The position numbers and the translations under genes are program-made. A stretch of DNA of 64,000 bases from Spinacia oleracea. Lineage: Eukaryota; Streptophyta; Magnoliopsida; Caryophyllales; Amaranthaceae. The notes beneath the pieces were generated by a model, which made no database searches, was not told where the DNA came from, and saw only the letters and a program-made list of their open reading frames with translations. The DNA lies in NCBI RefSeq assembly GCF_020520425.1, contig NC_079489.1, forward strand, positions 20,050,001-20,114,000. Direction: 5' to 3'. Position 1 is the first letter of the stretch, and every line of letters begins with the position of its first letter. Of the stretch, positions 1-64,000 are shown in pieces.

Positions 1-1371
1 TCTTCCCCACTTGGGAAGACTTTGTCAATGTCTTCATCAAGCAATACTCGTCGAACATGGATTTCCAAGTCACAATGCCCGAGCTGGAAGTTCTCTTCAA
101 AAAGAAAAATGAGGGTTTCACAACCTACTTTGCTAGATGGAGGGACCAGGCGGCCCAGCTAATCAATAGGCCTCCCGAAACAGAATTGGTCCAAAAATTT
201 ATTGACAACCTGGACCCGGCTTATAGACAACACCTTAGGTACCTGGGACTCGACACTTTCAAAAGAGTTTATGATGTGGGAATAAAGATCGAGGACGACC
301 TCGCCAAAACCATACAGAGCAAACCCACATATAAGACCAACACCTATAATCGGGGTAACACATCCCAAGCCCAAGAAGTCCATGCTGTAGAAGAGACTCC
401 CGCCCGAAGAAACCCTGCAAGATGGGTCCGAGACCGAAAGTTTGCCCCACTCAGGTCAACTTTGGTACAAGCCTTTGAAAGACTAACCAATCAAGGAAAG
501 TTGAGACCTATAGGCCCCACCCGTGACCCTCCTGCCAAAAGCAAATATTGGGTCGAAGGTACTTACTGCAAATTCCATCAAGGAAATGGGCATGACACTG
601 AAAACTGCTGGAATCTAAAACATACGATCCAGGACATGATAGAGGATGAAGTGATACCTCTCCCTAACGTTGGCAAACCCAACAACAACAAGAGCCCACT
701 CGGCTCTTGTCACATCTCTCTCGACCAACCAGAGAATTTCGACCCCACGGTGTATATTACACCTCAAGGTGCGCCACTCGCGGTGGTCCCTATGGATCGA
801 ATCGAGAGGGAAGTGTGCGGTGTGTGGAACGATGATGCTGAAGATATTTACCTATCTCAAGTCTCGGGCCAGGACTTCTTCACTGAAACTTGGCCCGGGT
901 ATGCTCTCATTGACACCACCCCTCAGGAGCCCGAGGTCGACAACCTCACCCGATCCGGAAGAATATACCAACCGGATGTTCACCCACCTCCTATGGACGA
1001 CATCCCGGTTAGGCAAACTCCTGAGAATGGACGGCACGCCACCGTCGCGGAAGTCATTGAAAATCCTCTCCTGAAACAACTAAAAAGAACCAAGGCCGAG
1101 ATTACCATCTGGGATCTTATGTGTACTTCAAAGGAACATCGCGAAAATCTTATTCGCTCACTTGACCTCATCTCAGTACCTACAGATATCACACCTGACT
1201 CATTGGTTAGCCATGTCACGAGAGATGCCGGAGAAAAGGCCATAGTTTTCACCGATAAAGACTTACCCAAAGAGGGGGGTGCTCACAATAAAGCCCTTTA
1301 CCTAGTGGTTGGATGCAAAGGACAAAACATTCCCCTAGCGCTCGTAGATAATGGTTCGGCGGTTAACGTCT

Positions 1372-1408
1372 GCCCATTGCGAACCGCCCATTGCGAACCG
1401 CCCATTGC
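1372..1408 (+). repeat. 14-bp tandem duplication causing the protease frameshift
   Basis: GCCCATTGCGAACC occurs at 1372-1385 and 1386-1399, followed by a 9-base partial copy. The 14-base gain shifts the frame by two, exactly the offset between the upstream and downstream protease reading frames. Confidence 0.9.
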
Positions 1409-1613
1409 TTGGGGCTAGGAAACGATGACTTCCAAACCTCCACACAAGGGGTAAGAGCTTATGATAACTCCCGAAGGCTTGTATTGGGAAAAATCAACCT
1501 TGCCATACAAACCGGGCCTGTGGCACGCACCACGGAGTTTCAAATAATCGACATCAAGCCCACTTTCAACCTCCTCTTGGGGCGACCTTGGCTCCATGAC
1601 TTAGGAGGTGTGA

Positions 1614-1618
1614 CTTCT
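1614..1618. repeat. Target-site duplication of element B, left copy (CTTCT)
   Basis: CTTCT flanks the left LTR end and is repeated at 13788-13792 after the right LTR end. A five-base duplication is standard for Ty3/gypsy integrase. Confidence 0.92.
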
Positions 1619-2751
1619 TGACAGGCTAAAGTCGTATTACCTAATCAAAAATAACCTAAGGTCCACTAGCTAGGTAGCAAGGGAAGTCAGGATCGAATCC
1701 ACAGGGAAACAGTGTTCTTTTCTACTATTAATCAACTAAATTAGACTATTGGGAAACAAGAATTGGTTGGTTTGTATTCTAAGACTACGAACGATAATTA
1801 CACAATTAAGAATTCAGGAATTAAAGGATCTAGGGCATAGGTTCACCAACAAATGACAATCCAAGACGATAAACAATCACAATAATCAACAAAACAATCA
1901 ATTAGACTAGCATGCTCTCTCGAATCGATACTAATCATAGACTTAGAATTAACGGGCTCTCGCTACGTATTAATCCTAATTCCACCTATTGACACAAGCC
2001 TAAACATCAAATTGCATCTCTCAAATCTTAACTTGATATTGCCAAACTACCACAATTAAACCTGCGCAAATCTAATTGTATAGTAATAATAACCAATCAA
2101 TAGGAATTAATTTCAATGCCAACAATCACAATTATTCAATGTCCCTTCATGTTATTCATGGATCCCCAAACCCTAGAAATTAGACTACTCAAGCATATTA
2201 ACAATAAGCAAAGCAATTGGCATGATTGAAAACATAATTAAAGCTTAAACAAAGAATTGAAATAAGGAATAATACCTAATTGAAGAACAATGGTAAATGA
2301 AAGCTTCAATTTTTGATTGAAAATAAACTAAGTGTTTAGAACAAATTAGAGAGAAAAATTAATCTTAGAGAGATAAACTAAGTGTTTTAATACTAGGATA
2401 TGAGATAATTAAGTCCCCCACTAAATTAACAAAGGCTATATTTATAGTTTAGCCTAAAAACATAAGGAAAAACCGGAAAAAAAATAAAGAAGGACGCGCG
2501 CGCACAGCGCCTTGGGTTGTTGTCGCCCGGTCGGGCGGCTCTCCGCCCGACGGGCGAGAAGCTCGAAGTCCGCCCGACGGGCGCAGGGCCGCCCGACGTG
2601 CGTAGGGCGACCAATTTCTCACCAAGTATTCCTGAAACTCACGGCACACTAAAATACACAGATTAGTACTAAAATGGCTCCTAGGAGCTCATTTGACGCA
2701 TAAAAGTACTAAGGGACGGGGGTGAAAATATTATATAAAACGCACATATCA
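1619..2751 (-). repeat. 3' LTR of Athila element B
   Basis: This 1133-bp copy matches 12311-13787 apart from scattered substitutions and a missing 344-bp block. The join lies at about 2609-2612. It carries part of a GC-rich palindromic block (about 2527-2606). Confidence 0.93.
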
Positions 2752-2766
2752 AACTCCCCCAAGCTA
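2752..2766 (-). other. Polypurine tract of element B
   Basis: On the minus strand the sequence AGCTTGGGGGAGTT directly precedes the 3' LTR. This is the expected position of the plus-strand primer and fixes the orientation of the element. Confidence 0.8.
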
Positions 2767-4334
2767 GATCTTTGCTTGTCCCTAAGCAAAGAAATCATCG
2801 ATGAACACAAAACCAACTTCACCCCCAACATATTTCAAAATGAACACATAATCCAAGGTAAAATCTAACAAGTATGCATCAATGTTAACCAATCAAGTCC
2901 ATTCAATTGCTAATCCTCCTTAACAATCGTCACGTAAAGCGAACCACAAATGCACAATGGAATTCAAGACTAGTGCTCACACAACTCGTCACTCATTTAT
3001 GTGGCGGATAAAAGATGTACCCGTTCGCTCTCCTCCCAACATATAAGTGAACAATGCCCTCCCAAACTTACACACTCGTGTGTCTAGAAAAACATACACT
3101 CAACCTAGTAGTCGACTCGAAATGTGTCACGTCATAACTTGCATTGATAGACAACTACTTTCACATTAATACAACTCTATGCACAAAGGTCGGAAGGTCT
3201 TTCAAGCTTGTAATGATAGGCTTAGGTAAGGTTGCGGTAAGTTTGGGTAAAATGTGAGCTTAAAGCCTTGGCTTTGGGGAGCATAAATCCTAGAAACAAC
3301 CGCGATCAATCAACACAATGACCATAATCTCCCACTCAACACATGAATAAAAACAACAAACAACCACACTATACTTTCTTGCCTTGAATTCACAATTGTA
3401 ACCAATCACTCATGAAGATAAGAAATTGTAATACCGGAGTGACAAAAGCTTGATTCAACTTGAGAATAACGATTTTTTTTTTCTTTCCCTTTTTTTTTCT
3501 TGCTCAATCTCATTTTTTTTTTCTTTTGGAACCTTCACACAAATTTTTTTATTCTCCTCATCTCATTCATTTTTCATTTCATTTTTTCAACAACAATCAT
3601 GATAAGAGGAACTTCCCTTTTCAATACTCAATATGCCCAAAATGTATCACACTACAACTCCCTCACCTCACTACTATTAGCTCCCCCAAGCTAGGCTTGG
3701 GACTAGTAACCAATGGGGAATTTACGGGCTTGTAATGTGGTTAGTCACCGAATAAATGGCACAAGCACAACATGGGTAGAAAAAGAGGGAACAAATGTAT
3801 CTAATTTCATCTGAAGGCTACCTAAATAGAAAAATGCCTTCGTCCTTCACAATGTGCATGTATATGAGTCATAAAACATTACTAATAGTTGCAAACCAAT
3901 ACTCAAAATCGACGACACACCAGGAAGCTAACACACATCCTAACCAAGTCAACTAGTCAAGCACCAAGTCCACAAGCAGTTAGTCGGAGTTGACTCATGT
4001 TTAGGCATCAAAGCAATCGAATATCAAATCATGGCTAACACATCTACATTGCCCATCATCAAATACCAAGAATCAAAACAATTTCCGCTCAAGGGGCACA
4101 GGGAAGCATGATATTGTATTCATCGGAACGTATTTTTGTATTTTTTTTTTTTTCAAAGCAATAAACTAATCTAGAAAGCATTAAACACACCAAAGAAACA
4201 CACAAAAATAAAGAAATACGAAAAGAAAAGAAAAACATACCTAGTGTATACAGGTAATGTGAACCCCCCCAAACCAAATCAGACAATTTCCTCATTGGCT
4301 CAAGGGTACCGAACCATCATCATCATCAACAGCA
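2767..4334 (-). other. 3' untranslated region of Athila element B
   Basis: This 1.57-kb stretch between the env-like ORF and the polypurine tract has no convincing ORF. It contains homopolymer T runs near 3470-3600 and 4140. Long 3' non-coding regions are usual in Athila elements. Confidence 0.7.
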
Positions 4335-5795
4335 TCACTGGTGACCTTGGCCATCATCACCATCATCACCATCATCACCATGGCCACCGTGGCCACCTTG
4401 GCCACCATAGCCGCTGCTGCCTGCTCCAAACCCCCCGTAGTGGGTGGGCGTGAAGGTGCCCATGGAACCGGGCGCTCCGTACCCCTCTGTGGGGTAAGTA
4501 AACCAGGAAGGGTGCTGATGATCTGGGGCAATGTAGCCCTGCCTGGCGTACTGATCAAAGAAGGGAAACATAGTCCTCTGGTGATCCGCGGCAAACTCGT
4601 GGAAACCGAGCTCAAGTCTGCCCAGCCTCTCATGAATGGCCCCTAACTCCTCCGAAGACCCATGCTCCTCCTGTGGAGCCGGACTACCTCTCTGTCCCGA
4701 CCCCCTCTCTCTACGCCCTCCCCTCCTGTGGTGGATGCGAGGCGCGGCCTCGGGATGTGGCTGGGGTTGGGCTAAGGGTGCTGCTTGCTCACCTACATAT
4801 ATGTAATGGGGCTGACCCCTAGTAAAACTGGTGAGCCCGGTGGTGTCCGGGAGAGTAAAGAGAGCGTTCCTTTGGAACATCAATGACATCTGACCGGGGA
4901 GAAGTCCCCCGTACTCAGAGTGCACCCTGTAAAGGCTCCCAAAATACTCAATATCTAATAGGTTGTTTCCCCGGACCGCAGCATGGTCCCTCTCAACAAA
5001 TTTTGCCACCGCTACGGCAATGTGGGTGATCAGACCACCCAAAGCAATATCGGTCGAGTAGCGGTGGGTGGCGGTAGTAAGCAGTTGCATGGCCAAGTGA
5101 TGGGCCAAATTCATTCTGTAACTGTCATCACCATCTAACAAATACCCCCCGAGCACCTCCAACTCCGTGCTCCTCACATTCTCCTTTTGGTCCCTCCCAA
5201 AGATTGTAAAAGCCATAAATCTGAACCAAGCAAAGGGGATGGGGTGTTGCACGCTAGAGGCGTGCAAATGTTGCATGCTACCGGGATTAAAATCCCCAGT
5301 CAATTTCCCCCATACCTCACTATTGTTATGCCCCTCCCCGGGGAACCTGTTATACTCCACATTCAAACCAAAAATAGCACCAAAATCCTTGATAGACAAA
5401 TCATAATCATTATTGAACAATCTAAAAGAAACTCTAGTGACATCTTTGTAACCATTCTTTCGGACATTAAACGAGCTAAGGAATTCAAGAGTAAGATCCC
5501 TAAATGTCAACCTAGTCATGGAAAACATATGTTTCATGCCCACCCCATGAAATAATCTCCTAACATCCCTCCCAATACCCATATCATTCAAAGTTTTCTG
5601 ACAAATAAATCGAGTAGGGACTACCTTCCGTAGCTTGAGGTGTGCAATGCGGGTTTGTTGCTCCTCACTAGAGAGAATCATGTTCGGGAAAGCTGAATCC
5701 GGTGCAAATTGAGGTGGTGGTGGTGGACGGCTTGTGGAAGCCTCCTCTTGTCTCCTTGTTGCTCCAGTGCAAGTTCTTTTTGGCCTTGAACCCAT
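4335..5795 (-). CDS. Athila env-like / ORF-1-type protein
   Basis: About 486 aa from the ATG at 5795 (MGSRPKRTCTGATRRQ). The open frame extends further upstream, but that part reads low-complexity Ser/Pro sequence and the GC palindromes, so 5795 is the better start. The body resembles the retrotransposon ORF-1 (ATHILA) family found downstream of pol in Athila elements, with stretches such as LTFRDLTLEFLSSFNVRK and LFNNDYDLSIKDFGAIFGL. The C-terminus is proline/histidine-rich and ends in Gly-His-Gly and Gly-Asp-Asp repeats. I see no clear signal peptide or membrane anchor, so env-like describes position only. The ORF is intact, in line with the youth of the element. Its molecular function is unknown. 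Confidence 0.75.
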   Translation of the reverse strand: MGSRPKRTCTGATRRQEEASTSRPPPPPQFAPDSAFPNMILSSEEQQTRIAHLKLRKVVPTRFICQKTLNDMGIGRDVRRLFHGVGMKHMFSMTRLTFRDLTLEFLSSFNVRKNGYKDVTRVSFRLFNNDYDLSIKDFGAIFGLNVEYNRFPGEGHNNSEVWGKLTGDFNPGSMQHLHASSVQHPIPFAWFRFMAFTIFGRDQKENVRSTELEVLGGYLLDGDDSYRMNLAHHLAMQLLTTATHRYSTDIALGGLITHIAVAVAKFVERDHAAVRGNNLLDIEYFGSLYRVHSEYGGLLPGQMSLMFQRNALFTLPDTTGLTSFTRGQPHYIYVGEQAAPLAQPQPHPEAAPRIHHRRGGRRERGSGQRGSPAPQEEHGSSEELGAIHERLGRLELGFHEFAADHQRTMFPFFDQYARQGYIAPDHQHPSWFTYPTEGYGAPGSMGTFTPTHYGGFGAGSSGYGGQGGHGGHGDDGDDGDDGQGHQ

Positions 5796-6074
5796 TGTTG
5801 AAGATGATTTTGAGTTTTCAAATTTTTTTGGTGAAATTGGGTTTTTTGTGGAGAGTGAGGAAGAGTGAAAATTGTTTGGTGGAGGTTGAAGAGGATGTGA
5901 TGAGGATGATTTTGGTGTGTAGCTTGATGAATTTGAGTGAGAGATGAGGGAGATATGGAGAGTTGAAATTCTTAGGGTTTGGGGTTTAATGGAGTATGTG
6001 AGAGAATGAAGAAGATGATTGAGAGGTGAAGTGAAGAAGAATAGAGGAGCCCGTGCTCTTTTAATCTGATTTTC

Positions 6075-6415
6075 TCCTTTCGCCCGCCGGGCCAACGCCC
6101 GCCCGACGGGCCAACAGCTCGTAAGCCGCCCGACGGGCACAGGGTCGCCCGTCGGGCGAAAGGCGACACTTGAGTATTTTTCTCCGCGCGCCCGGTCGGG
6201 CGGCTATCGCCCGTCGGGCGTATGGCGACACTTCCAAAACTCTGCGCACGCGCCCGGTCGGGCGCTCCTCGCCCGTCGGGCGTAGGGTGACACTTCCATC
6301 AGCTCCGTAGTGAGCCGCCCGTCGGGCGGCTTGGCTGCCCGTCGGGCGAACAGAGATTTTTCAATTCTTTCTCTCCGCGCCCGGTCGGGCAGCTATCGCC
6401 CGTCGGGCGGTTTGC
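6075..6415. repeat. GC-rich palindrome cluster between pol and the env-like ORF
   Basis: Many copies of GCCCGTCGGGCG or GCCCGACGGGCG-type palindromes are embedded in AT-rich spacer. The same motif fills part of both LTRs (2527-2606 and 13214-13495). Confidence 0.85.
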
Positions 6416-6653
6416 GATTTTTGCTCCTACGGATTTTTTCTATCTTTTCGTGCTTAGAAGCTGAACCTGTACATCATTAAACACCCAATGACCGTAAAAT
6501 GCTCTCTCCTCACCACTCATGAACAAAGAAACTAGACTACAAAACACACAAAACAAAACTAAACTATTGAAAGCAATGAAATACGGGTTGCCTCCCGCAA
6601 AGCGCTGGTTTATTCATAAGTCCCGCTCGACCTTGTTACCTTGAATATGCCGT

Positions 6654-9200
6654 CTATGAGGCGAAGGGGTTGAGGTGATGGACCTCAACCACTCCTACAG
6701 TAGCCTCATCGTGATACAACTTCAGACGTTGTCCGTTAACCTTGAATCGTTCACCATTCTCATTCTCTACTTCAATAGACCCAAATTTGCTTACCATAGT
6801 CACGGTGAACGGCCCAGACCACCTAGACTTAAGTTTTCCAGGAAATAACTTAAGCCTAGAGTTAAAAAGTAGAACCTTGTCGCCCACCGCGAACTCTCTA
6901 TGCAAAATTTGATTGTCGTGCCACTTCTTAGTCTTTTCCTTGTAAATCCGGGCACTATCATAAGCTTGTAGTCGGAATTCATCGAGCTCACCCAATTGAA
7001 GTAACCGCTTCTCACCGGCTAGCTTTGCATCCATGTTGAGCTGTTTGATTGCCCAATAAGCCTTGTACTCCATTTCTACTGGTAAGTGACACGCCTTGCC
7101 ATACACCAACCAATACGCGGAGGTACCAATAGGTGTCTTAAAGGCGGTTCTGTATGCCCATAGAGTATCATCTAGCTTATCGCTCCAATCCTTCCTAGAC
7201 TTCGCCACCACTTTCTCAAGGATAGATTTGATCTCTCGGTTGGAGACCTCAACTTGACCACTCGTCTGAGGGTGGTAGGCTAGTCCAGTGCGGTGATAAA
7301 CTCCATACTTGCGCAGGAGCGCATCCAGATGCTTCTCATGGAAGTGTGACCCTCCATCACTGATCAAAGCGCGCGGAACCCCAAATCTAGGAAAAATGAT
7401 CTTCTTGAACAGGGAGATGACTGTCTTAGCATCGTTAGTAGGTGAGGCAACGGCTTCCACCCACTTTGACACATAATCTACAGCAACAAGGATATACAAG
7501 TTACCCTTGGACGATGGGAATGGTCCCATATAATCAATTCCCCATACATCAAAAATCTCAACCTCAAGGATCCCGTTCTGTGGCATCTCATACCTCCTCG
7601 AAATAGTGCCGGCCCTCTGGCACGCATCACAAGCCATAATAAAAGCCTGTGCATCCTTGAACATAGTAGGCCAGTAAAAACCACATTGTGACAACTTAGC
7701 GTTTGTTTTAGACGGTCCATAGTGACCACCATAAGGTGAAGAATGACACCTACTGATAACACCTTGAACTTCCCATTCTGGAATACAACGCTTGTACAAC
7801 CCTTCAGCAGTCTCACGAAACAAATAAGGGTCGTCCCAAAAGTAGAACCGGACATCATGTAGGAATTTCTTCTTCTGTTGGTATGACAGATCGGCCGGAA
7901 GAATTCTTCCTACAATATAGTTAGCAAAATCTGCGAACCATGGTGACTGACTGGCAAGTGCAAGTAAATGATCATCCGGAAATGAATCATCAATCGGTGT
8001 AGATCCCTTACCATCGTCATACCTCAATCTAGACAAGTGATCTGCAACCACATTCTCAGCCCCTTTCTTGTCGCGGATCTCTAGATCGAACTCCTGTAGC
8101 AATAGTATCCATCGAATAAGCCTAGGCTTGGCTTCTTTCTTAGAGAGCAGATACTTAAGGGCCGCATGATCAGTATAGACTATCACCTTGGATCCAATCA
8201 GATAGGTGCGGAATTTATCCAAGGCATAAACTATAGCTAGAAGCTCCTTCTCAGTAGTAGCATAATTAACTTGAGCTTCATCTAAGGTCTTACTTGCATA
8301 ATAGATGGCATGTAAAAACTTCTCCTTTCTCTGACCCAGGACTGCCCCAACTGCATAATCACTTGCATCACACATTATCTCGAACGGAAGATCCCATTCG
8401 GGAGAACGAATGATGGGAGCCGAAATCAGTGCCTGTTTAATCCTGTCAAAGGCGTCAAGACAAGCATCAGTAAACACAAACGGGGCATCCTTGAGGAGGA
8501 GCTGGGTAAGTGGTTTAACAATTTTAGAAAAATCCTTGATAAAGCGGCGATAAAACCCCGCATGACCAAGAAAACTTCTAACACCCTTCACATTAACTGG
8601 AGGGGGTAATTGTTCAATCACTTGGACCTTAGCTCGATCCACCTTAATGCCCTTATCAGATATCAAATGCCCCAAAACCACCCCTTCAATAACCATGAAA
8701 TGACACTTTTCCCAGTTCAAGACTAAATTGCACTCTTCACATCTTTTCAAAACTTTAGTCAAATTTAGCAAACAAGAATCGAAAGAAGTACCATAGACGC
8801 TAAAATCATCCATAAACACTTCCATGATAGACTCAATAAAATCAGAAAAGATACTCATCATGCAACGTTGGAAAGTAGCAGGTGCATTACACAGACCAAA
8901 AGGCATCCTACGATATGCAAAGGTACCATAGGGACAGGTGAAGGTGGTCTTTTCCTGGTCGTCCGGATGTATGGGAATTTGAAAGAATCCGGAATAACCA
9001 TCCAGATAACAGAAAAACTTGTGACAGGCTAGCCTTTCTAACATTTGATCAATGAAGGGAAGGGGAAAATGGTCCTTTTTAGTAGCAACATTAAGACGCC
9101 TATAATCAATGCACATGCGCCAACCTGTGACTACCCTAGTTGGTATTAACTCATTTTTTTCATTCCTCACCACAGTTGTCCCCCCTTTCTTAGGCACTAC
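6654..9200 (-). pseudogene. Athila pol: reverse transcriptase, RNase H, integrase
   Basis: The frame is open from just after a TAG at 9198-9200 and is in the same frame as the upstream gag-protease, so this is one gag-pol gene with a single stop. RT has the catalytic FMDDFSVYG near residue 127 and the conserved [12 protein letters not shown]. RNase H follows ([24 protein letters not shown]). Integrase has an HHCC zinc-binding segment near residues 480-530 (GGHYG...CDACQR) and the D,D,E triad in [15 protein letters not shown] and [10 protein letters not shown]. The polyprotein is otherwise full length with no other break. It ends with a conserved region typical of Athila ([12 protein letters not shown]). 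Family assignment is firm. Confidence 0.92.
9198..9200 (-). other. Single in-frame TAG in Athila RT start
   Basis: The minus-strand codons read ...CCC GTT TAG GTA GTG CCT.... RT homologues usually have glutamine (CAG) here, so one C-to-T change explains the stop. CAG is a CHG methylation context in plants, where deamination is frequent. Confidence 0.8.
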
Positions 9201-12182
9201 CTAAACGGGACTCACCCACTTAGAATCAGACACAGCATACACTATACCCGCATCAAGCAATTTCATAACTTCAGCTTTTACAACATCTTGCATGACAGGG
9301 TTCAAACGACGCTGGGGTTGGATGCATGGTTTATGATTCTCATCTAGATGTATCCTATGCATACAAAAGTCAGGGCTAATACCCTTTAAATCATCAATAC
9401 TGTACCCAATGGCCTTTTTGTGCCTTTTAAACACAATAAGAAGTTGGGATAACTGGTCTGCATCAAGTGCAGTACTGACGATCACAGGGCAAAGTTGTTC
9501 ATTATCTAAAAACGCATACTTAAGGTTAGCAGGAAGAGGCTTAAGTTCGGGTTTCTTTACCTCTTTAACAGAACAAACCGGCCGAACTAACCTCTTCAAT
9601 TTGATGCTCTCCGGCTCAGATTCTCCACCATTAAGAGCCAACTTTAGAGCATCCACTTCAGCACTCCAAGAACTGCTATCACCTGCAGAAGACTCACAAC
9701 AAAGCACTGCCTCCAAAGGGTCTCTTTCGAGAGCTTGGGAGACGTTATCACGAGTAATAAGGTCAACTACATCTATGCGATAGCATTGTTCCTCCTCTAG
9801 CATGGGACTTTTTAAAGCACTGTTTAGATTGAAAGTCACCTTATCATCCCCAACAGACAATGTCAATTTCCCACTTTTAACATCAATTACCGCCCCCGCC
9901 GTGTGAAGGAAGGGTCTACCTAAGATTATGGGAATTTGAGAATCCTCCTGCATGTCTAATACTACAAAGTCTACAGGTATATAGAATTTACCTACTCTAA
10001 CAGGGACGTCCTCTAAAACACCTAAGGGGTATTTGACAGAACGGTCGGCCATTTGTAGAGTGATATTGGTAACCTTAAGCTCACCCATATTCAGTTTAGT
10101 ACAGACAGACAAAGGCATGACAGACACACTAGCACCTAGATCACATAAAGCTTTATCAATAAATACGGTGCCAATGTTACATGGGATGGAAAAACTTCCG
10201 GGGTCCTTAAGTTTAGGTGGAGACTTGTTTTGCAAATAAGCACTACATTCCTCAGTAAAAGCTACAGTCTCTACCTCACAAAAAGCACGTTTTCTGGTCA
10301 AAATATCTTTCATGAATTTAGCATAAGCAGGAACCTGTAAAATTAATTCAGTAAAAGGAACCGTTACCTGCAAATTTTTGACCACTTCCAAGAATCTGCC
10401 AAACTGCTTGTCTAGCTTATTCTTGAGTTGTCGGTTTGGGAAGGGGAGTGCAATAGGTGGTACTTGAATATCCGCCCCCTTCTTGACCTCAGTTGTAGCC
10501 TCATTCTCATTGACTACCTTTTCAATTTCCTTTTCACCCATAACTATTTTCGGGATTTCCTCACTGACCAGATCACTAACAGACACCCCAGAATCAACCT
10601 CAACCGGCATAGAAGGACCATCATAATCCCTACCACTCCTCAATGTAATTGCATTAGCAGTCTCCCTATTTTCGGGCTGTGAAGGAAGTTGGCCTGGTGG
10701 CCTCCCTGCAATAGTAGTAGCCATCTGTGCCAACTGTGTATCAATGATCTTGTTATGAGCAGTAAGAGCATCGATTTTTGCATCCTTTTCACTTAGAGAT
10801 TTTTGCATTTGTAGCATCATGTTTCTCATCTCTACTAGCATAGGGTCAGGCTGTGTGGCTTGAGGTTGTGGTTGTGGGGGTGATGTGTGTTGTCTAGAGA
10901 ACCCAGGTGGCCCACTAGACTGTTGGTTGTAGTTGTTTCGGGGTTGGTAAGATTGTTGGTGTGGGGGTTGATATGGTTGTGGTGGTGGATGTTGAACTTG
11001 GTGAGGGTTTTGGATATTATTGCTACTGTAGGAAAGCAGAGGGTTATTTTTGTAGCCCTCATTGTAAGAGTTGGAGAATGGGTTGTTTTGTTTGTAGGAT
11101 TGAAATGCATTACATTGTTCAATAGAGCTTCTACATTCCTGTGCATAATGACCAGACATTCCACAACTTTCACAAATAGTAGTAGGTTGGGCACTTATAG
11201 CAGCTACACTAACAGGTTGGGCAGATTGAGCATTGGCCGCTTGCATATTATCGAACTTATAATGTAAAGCAGTCAATTGGGCAGTTAATTGTTCAATAGA
11301 ATTTAAATCATGCTTACCACCCTTGTTAGATAGACCTCTAGGATTTCCATACTGGGCATTGTGAATGGCTAACTCCTCAATCACCTCCATAGCTCTAGGC
11401 ACCTCAAGTTGCATGAACCTCCCACTGGCAGCTGAATCCAACAAACATCTAGACTCATTGCCCATACCATTATAAAACTGCTGAATCAAGAACCAATCTT
11501 CCAAACCATGGTGCGGGCATTCTCTTTGCAAATCCTTGAATCTCTCCCAAACCTCGAACAAACTCTCATCCGCTTGTTGTGAGATACCTAATATCTGACC
11601 CCTCAGACGAGCCGTTTTCTCAGGTGGAAAATATTTAACATAAAAAGCAAAAGCCAAGGATTCCCAATTATTGATTTTCAAAGCCGCCCGATTCAACCCA
11701 TTAATCCACAGTTTAGCTTTCCCACTCAAAGAGAACGGGAAAAGTATCTCCATAGTCTGCTCCGGAGTCAATCCCTTTTGCTTGATGGTGGAGCAATATT
11801 GGATAAAGGACTGAATGTGAAGATTCGGATCTTCACCTGGTTCCCCACCGTACTGGCGTCTCTCGATCATGTTAATCAATGCAGGCTCAATCTTGAAGGT
11901 CTCAGCTGCAATAGAAGGCATGATCGCCTTTGGTAGCACGGACAGACTTGGCTTAGAATAGTCCGTAAGCCGTGGGGTAGGTGGCGGTATCAGATTTTCG
12001 TCACCCATCTCTATCTCTGAAACTGAATCTGTATCTGAAGGAAAAAGATCGCCAATATTATGATCAGAATCAGAGTTATTCCCACACTGTGCAATGAAAG
12101 TTCTTCGTCTACGAAAGGTTCTTTCGGGCTCAGGATCGAATGGAGTAAGATTACTAGTACCTACGGTCCTGGGCATAGACAA
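9201..12182 (-). CDS. Athila gag-protease (N-terminal part of gag-pol)
   Basis: 993 aa. The retrotransposon gag domain spans about residues 110-260. A CCHC zinc knuckle, CESCGMSGHYAQEC, is near residue 336, followed by a Pro/Gln-rich linker. The aspartic protease site ALCDLGASVSVMPL is near residue 680, with the second motif ILGRPFLHTAGAVID about 70 residues later. The end reads into the start of RT (SKWVSPV), where the TAG stop falls. Gag and protease are therefore intact, but normal production of RT and integrase would need suppression of that stop. Confidence 0.92.
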   Translation of the reverse strand: MSMPRTVGTSNLTPFDPEPERTFRRRRTFIAQCGNNSDSDHNIGDLFPSDTDSVSEIEMGDENLIPPPTPRLTDYSKPSLSVLPKAIMPSIAAETFKIEPALINMIERRQYGGEPGEDPNLHIQSFIQYCSTIKQKGLTPEQTMEILFPFSLSGKAKLWINGLNRAALKINNWESLAFAFYVKYFPPEKTARLRGQILGISQQADESLFEVWERFKDLQRECPHHGLEDWFLIQQFYNGMGNESRCLLDSAASGRFMQLEVPRAMEVIEELAIHNAQYGNPRGLSNKGGKHDLNSIEQLTAQLTALHYKFDNMQAANAQSAQPVSVAAISAQPTTICESCGMSGHYAQECRSSIEQCNAFQSYKQNNPFSNSYNEGYKNNPLLSYSSNNIQNPHQVQHPPPQPYQPPHQQSYQPRNNYNQQSSGPPGFSRQHTSPPQPQPQATQPDPMLVEMRNMMLQMQKSLSEKDAKIDALTAHNKIIDTQLAQMATTIAGRPPGQLPSQPENRETANAITLRSGRDYDGPSMPVEVDSGVSVSDLVSEEIPKIVMGEKEIEKVVNENEATTEVKKGADIQVPPIALPFPNRQLKNKLDKQFGRFLEVVKNLQVTVPFTELILQVPAYAKFMKDILTRKRAFCEVETVAFTEECSAYLQNKSPPKLKDPGSFSIPCNIGTVFIDKALCDLGASVSVMPLSVCTKLNMGELKVTNITLQMADRSVKYPLGVLEDVPVRVGKFYIPVDFVVLDMQEDSQIPIILGRPFLHTAGAVIDVKSGKLTLSVGDDKVTFNLNSALKSPMLEEEQCYRIDVVDLITRDNVSQALERDPLEAVLCCESSAGDSSSWSAEVDALKLALNGGESEPESIKLKRLVRPVCSVKEVKKPELKPLPANLKYAFLDNEQLCPVIVSTALDADQLSQLLIVFKRHKKAIGYSIDDLKGISPDFCMHRIHLDENHKPCIQPQRRLNPVMQDVVKAEVMKLLDAGIVYAVSDSKWVSPV

Positions 12183-12287
12183 AGACTACAAAACAATGTG
12201 AGATCCGGTCTCAAGGAACGTGAGTTCCTTGAGTAGTAACAAACAATAATCTAGGATAAGCAATCAACAACAGAAAATAAAACCGTC

Positions 12288-12305
12288 TCCCCGGCAACGG
12301 CGCCA
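12288..12305 (-). other. Primer-binding site of element B (tRNA-Asp type)
   Basis: The minus strand reads TGGCGCCGTTGCCGGGGA, five bases inside the 5' LTR. This is the primer site known for Athila elements, complementary to the 3' end of tRNA-Asp. Confidence 0.88.
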
Positions 12306-12310
12306 AAGTT

Positions 12311-13787
12311 TGACAGGCTAAAGTCGTATTACCTAATCAAAAATAACCTAAGGTCCACTAGCTAGGTAGCAAGGGAAGTCAGGATCGAATCCACAGGGAA
12401 ACAGTGTTCTTTTCTACTATTAATCAACTAAATTAGACTATTGGGAAACAAGAATTGGTTGGTTTGTATGCTAAGACTACGAACGATAATTACACAATTA
12501 AGAATTCAGGAATTAAAGGATCTAGGGCATAGGTTCACCAACAAATGACAATCCAAGACGATAAACAATCACAATAATCAACAAAAGAATCAATTAGACT
12601 AGCATGCTCTCTCGAATCGATACTAATCATAGACTTAGAATTAACGGGCTCTCGCTACGTATTAATCCTAATTCCACCTATTGACACAAGCCTAAACATC
12701 AAATTGCATCTCTCGAATCTTAACTTGATATTGCCAAACTACCACAATTAAACCTGTGCAAATCTAATTGTATAGTAATAATAACCAATCAATAGGAATT
12801 AATTTCAATGGCAACAATCACAATTATTCAATGTCCCTTCATGTTATTCATGGATCCCCAAACCCTAGAAATTAGACTACTCAAGCATATTAACAATAAG
12901 CAAAGCAATTGGCATGATTGAAAACATAATTAAAGCTTAAACAAAGAATTGAAATAAGGAATAATACCTAATTGAAGAACAATGGTAAATGAAAGCTTCA
13001 ATTTTTGATTGAAAATAAACTAAGTGTTTAGAACACATTAGAGAGAAAAATTAAGCTTAGAGAGATAAACTAAGTGTTTTAATACTAGGATATGAGATAA
13101 TTAAGTCCCCCACTAAATTAACAAAGGCTATATTTATAGTTTAGCCTAAAAACATAAGGAAAAACCGGAAAAAAAATAAAGAAGGACGCGCGCGCACAGC
13201 GCCTTGGGTTGTCGTCGCCCGGTCGGGCGGCTCTCCGCCCGACGGGCGAGAAGCTCGAAGTCCGCCCGACGGGCGCAGGGCTGCCCGACGGGCGTAGGGC
13301 GACTTTCTGGAAACCTTCTCCGCGCGCCCGGTCGGGCGGCTCTCGCCCGTCGGGCGGAGAGCGATTTCTGCTGCTGCTACTTCTGATGGGCGCCCGGTGG
13401 GCACAGGGCGAAACTCCGCCCGTCGGGCGCCCTCTGACGAACTGTTCCTCTGCTTGCTCGCCCGATGGGCGAGGGGCAATCCACCGGGCGGAGGGCTAAG
13501 TGATCCGCCCTTCGTCCACAACACCGAGTCTAACTTACGGGGCTTGATCATGAATATCTAGGGCTCCCGTAAGTCGACAAAAGTCGTCCCGAACTCCCTC
13601 GGGATCCTGTAGTGGCCTAAATAATCAAGAAACGGGACTAAAAAGACCAATTTCTCACTAAGTATTCCTGAAACTCACGGCACACTAAAATACACAGATT
13701 AGTACTAAAATGGCTCCTAGGAGCTCATTTGACGCATAAAAGTACTAAGGGACGGGGGTGAAAATATTATATAAAACGCACATATCA
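12311..13787 (-). repeat. 5' LTR of Athila element B
   Basis: This 1477-bp LTR has TG...CA ends. A TATAAATA box lies on the minus strand at 13131-13138. It contains a GC-palindrome block (13214-13495). Segment 13304-13647 is absent from the other LTR, and GAC stands at both edges (13301-13303 and 13645-13647). Confidence 0.94.
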
Positions 13788-14608
13788 CTTCTCCCTTGCA
13801 CCAAATGGTTAAACTTAACCATAACGGGGTAATACTAGAAATCCGCGCCCCTCCTCTCGACGTCAGTTGTACTATGGTTGGAACGGCCGAAACTGCAGAC
13901 GACCTTTATGGGTTTCAAATGGAAGAAACAATCCAGTTCATCGAAGATTATGATCCAGCATTCCTAGACCCGCATGCATCCCGAGTCATCCCTAGAATGC
14001 TGTTAGCTCAAGGTTATTTCCCAGGAACCCCATTGGGCATAAGGAAGAAGGAATACACATTCCACCCTTTTCCCGACAAATCTACTCCCTTTGGCTTAGG
14101 TTATGAACCAACGGAGGAAGATATTGCTGACCGCCTGTCTAGGCTACGCCTTAACAAAGCCAAACAAACCACCCTCCTTCCCCCATATCAAAGGACCCTT
14201 AACGGGATGTTCGTTCGGGAAGGAGAAGAACACCCATGTTGTGATTTCCCTGAACCCTTCGTTCAGGATGGCTTGCTAAAACCCGGATTTGAAATTTTCC
14301 ATGACTGCCACACCTTGGATGAGGCACCCTACCTCACCAAGACTAAAACAGCTGAAATATTGGACAACCAGGCTCTATGGACATTGTTTAACGAATCGAG
14401 GCCTATGGAGAACGAGACTATGATGACTACCCTAGCTTTACAAGATGAAGGTTTCGATCCAACCCGGTTAATCTCTCCTGCATCAACACTAGAAGAGGTC
14501 GAGAACGGATGGATGAAGACATATCAGTGGGTCAACGCAAAAGGAATGGAATTCAAGATGAGTACCGGTGAAGGACCGAAGTTTTATGAGACTAAACCCC
14601 AGGCTTGA
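13788..14608 (+). pseudogene. C-terminal part of element A gag-protease
   Basis: Coding resumes directly after the Athila right target duplication, in the sense LHQMVKLNHNGVILEIR, which continues the retropepsin fold interrupted at 1618. The frame stays open to a stop at 14606-14608 (ending FYETKPQA). The roughly 270 residues after the protease contain no RT motif. This looks like the full C-terminal extension of a gag-protease-only element rather than the start of pol. Confidence 0.75.
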
Positions 14609-15924
14609 GCCACATAGAGCACCATTGGTAAAAAGCGCCTAAGTTCTTTAGATTGATAGAAAAAATAATAGAGACTTTAGATGGTCCTAAGGCCCCTTAG
14701 AATATGGGTCAGTTTTATTTCAAGTGTGTTTTCCTTACTTTCCGAATCAATAAAGGCGTAATATTTCTCCTAAAATTTTTATTCTAACACTAAATAAACA
14801 CCAAATGTACTTGCAAAATACAAAAATAAAGAGGCGGCCCACTCTAGGCCCAACAAACAAAGCCCACTCGGTTTTGAAATAGTGCCATGGGAACCAATTC
14901 CCGAAACCCACAAAATAAACCACACTATCCCATTCATATCCCCAAAACCTAAAAAGCCAACCAGTGTCATCATAAGAGCCAATCCATGCAACCCAAAATC
15001 AAAGGAAATGAAAATCCAAAACAATGCAAATGTTACCAAAAAAAACAGATTCATAAAACATAGATTCCATCATACCCTTCACTAACAACCCACCTCCAAA
15101 GCCTACACAAAGATCTTCATAAATTCCGCACCCTAACTCCATTTTCAAAACTGTTTTGAGTCACCAATAGAAAAAATTAATCTGGACAAAAATGTGTTTC
15201 ACGCTAACAATTAAAAAAGCCTCCAAAATAGCCTCAAAATTAACTTTAAATACGAAGCAAAATATCAAGGCACAAAAAAACGAAATAGAAATAAACGCAA
15301 GAACATGTGAAGCAAAGCGTCAAAAATTGACCGCCCAAGTCATTTTCAGCGCCCAGGGCTGGGCGCCGGAATTTCTGACGCCCCAGCCTAGGCGTTGAAA
15401 CTCTCTGCCTGCCAAAAGTTTTCTTTTCAGAAGTGCTCGTCATTTTATCCGCACACAACGGAAAAATAACGAACACTTGGGGGGTACAGTACGTATCCAA
15501 ATAGGCTTACCAACCAAGAATATAGCCATACAAATTAGTCGAATTTCGAATTTCATATTTTACACGACTTATGGCAAAAAAAATGGCAGATGAAAATAAT
15601 GATAATACTTCACTCATTTGACCGACTAAGTAATACGTTTCCACCTCATGGCATATCTACCGAAATCCGGCATACTAGAACTAAATCAAAAGCAGAACTA
15701 CGCGCGACCTGATTCTGACAAGATACGTAGGAAATCCTTACCAAGGATTCGGTCCAAATAATAAAAAAAAATATTCTTTGTGCAAAAAAGTGTTAGACAT
15801 ATAAAATACATAAAAAAGAGGAGAAACAAAAATAAAAATAATAAGAAGGAAAACAGAGTGCTAAAAATAAAAACAAACACGACTGAAATAAATAGAGGGC
15901 ACCTACACCCTAGCAAGAACTACA
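14609..15924 (+). other. Non-coding spacer of element A
   Basis: AT-rich, with no credible ORF. It holds one palindromic doublet module (15345-15400). Two stretches, about 15421-15520 and 15698-15755, have clear counterparts in element C (about 54590-54680 and 54849-54915). Confidence 0.65.
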
Positions 15925-17729
15925 CTACTCTAGTTCTTCTGGATCATCAAATAAAGTCTTGTAGAGGGCAATATTCGCAGGATCCACTCCCACAGTCCTC
16001 TGCGCTGCCCCAATGTCAATCTCCATGAGAACCGGCTCCTGGACACTAACTTCCAAAGATGCCAAGGCTTCAGAAACGTTCTCAGTTATAGCCCGCTCAG
16101 CCTCGAGGGCACAGGCAATGGTGGGAGAAGGATTATTATCATCAATTAGACTAGCCACTGTTTCTACAGGCGGCTGAGCCTTCCTAACCCATACATTATT
16201 TCGGCGACGATCTCCGCGAGAGCTTGCATTTCTTTTAACAACAGCAGGCCCCTTCATGTTAGGCATCTTTTTAGGCCTGAAATTGGAACGGGGAGGAACT
16301 TCCTTTCGCTTTCGATCAGGACGAGCTTTCACAGTCTTAATACTATAGGTACGAGGTCTGGCAGAATCAGGACCCTCATACTTAACACGAATACGAGGTA
16401 TCAAAAGCTCAGCCGGCTCCCCATTTCGAGCCTCGGTCCTCACATCTTTGTTACCAGAGCTCATCCACAACTTGTAGTTTTCAGAAAGACCCATAAAGCC
16501 ATTTGTAGCTACGGCCCAACGCGGGAGACCATCATAATACTTAGCCCACGCTGAGACCCGTGTTTGTGAAAAGGCCGCTACCTTAGGGGGTACCGTATCA
16601 GAAAAGGGGATAGTCTGCCTTAAACCATATTGACGCATGACTCGGTAAGGGAAAATATAAATGGGACGAGATAACCCCAACAAAGAAACATAAACCGATA
16701 CATCAGAACCCCCTGTCATAGTAGTCAAACCCCACCATGGTACCACCCACTTAATAGAACAAATACCATAAGTAAAAAAGGAGGTCCATTCGGCCTCGTC
16801 CTGGCCTTGGTGCAAGTATTTTCGGTTACCCAGAGCTATAGGGCGATAATGTTTAGGATCGGCAGGAGCTTCCAAAAGTCTAAGCCGTTCCGCAAGCCAA
16901 ATCTGCAAAAACAGGTACGATCGAGTCAAAAGAATGAAAAGAAAGAAAAAACGGTTCCTGGGGCGCAGTTTCAACGCCCAGGACCAGGCGCTGAAAATTC
17001 CAGCGCCCAGCCCTGGGCGCTGAAACTCAGCCCCAGGCAAAAAGAAATATATGCAAAAGGAACGTGTACGCGCGCAAAATCGATTACCTGCAGTAATAGG
17101 GGGCTTCCCTTAAAATGTTCAGATTTGGCATCCTTCTTCAGCTCATCCGCACTCAGCAAAGTCTCGGCAACAACCAGCAGCATAATAGAATAACAACTTT
17201 CCATCTGGCTAATCAAGGGGATCAACCTTATGTCACCGAACTCACCATTGTTATTCGACAGCAAATAATGATTCAACAAGCAAAATACAAGGGCTCGAAT
17301 ATTCAATTTCTGTTCGGTCATATTCTTACTAGGCCTAAAATGATGTTTTACAAGTTTTGCCAAGTTAACCTTATCATCTACAACAATTTCAGCAAACATG
17401 TTATCATCTAGCCCTAGGAAAGCCCTTATGGTTATTTTACCCTCTTCAACGGTGCCAGGGGTAACAGGAGTAGCATTAGTAGGATAACCAAGGATTGCAG
17501 CAAATTCATCGGGCAAAGGACATATTTCATTGCCCCGAAAGGAAAAAACATGATGATCGGAGTCCCAAAAGCTTAGGGCAGCATGCAGAAAGTTATAATC
17601 AATATTAATTTGTTGTAAGCCTAAAAGTGCCTCTAAAAGGTATTCTTTTAACAAAGCTTTTTCTGTGGGAGTAAGGGCCCGTAGCCAACGCCTAACAGTC
17701 CGTTGGAGTGAGAAAGTAGGGATCGACAT
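15925..17729 (-). CDS. Antisense two-exon plant-mobile-domain-like protein in element A
   Basis: Exon 1 is 17729-17088 and exon 2 is 16902-15925. The 185-bp intron has GT at 17087-17086 and AG at 16904-16903. The phase is preserved (LLLQ then IWLAERL), giving 539 aa without an internal stop. The N-terminal half (RWLRALTPTEKALLKEYLL; FWDSDHHVFSFRGNEICPLP; PDEFAAILGYP) resembles the plant mobile domain / aminotransferase-like and related DUF families. The C-terminus is basic (PDRKRKEVPPRSNFRPKK), then acidic. Antisense ORFs with this type of domain occur in Tat-lineage elements as far as I recall. The function is unknown; a role in silencing evasion or transcription would be speculation. The intact frame suggests recent selection or recent transposition. 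Confidence 0.7.
16903..17087 (-). other. Intron of the antisense gene, containing a palindromic doublet
   Basis: Donor CAG/GTAATC and acceptor TTTTTGCAG/AT on the minus strand restore one long frame. The intron holds a GCGCCCAG...CTGGGCGC palindrome pair (16969-17026). Confidence 0.7.
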
Positions 17730-19794
17730 GGTAAAAGCAGTGAATAATTAGAGCACAGCAAAAGGAGAGAAAGAATTTGAGAGTGGTGGAAAATAAGGAC
17801 GTACCTAGCCCCTATATATAGCTGAACGCACCCAATGACATCCTGATCCCATTCGGAAACGTGTTAGGAAATCCGAAAATCAAATATTACCAGGAAAGGA
17901 CTTTCAGTGCCCACGCCTAGGCGCCGAAATGTTTAACGCCTGAACTTGGGCGCCGAAAATGCAGCCCGAGGCCCAGATTTCACAAAACACGGAACAGGAA
18001 AGGACTTAAGACCGTGTTGCTAAACACGAGGCCCTATTGCAAGTAAGATCAAGCCCAAAGCATCTTTAGCTCCCAAATAAGCAAAAAATATAACATTAAA
18101 ACTTGGTTGAAACTTAGACTCGTCTCAGAAAATGCTTATGTACACTTTTAAAAAAAAAACAAGTTAAATATCATGGTCATTCTTCGAAACACCAAAAATA
18201 TGTGTCGTCAAGTCATTGGTTTTCCAAAAAATGTTTGTCTGTCAAAGGGTCAATCCGGGCCAAGCTAAAACCGGATGTCGCCTGAAAACTAAAGTCGTAC
18301 TCCACGGCTTCGCTAAAGTAGCACACTACTATAGAAGGTCGCTCGCACATACGAGCATGACCCCAAACATGATTACAAGATGCGAAAAACAATCGACGAG
18401 CCCCAGTGCTTGGGGGCTCGCGAAAAAATAGACTCTAACGAGGAGCGCACGATCAAAATCACATTCCCGGACTGCGCCATACACCATATCATGTTTGGAT
18501 ATCTCAAAAAAGAACAACAACAGGTTCGACCTCATCGAAAGGACGTCACTGACACTTGTGCACGGTCCTCTGATCAAAGACCAAGTCGAGCTGTAAAAAC
18601 TAGCTCAAAATCACGAAAGCGGACGGTCGCAAGACAAAGATCCGTCTGAACACGTTGTCAGCCCACGTTTAGGTTACAACTAAATTCGAGCATCCCTCGA
18701 AAGAATTCGCTCTTGCAAGAATGAATAAAAAGAAATTCTCAAAATAAATCACAAAGAACCAAAGAAATAGGAACTTGCCCATCTTCAGTCGGCAAGATCG
18801 CGTCACAAACCGCGCGAGTTCCCAAATCGAAAAAAAAACGAATTCAGGGACGTCCACCCTCAGCGGACAGGGCTCGCCCACCCTCAGCGGGCGGGGTCTG
18901 CGTCACTAGCCGCGCAGGTCCTCAGTTTTCGAAAAAATAAAGTCTTCAAAATTAAAATAGGCTCGCCATCTTCAGCCGGCGGGGTCTACGGCGCAAACCA
19001 CGTAGGTCCTTAATTTCAAAAAAGCAAAACAAATTTCAAAATAGATTCGTCCACTTCTATCGGACGGGGTGTCCACCCTTAGCGGACAAGGTTTGCCATC
19101 TTTAGCCGGCGGGGTCTACGTCACAAACCGTGTAGGTCCTTATTTTCAAATTTCAAAAACAGATTCGTCCACTTCTATCGGACGGGGTGTCCACCCTTAG
19201 CGGACAGGCTCGCCATCTTTAGCCGGCGGGGTCTGCGCCATTAAACCGTGCAGGTCCTTAGTCGCTGCAGCGATAACTTTTGCTGGATTTTCCTTCGTTT
19301 TACGTCCTATAAAAACAAGGGTGCTGGATTTTCCTTCGTTTTACGTCCTATAAAAACAAGGGTGCTGGATTTTCCTTCGTTTTACGTCCTATAAAACAAG
19401 GGGGTTTTCTCGTTTAACTAGCCTTGAAAATGAGAATCTTTAAAAATATTTTACCTCGTGATTGGGCTTGGCCAGGCTCAATTACACTTTATAGCTTTGA
19501 TTTCGAAAACATCTGTAGCTACTCCCAATGACAGAGTGAGGGAGTTTCTACCCACCTTTAGATTCTTCCAATGACAAAGTGAGGAAGTTTCTATACTATC
19601 AGTTGACAAATCCCAATGACACGTGAGGGATATGTCGACACTTCAAGTGATGACCCTTAAGTCAAATGTTATCACTCGGGGGCTCGTGAGACCCTCGCAA
19701 AACAGGTCACATACACCATGGCTTGTGTGACGCACTCCGTCTAAATACTTTGACCATCGTCTTACTCCAAGACTCAGTCAAAGTGGGGGCTAAC
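17730..19794 (+). other. 3' non-coding region of element A with tandem arrays and polypurine tract
   Basis: Contains a palindromic doublet (17897-17963), and segments shared with element C at 57650-59039. It has a divergent tandem array of about 60-bp units built on GTCCACCCTTAGCGGAC and GCCGGCGGGGTCTACG motifs (18836-19262). Three 41-bp repeats starting TGCTGGATTTTCCTTCG follow (19281-19403). The purine run AAAGTGGGGG before the LTR is the polypurine tract. Confidence 0.75.
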
Positions 19795-22700
19795 TGTAGA
19801 CACCTACTTTTGTCCCCATTCCCGAAAGGGAAAGGTTCGATGATGAAAACATAAAATCTCCACTTGACAACGCATCTCCTATAAAATAAACGAATCTCGA
19901 TTCCCCATTTCATTTCACCCGAAACCTTCTATTTATGGAAACCTGCTAAAAATAGTAACTGCCGTAAAAGGTAGCTTCTAAAAGTGGCAAATCATAAAGG
20001 ATAGAAACCTATCAGAATTAGGTGTTGCATTCCAACATAAATCCTAAATGAGATAGAAAATCGCGAGAATCCTATTCCTAATAGGATTCGGAAATAAGAG
20101 TTACGTATTAATTAAAATCCTAACGAGCCTAGAGTTCGTAACGGGCCCAGACGCATTCCGTCATAAATTGATACGCACTAAAAGACTCGATTAAATCTCA
20201 AACTCTACGGATTTCAGGAATCCGAATCTGACTAAAGAAAACAGCCCAGACCCTATTTTCAACGCCTGGCTCTGGGCGCCGAAATCTACAGCGCCCAGGC
20301 CTGGGCGCTGAAAATACCTGGCACTAGTGGAAAAAACCCCTGTTGAGGGGGGCATTTCGGGCTTGTTGAGGCGAACATGGCCCGCTTCAACAGAAGGGGC
20401 TTCAACAGGTCAGAGACATGTTGAGGCGGGCCAAGCCCGCCTCAAAAAAATATTTGTTGAGGCGGGCTTTTGAAAGCCCCCCACAACAGACCCATAAATA
20501 AGCTTAATAATTAACTCTCTGTCGAGGCGGGCTTGACAAATGCCCCCCATAACAGACCTACAAATCAACTATTGCCCGCCTCAACAGATTACGAATTGAT
20601 ACTTTTGGAGACAAAAATCTTAAAATACTATGAAAGTTTACATTTGCGCATGCTATTAAAGTTTTGGAGACAAAAATCTTGAAATACTTAACTTTTTTAT
20701 TATTATTAATCAAATACGGAGTACATATGAGTTTCTATATTATCTTACAAAGTTGAATAAATCAAAGTACAAATATATGAAAAATCCAAACTAAGCAAAT
20801 CGACAACTCCATTGAAAATGTATTTGTTTGCATATTCATTAGCTAATAAAATGAATCTCACAGCCATGACAAACCTGCAAAGAAAAAAAAACCAGTAAGA
20901 CACAATTTAATTAACAATAACAATTTTGCCAAAAAAAATGAACAATAACAATAAAACCGAAATAAAGATCCTTAAATTATGAAATAATAAGATGAAAAAT
21001 TACAAAACAGTTGCCATGAAAATATACCAGGAATGTTTTAAAAAGTAGTAAAAAAAAACGACAAGAAAACAAAACTCACCCATTTAGATCTAGATCCTAA
21101 CGTTGGAGATAGATCTTTTTAACTGAAGATCGACCATCAATCCATAAGCAGAACAACAAATTTCACCAAAAAATCGAGTTAACTGCCGACATTAGCAAAG
21201 AAATCAAAACATCACCAAATCATGAACAAAGTAGGAAATAGAGCAAAAAACCAAATTCAATCAAAAATTTAATTGAAAAAATGAAAGAAAAGGAGATTGG
21301 ACCTTGTTAGCATCACCATGTCGAGGAGAAAATAGGGAGGATGGTTCGAAGCTTTGGTTTCTCTATCTTTTGTGAACCGCAAACACGAACCGCAAACACG
21401 AATGGAGAGAAACGCCACAGGGAATGAGATGGTTGAAGAATCCTTGGTTATTTTTATCAAGAAAAAATAAACCGCAATCTGTAAATGTATGAGTTGTAAA
21501 AAATAAATCACAATCTGTAAATCTAAATCGCAATTTGTAATTGTAATTGAGAAATAAGGTGATTTGAAATAAATCGCAAGAAAAAAAGATGAGAAGTGAG
21601 ATGATTATTAAAAAATATCAAGGAAATAAGGAGAGAGAAGAAAAAACGGTCGGCCAAGGAAATAAGAAAAAACCCTAATTATAATGGAGGTGAGTTGGGT
21701 ATTTGGTATTACTTAATTGGGCTTTAAAATTCGCGGGCTGAGACTCTGTTGAAGCGAGCAATAGAATGTTCGCTTCACAACCTTGAAACGGTTGAAGCGT
21801 ACAACACCAAAGCCCGCCCCAATAGAGTTGTCTTGAGGCGAACAATTAAAAGCCCGCCTCGACATCTCTTTGAAATCTTTGACTCGCGTTGACTTAGGGT
21901 TGTTGAGGCGTGCTTTTAAATGCCCCCCTCAACAAGGGGGCTGCAACAGGGGTTTTTTCCACTAGTGTGGGTACGTGTTTTTTCCTAATTCTTTGTGGAT
22001 TATAACTCTGCAATTCTATCTTTCCACGAACTCTTCCCTATAAATAGACCCCTAGATTCGACGTGAAAGGAACACACAACAACACATAATTATATTCTGA
22101 GTATTGACTCCAACCCTTAGCCTAAGCCTCTCGCTGCGAAACTGTTCACGCGTTCTGTCGCAATCGATCCATAAATCGAACAGAACGTATCCTGTCCCAT
22201 AATTGAGATTCGTTAAATAAAAAAGGAGAAATAGCAAAGTCAAAGTGGTTAGTTTTCTGAGAACCGTGACGCACCTCTCAAGGGTGCGTCGTAATGTGTC
22301 CCTTTTTGATGATTTAACTGCTTTCCTCGCCCTTTTTATGAACTGTTAAACTAACCTAATCTGATTGTTCTATCACGCCTAACAAATATAATATTTTTGG
22401 GAAATCGGATTATCATGCTAGGTCCCTTAATGCTATGTAAATCAGATAATCGCGATCGATCTAGTATTATATGTTGCATATTGCTAAAATCAACTCAGAT
22501 TAGTTTAATAGTTAACGCATGTCCCTTCAATTATTTATGCTGAGCTAGTAAGGATATCCTGCCTCTAGAGTTATCGACGAGCGAAGTACTTCTCTCGGTA
22601 GTTACAGTCCCCCAAACCCTCAATCTCTACCTTGCGGGTGTATATTGAGAGATCCCCACACCAGGGATCACAAGGGAACCTACGGCCGTCGTGGTCAAAC

Positions 22701-22907
22701 ATAATTGCACTCCCTTTATGTCACGATAACCGGGTTTTGTCATTTTTTCTCATTGTCGTTAAAAACTGAATGGCGACTCCTATATTACTAGTCAATTGGG
22801 TGTATACTCACAGGGAATCCAATTACACTTGATTGAATAAAAAGAATCGTCACACCCACGAGGGACGAGGTCACGCATTAGCCTCGTGCTTTTTCGACCC
22901 CCTCACA
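19795..22907 (+). repeat. 3' LTR of element A, split by a CACTA element
   Basis: Starts TGTAGACACC and ends CCCCCTCACA, as do both LTRs of element C. Removing the 1646-bp CACTA insertion and one copy of its target duplication leaves about 1.46 kb. A TATAAATA box is at 22039-22046. Confidence 0.92.
20322..21967. mobile_element. Non-autonomous CACTA (En/Spm) transposon
   Basis: The ends are CACTAGTGGAAAAAACCCC and its inverted complement GGGGTTTTTTCCACTAGTG. The three-base target duplication TGG is at 20319-20321 and 21968-21970. Subterminal regions repeat TTGAGGCGGGC-type motifs in both orientations, as expected for transposase binding sites of CACTA elements. At 1646 bp with no transposase ORF it must rely on another element for movement. 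Confidence 0.93.
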
Positions 22908-23791
22908 CATACTGGGCATCAAGATTTACAGAGATAGATCTAAAAAGATGATTGGACTTAGTCAGAGCACTTATATCAATAAGGTGCTTGAAAGGTTCAA
23001 GATGGCAGACTCCAAGAGAGGCTACCTACCCATGTCTCATGGAATGACTCTAAGCAAGACTCAGTACCTAAAAACACTTGATGAGCGTAGACGAATGAAT
23101 GGGATTCCATATGCATCATTGATTGGTTCAATAATGTATTCTATGATATGTACACGCCCGGATGTTGTGTATGCACTCAGTGCTACGAGCAGATACCAGT
23201 CAGACCCTGGAGAGGCACATTGGACTGCTGCCAAGAACATTCTGAAGTACCTGAAAAGGCACAAAGATGACTTCCTGGTCTATGGTGGAGATGATGAATT
23301 AATTGTTAAAGGCTATACGGACACAAGTTTTCAAACCGACAAAGATGATTTCAGATCACAGTCTGGGTTTGTCTTTTGCCTCAACGGAGGTGCAATAAGT
23401 TGGAAAAGTGCTAAGCAAAAGCACCATTGCGGATTCTACAACTGAAGCGGAGTACATTGCTGCCCATGAAGCAGCAAAGGAAGCTATATGGCTAAGGAAG
23501 TTCATAGGTGAACTTGGTGTAGTCCCCTCCATTAAAGGACCAACAGCTCTGTATTGTGATAATAATGGAGCTATTGCACAGGCAAAGGAGCCTAGACACC
23601 ACCAAAGAGTCAAGCATGTACTTCGTAGATTTCACCTTCTACGAGAGTTCGTTGAAAGAAAAGAAGTCCAGATAAGCAAGATTGGAACTGATGACAACAT
23701 CTTAGATCCATTGACTAAACCTCTGCCGCAGGCGAAGCACAACTCGCACACTGCAGCTATGGGAATCAAGCATATTGGAGAATGGCTTTGA
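22908..23791 (+). pseudogene. Ty1/copia pol 3' end (RT C-terminus and RNase H)
   Basis: Starts mid-RT (LGIKIYRDR...MIGLSQSTYI), immediately after the LTR of element A. It continues with IMYSMICTRPDVVYALS, QSGFVFCLNGGAISW, then DSTTEAEYIAA and YCDNNGAIAQA, the copia RNase H signature, and ends at a stop at 23789-23791. A one-base gain in an A run (23417-23420) shifts the frame between SWKSAKQ and the STIADSTTEAEY block. The upstream copia half lies to the left of this window, beyond element A. Confidence 0.92.
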
Positions 23792-24649
23792 TGTCCTTGT
23801 TTAATGTTTTAAAGTTTTAGAGTTTAATTCTTTGTAAAACATTATTGGTTAATCATTCACAATAAATGAACAGAATTCATTTTTTCCATTTAATTTGTGG
23901 TTTATTAAATGATGAGTCCCTTCAATTTGACGATATATTCAAGATAGACTGTCAGGACCAGTCATGTGACTAAGAAATGTCTATCAAGTGAACTTGAATG
24001 TCAAAAGTTGAAAATGGTCCCTGGTCGGAGTTTTCTATAAACGCATAGAAAACGTCAGACGACTAGAATGCAAGATGACTAGTAGTTCTGTTTCTTGAAC
24101 TATGTGGACATGACAATGTCATAATCATTTGCATAGATACTTACTTTGGGAAGACTAGTATCGGACAGACCTATGAAACTTTACTGTAAGAGATGAAAAT
24201 ATGTCATAAGTAAATTTCATTAAAATTATTAGACACTAATCCTCAATACCTGAGTGATTTGAGATTACTTGTTTGAGAACTGCTTACTTTGACGTTGACC
24301 AACCGTCGCACCGTAAAAGGAGGCTATAAAGGTAACGCTCAGGTAATCACCAATCAAACGAATTCTAATCTCAAGATCGCAAGATTGGGATTGTCCTCCC
24401 ATAAATCGGGATGAGATGCTTAAAAGTTGTACAAGGCCACTCGGAGAGCTAGAAACTGTAAAATGCATGGCCGTGCTCAGATGAATCATAGGCTATGATT
24501 ATCTGTTTATTTGATCAGTTGAACTCTGAAATCGAGAAACACCTCTGGACATAATAAGGATGACAACTCTTACCTTATCTTCAAGAGAAAGCATCGAGCG
24601 ACAAAGGAATTAGGAAATGCACACTTGTCCCTAAGGACAAGTGGGAGAC
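23792..24649 (+). other. Copia 3' untranslated region and polypurine tract
   Basis: No ORF. It ends in the purine run GTGGGAGA (24641-24648) just before the LTR. Confidence 0.75.
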
Positions 24650-26053
24650 TGAAGGAAATAATGCCCTTGGTCCAAGTATGCATTTAATGCTAAGTCTAAT
24701 AAATGCGGTTCAGTATTAATTAACAAGTTAATAATTCTGTGAGATCAAGTGAGCTGAATGCCTAACTAGGGGGCCGCTTCAGTTCAAGTGGAATTAATGA
24801 TATTAATCCACAACTTACTCTTGACTGAACCCGTAGGGTCACACAAATAGTACGTAAACGTATCAAGTATTTAATGACATTAAATACTCCATCTATGGAT
24901 ATTCGGAATCGACGGATCTTGGTTTCAGTGGGAGCTGAGATCGTCAAAAGCAAGAAATGAATACTCCGGAAACGATGATATTGCCGGAAACGGAAATATG
25001 GATCGTATCGGAAATATAAATATTATCCAAGTCGTAGATGTTGCCGGAAACGGAAACATGGTACGTATCGGAAAATATTGTCGGAAATGGAATTATTGCC
25101 GGAATCGGAAATATTCCCGGAAACGGAAATATTGTCAGAATCGGAAATATTATCGAAATCGGAAAATAATTCCGAAAACGAAAATATTAAATATTTGTTC
25201 GAAACGGAAATCAATTCCGGAATCGGAAATATTAAATATTGTTCGTATCGGAAATGAATTTCGGAATCGGGAATTTAATCAGAAGCGTATAATACAAATT
25301 AGCATCGGACGAGGCTTGCTAGACGAAGGCCCAGCACGAAGCCAGGCCGTCGCCCAGCAAGCCAAGCGCAACAAACCACACGCCAAGCCTCGACCAGGCC
25401 CAGCGCAAGGCCAAGCCCAGCCAAGGCTTGGGCGCGCGCACGGATCAGGCAGGCCGCGAGCAGTGGGCCTCAGCGCTGTGCGCTCGGTGTGGGCCGCAAG
25501 GCTTGCGCACGGGTGTGCGGTGCTTGTGCGCTGCTCGTGTGCGTGTTACACGAATCCTAAAGCTATCGGGATTCGTCATATGATTAAATCCTAATCCTAA
25601 TAGATAAAGTTTATTTAATAGAGTCCTAGCAGGATTCTAATTAAACTAAATTAGTATTCTAATAGGATTATAAGTCCTTTTCCATAACTCTATAAATAGG
25701 TGCCTAGGGTCACAAATTTATACGCAACATTGAAGTATTCAAAGGTAAGATTTTGAAGCAAAAATCAGCCAAACACTTGCAACCATTTTAGCCGAAAATT
25801 CCTAGGAACCTTAAGGACGATTCTAGTTGGTCAATCTTAAGGCGGATCCGGACGTGCTGTGGACTATCTACGGAGGGACGACACTTGGAGTCCTAAAAAC
25901 TTGTTCTTGTTCGGTTCGGGCGCAGCTAGGGAGGGCACGCTACAAAGTGTATGCATCTAAATTATGCTATATGATTATGTGTAAATAATATGTTTCCTGG
26001 CATTAAGGTTTTCCGCATGATTTATGTTTTGTCATATGTATCATAACCTAACA
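24650..26053 (+). repeat. 3' LTR of the copia element
   Basis: Begins TGAAGGAAATAATGCCCTTGG and ends ATCATAACCTAACA (TG...CA). It has a TATAAATA box at 25691-25698. An internal degenerate array of GGAAATATT and CCGGAATCGGAAA units occupies about 24958-25280, followed by a GC-rich segment. ORFs read across this region are artefacts of the repeat. Confidence 0.85.
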
Positions 26054-26245
26054 AGTTTTTCCCTTAAAATTATATTGATACTAATTAATAATAATATATT
26101 AATTAATACTTATAAATAATCGATAATTACTAGCTTCAATTAGTGATCACAGAGAATTGTAATATAATAACATAAATATGATGTACTTAATATAACAATG
26201 CAAATAATCAAAATATTACACATTTTATTTAAGAAGAACTTGTAT

Positions 26246-26440
26246 AAATTTATACGACCTTATTGGAACTTATAGGACCGTATTGGAACTTATAGGATCT
26301 TATTGGAACTTATAAGAACATATATGAACTTATTGGAACTTATAAGAACATATATGAACTTATTGGAACTTATAGGACCTTATTCAAACTTATTGGAACT
26401 TATCTGAACTTATAAGACCTAAAAATAAGGTCCTATAAGT
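26246..26440. repeat. Tandem array of GAACTTAT-type units
   Basis: About 30-bp units based on TATTGGAACTTATAGGACC and AACATATATGAACTTATTGG repeat roughly six times. The motif resembles the internal repeats of the Tourist-like MITEs at 40596 and 42232. The flanking 26054-26245 and 26441-26760 hold nothing else that I recognise. Confidence 0.7.
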
Positions 26441-26764
26441 TAAAGAGAACAAGGTACTCCGTTGAACAATTCCTCTTTGTCAATGTCTAGCAATAATTAT
26501 TTGTTTTCTGCTCGGAGTAATTAACAAATGGACTCACTTAACTCCCTAAATGGAAATAAGAAGTACTCCGTTACGGAAATTTATTTATTTATTATTATTT
26601 TTTTTAATTTTTTTTTACAACACAAAATTCAAAATAGAAGAGAAGGCTAGGCCCCCTTTCTAGCTTTGTGGGCTAGATTATGGGCTCCAATTACAACATG
26701 TCTACCTACTTTAATAACGTTACGGAAATTTGTTAGATCTTATTATGTTCGTCTCCGATCTATA

Positions 26765-27783
26765 TACAAAGGTTTACTATAAAAACTGCACTCAAGATTA
26801 TTAGAGGAGAGCAGGAATTAGGTGTAACTAAAGAGTGGAAATATATATGGAGATTGAAAGTTCCACAAAGGTTAAAGTTTTTCTTGTGGTTGGTTCTCCC
26901 CAGCTGTGTTTTAATGAATGCCAACAGATTTTTGCCCCATATGACAGACAACCCGCGTTGCCTCGTGTGTGGAGAAGTGGAAGAGAATATAGAACATATC
27001 CTAAGGACATGCCCTACGGCCATATTAGTATGGAGAAAATTCCCGGCTTTGAATGATTATGAACTATTCCATAACACTTTTGATAAGTGGATTGAGAGAA
27101 ATGTACTGAATGATGGCACTAGGGACGAAGATCGGCCTATTGTTTTTGTCACAACTTTGAGGTGGTTATGGAAGTGGCGAAACCGCAGGGCCTTTGATGT
27201 GGAGGCTGAAATACCAATTGATCAAATTGGGTTTATAATGGCAAGGGTACACGACATAAAAAGATCCACGGAGAATCAAGAAAGTAGAGAAGGCAGAACT
27301 AGAACTCAAAGTGAATTGTGGGTAAAGTGGAAGTATCCTAGTGAGGAGTGGGCTAAATTGAATACAGATGGAGCTTCACGAGGGAACCCAGGTGCTGCAG
27401 GGGCTGGAGGCATTATCCATGGTGATCAAGGTGAAGTGATGGGTATGTTCGCTGCTAACTGTGGTATCTCTACAAGCAGAAAAGCTGAGTTCTTAGCGGT
27501 TCTACGGGGCTTGTCGTATGCGTGGAATAGAGGCTTGAAGAGGATAGTCCTTGAGGTGGACTCCATAGTGGTGGTCCAAAGTCTGTTAGGAGACTTAAAA
27601 TCTAGCTCTCCAAACTATCATATTGTTCGTAGATGTCACAAGATGATCCGAAGGCAAGAGTGGAAGGTGGTTGTCCAACATTGTTACCGAGAAGCCAATA
27701 GGGCGGCTGATTGGTTAGCAAACTTTAGAATTGAGCACACTCCCAAACTGACTATTATGGAGGCGGCCCCGGTGGGTCTTTGA
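26765..27783 (+). pseudogene. 5'-truncated LINE ORF2 C-terminus (zf-RVT and RNase H)
   Basis: The readable frame begins at about 26765 (FTIKTALKIIRGEQ). The zf-RVT zinc-binding domain follows (VPQRLKFFLWL, then CLVCGEVEENIEHILRTCP). A plant-type RNase H (RVT_3) comes next: LNTDGASRGNPGAAGAGGI with the first catalytic Asp, the catalytic Glu in KAEFLAVLRGL, EVDSIVVVQSL, and REANRAADWLA. The end is an intact stop. Upstream RT and endonuclease are missing, which is the usual 5' truncation of L1-type LINEs. Similar stand-alone fragments are often annotated as putative RNase H proteins in plant genomes. Confidence 0.88.
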
Positions 27784-28001
27784 GCCATTTTATTGGAGGA
27801 GCTAAGTGGTGTGGCGTTGCTCCATAGAGTACTTGCAATTGCAGCGTGAAGCTACTGACTTCGCTGGTGTTCTGTTTTTGTGTTTTTTGTATGCTTTCTT
27901 TATTTTCAGTCTGTTATTTCTTTATGCTTTTTCACCTTTTAGTTGTAAGCTTTTCTTTTATTTAATGGAAGACCTCCTCTCTTACACCAAAAAAAAAGGT
28001 T
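27784..28001 (+). other. LINE 3' untranslated region and poly(A) tail
   Basis: T-rich trailer ending in TTACACC followed by a run of nine A residues near 27989-27997, consistent with target-primed insertion. I could not identify a reliable target duplication. Confidence 0.65.
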
Positions 28002-28261
28002 GTAAGTGAATATAATAAAATATAGATAAAGTAAGATAAATGTGTAAAATATGGCTAGTATAAAAAAATGAATAAAGTGAGAGAAATTGTGTGAACAATT
28101 GTAAATGTTGTGGGTACGAAGGTTAAGATAGTAAATTTTTATGTCAAAAAATAGTATAAAGCACAATGTAAAAACATTATGAAACAGACTAAAATGTAAA
28201 GTGTAAAGATTATTTTGAAACATACAAACAATCTCAAACCGAGGTCGAGCAATTATTTAAC

Positions 28262-28651
28262 CACCTCCGTTTCATAATGATCTTTACACTTCCGTTTTAG
28301 TTAGTTTCATAAAATGTTCTTACATTGTGTTTGATACTCTTTTTGGACATGAAAATTTACTATCTTATCCTTCTTAATTATCTCACACTATTTCCAAATT
28401 TCCAACTACTTGAGAGTGGAGGATAACTTAGTTTGTAAGAGTTTCCCTCTCGATTCCAGGTGATCGTGGGATCTATTCTCATCCTCGCCATTATGGTTCA
28501 TTTGCACACAAAAAAAAAACAAATTACCAACCACTTTCTTTTACATTATTTTTTTTTCTATTACACACACTCACCTTTTTTCCCACCCCCCCTCTTTTAT
28601 CTTAATATTTGTGCAAATAGTAATTGTAAAGATCGTTACGAAACGGAAGAG
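28262..28651. mobile_element. Stowaway/mariner-like MITE (degenerate)
   Basis: The left end CACCTCCGTTTCATAATGATC and the inverted right end CTCTTCCGTTTCGTAACGATC share about 20 of 27 positions, continuing CTTTACA. TA follows the right end, but the left TA is not clean. A further degenerate inverted copy of the end lies at about 28180-28225. Confidence 0.5.
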
Positions 28652-29440
28652 TAGAAAAAAAGGAAATCGATCTTGATCTAAGAATTAAAATCTTTTTCAA
28701 ACTCGATCATGCTCGAACACCAATATTCTTTAATAAACATAGCTCAAATACATTAATATTCGACTCGACCCTGTTCATTTGTAGCCATAGGGTTGGAGGG
28801 GAAGAGGTTGTCTAGATCGCTGGTAATCAGTAGAAAAATTTGCCGCTGGTTATTTTCGTGCGATTTTGATAGTAATTGTTCGAGCTTTGACAGTATAACT
28901 TATAATTATGACAGTAAACCCAAGATGTTTGACACTATCAAATACTTAACTACAAGTAGCTACAAAACAAAATACCTTTTTATAAAGTAACTTTTATTTG
29001 GTAATTTCAACGTAATGATTTACTTAAAGACTTTGAACGGTACTAATTATCACAATTCTACTACTTATATACTAAATAAATAACTTTCTATGCTTATAAC
29101 CCACCATGCTTCGCAACACTAGATTAGATAGAGAGGTTTGACCGATACCTGAACGTAGTTGGCACTGGATACTCCGGCGTTCCTTAGCTTCCGGCTTTAT
29201 AAAGGTAGCTAACCTTAACCTTGCCTTCCTTAGATCAAGCACAACACAGATCTATTTCGTTTCCTACCTCTGATCGTAGTCTCTATCTAATTTGGTTGGT
29301 TTTTAAAGGATGGTCTTCTAAACAAGAAAATAATTTATTTAAGACATAAAGTTCAAATGGATAACGTTCCCTTCTGAAAGAAGGCTTTTATTAAACTTAA
29401 AAAGCTTACAACACTCAAGGATCTAAATACAAGAAGAAAA
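28652..29440. other. AT-rich intergenic stretch
   Basis: No gene seen. The last few hundred bases probably include the 3' non-coding end of the pararetrovirus. An AATAAA signal lies on its strand at 29387-29392, about 50 bases after its last ORF. Confidence 0.5.
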
Positions 29441-30253
29441 CTAGAGTTGCTTTGCTTCAAGAGAGATGGAAATGTCAATCTGTCTCTCAATGCAAGTATG
29501 CTTCTCTAGAGGACTCTCCAAGAACTCTTGGACACAACTAGCTGCATAAACTTCATCCCAAGTCATGAATGCTTCAAATAAGTGTTCTTTGCCTTCAAAG
29601 GATAAAAACTTTCCAGCTTCTACATTCTCTAGGTACTTGTGGACTGATTCACTATGAGTCATGCCTTCTTCAAGGTAGTTTTTCATCATCATTGGAGCCA
29701 CTACTGTGGTGTTTCCCACATGAATTATTATAGGACGAACTTTATTTATGCACAAAAACTGATTGAGATATTGAGCTATGTAGAAAAATCCAAGTGCTCT
29801 TGCTTCAGTAGGATTTTTCACCCTTCTTCGTTTAGTATAAATAGGATCCTCCATTCTATATTTCTCCCTTCCGAAGATCATTAGGTAATGAGGAGAAGCT
29901 ATTTTTCCTTCAACTACCTCTATATTAGCACATTGTATCGTGACATCCAAATAGTTATAATCTTTGGCAAAGCGCTGAGCTATTCTGAATACATATCGCT
30001 GGAACTTTGTTAGTGTAGGGAAGAAATCATCATTTAGACTAGGAAGTGGACTGATATCGCAAACCATTCCGTAGCCCCATGCCTTATAATATTCTTCCAT
30101 ATATGGGATAATATTCCCATGAATATCTCTATTATTGTTCGGATGAATAGGTAACATAGCCACTCCAGAGTTGTTAGGGAAACAGACTCGTTGTCCCCAG
30201 AGATCTAGAATATCATAATAACGATTTGACCTTGATACTACTATTTGTACCAA
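29441..30253 (-). CDS. Pararetroviral 3' ORF (possible transactivator/inclusion-body protein)
   Basis: 270 aa, uninterrupted (MVQIVVSRSNRYYDILDLWG to SLEAKQL). Position after RNase H is where caulimo-, cavemo- and solendoviruses encode the transactivator/viroplasmin. I do not see the FNGP-type motif known from cauliflower mosaic virus P6, so the assignment rests on position only. Its start lies 12 bases inside the end of the RNase H-frame ORF. The intact frame stands out against the decayed upstream ORFs. Confidence 0.5.
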   Translation of the reverse strand: MVQIVVSRSNRYYDILDLWGQRVCFPNNSGVAMLPIHPNNNRDIHGNIIPYMEEYYKAWGYGMVCDISPLPSLNDDFFPTLTKFQRYVFRIAQRFAKDYNYLDVTIQCANIEVVEGKIASPHYLMIFGREKYRMEDPIYTKRRRVKNPTEARALGFFYIAQYLNQFLCINKVRPIIIHVGNTTVVAPMMMKNYLEEGMTHSESVHKYLENVEAGKFLSFEGKEHLFEAFMTWDEVYAASCVQEFLESPLEKHTCIERQIDISISLEAKQL

Positions 30254-30732
30254 GTTCTAAAATCATTATCTCTTATTTTGTTAATTATAATGTCTTGTAA
30301 ATCAAGGATAAGTCGGAGTATTATGTTTAATACTTCGAACATCAAGAATCTCCTGACTGCTCGATGACAACCTTTGATAAGGCCATCTCTCGACCTCTTT
30401 TTAGAGGATATTATTATGGCCTTCATTAAGGCCCAAGTGGAGGGTGAAACCCACTCCATAGCTTCATTAGTTTCTCTAATGAGAGTGTTTCTCTCTGCAA
30501 CCAGTTTCTCTATCTGGTTCGCAGGAGTTTGTTGTGTCTTCTTGGATTTCTTGCCATTGGCTAATCCTCTGGTTAGGCTCTCTACTAACGAGTTCTTCGA
30601 TCCCTGTATGTGTTCAACAGTAAAAGAAAATTGATTAAGCCATAATTGCCAATGCAGGAGTCTCCCTTGCGCTTGCATATTAGACAAGTTTTTCTTAACG
30701 AATCCAAGTATGCCTTTACAGTCTGTTCTCAC
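30241..30732 (-). pseudogene. Pararetroviral RNase H C-terminus and tail
   Basis: TDCKGILGFVKKNL and RLLHWQLWLNQFSFTVEHIQG match the end of caulimovirid RNase H. A basic tail of about 100 residues follows. A stop (about 30800) separates it from the RT fragment upstream, near YPTM, where RNase H should continue. Confidence 0.8.
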
Positions 30733-30801
30733 TAAGAACTGCTTTGGGGCTAGGAAGATTAAAAACTTCTCGATCCCTCTTATGACTGCAAGGATTTCTT
30801 T

Positions 30802-31479
30802 CTACATGGTAGGATAGTTTAACTCAGCCTTGTTAAAACTTCCACCATTGTATCTACATAGTTTTTCTCCTTCCTTTATCTTTAACACTGCACGCCAATG
30901 TTCATTACTCGCATTTCTTTCAAGAATTAGTTCATCTTCACTAGTAGGCAACGTTAGTACAGGAAGACTTTTGCATAAGTTTTTCATTTCTTGAACAGTT
31001 TTAGAATCACTTTTCTTCCAATTCCATGGTACTTCTTTCTTAAGTTTTTGTTGCAAAGGTTTTCTCATTAAATCAAGATCTTTTATAAAATCAGACGCAT
31101 ATGTCATGCACCCTAGAAACCTTTCTAGTTGTTTTCTATCCTCGATCTCATCCGGGAATTTTTCAATTTTTTCAAGGACATGCTTTTGTAAAACAATTTG
31201 TCCTGCTTTTATTTCTAATCCCAGAAATTCTATTTCTTTTTGGGCAAAGACACATTTATCTTTTCTAAGGACTATACCATGATCTAGACATTTCTGAGTT
31301 ACAGCCTTTAAATCATTTTTATGTTGTTCTAGGCTTTTGGAGAAGATTAGGATATCATCAATATAAACTACAATGATTAAGTTCTCTAAAGATATTATCC
31401 ATTCTTCTTTGAAATATTTGAGGGGCATTTTTTTAATCCAAATGGCATAACTAGCCTTCATAGTGTCCTTGTGGAGCAC
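30802..31479 (-). pseudogene. Pararetroviral RT (catalytic part) and RNase H start
   Basis: Contains the RT active site VVYIDDILIFSKS and the downstream FLGLEIKAGQI, then FLGCMTYASDFI and the beginning of RNase H. The fingers-palm region just before it is scrambled by frame changes around 31430-31520, where MPFGLK is still recognisable. Confidence 0.85.
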
Positions 31480-31522
31480 TAAATGTTGTTAATGGAATAC
31501 TGTCTGCTTCCATCTTTATTTG

Positions 31523-32380
31523 TCAATATCCCCTCTTACAATCCATTTTTGAAAACCAAATTGCTCCTTGTATCCTATTAAGTAACACTGTTTTATTAGG
31601 AATATAATATCCGTCAAATATAGTATTATCGTTGAGCATTTTGTAGTTTATCACCATCCTAGCTTTTCCTCTTTTTTCTTCTGCAAGATTTCTAACTATA
31701 AATGCAGGACTATTATGAGGACTTTTGCTGCTTCGTATTAGTTTCTTTTTCAACAAGTCTTTTATTTTCTCATTGAATTCTGATATGTCTTGATAGGTAT
31801 AAACAATTTGTCTTACCCGAATGACTTTATCAGGATTCATTAAAGTTATCTTAGCAAAGTATTTATCTTTCTCCCAATGTTCCAAAGGATTTGTTGAGTA
31901 TAGTTTTTCGCATAACTTTTCTTGTCGCTTAATTATCAGGTTTATTAGAGGTGAATCACTTTCGGATATTCTCAATGCTACCTCACGTTGTGCATGTGTA
32001 ACCCTATCACCAAGCTGGCTGTGCATGAATTCCATGCTTTGATGAGTATATGCCTTTGACAGTTTTTCAACTGGTACATAATGGCCGTTGATAGTGAAGA
32101 TAATTTGACCAATAGCTTGTGTACAAGGAGAATATAACCTTTGAAAGTTATTTCCTATTATCATGTCATGAGACGGTTGATCAGTAGCCCATAATATAGG
32201 GATAACACAATGTACTTCTCCAATTTCAATTGGTAGTCCTTCAATTATATCTGTATGCATCATAACACTATTATTGGCAATTCTTACTTGCATCGGAACC
32301 TTTGCTTTTTTCCATAAGAAATCAAGAAACAATGTTCTTTTCCCAAAACATGCAGAACAACCACTGTCAATATATGCACA
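31523..32380 (-). pseudogene. Pararetroviral aspartic protease and RT N-terminus
   Basis: The protease site DSG lies at 32360-32368 in the frame that continues into GKRTLFLDFLW and MIIGNNFQRLY. RT begins at about 31750 (SPAFIVRNLAEEKRGKARMVINYK) and stops after FSKMDCKRGY at 31523. The protease is out of frame with the upstream ORF; the switch falls near 32390 in a short TA run. Confidence 0.85.
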
Positions 32381-33090
32381 GAATTCGTATTTATATATTC
32401 TTCAATGCATATATTTATTGGGATGTGTATGCTATTAGGGTTTGTGCTTGTGATCTCGTAAAGACTTTCCATTTTCATATTTAATTCATCTTCATATACT
32501 GGCTCGCTTATGGTTTTGGTCTTATAACCAACAACCTTCCTTTTATCGATAAAATGACTCCCTAAATCTTCAGGTATTTCTATGTTTGAACATGATCCCA
32601 TATCGAAACTATGTCTTGCAGGTTCCCTTAGGTTTTTCTTAACTTCATATTTTTCGTTTAATATCTTTAATAAGGTTAAGAGCTCTTCCTCGTCTTCTTC
32701 GTGTTTAACATGTTTTTTCATCTTCATAACACTAGGATTGTGCTTACTTTGGTTGCTATTTTTAAGACTTAAACTTCGTTGTAGTTTGGGAATTGGAGTT
32801 GTACCTTGATGAAGCATTCCTGATTCATCTATCATTAATTTACTAGACTTGTTAGTCACGGTAGGGTTCATGAAGAATTCTTCCCAAGTTCTTTCTATTT
32901 CAATATCATTAGGGTTTACTTTTATTGGGGTAATCTTCTTCTTAGGTCCTCCTCCCTGTTCATATTTTTGTGCGTCCACTACTCTTTTCTTGAAGGAAGA
33001 GTCTACCCTATTGACTAATTTATAGATTACCTTCCATCTTATCTGAATAGGTCGAGTTCCTTTATGCATTTTCACTCCTAGGGTTAACAA
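32381..33090 (-). pseudogene. Movement protein C-terminus and linker
   Basis: Starts LGVKMHKGTRPIQIRWKVIY, the conserved end of the caulimovirid 30K movement protein. A lysine- and glutamate-rich linker with no clear domain leads to the protease. It is separated from the movement protein core (33149-33631) by a frame break at about 33095-33150. Confidence 0.7.
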
Positions 33091-33148
33091 CTTGATAGCT
33101 AAGAACTTCGGGGCATAAGAATTTTCTAAGCTTACGTAATATCATGGT

Positions 33149-33631
33149 TCACATATATACTTGGCTTAGATTGCATGTAATGCCACTGATTATTTGATCG
33201 TAAAACTCTTTGTGTCTTATGTCACAGATGAAACTTAGACACTTAACCTCATTTCCGAAGTCTTGTAATGGAGTTATATATACTTGAACTGCACCGATAC
33301 AAATATATCCATAATTTTCCTTTTCTTTGCGGTTTTTAATTCTTTTCCAATTAACGATATTGATTTCAGCCGCTTTCTTTTCGCAATCTTCTATCACAAT
33401 ACTTCCTTCCATCTCCTCACATATATATTTGGCTCTAGTTTTGAAGAATGATGTTTTAAATATTTTATCTTTTGTAATTTGTGGAAAATTCCATCCTTCT
33501 TTAGTTAGGTCATCTAACTCTTTATCTTCCATGGAATACTCTACTCTATTTAATTGGCCTATAGTCATCCTCCCATTTCCTTCTTCATCATCTCCCTCTT
33601 CAGGTTCGTAGTTATCTACTTCTTCCATCAT
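33149..33631 (-). pseudogene. Movement protein core (30K family)
   Basis: The YGYICIGAVQVYITPL segment is characteristic of caulimovirid movement proteins, which line or form tubules through plasmodesmata. The N-terminus is acidic (VDNYEPEEGDDEEG). The ORF stops shortly after the core because of the break noted downstream. Confidence 0.78.
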
Positions 33632-33700
33632 GTTATTTATTTCTTCTGTTTCACTTTCTTTTTCATTTATATGATTTTCATCTTCCTCATTTTCCTCACT

Positions 33701-34569
33701 TTACTCTTCTATTATTTCAATAATTCTCTTATTGTTACTTAAAGCCAACTCTAAAGCCTCGTCTTCTCTAAAAAACCTACTAGGTTTTCTATATTTATGC
33801 TTATAATTCTTTTTCTTGTATGTTTCCCCTCTTGGTCGATCAAATCTATTTCTTTTATAATATCTCTTTTTCATGGGATTCTTTCTAGTACAACCATAGT
33901 CATTAGGCATGTCCCAGCATGTGAGAAATTGTCTCTTCATTTGTTGGGTTCCGACTACTTCTCTACATTTCTTTTCTATCCATTTTCTAGAAATGCTATC
34001 CTTTTTCCCAGTGCATCCCTATGTCCATGTTTATCGACCCATTCTTGATATTTTTCACTTATCTCTCCATTTATATGATTTGGTAATTTGTCATAGAACA
34101 TACCTAAGTTGGTTTCGTTTTCACCAATTTTATAATAATATTGTTCGAATTCCATAATGTAACTTTCGATATATTTCATATTACAGACAGACAAATTACT
34201 TAGGTTTCTTTGACATTCGATCCTTTTTTCATCAGGATCTTCCTTAGACCCGATAAACTCTGATTCAATATATTGACATAATTGTTTAAACATGGTAGTA
34301 GGTGGTTCTGATTCTCTTAATAATCCTTTAACGTCTTCATCTAACCCATCATACAAATCAGCTACACACCCATACAGACTGTGTTCTATGTAATTAAGAA
34401 AGTTTTCTGATGTCCATTCTGTATTTAAGTTGAGCACGCTACTCATACTCTTTTTCCAATGTTCTATGACCTCTTCTCTGTTTCTTAATCCATCTAGGTT
34501 TAACTTATACCCAGTTTGACTAATCGGTTCGAGTTTTATTTCCTCTCTTTTAGGGAACTTGTTTGGCAT
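33701..34569 (-). pseudogene. Coat protein core and basic C-terminus
   Basis: Two adjoining frames, 34569-33976 and 33940-33701, cover the capsid core (CQYIESEFIGS; MKYIESYIMEFEQYYYKIG) and a Lys/Arg-rich arm with CWDMPNDYGC. A CCHC zinc knuckle is normally found after this arm in caulimovirid coat proteins, but none is visible; the sequence passes directly to an acidic stretch (EDEALELALS). A frame change falls near 33975. Confidence 0.75.
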
Positions 34570-34670
34570 AACCTTCGCACTAAACGTCGGGTCGTCTTTC
34601 CTGATACATATTTAAGTTGTGTGCAGCTAGATTCTCCTTGATATCTAGGTCTTTGGATGAAATTATTAAC

Positions 34671-34997
34671 TCAGTTGTTTTCCATTGTCTTTTCTTGCAC
34701 TATTTCTTCTCCAACTTCGTTATTATTATCAATCACCATTTTTCCTAGTTTGTTTTCAACCTTTTGTTGTATGATTTCTAAAGGTATGGCCTCTAGGTCT
34801 TCTAGTTTTATTAATCCCATTTGTTGGTATAAATCTTCTTCAATGGATATATAGTTATTCTCGTAGTCTTCACTATCTGAAGCGACCCATTTTTCGGCAA
34901 TTACCTTCATAATGTTGTTTAGTTCGTTAGGATTTTCTTCGTGATCAAACAATTTCTCAAGTTCTTCTAGATTTTTATCCTTAAGATTCTGGCTCAT
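34671..34997 (-). pseudogene. Acidic N-terminal region before the coat protein
   Basis: 108 aa, strongly acidic (LEELEKLFDHEENPNELNN). It is probably the N-terminal extension of the coat protein polyprotein, now separated by a stop or frame change (34570-34670). Confidence 0.5.
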
Positions 34998-35159
34998 TTT
35001 TTCTAGTAATAGTACGTTCCTCGATTTTCTTAGGACGTTCTACTGTGAATTTCTTACTCTTGTCTGAATTTTGAAATGGATACTTATACTTGAATTGAGT
35101 TCCTTTAATACTACTACAAGACCCTTCCTTAGGTCTGGCTTGATGTCTTACTTCGTTTG

Positions 35160-35384
35160 TTATGGCAAGTCCGAGTTGTTGAATTGTAGTTCAAGGATTT
35201 GTTTATCAGTATCAGACGTTAATCTTGTTATTTTATTTTCAATATTAATGCAACGAGCATAAATATTATCAATTTCGAGTTTTAGATCTCCAATTTGGTC
35301 CACTATATAATTAAGGATTGGTCCAAAATTATTTGCACCATCAGGTAGATAATAAATATGAGTATACTCAGGTTTATTACACAC
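35160..35384 (-). pseudogene. Small coiled-coil ORF at the viral 5' end
   Basis: 74 aa with a heptad-like C-terminal half (ILNYIVDQIGDLKLEIDNIY). It lies about 55 bases after the primer site. It could be part of a virion-associated protein or the N-terminus of the first polyprotein. Confidence 0.45.
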
Positions 35385-35438
35385 AGTAGGGAGTGTGATT
35401 CGCTCCAGATTTAATAACCTTACTCAAACTTTGAAACG

Positions 35439-35452
35439 TGGCTCTGATACCA
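35439..35452 (-). other. Pararetroviral tRNA-Met primer-binding site
   Basis: The minus strand reads TGGTATCAGAGCCA, the sequence caulimovirids use to pair with initiator tRNA-Met. It conventionally marks position 1 of the viral genome. Confidence 0.9.
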
Positions 35453-36261
35453 AATCGAAAATATCACGTTATGTGATGACAGTATACTAATAAATATAAG
35501 TGACAGGATATAATTTGACAATGACAGCAAGTTATTATTTTGGTTTTTAGAAAATGACAGTATATTGTCTGTTATGACAATAAGTTTATAAAAAATGACA
35601 ATAATCTTTTAACGAAATGTAAATTTACACTGATATAAATTTGGTTTTGGGTACTTTTTTTTATTTTTTATTTTTTATTTTTAATTTTTTATTGTGGGTA
35701 TGGGCTTAGAAAATCGCTGTCCACCAGCGATGTAGCCTTCCTCTGGCCGGAGGGGAAAATTATCTTACATCATCATCGTTCCAAACATAACTTAGTGGTA
35801 CTGTGGAAGTGGACAGATATTATTTTGGTTGAGATAGATACTCCATAATTGTGTTTTTTTCTTCCCATAAATCACCTCTTGAAGATAATTGGTGTACGTA
35901 GAATTCTGTTAATAAGCAGTTTGATGTTATTGCAGTCTACTGTATATCTAACTGTAATAAATGCATCTTAAAAATAGCAAACAATAGGGTTTAGTACTTC
36001 AAGATAAAATCATCAAATTTGAGGTTTATTCATTATCTTTAAAAGAGATTTAATTCACCTTATGAAAAATTGGATATGAACAGAAACTACACTGATATGA
36101 TATTCATCTCAATTCTCAAACAACCGTCACATAAGACGTACACAGGTACATTTAATAATTGAGTGATGAATATTAAATAATCATTGTTCGATCAAGAAGA
36201 GATAAGGGCACCTCCATATCTCAAATTTTAAGTTTGATATCTCCTCTTTGGCTCAGGTTAA
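35453..36261. other. AT-rich stretch beyond the viral primer site
   Basis: The first few hundred bases repeat ATGACAGTATA and GACAATAA motifs and may be viral leader. No gene seen. Confidence 0.4.
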
Positions 36262-37033
36262 TCTATTCTAATATACATATATAAAGGAGACATATTTGCT
36301 GAAAGATTATAGCGCCACCTAGGATTACTAATGGTTTCGGCCAATGAAAAATAAGATTTCTAATTTCTTTTTGAATTAAAAAAATCAAGTGCCACTTAGA
36401 TAATTAATTAGGTGCCACATAGATATTTTAATTAATTAATTAAATGCCACATAGATATTTTAATTAATTAATTATTAATATATACAACTCCATCGAAAAT
36501 CAAATACTCTAATAATTAAAAAATAGTCGATTGCCACATAGATAATTAATTAGGTGCCACATAGATATTTTAATTAATTAATTAATTACTAATATATACA
36601 ACTACATCTAAAATCAAACACTCTAATAATTAAAAAATAAATCTAAAATAAAATTCATCCAAAATCCAAAAATAATCTAAAATAAAATAAATAAAATTCA
36701 ATTTAAACTCAAACATTAATCCAATATTAGAGCGCCACATAGAAAAATCTAATGGTATTGGTTTTAAATTAAAAAAGTCGAGTGCCACGTAAAGAAACGA
36801 TTAACTTTCACGTAGATATTTTTTATTAATTATTTATTAATATTACGCATATACAATTTCATCCAAAAACAAACACTTTTATAATAAAAAAAAATCTAAA
36901 ATGAAATTCAATGTAAAATCAAAAACTAATCTAATCTAATATATAAAAGTGGTATATATATATATATATATAAGATTTTTATTTAAACATAACAATTTAA
37001 TAGAATCCGTGCATCGCACGGGCTAAAATCTAA
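36262..37033 (+). mobile_element. Non-autonomous Helitron
   Basis: Starts TCTATTCTAATATACATAT after an A and ends ...CTAAAATCTAA before a T, fitting insertion between A and T. A GC-rich hairpin (CCGTGC-ATC-GCACGG, 37007-37021) sits 12 bases from the 3' end, as is typical. The interior repeats GGTGCCACATAGATATTTTA blocks (about 36400-36600). No helicase ORF. Confidence 0.8.
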
Positions 37034-37529
37034 TTTGTTTAGGAAAACATTTTCCTAGGAAAATGATTTTTCATAAAAATTAATTTCAAAGAAAAATAAC
37101 AAAAGAAAATATGTTTTCCTTTGCTTGTTCCTTATAAAAAATTATAAAGAAAAAGAATATAGAGAAAAGAAAAACAGAGAAAAAAGAAACAGAAATATAC
37201 AAGACCAGAGAGGAAAATGTGGCCTTTTTTTTCCAAACGAAAATAAATTTTCCCCTAATTAAGGAAAATTGGTTTCCATCTTTAGAAAAATTGTCTTCCA
37301 TCCTTAATAAAACAAACAAATGAAAATGAGAAAATCATTTTTATGAGGAAGTATTTTCTATCAAAGCAAACAAAGTCTTAGATATTGCTCCCCTCAAAAA
37401 AAATTAAAAAAATCGTAGATATTGCGACTATGAAAAATTATCGTGGAAAAAAAATAGTTTACAAAACCTTGTAACTCTTTGTCTATATATGTTTTTACGC
37501 CCATCGCATCTACCCTTTACACATCTCTT
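37034..37529. other. AT-rich intergenic stretch
   Basis: Nothing recognised. Confidence 0.5.
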
Positions 37530-38450
37530 TCAGGATCTTTTACCAAATTGGCTACTTTTAAAATTTTATTCACCAAAATGACTATTTTTAAATTCTATTT
37601 CCCAAACTAACTACGGAGTACTATTTTTGACTTTGAACCCAAAAAAACCAATGAACCGGTTTGGTTAGGTTTTTTTTCATATGTATATAGTGAACCGGTT
37701 TTTTTTACGTTTTTTTTTTAATTGTTTTTTCATATGTATATAGTGAACTGGCTTTTTTTCTTTTTTTTTTATTTTTGACTAAAAAAACATAAATTACAAA
37801 CCAAAGAATAACTACGTTATTTTTAAAGAAAAAGCAACTTGTATTATACTTAGAATAAAGTACCGTGCAAACATAAGACAATTTTACACGAATAGGAAAT
37901 TAACAACAAAATTAGTTGTGATATAGTTGTTTAAATATGTGATTAACAAAAGAGATCCTATGTTCAAAACCTATAACTAATATTTTTTCATGATCAAATT
38001 TTAATAATTATAGAGATAATGTGTTAAGATAATGATATGGATCCCTCGTTATTTAATTCCGACATGTTCATGCACACTTGCGCATAATAGTGATAGCTAG
38101 GTATAGTAATATTGTGGTATTCTGTATTATCTCTCCATGTCTTAAATTAATATAATAAATGAAGGATATAACCGGTAAAAGCATGGAGGAAAATAAAAGA
38201 ACCCAAAACATTTATAAAAAAAAGGGGGAGTCCCCTAAAAAAATCAAATTGTTTCACTATTCTAAACAAAAAAAAAAAATTCAAATCAAATCGGTTTACT
38301 ATTAAAAAAAATCAAACCAGTTCACTATTAAAAAAAAAAAAAAACTCAAACTGGTTCATTGATTTTTACTTCAAAGTCAAAACAATAGTTAGTTTGGAAA
38401 ATAGAATTCAACAGTAGCCATTTTAATAAATAAAATTGGACACAAAGGAT
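37530..38450. mobile_element. Long inverted-repeat (foldback/Mutator-like) element
   Basis: About 37545-37660 is imperfectly repeated in inverse orientation at about 38325-38440. Matched blocks include AAACTAACTA, TTTGACTTTGAA and AATGAACCGGTTT / AATGAACCAGTTT. Two copies of TTTTTCATATGTATATAGTGAAC lie inside the left half. No ORF. The exact termini and target duplication are uncertain. Confidence 0.5.
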
Positions 38451-38635
38451 AGGATCGTATCCTAGGACTATAACTATATCCGAATACCAGAAAATTAAAA
38501 CAGCATCATGGCTTAACCAACTACTATCAGGTAAGCTGCGGCCGGGCGGTTACGTTAAATCCTTGTACCGGTCATTCCTCGATTTGCGTGTAGTTTTATT
38601 AATATTTTATCTCTAACCTTGATACATTTGGTACC

Positions 38636-38643
38636 TATATATA
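38636..38643 (+). promoter_or_regulatory. TATA box of the alpha-amylase gene
   Basis: TATATATA lies 68 bases before the ATG at 38712, giving an expected start near 38670 and a leader of about 40 bases. Confidence 0.65.
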
Positions 38644-38711
38644 CCTCGTATGGTAGCTCCCTCTATCATACTCATCCTTAGTAAGCTTTCAATATATCTA
38701 TCAGATTGAAT

Positions 38712-41142
38712 ATGAAGATCTTCAATCTTGTCCCTTTTCTTTGCTTAAATGTCTCATTTTTACTTCACTTTCATTTTGGTAGTACTTCTACCTTGTTGTT
38801 TCAGGTAAGTTATCTCATTAGCATGATTAATTATTTAATACCCATACTCCGTAAATGTCTTTATATATTTATAAGTTATAAAGTTTGCTGATATATGTTA
38901 ACCCTTATTATTTGTTCAGGGGTTCAATTGGGAATCATGCAACAAGCAAGGAGGGTGGTACAATTCACTCAGAAGCTCGATTGATGACATAGCTAGAGCC
39001 GGTGTTACCCATGTCTGGCTTCCTCCACCAACTCACTCCGTTTCTCCTCAAGGTAACACACAGTCATTATGGTTGTAAAATCATCAAAGAATCTCAAAAG
39101 TAACTTGCAGTATCTATCTATCTATTATCTGAAGTACTTTATACTTCCTCCGTCTTTTAATACTCGCAACGTTTGGACTTTTGCCACTATTCATATAATC
39201 TATTTTGACTATTTGTAGTGTTTTTTGTATAAGATAAAACATAGTCATGTGGGATCTTGTTAGATTCGTCTCAATGTGTATTTTCAAAATATCAACTTTT
39301 TATAATTTTTGCATAAAGAGAATTTAAGATATACATGATCAAAGTTGTGCATTGGCATACGTGAAACTAACAAACGTTAAGACGGAGGAAGTATTAAAAT
39401 ATACACCAGGAATGAAACGTGTCATTCCTGGTGCAAAATTTTCCCGCCAAAAACCATTTTCCTAAGAAAATAATATTTGTTTTATAATAGATATTACGTA
39501 ATAATAATTTTTTTGGTAATATTTTAGTAAAATCGGTATATTAATATGGAAAATATATTCACTCGATATGTTGGTCCATTAGCTTATTACACATACAAGT
39601 ATATAATATGAATATTAGATGAATAAATTTAAATGTATATTCAAAACTTTATAATTATGCAGTAGTTTGAGGATATTCAGTTAAATATTTTGTAAAAAAA
39701 ACTGTATATAATCCGTGAGTGTACGGGAGCTAATCTAGTTTAATTTCTATTTTTGTGTGATTTTCAGGATATTTACCAGGAAGATTATATGATCTTGACT
39801 CATCTAGATACGGCAATGCGGCTGATTTGAAGAGCTTGATTAGTGCTTTCCACCAAAAAGGAATAAAGTGCGTTGCAGATATAGTCATAAATCATAGGTG
39901 TGCTGATAAAAAAGATGGAAGAGGAATATACTGCATTTTCGAAGGTGGTACCCCTGATGATCGCCTGGATTGGGGTCCTTGGGCTATCTGTAGGGATGAT
40001 ACTCCATATTCCGATGGCAGTGGAAATCTAGACACAGGGGCTGGTTATGGTGCAGCCCCTGATATTGACCATCTTAATCCAAGAGTACAAAAGGAGTTGA
40101 TTGATTGGATGAATTGGCTTAAATCCGAGATTGGTTTTGATAGTTGGAGATTTGATTTTGTTAAGGGATATGCTCCTAGCATTACCAAAATTTACATGCA
40201 AAAGACTAACCCAGATTTTGCAGTTGGAGAGTTGTGGGATAAAGAAAACTATGATCCTGATGGCAAGCCAGACTACAACCAAGACGGACCCAGAAATGAA
40301 CTAGCAGGGTGGGTACAAGCTGCTGGTGGTGGTGTTGTTTCTGCATTTGATTTCACTACCAAATGTATTCTTGCAGCTGCTGTTGAAAATGAATGGTGGA
40401 GGATGAAGGACCCGAATGGCAGGCCCAGTGGGTTGATAGGAATTATGCCCAAAAATGCTGTTACTTTTATTGATAATCATGACACCGGGTCAACCCAAAA
40501 CTTATGGCCCTTTCCTTCAGACAAAGTCATGCTAGGATATGCTTATATTTTGACACACCCAGGAATTCCATCTATAGTAAGTACTTTCCACTTTAATACC
40601 AAGGGTTCACCTAATTTCCACTTATTTTTCCTGAACTTATCTGAACTTATCTGAACTTAATTGAACTTATCTGAACTTATCAAAACTTATTTTAGTTATA
40701 AATTGTACTTGCCAACCCTTATTTTTCTTGAACTTATCTTATTTGAACTTAACTGAACTTAACTGAACTTATCTGAACTTATCTAAACTTATTTTTCCTG
40801 AAATAAGTGGAAATAAGGTGAATAGAACAGGGTCTTAACTTATGTCTTATGTAACAAAATTCTTTTGTTTTTTATTCTGTTATGCAGTTTTATGATCATT
40901 ATATTCAATGGGGGCTCAAGGAAGAAATTGTAAAACTGGCTTTGATCAGGCAAAGGAACGCAATAAGTGAAACAAGTAGTGTCAATATAATGGCCGCGAA
41001 TGCAGACTTATATACTGCAATGATCGATGGAAAGATTATAGTAAAGATTGGAACAAGAACTGATCTTGGAAATCTTATTCCTTCGAATTTTAAAGTTTCT
41101 ACTTATGGAAAAGACTATTGTGTTTGGGAGAAGCAAGGCTAA
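38712..41142 (+). CDS. AMY1: Alpha-amylase (GH13, secreted type, 4 exons)
   Basis: Exons 38712-38804, 38920-39052, 39768-40576 and 40888-41142; all introns are GT-AG. They sum to 1290 bases, 429 aa, the usual length of secreted plant alpha-amylases. A hydrophobic N-terminus ([15 protein letters not shown]) looks like a signal peptide, so the product likely acts in the apoplast or endomembrane system, cutting internal alpha-1,4 bonds of starch. GH13 motifs are all present: [21 protein letters not shown] with the nucleophile Asp; AVGELW with the acid/base Glu; and [11 protein letters not shown] with the stabilising Asp. The C-terminal domain ends DYCVWEKQG, as in cereal and Arabidopsis AMY1-type enzymes. 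Intron 2 carries a Stowaway MITE and intron 3 a Tourist-like MITE. The gene looks functional. The AMY1 symbol is by similarity to secreted AMY1-type members. Confidence 0.9.
39144..39391. mobile_element. Stowaway MITE in intron 2 of the amylase gene
   Basis: 248 bp with ends CTTCCTCCGTCTT in inverted orientation, flanked by TA at 39142-39143 and 39392-39393. Confidence 0.85.
40596..40834. mobile_element. Tourist-like MITE in intron 3 of the amylase gene
   Basis: The right end (inverse complement GACCCTGTTCTATTCACCTT) matches the MITE at 42232. The left end is degenerate (GGGTTCACCTAATTTCC). TTA flanks both sides. The interior repeats GAACTTATCT. Confidence 0.75.
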
Positions 41143-41396
41143 TTATGATCGATATGCATATGATCTATGCAACCGATTTTCTTAATATTTCAATAAATTT
41201 TAGCTTATAATCTTTAGAAGAAAAAAATTACTTCAACATCATTGTTGTATGTCATCTTACCTTATGTTATAGAATTTTATACTACTCCGTATATGGAGAA
41301 GAGAAGCACGAATGCACGATGTACCATCTACTTTTATCCCCTCAAAAATAATATACTCCTTACTTTTATACTCTTCCGTTTTCCTAAGTTATAGTT
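41143..41396 (+). other. 3' flank of the amylase gene
   Basis: Short untranslated and intergenic sequence. AATAAA lies at about 41192-41197 (TCAATAAATTTT), a plausible polyadenylation signal. Confidence 0.5.
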
Positions 41397-42098
41397 AAGG
41401 GGTGCAAACGAGCCGAGCCGAGCCGAGCTTTACCCTGTTCATGTTTATGTTCATTTAACTTATGCGAGCTCGAGCCCGAGCCCAAGCTTTTAACCGAGCT
41501 CAAAAATCTGTTCAAGCTCGGTTCGTTTAAAAGACTTTGTGTTCGCGAATTGTTCGTGAACGACTCATTTATTAATCGAGCCGAGTTTATAAACGAGCTT
41601 TTTTCATGAACGAGCTTTCTTAAACGAGCTTAGAGTATAACCACTTGAAAATTATAATCATATCTAATAATAAAGATTAAAGTACATTACTTTATTTGAT
41701 AAACAAACTAATAATTTAGAAAGAGTCAAAGAGCACTAATTTAGCCATAAAATTTTATTTCAAAATATTTTTATTCTATTATAGATTTCAAAAGTCAAAA
41801 ACGTGATTTTTATTTATATTTGAAAAACGTATATATGGTAAAATATGATACATAACATAACTAGACGAACTTGTTCACGAACATAAATGAACGAGTTGTT
41901 CATGAACATAAATGAACAAGTTGTTCATGAACTTAAATGAACGAGCATACCTATGTTCATGTTCAAGCTCGTTTATTAAGCGAGTTTCAAAAGTTGTTCA
42001 AGCTGGGCTCGTTTAATAAATAAGCGAACATGAACGAGCTTTAAACGAGCCCGAACCCGAGTAGTTTATTGATCGGTTCGGCTTATTTGCACCACTAA
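41397..42098. mobile_element. Non-autonomous hAT transposon
   Basis: The ends AAGGGGTGCAAACGAGCCGA and, inverted, TTAGTGGTGCAAATAAGCCG are typical of hAT elements. An eight-base target duplication TTATAGTT is at 41389-41396 and 42099-42106. The subterminal parts are packed with GAGCCGAGC / GAACGAGC repeats. No transposase. Confidence 0.9.
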
Positions 42099-42231
42099 TT
42101 ATAGTTTTGAATTTTTTTTTCTAAATTCTACTCACTTCTACTTTATTCCATTATATATGTCAACTTAAATTATTTTTTATTTTTTATTATCTCACATCAC
42201 ATTTTCTTGCTAGATACCACAGTTAGACTAA

Positions 42232-42511
42232 GGCCCTGTTCTATTCACCTTATTTCCACTTATTTTAGGAAAAATAAGTTCAGATAATTAAGTTCAGATA
42301 AGTTCAGTTAAGTTCAGATAAGTTCAGTTAAGTTCAGATAAGTTCAAATAAGATAAGTTCAGGAAAAATAAGGGTTTACAAGTACAATTTATAACTAAAA
42401 TAAGTTTTGATAAGTTCTAATAAGTTCAGATAAGTTTAGTTAAGTTCAGATAAGTTCAGATAAGATAAGTTCAGGAAAAATAAGTGGAAATCAGGTGAAT
42501 AGAACGCAGCC
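42232..42511. mobile_element. Tourist (PIF/Harbinger) MITE
   Basis: 280 bp. The ends GGCCCTGTTCTATTCACCTT and inverted GGCTGCGTTCTATTCACCTG are flanked by TAA at 42229-42231 and 42512-42514. The interior is mostly AAGTTCAGATA repeats. Confidence 0.9.
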
Positions 42512-42514
42512 TAA

Positions 42515-44162
42515 TAGGTTACGTACCACTTCATTTCTTATTTGTGGTTTGATTATCAAGTGGTTTGATTCTCCCACGAGTTTAACTAAACATATTTTTC
42601 ATGAAATATCCCCAAATTTTAAAATAGTTCATCAATCGTCTATCAAATTTCCGAAATTTATAAAATACCCCTCATAAATGACTTAATACCCCAAATATCC
42701 CTTCATGACGTCATCATCCTCACAATCAACCAATTACGATCTAATTACCCACCTAATCCCTAATTAACCCCTATAATCCCTAATTACTCACCTAATTCCC
42801 CATTATCCCACGCATTAACCCATTAACCCATTAACCCACCCATTTCTTTTTCTTTTCTCTCTACCCTTCCTTCTTCCATTAACCCAATATACCCACCTCA
42901 AGGATTCCACCGGATTTTGATTCTCCGTCGCGGGAGAGGGCTTTTATCCATGGTTGTCCCCTTTGTTCACTGCCATTCTCGTCTCCAACAATAATCCATT
43001 TGACAATAGTCGGATGACAAAAATGAAAGACACCAATAATCCATTTCTTTTTCTTTTCTCTCTCCCCTTCCTTCAATGGTTTTCATGGATCTTCATGAGT
43101 TAAGGTAGCGATTTTCACCTTCGAAATACAACCAGCAGTTGGTGGAATCAGCAGCTCGACCACCACCATTAATTATGAACACAAATAGTCGTCTGATTTC
43201 TGGTAATTCTTAGATTTCCCGGCGTCTCTATACCTTTACTTTTGAAATACCACCGGCAGTTCCTCGGGAACTCGACAAGCATACTCTTTACAGTAGAAAT
43301 TGAAATCAATCATTTTGGGGGAAAATTAATCAATTTGGGCGAAAACCGACAATTAATCAATTTTGGAAAAAATCGAAAATCAATCAATTTGGGCGAAAAT
43401 CGACAAGCAAATTGAACTCGACAAACATACCTTCGCTGCTCTAATTTGGACGGAAATCCTAGTCTAATTTGTTTCCCAAAATAATAATTACATAATTTCT
43501 ATAAAAAAAATTAAATCGATAAATAAGAATTAAAACAAAAATAACATAATCGTTTTTTTTTATATGTAGTTATTATGTACGTCGTATGTTTTTTAATAAC
43601 GTTATGACATCATCTTCCGATAATTTATGCCGGAAAATGATTTCAGGTTGTAATTTAAAATAGATGTACAAGTTTAAGGTTGTAATTGACAAAATTAGAA
43701 ATTGAAGGTTATAATTGACAAATAGAAAACTTCATTAGGTTGTATTTGACAAATTTGCCATTTAAATATATAGATTGTCTATTTTGATAATTTATTTACG
43801 AAATACCCATTATGTGTTTCACTTGCCAATCCTTGAGATTGATTGGGCGGAGCTTGTTGGAGATGCTCTTATACCGAGTAAGTTTTATAACTCCACCAGC
43901 ATCCAAGAACTCCAGTCTTCCTATCCTCCACTGTCTTGTTCGCGGGTGAAATACTGTAAGTAAAACTCTGTTATCCAATGATTCAATTTCTCTCAGACCC
44001 TAAATTTGGAGATATTGTGTAAGTTCCCATTCCTTATCCAACTATTTTTATCTTTAGAACCAATTGAATTTAGATTTTGATTTACTCCGTTTTGTTTAAT
44101 TTGTTAGTATAGACTTGAAGTTTCTGCCAAGTTTTTCAATTTTGTAATCTAAATAAGGTAAA
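42515..44162. other. Intergenic region upstream of the RAP gene
   Basis: Low-complexity CCTAATTA/ACCCA sequence at 42720-42845 and degenerate repeats of GGTTGTAATTGACAAA at 43640-43760. No convincing ORF. The last 150-200 bases should hold the promoter and leader of the RAP gene; I see no clear TATA box. Confidence 0.5.
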
Positions 44163-47100
44163 ATGGAAGTGTTGTCAGGTGCATTTTACGGCGAAACATG
44201 TTTGAAGCCCTTAATTCTTAGTGATAAATCTAGTTCAAAGTTGTTATTGGGTAGAATAGCAAATGGGGTTTTGGATAGAAAGCTGGAAACTGGATATTTT
44301 GGTAGGAATTGTTGGGGTTTTAGAAAAATTGGTATTTTTGCTGTTAAGGCTATAGATGAGAAACAGCAAGTGCCTGAAGTGGATGATTGGAAACTTGAAT
44401 TTCTAGGGAAAGGCCGCCCTTTAGGTTCACAACCTCTCGAAAAAAAGAAGAAATTGGAGAATTCGAGGTTGTTGAGGGATTCAGATGGTATGGATTGGTG
44501 TGTGAGGGCAAGGAGTGTTGCGTTGAAATCGATTGAGGATAGGGGGATGGAGCGAGTTATGGAGAATATGGTGAGTCGTAAGGCTAAAAAGAAGAAGAAG
44601 AATAAGAAGAATAAGGGCATAATAGACAAGAAAGTTAAGGTAGATGATGAGGACTTTGATTTTGATTCTGATGATGAGAATGATGCTAGTCCTGTAGATA
44701 ATATGGATCACCTACTTAACGCGGTTGGTATGCTTGGAGATGGAATGTTTGAGGAGAGAAAGAAGGAAACAATGGAGACATTTATTCAGAGGTTGTCACA
44801 ATTTGGTAGTCAGCCATCTGACCGGAAAAAAGAGGTTAACTTAAACAGAATGGTTGTTGATGCGCAGACAGCACAAGAGGTGTTGGAGGTGGTATCTGAA
44901 ATGATAATTTCTGTTGGGAAAGGTTTGAGCCCTTCCCCGCTCTCTCCTCTGAATCTTGCTACTGCCATCCATAGGATTGCAAAGAATATGGAGAAAGTGT
45001 CAATGGTTGAAACTCGAAGGTTGGCCTTTGCTCGTCAAAGGGAGATGTCTATGCTTGTTGGTATTGCAATGACTTCACTCCCAGAGTGCTCAGCGCAAGG
45101 TATCTCAAATATTGCTTGGGCTTTGTCTAAGATTGGAGGTGACCTCCTGTATATGACGGAAATGGATAGAGTTGCAGAGATTTCCATGACAAAAGTTGGT
45201 GAATTTAATTCCCAAAATGTAGCTAATGTTGCTGGTGCATTTGCCTCAATGAGACACTCTGCACCAGATCTCTTTGTAGAGTTGTCTAAGAAAGCTTCTG
45301 AGATTATTCATACTTTTCATCCACAAGAGCTTGCCCAATTGTTGTGGGCTTTTGCTTTTTTAAATGAACCAGCTGATCATTTGCTTGAAGCTTTAGAAAA
45401 TGTTTATAAGGATCAAGATCAGTTTCAATGTAGCTCAATTAGGGGTTCATTAAGCCATGACGAAGCTGGACTTGCTGACGCTGAAGGTCCGAGTCCTTTT
45501 ATCCTTAGATTCAATAGGGATCAGCTTGGTAATATAGCTTGGTCTTATGCTGCTCTTGGTGAGATGGACCGCAATTTCTTTTTCAATGTGTGGAAAACTC
45601 TGCAAAATTTTGAGGAAGAAAGAATTACAGATCAGTACAGGGAGGATGTTATGTTCGCGTCACAAGTCTATTTGGTAAACCAGTGCTTGAAAGTTGAGTA
45701 TTCTCATCTTCAGCTGTCTTTAAGAAATGATGTTGAGGAAAAGATTGCCCGTGCTGGGAGAACTAGGAGATTTAATCAAAAGGTTACGTCATCATTCCAA
45801 AAAGAGGTTGCTCGTCTACTTTACGGTACTGGGCTAGATTGGGTGAAAGAATATGACTTGGATGCATACACATTAGATGCAGCCTTGATTGACAAGAGAG
45901 TTGCTCTTGAAATTGATGGACCTACTCATTTTTCCAGAAATTCAGGTAAAATTCAGATTATACCTTACATTTTCTATACATCTTTTCATCCAAGGCATTA
46001 ATTTTTTTTCTATATGTTTTAGCCTGTATGAAGCATAACATAGTTGAGTTTGCAGGAGTCCCTCTTGGACATACTGTGCTGAAACGGAGATATGTTTCTG
46101 CTTTTGGTTGGGATCCTGTATCAGTTTCTCATCAAGAAGTGAGTCTCCTGAAACATTTTCTTCCTTTCTGTAATCGTTGTTTTTGAACTGTGCTGCATTA
46201 TTTGAGCATATTGTGTTTACCTAAAGTCCTAAGACATGTAAATCCTAAATTTTAAATCACAAAAATTTCCAACATATTGCACATGTTCCCCTATGGGGGT
46301 AAGATCAATTATATTTGGAGTGAAAAACATGCGTCTTAAATGTTGGCAAACAAGTTGAACGGAAGCTATCATACATGTGTCAAACCACACCTAAAATCGT
46401 AAAAATAGTTTATTTACAATAAACGGTAATGAGAGCAGAGCAACGATATAATTAGATCCAATCTAATAGCTGAGAAAAGATAAGAAAAAAAATCTCATTT
46501 TGGTATAACTTCGTGTATAATAAGCAAGTATAGAGTACTCATATTTGCAGTCTAGATTCTAGAATAATCATCTCTAGGTTACTTCTGAGAGTTTGAAATA
46601 GATATAAACTACTCCGTATGAATGATGTTCATTTTCTGTGCTATGTAATTGAAGTAAATGATTTGACAAAAGGAAAACATGACTTTGTTCATCCACTTCT
46701 TCCTTGAGCTTAATTTTGTAATGATGATTGTTTGACAAATGAGGAGACCAAGCTTTTTTAAGATGCAAGCTAGATCAAGAAAGGTGTCTGTTTTGTACGG
46801 AATAACTGGCGTTCTTTATTGTAGTCTAGGCAGCCTTATGTCCTACGTATGTTTTCCTTACCTGGAATTCAGAGAATTCTACATTGAAACAATCTCTTTT
46901 TCTAAGTCACAGTTATCTTAATCTGAAAATTGACCGGTAATAACTTATACTCGTCTCACAATGCCTTAGGCATGTAACCATGTATGTAGTCAAGAAAAGT
47001 TCTGCTCTTTTTTCTTTAAGAACTATGATGATCCATTGATCCCAACTCTTTCTCTCCCTGTTCTTTTTACGTGCTAATTTTCAGAAAACATCATTATCGT

Positions 47101-47540
47101 TTTTGTTTTCATGTTTTACCTGGATTTTGCAATTCGTTATGATAACAGTTTTGCTTGATGATACTGCCGTATTCTTCTTTTACCTTTACGATTCATTCTC
47201 CTAGTTCTTCCGTATGAAGTCTGAAGTGAGTCGATCGAATTTTACTGGTAGTGGATATTTGAGTTTGTCAGAGCCTCAGAGGGCTGAACCACAGCCCTTA
47301 TAGACTCCCACATAACCTAGTATTCAGTTACAAATAATGACAGTTGAAGTAAAAAAAATTATCTGGATCATTGAAGTTAAAAGTGCTATTTTTGGATCAG
47401 ATTGATCTCTGTCATCTGCTTGTTTTACCTGCTTATGAATTGCTGATGCATTTCCTTTATCATTGTAGTGGCAAGAATTAGAAGGAAGTGTTGAGCAAGA
47501 AGAATACTTGAGACAAATTTTGAAAGATTATGTAGGGTGA
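44163..47540 (+). CDS. RAP: Chloroplast RAP-domain octotricopeptide-repeat protein
   Basis: Exons 44163-45945, 46056-46138 and 47469-47540; introns are GT-AG, and the sum is 1938 bases, 645 aa. Features in order: an N-terminal region fit for a transit peptide; a Lys-rich and Asp/Glu-rich linker (residues 135-185); octotricopeptide-type helical repeats (ISNIAWALSKIGG, NVANVAGAFASMRH, ELAQLLWAFAFLNEP, QLGNIAWSYAALGEM); and a C-terminal RAP domain (RVALEIDGPTHFSRN, then VPLGHTVLKRRYV across the intron) with PD-(D/E)XK-like residues. It closely resembles Arabidopsis RAP, a chloroplast protein that binds the 16S rRNA precursor leader for its trimming. The gene looks intact. The exon 1 frame runs about 50 bases past the donor, but exon 2 carries the rest of the RAP motif. 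Confidence 0.9.
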
Positions 47541-48492
47541 GATTTTACCTTCATACAGTAGAAGCAGAAAATGTGGATGTGCTGATCATTCGATATGTTG
47601 GACTTGACTGAAAATAGAAGCTGGACTTTCAATGCCTGTGTTACATTATTTATAGGAACAGGACTAATCTGTATATTCTGTTTACCCGATTAATGTAAAT
47701 TTGTAATGCAAATATGTTTGTGTCATTTGATCATCGTGTTTCAGCATGTTGTGCAATTTGTTACTTTGGTTTAGATCTGATCTGAATTGAACTTAATTTA
47801 ACTTAACTGAATAGAATTGAACTTAACTGAACTAAATATTAGTAAAATAAATAAATAATAATACTCCCTCCGTCCCAGAATATTCGTTACACTTTTCTTT
47901 TTCATCTGTCCCAGATTACTCGTTATACTTTTTTTCCAACCCATTTAAAGAAAGTTTTTATTATATTTTAATAGATGTTATTTTCTCACTTTGACCCACC
48001 ACACAAATATTTTAATCTCAACTCCTCTATCATTCAATATAAAAATATTAGTCTTATATGCACGCGATACGTGCGAGATTATACACAAACTAAAATTATA
48101 GATGGATATATTGTCACAAACCAAACCAAATTACATAACTCATGGCGATTTTCCTTAAAATAAGAAATAAACACAATTTACTCAAATTTAGTACTAAAAA
48201 GTAAAAAACAATTAAAACACTTCAAAATTTGCATCATATTACTTAATTTCTTCTTTCGTAGATGTTTTTCCCGGGATTGTTGATTCTTTTCCTTGATGCG
48301 TTTGCACTTTTGATCGAACTCCTTGATGTCAGTTGATTTCCTAATTTGTTACAGAATTATACAGAATATTAGGCGTGATTTATGTCATTTGATTTCTAAT
48401 TTATTACAGATTATGTACTCCGTAATTGATAGCCTAAAATTACGCTAACAGCTATAGCCTAGCACTAAGCTAATTATTTACACTAATATAAA

Positions 48493-48523
48493 CCTGGTCC
48501 ATGCTAACTTAGCGTGGACCAGG
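48493..48523. repeat. Near-perfect 31-bp palindrome
   Basis: CCTGGTCCATGCTAA and TTAGCGTGGACCAGG surround a single C; 14 of 15 pairs are Watson-Crick and one is G-T. Confidence 0.8.
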
Positions 48524-49194
48524 GCAACGGAGTAATTTGTATGGGCAATATGTGTAAATGTACGTCATATGACAGTTATTTTGTGGTTTTAAATAGTAAC
48601 TATATGCGTATTACAGTAACTATGTGTTTTAAAGAGTTACTATATGTTTTGTAGAGTTTCAATGCGATTTTTGTCTAGCCCACTTTATATACGTTTTAAA
48701 CTTTTTTATTTTTCAAAATTTCAGATCTGCATTCTGGTCATTTCTCTTTAATTTCTCTCTCTTCATTTTCTCTCTATGTTTTTCAAAATTTAGCCCAAAT
48801 TTCTAGGTTTTGTTCGATTTTCTTCGTAATTATCTTATAATTCTTATAATTTGATCTATTAGGTGAGGAAAAATTGGAGGAAGTAGTAGATCAAGAAGGA
48901 GGTTCGTCGTTGCCGAAACCGAATCGAAGAATTTGCGCTCGTCTACAAATCTTCGCAAGAATTTTTAGAGATCACATATCGGTTTGTTGTTTTTTAAAGA
49001 ATTTTAAGTCTATTTTTATTTAAAATTGAAAATATTTGTTGTTTTGGAGAAATTAATGTTTTTGTTTTGCCAAAATAATATTTTCACTTCGCCAATTCGA
49101 TCAGTGACTTTATGATTTTAAATAGTAACTATATGAGTAATACAATAACTATATGGTTCAAAGAGGTACTATGTAATTTTAATGGTTATTATAT

Positions 49195-49315
49195 GTGTAC
49201 AATAGTTACTATATTATTTTAATGTTTACTATATGTGTACAATAGTTACTATATTATTTTAATGTTTACTATATGTGTACAATAGTTACTATATGTGTAC
49301 CATAGTTATTATTTT
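49195..49315. repeat. 40-bp tandem repeat
   Basis: The unit TTACTATATGTGTACAATAG plus TTACTATATTATTTTAATG is repeated about three times. Related, more diverged units continue on both sides. Confidence 0.75.
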
Positions 49316-49897
49316 GTTGAGTGATTTGAAATGTTTGTTGTTTTGTTGAAATTAAGGTTAGTGTTTCACATAGTTAGTATATAAATCATGTAGTTACCTT
49401 TAATTTATGTTGCGAAATAGTGTTTTTAATAGTCACTGGAATGTTCGTTGTGTTTATGTTAGTAGTAGTTTTTAGAGTAACTATTTTTTTTTAAGTTACT
49501 ATAGTAACTTTAAAACAATAACTATGTGTTTAAAATAGTTACTATGTTTTTTAGAAAGTTATTATAAGTTTAAAACAGTAACTATGTGCTTAAGATAGTT
49601 ATTATATTATGAACAGTTTATAGTGACTTTTGATAAATAATACTCCCTCCGTTTCTAAATACGTGTCCAGTTCCTAAATATGGCGTTCCCTTTTAAGTGT
49701 CCACTTCCCATTTTTTGACTTAAAATCTTTCCAAATATACCCCTAAAGTTCTAAACAATTACAAACATTACCTAATTCTCCCAATTATTTAATTCGAAAA
49801 AATATTAAAATAATAAAAAAAATGACTTTTTTTTTTTAAAAGGGGGAAGTCCGACATGGGGAGTTGGGGTTTTTATGGGGAACATTAATTGTCCCCC

Positions 49898-51370
49898 TGT
49901 AGACACCTACTTTTGTCCCCATTCCCGAAAGGGAAGGTTCAATGATGAAAGCGTAAATCTCCACTTGACAACGCATCTTCTATAAAATAACGAATCTCAA
50001 TTCCCCTTTTCATTTCACCCAAAACCTGCTATTTATAGAAACCTGCTATTTATGGAAACCTGCTAAAAATAGTAATTGCCGTAATGGGTAGTTGTTAAAA
50101 GTGGCAAGTCATAAAAGATAGAAACCTGTTAGAACTAGGTGTTGCACTCCAACATAAATCCTGAATGAGATAGAAATTGCGAGAGAATCCTATTCCTAAT
50201 ATGATTCGAAAGTAAGAGTCACGTATTAATTAAAATCATAGCGAGCCTAGAGTTCATAACGGGCCCAGACGCATCCCGTCACAAGGTTAATACGCACTAA
50301 AAGACTCAATTAAATCTCAAATACTCCGGATTCTAGGAATCCGCATCTGACTAAGAAAACAGCCCAGACCCTATTTTCAACGCCTGGTTCTGGGCGCCAA
50401 AATCTTCGGCGCCCAGGCCTGGGCGCTGAAAATACCTGGTACGTGTTTTTTCCTAATTCCTTGTGGATTAGAGTTCTACAATTCTATCTTTCCACGAACT
50501 CTTTTCTATAAATAGGGCCTTAAGTTCGACGTGAAAACAACAACACGCAATTATTATTCTGAGTATTGACTCTAAACCCCTAAGCCTAAGCCTCACACTG
50601 CAAAACTGATCACGCGTTCTGTCGCAATCGATCCATAAATCGAACAGAACGTATCCCGTCCCATAATTTGAGATTCGTTAAATAAAAGGAGAAATAGCAA
50701 AGTCAAAGTGGTTAGTTTTGTGAGAACGGTGACGCACCTCTCAAGGGTGCGTCGTAATGTGTCCCTTTTCCATGGTTTAATTGCTTTCCTCGCCCTTTTA
50801 TGAACTGTTAAACTAACTAAAATCTGATTGTTCGATCACGCTTAATAAATATGATATTTTTGGGAAATTGGATTATCATGCTAGGTACCTTAAAACAATC
50901 TAAATCAGATAATCGCGTTCGATCTAGTACTATATGTTGCATATTATTAAAATCAACTCAGATTAGTTTAATAGTTAACACATGTCCCTTCAATTATTTA
51001 TGCTGAGCTAGTAAGGATATCCTGCCTCTGGATTTATCGAAGAGCGAGTACTCCTCTCGGTAGTTACAGTCCCCCGAACCCTCAATCTCTACCCTGCGGG
51101 TGTACGTTGAGCGATCCCCACCACCAGGGATCACAAGGGAACCTACGACCGTCGTGGTCAAACATAATTGCACTCCCTTTATGTCACGATAACCGGGTTT
51201 TGTCAGTTTTTCTCATTGTCGTTCAAAACTGAATGGCGACTCCTATATTACTAGTCAATTGGGTGTAAACTCACAGGAAATCCAATTACACTTGATTTGA
51301 CAAAAAGAAGCATCACACCCACGAGGGACGAGGTCACGCATTAGCCTCGTGCTTTTTCGACCCCCTCACA
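49898..51370 (+). repeat. 5' LTR of element C
   Basis: TGTAGACACC...CCCCCTCACA. TATAAATA box at 50507-50514. A palindromic doublet lies about 75-130 bases before it (50376-50432). Confidence 0.94.
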
Positions 51371-51371
51371 G

Positions 51372-51389
51372 TGGCGACTCCACTGGGGA
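51372..51389 (+). other. Primer-binding site of element C
   Basis: TGGCGACTCCACTGGGGA starts one base after the LTR. The TGG start fits a tRNA CCA end. I tentatively match it to tRNA-Arg, as reported for Ogre/Tat elements, from memory. Confidence 0.65.
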
Positions 51390-53900
51390 TAGTGAAGGAA
51401 ATACTCGTGCTTGTAGGTAATCAAAATAGCCGAAGGGTGAAACGATCATACCCCGCGTTTATTTCCCCATCAAGTTGGGACGACCTGAAAATCAGCATAT
51501 TAATGTGAACGGACAGAACCACATAACGAATCTTGGCTCCCTTGGTGTTTCATCTCGGGAGTTGGGACTAAGGATACACATCGCCAACCGGGGGGTGCAT
51601 ACGCTTCGAATGTTGTCCACTCGGCACTTTCGCTAGTAGTACACCCGTCCCAAACCCAATCGCTCGCCCACTATGTCCCTCTCGCCTGCATGCCCCATTG
51701 GCTTGCACTTGCGGGTTGGCCTTCTGGGGAGAAATTCGTCTGTTGAAAGCACTACCCCGACTGGGGCATGTGGTGGATCTACGATAGAAGCGGTACCAAG
51801 CCAGGCGCAAATAACTACCCATAGAAGCCTATCATAAACTACATGACATATTATTATTGCCTCATGATGGAATGTTAGTTATGTGTAGCAAAATATATGA
51901 TTGTGTGTGACAAACTATCCTAGAAAAACCAACGACCTTCAAAATTGCCCAAACATTCATAAACCAATTTGCCAAAGAGTTATACCGAAATACGTGTTCC
52001 GCAAACCCGAACGATCGCCACAAAAATAAGTGACGCTCGGGATGGCCTGTAACGAATCCCACAAACGCTGCACAACGCGTAAAGGACGTTATTGGGAAAG
52101 CACGCAAAATCGAAGTCGCATAAACAAAAGTAGACGCAAACAGAAAACGAGAACCAGCCAGGGACGCATTTTCAACGCCCCTGGCTGGGCGCCAGAATTT
52201 CTCACGCCCTACGCTGGGCGCTGATGTTGCTGCCTGGCCTTTTGGTCAGGCACAACACCCTCGGTGCCCACGCATGAAGAAAATGTGTAGCAAAAAAAAA
52301 AAACTTTTCGTGAATTTTTTTTTGCTACGAGGGCGTATGAAAAAGCACTCGATTCCAAAAGCGACTTATAAAACAATAACCCTTTGTGTTGTTGTTAGGC
52401 CTCCTATGACGACAATGTTCGGCACCAAAACCGAGCATGCTAGTTTAAAAAAAATAAAAAAAAAACCTTGAATGTCACATGGGCTAGGTATTCCAAAAAA
52501 AATAATGTTTAAATGAAGTTTTCAAAGAAAAATAATGTTCGAATAAAAAATAAGTAAATCCGAGTCTAGACTAGGCTACGCCGAAGTACAATCTAAATCC
52601 TAAGTCTTAGTTGTCTTATCCATAGAATCGGTCCTAATGCTTGGTGTCGTTCTGCAAATAAAAAGGTTAAAACATATTGAGTATCCCTTCCTAACATTTA
52701 AATCAATAAGCACCCATATGTAATTGTCATCTCTTGCCAAGAGTCTACGGCCTCAATACTCTCTCTCACCAATAAAAAGAATATATTATAGTATTTGCAA
52801 AATGGAAACGGTCACATTCTGGAAATCATTCCCCCATAGTCGCACAACCCCCAAAGTGAACCTAAGGTGTTAATACCATTGGCAAAGAAAAAAATTAATG
52901 GCCCCAAGGCTTATAATCACATTGGGTCACGACTATCATAGTCCTCTCGAGTCACTCGCTCCTTGAAATACTACTAAGTACGGACTAAAAGATTTTCCAT
53001 GAATGCAACATGACCAACCATGAAAATACCCAAATCGGCATACCATAAGGCTACCATTGGGGTAAAGCAATACACACTAAGAGAGAAGATGCACTAATGA
53101 TTCTAGTCTTGCAAAAATAAAAATTCGATCTCCCAAATTAACTAACTTGCCAACATTAAGCAAAATGGCGCATGACAAATGAACACCCAAGGGTTAAAAT
53201 CTAAAGTGTCAACCAACGAAAGTTATGGTCCTATTAGCCTAAGTCTGAGAGTCGCTTGGTCAAGTATTATAGGCTTACGCCACGTCATTATTTTGAGTCT
53301 AGGCCGCCTCCTTAAATTCATACACGGGTTATAATCAGAGAGATTAATGAAAGCTCGAGTCTAAATCACAACTTCCAATTAAATCCCGAAAACTGGAATC
53401 TGAAAAGAAGCAAAAAAAATTATTTTCGATGTAATTCTTTCGTTAAATTTCAATAAAGTAAAAACAAGATTTTGAATCTACGCTATTTGCACATTTTAAG
53501 AAACGACTAAATACGCTTGCAAAGTAAGACAATTTAAAGGTCCACCCTAGGCCTACTAAAATTAAAGGTCCACCCTAGGCCTACTAAAGTTAAAAGGTCC
53601 ACTATAGGCCTACCAAACGAGGCTCACTCAGTCTCGCCTCGTGACTCAAAGACCACAACCATCTACCTTTTAGCCCAAATAAAAAATTGAAGTATTTATG
53701 TTGGGGAGAAATCCCACGCAAAAAGAAGAAAGATAGAAAGAGAAAAGGGAGAGTGAAGAGAGCGAACCATGATATACTTAAAGAGAAAAAGAAAAGGGAG
53801 AGCGAAAAGAGCGAGCCATGAAGTACTTAGCCCGTACCTCCCAAAAGTGCGAAATTTACCCAAGTAAACGAAGGAAAAGAATTGAGTCAACCAATCCAAA
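51390..53900 (+). other. Element C interior, left part
   Basis: No coding sequence identified. Holds one palindromic doublet (52170-52224) and a short tandem of GGTCCACCCTAGGCCTACTAAA (53540-53620). Confidence 0.65.
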
Positions 53901-54245
53901 TCATAAAATTCTACAGTGTCTACCTTTTCCAATCCTTATGTTCTTAGACGCCTTCGCTCTGGGGCTCCTGTTCAGCTCATTTAACCCATCCATGTTCTCA
54001 TTTCCATAACCCAAGAAACCATTACCTCGACTCTTGTTCCTGAACTTGTTATCAACTGCAAACCACGTACGACAATTGACACGTGCGTCATACCCGTTAT
54101 TTCCCAAACCTGCTCTTACACCACCATTAGCATAATGACCATATAACTTGTTTGGATACATCCTGTTGATATACCCTTGAGCCGTCCCCATGCTACTCAT
54201 CGGCCTTGGTTGATGTAAACTCATGACACTAGCTTGAGGCTGCAA
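53901..54245 (-). pseudogene. Captured fragment of a YTH-domain (ECT-type) m6A-reader gene
   Basis: About 95 codons in one frame match the low-complexity region just before the YTH domain of plant ECT proteins: LHQPRPMSSMGTAQGYINRM, YPNKLYG, a Gly/Asn-rich middle with NGYDARVNCRTWFAVDNKF, then GYGNENMDGLNELNRSPRAK. The YTH domain itself and the N-terminus are absent, and the frame ends in non-homologous sequence (RHCRIL, stop at 53901). It lies antisense to the transcription of element C. Because no other retroelement protein resembles this, a transduced host exon is the simplest reading. I rely on recognising the motif pattern, not on an alignment. Confidence 0.72.
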
Positions 54246-57200
54246 ATTGTGAGTCCTAGCAGATATAATCCTCGTGCTTACCTATAAAAATTATCCTATC
54301 TCATTCAACCCATCTTGCAAGCCGTCTTGAGTCACAAAAAAAAAAAAAGACAAATGAAAAGTACATTCTACACTCAAAAATGAAAAAAAAAAAAAAATTA
54401 AAGAATGTGAATAATAAAAAAGAAACTTGCAAAGCGCCTCTAAAGTTAGTCTAAAAAGAAAAAGAAGCATTTAGTGCATCAAAAAAAAGATCCGCCCAGA
54501 AATCATTTTCAGCGCCCACAGCTGGGCGCCGAAAACTTTGACGCCCCAGCCTGGGTGTTGAAACTCTCTATCTGCCAAGTTTTGTTCAGAAGTGCTCGTC
54601 ATTTTATCCGCACATGCACGGAAAAATAACGAATACTTGGAGGGGTACAACACGTATTCAGATATACGTACCACCAAAAAATACATGTACTCAAAAAATA
54701 TAAAACAAAATTTTGGCTTACGGCAAAGCGGGAGATTAAAATAATAATAAACTTCACTTATTTCACCCTATTTCCAAACATTACGATTCCACTCGAACGT
54801 ACTTGTTTAAAATCAGCATTCTAAGAAACCATTTTCTAGGCTAAGAACTACGCAAGACCTGATTCCAAATTAAATCTATTTAAGGCGGATACGTAGGCAA
54901 TCCATGATTCGGTCCAACCAATATTAAAGCCTATAGAAAAACAAGAATAAAAATGGAAGTCCCTTATTGAAATTTAATTACTTGCAATCCAAGTCGAAAG
55001 AAAAATTGAAAGCACGAAGAAGAATCCAAGTCATCAAGATGCCAAAATGAGCACACATCGAAAATAATAAGGGCACGTACCCTTGCCAGAAGGAGCACTC
55101 ACACTCCTAGGCACTTAGCCAAGACTCAAAAAGATCGCTTTGCCTCAATTGAATGGGGGCTAGCGCAAGCGTCCATGACCTCTAAAGTACTCGACTTGAC
55201 CCTCCCTAAAGCGAACTAACTCACTTAAAGACTTTCTTTCACCACTAGACATAGTCGTTCGCTTAAAGACCTTCTTTCACCACTAGACACAGTCATAATC
55301 GCCAACAAGTAATAAAGGCAGTAAGCTTGCAATGAAAAAGATTGTTCTACGACATCGCCCCATCGTTCCTTCGAACTCAGGGCACCCGTTCATGGCAACT
55401 CAAATGCTTGCTAATCCCCTTTAAAGAAAATCAGACATTGTCAATAGGACTTGGCACTTAACCAAGGCCCACCCTACTTAGACATATGACACGGGCATCT
55501 AAGATCGAAATCTAAAAACATCATTAATGGGAAGACATAACAGCAACTGGGGGCTAAAAAATTGAAATGAAAGAGATAGGGAAAGAACTAAGTATACCTT
55601 GACCTTTTGTGCAGACATACACCAAGTAAATCTAAGTCAATTTGAAAACGGTTTATATTCCCGCAATTCTGGAAAAGATGGCCTTAAAAACCTAAAGCAT
55701 ATGCCAAACGGGCACAAGTATATCTTGACGCCTGTACCCTAGCTTCCAGCAAATCCTTAGACAGCATTCCAAAAATCGTAACAATATGTTGATTCATTCA
55801 TGTAATCCTGTACGAACCCTTCTATAAGTCAACTTACTTAGGACACCTCGGACTGTACACAGTAGGATTCGGATTTTAAATAATTTCCAAATAATTTTAA
55901 AAGACTTCTTCGAACATAATAAAGAGTCGTTGGTTTAATCTAAGTATGCGTTTATCCCGATGTTGCAAGTGAGTCAAAAGATTTCTAAATATGATTGTGG
56001 GTAAAGAAAGGCACATAGCTTTTGGTCAAGGCACACTTCAACATGTGACTACCTTGACCATGGCAATGTCGCACAATACGACATTTACAAGAGAAGTAGC
56101 AGGTCACTACTCGAACGTACCTCGCACTAAACAAGTCTGGTTCAAACTATTCATGATCCATGTCGCCATGAATGCATAAAGACGTATGCAAAGCATTATA
56201 GCACCAAGCCAATCCCGTAGCTACAATTGGGGGCTTGAGAAAAACACTCTAAAAATGCTCGAAATGACGATTTTATCGCAAATTCTCGACGCTAATGCTA
56301 TACATACATCACAGGGGCACAATCATAATCTTTAATCGTGTAAAACGAACCTTAGAATGGCTACAACCCCTCCCAAATTCTAAGCGCTACTTAGAATATA
56401 TAAAGTCACCCCACTAACAAGGGTAACTGAAAATCGCGAGTCACCAAAACTCCGATCAAACTACTGCACATAACGCTCGCCCTACAAGCGCCCGTTACAC
56501 AGTCTACCTCGTTCCAAAGCAAAAGCGAAAGAAAAAAATCAAGGATAAGAACTGTCAAAATATACCCAGAAATTATTTTCAACGCCCAGAGCTGGGCGCC
56601 GATATCTTTAAACGCCCCAGCCTGGGCGCTGAATCTTTCTGCTAGCCAAAGTCTTGCCCAGATATAAAAATAAGAAAGAAACACCTATGAATCCTCGCGT
56701 CGAACGAAGTTATAAGCCGTGCAAACCAACGCAGAAGGTGCTACACTTGTTCGAACACCTGAACGAGGCATGATGAAGTACTCCAATGCAAAAATAATAA
56801 AGATATCCCAACACCTGGAGGAATGTTCTAAGACACGATGTTAGGCCACACAAGCCTACGTCGCACCATAAGTTCAACCATCCCACGGTACACGTCTAAA
56901 AAAGAGAGGATAAGGCATATTGCGCTAATGCGGGCACGACCAAGAACACGTGTAAAAGAGGCAAAGACTACTTATCGCCCAAATTCAAAATGCAAGCCAC
57001 ACGACTTATACATTAAGGATTAAAGGCAGTAAAATATTACCTACCACGGAAGGGATAGCTCGCACCTACACGAGCGGAACCCCAAGGCATCTTTCTCGAA
57101 AGAACCTACAAAAATCGTACGCCAAAAGGAAAGCATCCCAACATGCATACTTGGGGGCTCCAAGCTAATAAACAACCGTAGCAAAATAAAAAAAATCTCG

Positions 57201-59039
57201 AAGCAAATGTTTGAACAATCGAAAGGGCACGATGTTTGAGCTCACTTCATGAATGGGCCTGAACCCTATCAAGCTTCTAAGCAAACTATTCAAAATCAGA
57301 CGTTGTTCAAAAAAAATGAAACAATTCAAGCAAACTGATTAATGGACCGCACACCACGGCCATTCTATGAACGCTCGTTCGCACACACATATCATCTTTT
57401 CTAAGTATCGAACATTTACGAACGCGTTCAAAAGAAAAAAAAAAGGAAAACGGACGAACAAGAGGCCGGCTGTGTCATCAAGAAACCTCGCCAGAAATTA
57501 TTTTTAGCGCCCAGCGCTAGGCGCCGAAATCATTAACGCCCAGGCATGGGCGCCGAAAATGATTCCAGACCCAAAAAACAGCTCTGGCTTCTATTGGGCC
57601 CTGCCATATTTATTCGACTCGAAAATTGCCGATTTCTTTACTGAAAGTCGCACCTCACCGCTTTGTTAAGAGTAGCACACCACTACAAAGATCGCTCGCA
57701 TTTACGAGCACAATCCCAAACACGATCAAGGACATTACAAAATGCTTATCCCCAAGGAACCTCTTTGACAAGAAATAACTGTCAAGCACGAGTGCTTGGG
57801 GGCTCGAGGGAAAATATATATTATGCAAGGTTAAAACAATATTCCCAGACTACGCTGTACGAAGTCCCATGTTTGGATGTCTCAAAAAAATAAAACCGGT
57901 TTACGACCTCAAGACAAAGGTCGCCGTTGATACTTATACATAGTCCCCTGATCAAGGACCCAAGTAGTGGCAAAATTGAGCCGTAAAAAACTAGCTCAAA
58001 ACCACAAAAGCAGACGATCGCAAGACAAAGGTCCGTCTGAACACGTTGTCAGCCCACGTTCAGGTTGCAACTAAATTCGAGCATTCCTCGAAAGAATTCT
58101 CTCTTGCAAGAATGAACAAAAGAAATTCTCAAAAAAGAAATCACAATGAACAAAAAATAGAGACTTGCCCACCTCAATCAGGCAAGATCGCGCCGCAAAC
58201 CACGCAAGTTCCAAATCAAGGAAAAAACGAATTCAGGGATGTCCACCCTTAGCGGACATGGCTCGCCCACCTTCAGCGGGCGGGGTCTGCGTCACTAGCC
58301 GCGCAGGTCCTCAGTTTTCCAAAAATGAAATTTTCAAAATTCAAGATGAAACAGGCTCGCCATCTTTAGCCGACGGGATCTATGTCACAAGCCGCGTAGG
58401 TCCTTATTTTCAAATTTCAAAAACAAGATTCGTCCACTTTTTCGGACGGGGCGTCCACCCTTAGCGGACAGGCTCGCCATCTTTAGCCGGCGGGGTCTAC
58501 GTCACAAGCCGTGTAGGTCCTTAGTCGCTGCAGCGATAACTTTTTCTGGTTTTCCCTTTTCCAAAAATTAAAAGGATTGGTTTTCCGTTTTTTCCAAAAA
58601 AAGAGCGATGTGCTGGATTTTCCTTCGTTTTGCGTCCCATACAAACAAGGGGGTTTTCTCGTTTAACTAGCCCTAAAAATGAGAATCTTTAAAAACATTT
58701 TTTACCTCGTGGTTGGGCTTGGCCAGGCCCAATTACACTTTATAGCTTTGATTTCGAAAACATCTGTAGCTACTCCCAATGACAAAGTGAGGGAGTTTCT
58801 ACGCACCTTTAGATCCTTCCAATGACAAAGTGAGGAAGTTTCTATACTATCCGTTGACAAATCCCAATGACACGTGAGGGATATGTCGACACTTCAAGTG
58901 ATGACCCTTAAGTCAAATGTTATCACTCGGGGGCTCGTGAGACCCTCGCCAAAACAGGTCACCATGGCTTGTGCGACGCACTCCGTCTAATACTTTGACC
59001 ATCGTCTTACTCCAAGACTCAGTCAAAGTGGGGGCTAAC
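54246..59039 (+). other. Element C interior, right part
   Basis: No ORF with recognisable product. Palindromic doublets at 54507-54563, 56578-56633 and 57502-57560. From about 57650 the sequence parallels 18300-19794 of element A, including the GTCCACCCTTAGCGGAC spacer array (58236-58525) but only one copy of the 41-bp repeat. Polypurine tract AAAGTGGGGG at 59025-59034. Confidence 0.7.
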
Positions 59040-60512
59040 TGTAGACACCTACTTTTGTCCCCATTCCCGAAAGGGAAGGTTCGATGATGAAAGCGTAAAT
59101 CTCCACTTGATAACGCATCTTCTATAAAATAACGAATCTCAATTCCCCTTTTCATTTCACCCAAAACCTGCTATTTATAGAAACCTTCTATTTATGGAAA
59201 CCTGCTAAAAATAGTAACTGCCGTCATGGGTAGTTGTTAAAAGTGGCAAGTCATAAAAGATAGAAACCTGCCAGAACTAGGCGTTGCACTCCAACATAAA
59301 TCCTGAATGAGATAGAAATTGCGAGAGAATCCTATTCCTAATATGATTCGAAAGTAAGAGTCACGTATTAATTAAAATCCTAGCGAGCCTAGAGTTCGTA
59401 ACGGACCCAGACGCATCCCGTCACAAGGTTAATACGCACTAAAAGACTCAATTAAATCTCAAATACTCTGGATTCTAGGAATCCGCATCTGACTAAGAAA
59501 ACAGCCCAGACCCTATTTTCAACGCCTAGTTCTGGGCGCCGAAATCTTCGGCGCCCAGGCCTGGGCGCTGAAAATACCTGGTACGTGTTTTTTCCTAATT
59601 CCTCGTGGATTAGAGTTCTACAATTCTATCTTTCCACGAACTCTTTTCTATAAATAGGGCCTTAAGTTCGACGTGAAAACAACAACACACAATTATTATT
59701 CTGAGTATTGACTCTAAACCCCTAAGCCTAAGCCTCACGCTGCAAAACTGATCACGCGTTCTGTCGCAATCGATCCATAAATCGAACAGAACGTATCCCG
59801 TCCCATAATTTGAGATTCGTTAAATAAAAGGAGAAATAGCAAAGTCAAAGTGGTTAGTTTTGTGAGAACCGTGACGCACCTCTCAAGGGTGCGTCGTAAT
59901 GTGTCCCTTTTCCATGGTTTAATTGCTTTCCTCGCCCTTTTATGAACTGTTAAACTAACTAAAATCTGATTGTTCGATCACGCTTAATAAATATGATATT
60001 TTTGGGAAATTGGATTATCATGCTAGGTCCCTTAAAACAATCTAAATCAGATAATCGCGTTCGATCTAGTACTATATGTTGCATATTATTAAAATCAACT
60101 CAGATTAGTTTAATAGTTAACGCATGTCCCTTCAATTATTTATGCTGAGCTAGTAAGGATATCCTGCCTCTGGAGTTATCGAAGAGCGAGTACTCCTCTC
60201 GGTAGTTACAGTCCCCCGAACCCTCAATCTCTACCCTGCGGGTGTACGTTGAGCGATCCCCACCACCAGGGATCACAAGGGAACCTACGGCCGTCGTGGT
60301 CAAACATAATTGCACTCCCTTTATGTCACGATAACCGGGTTTTGTCAGTTTTTCTCATTGTCGTTAAAAAATGAATGGCGACTCCTATATTACTAGTCAA
60401 TTGGGTGTAAACTCACAAGAAATCTAATTACACTTGATTTGACAAAAAGAAGCGTCACACCCACGAGGGACGAGGTCACGCATTAGCCTCGTGCTTTTTC
60501 GACCCCCTCACA
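59040..60512 (+). repeat. 3' LTR of element C
   Basis: 1473 bp, the same length as the 5' LTR. TATAAATA box at 59649-59656. Palindromic doublet at 59518-59575. Confidence 0.94.
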
Positions 60513-60517
60513 CCCCC

Positions 60518-61210
60518 CATATAACCCCCACCCACCCCATTCTCACCCGTATTCCTCTCTCTCTCCTCTCATTTCTTCATCTTTCTCTCTCAAATATTCA
60601 CTATGTTTCTCTGGTTTCTCTCCTTCTCTTTCTAGAATTTGAAAAAATCTCTTGAGTTTTTTCGTTTTCTGGGATCAAAACCTTAAAAAAAGTGGTTTCT
60701 CTTTTGATTTTGATGTTTTCTTGCTTAGATCTTTCTAAAAATTTGTTTGCATGTGCGCTTTTTGGGTTATTTTCTGGCGTTTGATTGAGTTTCTTTGTTT
60801 TCTGGGTTTAGTTGGTTGAAGATCGGGAAGATCTAGGGTTTCTGGGTTACTTTTGTGATCTGAGTTTTCAAAAAAGTGTTTGCATGTGCGTTTTTTGGGT
60901 TTTGATTGAGTTTCTGGTTTTTCTAGGTTGAAGATCTTGATTCTTTGGTTGAGTTTCTGGGTTTTTCTGGGTTTTTTTTGAATCTTGTTGAGTTTCTGGG
61001 TTTCTGGGTTTCTGGGTTGAAGATCTTGATTCGATCTTTGAGTTTTTGCGTTTTTTTGGGTTTTGATTGATCTTGGTTGAGTTTCTGGGTTGAGTTTCTG
61101 GGTTTGGATTGATCTTGGTTGAGTTTCTGGGTTGAGTTTCTGGGTTTTTTGGTTGCGTTTCTGGGTTTTCTGATTATTTGATTGAGTTTCTGGGTTGAGT
61201 TTCTGGTTTG
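60518..61210 (+). promoter_or_regulatory. CT-rich leader region of a small gene, with TTTCTGGGTT repeats
   Basis: A CTCTCTCTC/TTTCTTC tract (60555-60640) resembles a plant 5' leader. It is followed by a long T/G-rich stretch in which GAGTTTCTGGGTT and GTTTCTGGGTT repeat many times (about 60780-61205). The stretch could be a leader or first intron. Element C ends directly before it. Confidence 0.5.
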
Positions 61211-61631
61211 ATGGGTTCCAAAAAAAACGGAGAGTTTTCATGGGTTTTCCTCCTCCGATGATAACGTCGGCAAGACGGAGTCATTTGAGTATCAGTGCAC
61301 CGATGAGCACTGCGATCTTGGTGAGTATTGTGAAGGCGATCACAGCTATAGTGGTGAATATCTCAATTATTTACGCCAAAGATATAATTCTTTCTGTGCT
61401 TCTCCTTCCACCGGATCTGAAAAAACGGTGGAGGGTAAACCGCCACCGCCACCTCCACCGTCCCCTGGCGGATCTAAAACCCTAATTCCTGATGATGAAG
61501 TTGATCAACCTCCACCTAAGTCCCCTGATGGTTTCGAGTTTGGGGGGTCTGAAACCCTAATTGCTGACAAAGGGAAATGTGATCCCGATAACAGTGGCTC
61601 AAAATTTGATAGTGCATGTTCGAGGTCCTAG
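61211..61631 (+). pseudogene. Small proline-rich ORF, frame broken by an A-run
   Basis: The ATG at 61211 (MGSKKN) leads into a stop after 16 codons. The frame that stays open to the TAG at 61629-61631 is offset by one, and the switch coincides with a run of eight A residues (61220-61227). One A fewer would join them, giving about 139 aa. The open frame encodes a Ser/Asp-rich start, a Cys-containing middle (YQCTDEHCDLGEYCEGDHSY), a run of seven prolines, and two repeats of the type GGSKTLIPDDEVDQPPPKSP / GGSETLIADKG. I do not recognise the family. It may be a broken gene, a sequencing slip, or the first exon of a longer gene. Confidence 0.45.
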
Positions 61632-62336
61632 CTTTGTTGGTGTTGCATGTCTACAAGGGGCAGTTTTCTCTTCTTCCCTCTCTCTCTATTTATGGCTTTC
61701 CTTTTAGAATGCATGTTTAGCTGTTGATGATTGTAGGCCAGCAAGTGTGATCTCTTGCTGGCAAGGGTTGGATTTGTTGTTGTTGAAGGAGATTGTGTTG
61801 ATGCATGTGGAGTTTGGAGGGTTTTATTGATTTTCAATCATTGTTTTTCGCCCCTGTTTGTTTGATGCATGAGAAATGATGTTTACTTGATGTTCACATT
61901 ATGTTTACTTGATCAATTTGTCCCTATTTGATCTTGATGAAATGAACAAATGATGACAAATGTTAAATGGGTCCCTATTTGATCTTGATGAAATGAACTT
62001 GATGAAATGAAAAAATGATGATGACATGATAAATGATGAAATCATGAGATGAATTGATGAAATGAAATGATGATATGAAATGATGAAATGAGTTGATGAA
62101 TTTGTCCCTGTTTTAGCTTGTAAAAATGTCCCTGTTTGAGATTTACTTGATGAATTGGTCCCTTTTTGAGATTTTCTTGATGAATTTGTCCCTGATGTGT
62201 TTGGTCTGTTGTGTTAACCATGAAGAAATGTCCCTGATGTGTTTGGTTTGTTGTGTTATCCATGAAGAAATGTCCCCTGTTTGACCCTGTTTGACCCTGT
62301 TTGAGCCTGTTTGACCATGTTTGACCCTGTTGTGTT
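61632..62336 (+). other. Spacer before the small-RNA-like array
   Basis: T-rich sequence with GATGAAATGA repeats (61980-62100), two ATGAAGAAATGTCCC...GATGTGTTTGGT repeats (62185-62270), and a decamer array TTTGACCCTG (62279-62330). No ORF. Confidence 0.6.
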
Positions 62337-62412
62337 GATCGATGACGAGTCTTTCAATTTGCTGAGAAGCCAAGATAATGTGCTTCAATGAGGCTTGGGG
62401 ACACCTGAGATC
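62337..62412 (+). ncRNA. Candidate C/D box snoRNA, copy 1 (76 nt)
   Basis: Bracketed by GATC at both ends, able to form a terminal stem. Box C-like ATGACGA at 62342, D' CTGA at 62362, a C'-like AATGAGG, and box D CTGA at 62405. The size and layout are canonical. Possible guides are the bases before D' (CTTTCAATTTG) and D (GCTTGGGGACAC); targets are not assigned. Confidence 0.5.
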
Positions 62413-62458
62413 CTTAAACTGATTCCTAATTGTGTCCACTGAATTTGTCCTAGTGTGT

Positions 62459-62608
62459 GATCAATTATGAGTCTTTCAATTGCTGAGAAACAAATCCAAT
62501 TAACTTCAAACACTCGTGCTACCATTAGTATCAATTACGATGCTTCTCCGGCGCTAAGTGTTTGTAGTTTGGATTTGTGACTGTGATGCTTGGGGACATT
62601 CTGAGATC
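62459..62608 (+). ncRNA. Candidate C/D box snoRNA, copy 2 (150 nt)
   Basis: GATC ends; box C degenerate (ATTATGA, 62464), D' CTGA 62483, C' TGATG 62584-62588, D CTGA 62601. It has an extra internal block of about 74 nt compared with copy 1, including GATGCTTCTCCGGCGCTAAG. Confidence 0.45.
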
Positions 62609-62682
62609 CTTTTGTGTCACAAACTGTGATTGAATATGTTTGACCATGTTTAACTGATTTGTTTAGGTTTTTTTATCTTTTG

Positions 62683-62733
62683 CCAGTCTTTATGTCTTAG
62701 GAAACGAATAGTTTCGTAACACATATAGACTGG
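62683..62733 (+). ncRNA. Conserved 51-nt hairpin, copy 1
   Basis: A 23-position stem from CCAGTCT...GAAAC to GTTTC...AGACTGG has three mismatches and a five-base loop (GAATA). See the second copy at 63025. Confidence 0.6.
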
Positions 62734-62801
62734 CATTAGACCGGAAAACCTATTCATTTCTATGTTGATTCCTAATTGTGTGCCTTTAATTTGTTGTGTG
62801 T

Positions 62802-62951
62802 GATCAATGATGAGTCTTTCAATTGCTGAGAAATAAATCCAATTAACTTCAAACACTCGTGCTGCCATTAGTATCAATTACGATGCTTTTCCGGCGCTAA
62901 GTGTTGGTAGTTTGGATTTGTGACTGTGATGCTTGGGGACATTCTGAGATC
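62802..62951 (+). ncRNA. Candidate C/D box snoRNA, copy 3 (150 nt)
   Basis: The best-preserved copy. GATC ends, perfect box C ATGATGA (62807-62813), D' CTGA (62826), C' TGATG near 62927, D CTGA (62944-62947). Confidence 0.55.
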
Positions 62952-63024
62952 CTTTTGTGTTACAAACTGTGATTGAATATGTTTGACCAGGTTTAATTGA
63001 TTTGTTTAGGTTTCCGATCTTTTT

Positions 63025-63075
63025 CCAGTTTTCATGTCTTAGGAAACGAATAGTTTCGTAACACATATAAACTGG
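63025..63075 (+). ncRNA. Conserved 51-nt hairpin, copy 2
   Basis: Same length and loop as copy 1. The outer stem is CCAGTTT/AAACTGG instead of CCAGTCT/AGACTGG, a C-G to T-A compensatory change. Confidence 0.6.
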
Positions 63076-63146
63076 CATTAGACCGGGAAACCTGTTCATT
63101 TCTATGTTGATTCCCGATTGTGTCCCCTTTATTTGTCTTTGTGTGT

Positions 63147-63260
63147 GATCAATGATGAGTCTTTCATTTGCTGTCATTAATATCAATTACGATGCTTCTC
63201 CGGCACTAAGTGTTTGTTTCTTGGATTTGTGATTGTGATGCTTTGGGACATTTTGAGATC
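63147..63260 (+). ncRNA. Candidate C/D box snoRNA, copy 4 (114 nt, degraded)
   Basis: GATC ends and perfect box C ATGATGA (63152-63158), but D' is CTGT and D is TTGA. About 36 nt are missing relative to copy 3. Probably inactive. Confidence 0.4.
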
Positions 63261-63367
63261 CTTTTGTGTATATGTCCACAACATTTGACTAAATGAAATT
63301 GCCATGTTGAGTTCTAAAACAAATTTTATGTTTGTTTGATATTACTACCTTTATTGGTTTTATGTGT

Positions 63368-63514
63368 GATCTATGATGAGACTTCTTTTGCTGAGGCTGA
63401 AACCCTCTTATTTTTCAATAATACTCGTGCACCATTAGCATCAATGATGCTTTTCAGGAGCTAAGTATTATGGGAAAGGGTTCGGTCAATGATGCTTGGG
63501 GACAATCTGAGATC
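63368..63514 (+). ncRNA. Candidate C/D box snoRNA, copy 5 (147 nt)
   Basis: GATC ends, box C ATGATGA (63373-63379), D' CTGA (63391), C' ATGATG near 63489, D CTGA (63507-63510). The most diverged in the linkers, yet it keeps all boxes. Confidence 0.5.
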
Positions 63515-64000
63515 TTATGTTATTTGATATATGATGATTCTTTCATTTGTTATCATTCATGTCTTCTGGTTGATATGTGAATGTGCATGTTAATGTGTTT
63601 TTTAATGCAATGATATTACTTGAACCAAACCAATTTAACAAACTATTCATTCATTTCATTTCAAAATGTTACTTTGCTTACAAAATGTTTTGCATACATG
63701 TATTCCTTACATTCAAGCTTCCAAAAGTGACTACTTGTCCCCCAAAAAATACATGTTCCCAAAACACAAAAGTGTTGTATTCTTTGATCAACCCATGATC
63801 CTTAGTCCCCTTGATTCTCTATTTGTTTCTGGCATGTCTTCCCAAACTTTCCATTCTTGACTTGATCTGTTTGCTTGTCCATTTGAGCTCTCTGGAATGT
63901 CTTCCCATGCTTGATTGCCTCTATTTTGTTGTGCATTTGAGCTCTCTGGAATGTCTGCCATTGCTGCCTCACTTGTAATTCTCTGTGCATTGTTGTCCTC
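63515..64000 (-). other. Right-edge sequence with a possible minus-strand gene end
   Basis: A minus-strand frame, 63990-63802, encodes a polar tail with an internal repeat (QTFQRAQM and KTFQRAQM), matching two DNA copies of CATTTGAGCTCTCTGGAATG (63880 and 63934). It continues past the window edge. I do not recognise it. The rest (63515-63800) is AT-rich without features. Confidence 0.3.

Follow-up and report, generated by a model that had tools for sequence, protein, structure and literature searches.

Polycistronic box C/D snoRNA clusters are normal in plants, where an RNase III homologue starts the processing of the shared precursor and where dicistronic snoRNA-miRNA genes also exist, as described in PMC4660826. 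The same paper relates some snoRNAs to transposable elements and sets aside 132 loci that have snoRNA-type promoters together with transposon signatures. Mobile elements themselves provide the second point of comparison. Plant Tc1/mariner-type elements, which include Vulmar and Stowaway relatives, are smaller in the known cases; mammalian snoRNA-related retroposons are snoRNA sequences moved as RNA copies by retrotransposon machinery; and transposons capture host genes. To our knowledge, no transposon is known to carry a conserved set of snoRNA-type RNAs.

The locus that we analyzed lies in a 64-kb stretch of the Spinacia oleracea genome (positions 20,050,001 to 20,114,000 of NC_079489.1), hereafter the window. 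Its array resembles plant box C/D clusters in its box C (RUGAUGA), box D (CUGA), terminal stem, and tandem units on one strand. The spinach units differ from such clusters, however, in being carried by a transposon, in being ≈147 to 155 nt long, in holding a ≈95-nt hairpin between D′ and C′, and in having no identified target. The dicistronic sno-miRNA genes of Arabidopsis offer a further likeness, a snoRNA beside a hairpin precursor and an RNase III-type start of processing, although the sno-miR775 gene described in PMC4660826 pairs an H/ACA snoRNA with a miRNA, whereas in spinach hairpins alternate with units that are C/D-like, and a mobile element carries both. With plant Tc1/mariner-type elements the locus shares TACTCCCTCCGTTCC-type terminal repeats, TA ends, and a mariner-type transposase, but the spinach element, at ≈5.4 kb, has a further gene besides the transposase, together with an array of structured RNAs. 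Unlike the mammalian retroposons, it is a DNA transposon that holds the array, and the fold is kept between subfamilies. We found no similar element in the literature searched, which included PMC4660826 and PMC5122169 and had most subscription journals outside its scope. On balance, we think it rather probable that a spinach Tc1/mariner-type transposon encodes box C/D-like orphan RNAs that are kept by selection and alternate with covarying hairpins.

Direct reading of the window bears out the five units, of 76, 150, 150, 114, and 147 nt, that an initial annotation had placed on the + strand at 62337-62412 (u1), 62459-62608 (u2), 62802-62951 (u3), 63147-63260 (u4), and 63368-63514 (u5). All five begin and end with GATC as described there. 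The accompanying description of a box C at or near ATGATGA and a box D of CTGA needs correction at three points: box C reads ATGACGA in u1, it is mutated to ATTATGA in u2, and the box D of u4 is TTGA. The D′ of u4 is CTGT, as had been noted. We assign u1, a probably shortened unit in which both D′ and D are CTGA, to class A; u2, with a long hairpin as the D′-C′ spacer, and u3, with intact C, D′, and D boxes and a C′ of TGATGC, to class B; u4 to an internally deleted form of class B; and u5, which has kept its boxes, to class C, in which the stem sequence is unlike that of class B and the pairing is kept. A strict scan, requiring a 4-bp Watson-Crick terminal stem, 0-1 nt, [AG]TGA[TC]GA, and then a CTGA box D 50-150 nt on, finds three places on the + strand of the window (u1, u3, and u5) and none on the − strand, compared with chance levels of 0.07 per 64-kb strand (mean of 60 Markov resamplings) and 0.006 within the array (500 Markov resamplings). 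The strict form is thus present in 3 of 5 units, with u2 failing through its damaged box C and u4 through its damaged D and D′. A covariance model of class B units, whose training set includes u2 and u3 and whose E-values are rough, recovers at E ≤ 1 the five units plus a stretch of 29 nt that looks like the beginning of a unit (63526-63554, +; E 0.11), and nothing else in the window. Relative to shuffled sequences, u2, u3, and u5 fold with z scores of −3.5, −2.8, and −2.1, and a B unit of another copy (L022) reaches −6.5; the folds of u1 and u4 (z +1.2 for u4) are no better than shuffles. The unit pattern had no occurrence in the viral contig and prokaryote genome contig collections searched.

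A dispersed Tc1/mariner-type element has this array at its center, flanked by a second gene on one side and by the convergent transposase on the other; that the array is part of the element is firm. A search of the spinach genome (894 Mb, 242 contigs) with u2 gave 572 first-look candidates, and all of the best 40, which are those that the search scores, were matches; an older class A unit likewise gave 40 scored matches, from 125 candidates. We took 20 loci of 9.9 kb from the u2 search, and 18 of the 19 others share stretches longer than 300 nt with one of them, L012, the exception being L026. Four loci (L009, L011, L017, and L018) align, with gaps, over the full length of the L012 element, which is ≈5.4 kb long. 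Its ends are of the TACTCCCTCCGTTCC type with TA at both sides (10 left and 8 right ends read, variants present), and the terminal inverted repeats of L012 match in inverted orientation at 27 of 32 positions. The window holds a copy with a truncated left end, which starts at 60513, occupies 60513..64000, and runs on for another 2 kb after the window ends; its right terminal repeat lies at G000:C3:20116045-20116059 (locus L053). Further sites like the TACTCCCTCCGT terminal repeat occur at 47862 and 49641 on the + strand and perhaps belong to other mariner or Stowaway-type elements.

The C-terminal part of a mariner-type transposase lies at 63791..64000 on the − strand, convergent with the array. 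Its domains are DUF7769, above cutoff, and DDE_3, below cutoff. At E ≤ 1e-10 the transposase has 389 homologues, of which 120 were listed; several of these are named Transposase, mariner or Tc1-like transposase, and the best named ones among them come from carrot, spinach, and beet. In both copies read, the transposase is spread over more than one frame, through breaks or introns, on the strand opposite to the array. The element thus has the TA-ended terminal inverted repeats and the mariner-type DDE transposase that define Tc1/mariner. The array had been annotated as having the pattern expected of a plant C/D snoRNA cluster, with a match of the whole array to a dispersed transposon named among the findings that would count against it, and the place of the array inside a dispersed element is such a finding. 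Although the architecture and tandem arrangement are those of an ordinary host cluster, we reject that reading as first stated and give it almost no credence, because the sequence is dispersed within an element that has terminal repeats and a transposase. The case also serves as a warning that snoRNA predictors can call transposon repeats host snoRNA clusters.

The small gene that had been suggested just upstream of the array is the second gene of the element, an open frame of 139 codons on the same strand as the array (ORF2; 61212..61628, +). Compared with four older copies, its differences fall 45:33:128 at codon positions 1:2:3, and whole-codon changes comprise 87 synonymous and 117 other. 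This codon-position bias points to purifying selection between subfamilies, as for a protein gene; changes among young copies are spread evenly (6:4:6 in L012). A Pfam search of the L012 ORF2 gave no match, and a protein search returned two spinach proteins as its only relatives. Two telo-boxes (AAACCCTAA) lie within ORF2 on the + strand, at 61477 and 61552, and two each are found in L022 and L024; L019, L023, L025, and L027 have none, and no Site II element occurs within 60500-63600.

To compare the units across copies, we collected them from the window and the 20 loci, which together gave 31 of class B, 15 of class C, 5 long and 13 short ones of class A, and 13 deleted B units. A second set of 20 small loci, selected with class A, contributed another 21 A, 16 B, and 1 C units of full length. 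All loci were picked by likeness to u2 or to the older A unit, a choice that favors kept units. Alignments took full-length units only: A1 has 24 of 46 B and C units, A3 29 of 47 B units, and A4 25 of 26 long A units (omitting that of L028, in which a box C is no longer recognizable at the start), while A5 has 32 of 51 distinct hairpins. Classes A, B, and C have in common boxes C, D′, and D, a ATGATGAGNCT start, a D′ within GCTGAG, an apical TGCnnCATTAGnATC-like stretch, and a 3′-end GNNGCTTGGGGACA with CTGAGATC; their stem sequences differ. With the class B covariance model, E-values, again rough, run from 2e-21 to 9e-20 for the C units that it finds and from 6e-14 to 5e-9 for the long A units. 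Among the 115 units extracted, box C (RTGAYGA) is retained in 107, box D in 91, and both in 85, the latter comprising 40 of 47 B, 22 of 26 long A, 11 of 13 short A, 11 of 16 C, and 1 of 13 deleted B units. In the deleted (u4-type) form, box D survives in 3 of 13. D′ is CTGA in 24 of 29 B rows and 17 of 25 A rows, and C′ is only approximate (TGATGC, or ATGAAGC in class A). Class A units of older copies are ≈152-155 nt long. The 76-nt u1, which had been regarded as canonical in its short size, is probably a shortened derivative of the long unit that older copies keep, a direction that we infer from the long form common to classes B and C.

In the 29 B units of A3, 90.0% of cells in the terminal stem and hairpin are paired, compared with 30-43% when the partner is slid by 1-3 columns; the terminal stem by itself reaches 94.0%. 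Its pair 1/152 is GC in 17 copies and CG in 7, a compensatory switch from GATC/GATC to CATC/GATG, and it is broken by a single-sided change in the other 5 of 29 (3 GG, 1 CC, and 1 GA). Changes on both sides also occur at pairs 33/121, 38/116, 45/112, and 51/106, and the number of cells with such changes in A3 is 26, versus 10.7 in shuffles. The 25 A units of A4 are 93.0% paired overall and 91.7% in the terminal stem, in which GU, GC, and AU types occur at one pair; at terminal pair 2/156, 13 of the distinct rows have GU and 8 have GC, and both sides have changed at 39/123, 45/117, and 47/116. In A1, which joins B with C, 98.4% of cells are paired and four stem pairs have changed on both sides, a result that leans toward pairing because the structure came from the fold of A1 itself; for A3 and A4 we drew the structures by hand, following single-unit folds and the fold of A2. 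In A1, A3, and A4 alike, cells with changes on both sides outnumber those of the shuffles; the number of changed pairs and that of pair types do not exceed them. When mapped on a tree, compensatory events are few per pair, and the counts are not independent because the copies are related. Overall, an RNA structure under selection is well supported by these comparisons, and the C/D-like architecture with a closing terminal stem that had been described for the window is kept in diverged copies through compensatory changes.

Conservation of the units relative to their surroundings bears on whether the array is instead a neutral tandem duplication in a transposon, without RNA function. Twenty-five older B units are 84% identical to u3, versus 61% and 54% for the 45-nt linkers and a random baseline of 49%, a contrast that is biased because the loci were chosen by unit similarity. 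Where class A had been the criterion for choosing loci, the 16 older full-length B units have a mean identity to u3 of 0.82, versus 0.62 and 0.53 for the linkers, with the unit ahead in 16 of 16; the contrast is smaller when the same 16 are compared with one another (unit 0.857, upstream linker 0.800, downstream linker 0.679). Counted by single comparisons, the unit outdoes both linkers in 34 of 46 cases for class B, 11 of 15 for class C, and 24 of 25 for class A. Boxes in A3 have a variability of 0.045 against a column average of 0.098 (P 0.014; an alignment gap shifts box D in three rows). Box conservation is not significant in A4 (P 0.076), in the 15 C units (P 0.61), or in the 31 B units from the first set of loci (P 0.14); for the latter, P is 0.047 once the terminal stem is included. 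The neutral reading draws on the behavior of the array in individual copies: u2 and u3 with their linkers form a ≈343-bp tandem duplication (91.7% identity over 412 aligned positions) that, including the following hairpins, is recent; unit number differs from copy to copy; and boxes are damaged in u2 and u4 of the window, with u4-type units mostly lacking D. Nevertheless, the units appear not to be neutral, as they outlast their linkers and keep their pairing, and we regard this explanation as very unlikely.

Rfam 15 gave no match at gathering score in the array, and hits there and in three older loci were sub-threshold only, in keeping with the initial annotation, which had assigned the units to no known family; Rfam may not include all plant snoRNAs. 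The sn3071 family (RF01166) has GAUC ends and a AUGAUGAGACUUUCA start that align with u1, but at 16.6 bits versus a gathering score of 40 (E 6.5) we discarded it, as we did a kinship with SNORD99, whose score is far below gathering. A host C/D cluster captured by the transposon and now carried as a passenger, with its constraint a relic of the host gene, would fit both the polycistronic clusters that PMC4660826 treats as normal in plants and the established capture of host genes by transposons. Against capture, the compensatory changes lie between element subfamilies, that is, after the capture, and the array belongs to no Rfam family at gathering score; we consider this origin of the constraint quite improbable. 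Under the reading that we prefer, RNAs encoded by the transposon itself, the retention of the fold through matched base changes suggests that the RNAs do something for the element.

We looked for guide targets in a contig piece with 18S and 5.8S (2551 bases, 51 N), a U6 piece, and the U2 locus with 1.5-kb flanks; the 25S sequence is almost all N. Target prediction, which had been proposed as a check on the units, gave no convincing guide target here: after counting tests, no guide region matched the partial 18S, U6, or U2 with its flanks clearly beyond shuffled guides. The best 18S candidate pairs positions 3-12 of an older guide, GTCTTTCATATG, with TTTATGAAAGACGAAC over 10 bp, is equaled by 8% and 12% of shuffles, and is not kept by the window units; an A-class guide scores 10 on 18S, as do 10% of shuffles. 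Within U2 itself, judged by position, one stretch that overlaps box C′ forms 15 pairs, 4 of them GU, which 2% of shuffles equal. The U2 flank gives an A guide a score of 11, equaled by 3% of shuffles. On the U6 piece, guide 1 of class A scores 8 and guide 1 of class B 7.5, just upstream of or at the U6 start, as do 2-3% of shuffles. Because 18 such tests were made, we do not believe these scores. Guides compared with the transposase strand gave nothing above chance. Separately, the apical CCATTAGCATC resembles ATTAGCAT of U6.

A possible partner lies within the element. The array is preceded by a leader of degenerate short repeats rich in TGTCCC (61880..62330, +), complementary to the GGGACA before box D. 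Pairing of TTGGGGACATT with AATGTCCCTGA in the leader comprises 11 pairs, two of them GU, and 3% of shuffled guides reach it; it is a lead only, and for the other five guides 10-87% of shuffles do as well. TGTCCC occurs 0-9 times per 500 nt upstream of the array in 21 sequences, with at least 4 in 16 of them and a shuffled mean below 1, and it precedes a B unit in 11 of 13 linkers. GGGGACA is nearly invariant. We consider two conserved stretches, GTCTTTC after box C and GGGGACAT before D, to be candidate antisense or protein-contact sequences.

The hairpins between the units are the most stable parts of the array. The first (h1; 62657-62759, +) is ≈100 nt long, follows u2, and has a z score of −11.0; the second (h2; 63000-63101, +; z −6.3) follows u3 and is its tandem duplicate. 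Such hairpins are found in most loci sampled, in young and old copies (z −10.9 in L027), and their alignment has 95.7% of cells paired and 5 pairs changed on both sides, versus 1.9 in shuffles; in slid versions the counts go as high as 4 pairs and 14 cells changed on both sides. In Rfam, h1 has hits below gathering only (tp2, E 0.027; mir-3910, E 0.09), and no fixed ACA, as in an H/ACA tail, was seen by eye in the linkers after the hairpin in 11 older loci and the 2 window copies. The hairpins h1 and h2 may serve as signals for cleavage between the units or as precursors of small RNAs. Another long hairpin, outside the aligned units, lies at L047:45-174 (+), with sub-threshold Rfam hits to MIR837 (E 0.0038) and MIR158 (E 0.012).

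Given the stability and covariation of h1 and h2, the array might be a set of internal structured repeats with another use, as RNA or single-stranded DNA hairpins serving as small-RNA precursors or as a transposition structure, in which the C/D-like boxes are incidental. Long D′-C′ hairpins are indeed atypical of guide snoRNAs, and the partial 18S, U6, and U2 yielded no target. However, three related classes have their boxes at the positions that a C/D fold requires, the adjoining terminal stem covaries, and the A3 boxes are less variable than average; we hold this alternative to be unlikely. The box C/D assignment of the units, as judged from sequence, is likely.

Under the preferred reading, the array is a built-in part of the element, encoded on the ORF2 strand. 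Each long unit folds with its terminal stem beside C and D, and D′ and C′ flank the long hairpin; both possible kink-turn sites thereby adjoin a stem. The units would most likely be transcribed as one precursor downstream of ORF2, an RNase III-type enzyme may separate them at or near the intervening hairpins, and host box C/D proteins may bind them to give stable nuclear RNPs. As a possible though doubtful extension, the C/D-like RNAs and hairpins of the transposon might commandeer the host 2′-O-methylation RNP, or its stabilizing proteins, to protect, retain, or modify RNA needed for its spread, possibly its own transcript through the TGTCCC leader and GGGGACA. Should the units become part of host C/D RNPs, RNA-modification machinery would be serving a selfish element, whose many copies would provide a natural mutation series for testing such use.

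Elsewhere in the window, retrotransposon gag, protease, RT, RNase H, and integrase sequences occupy 4335-12176 on the − strand in gypsy-type order, with an ATHILA ORF1-like frame. Opposite an open frame with retrotransposon gag domains (9201-12176, −), positions 11503-11609 on the + strand match Rfam snoR71 (RF00097) at 57 bits versus a gathering score of 40, with imperfect boxes.
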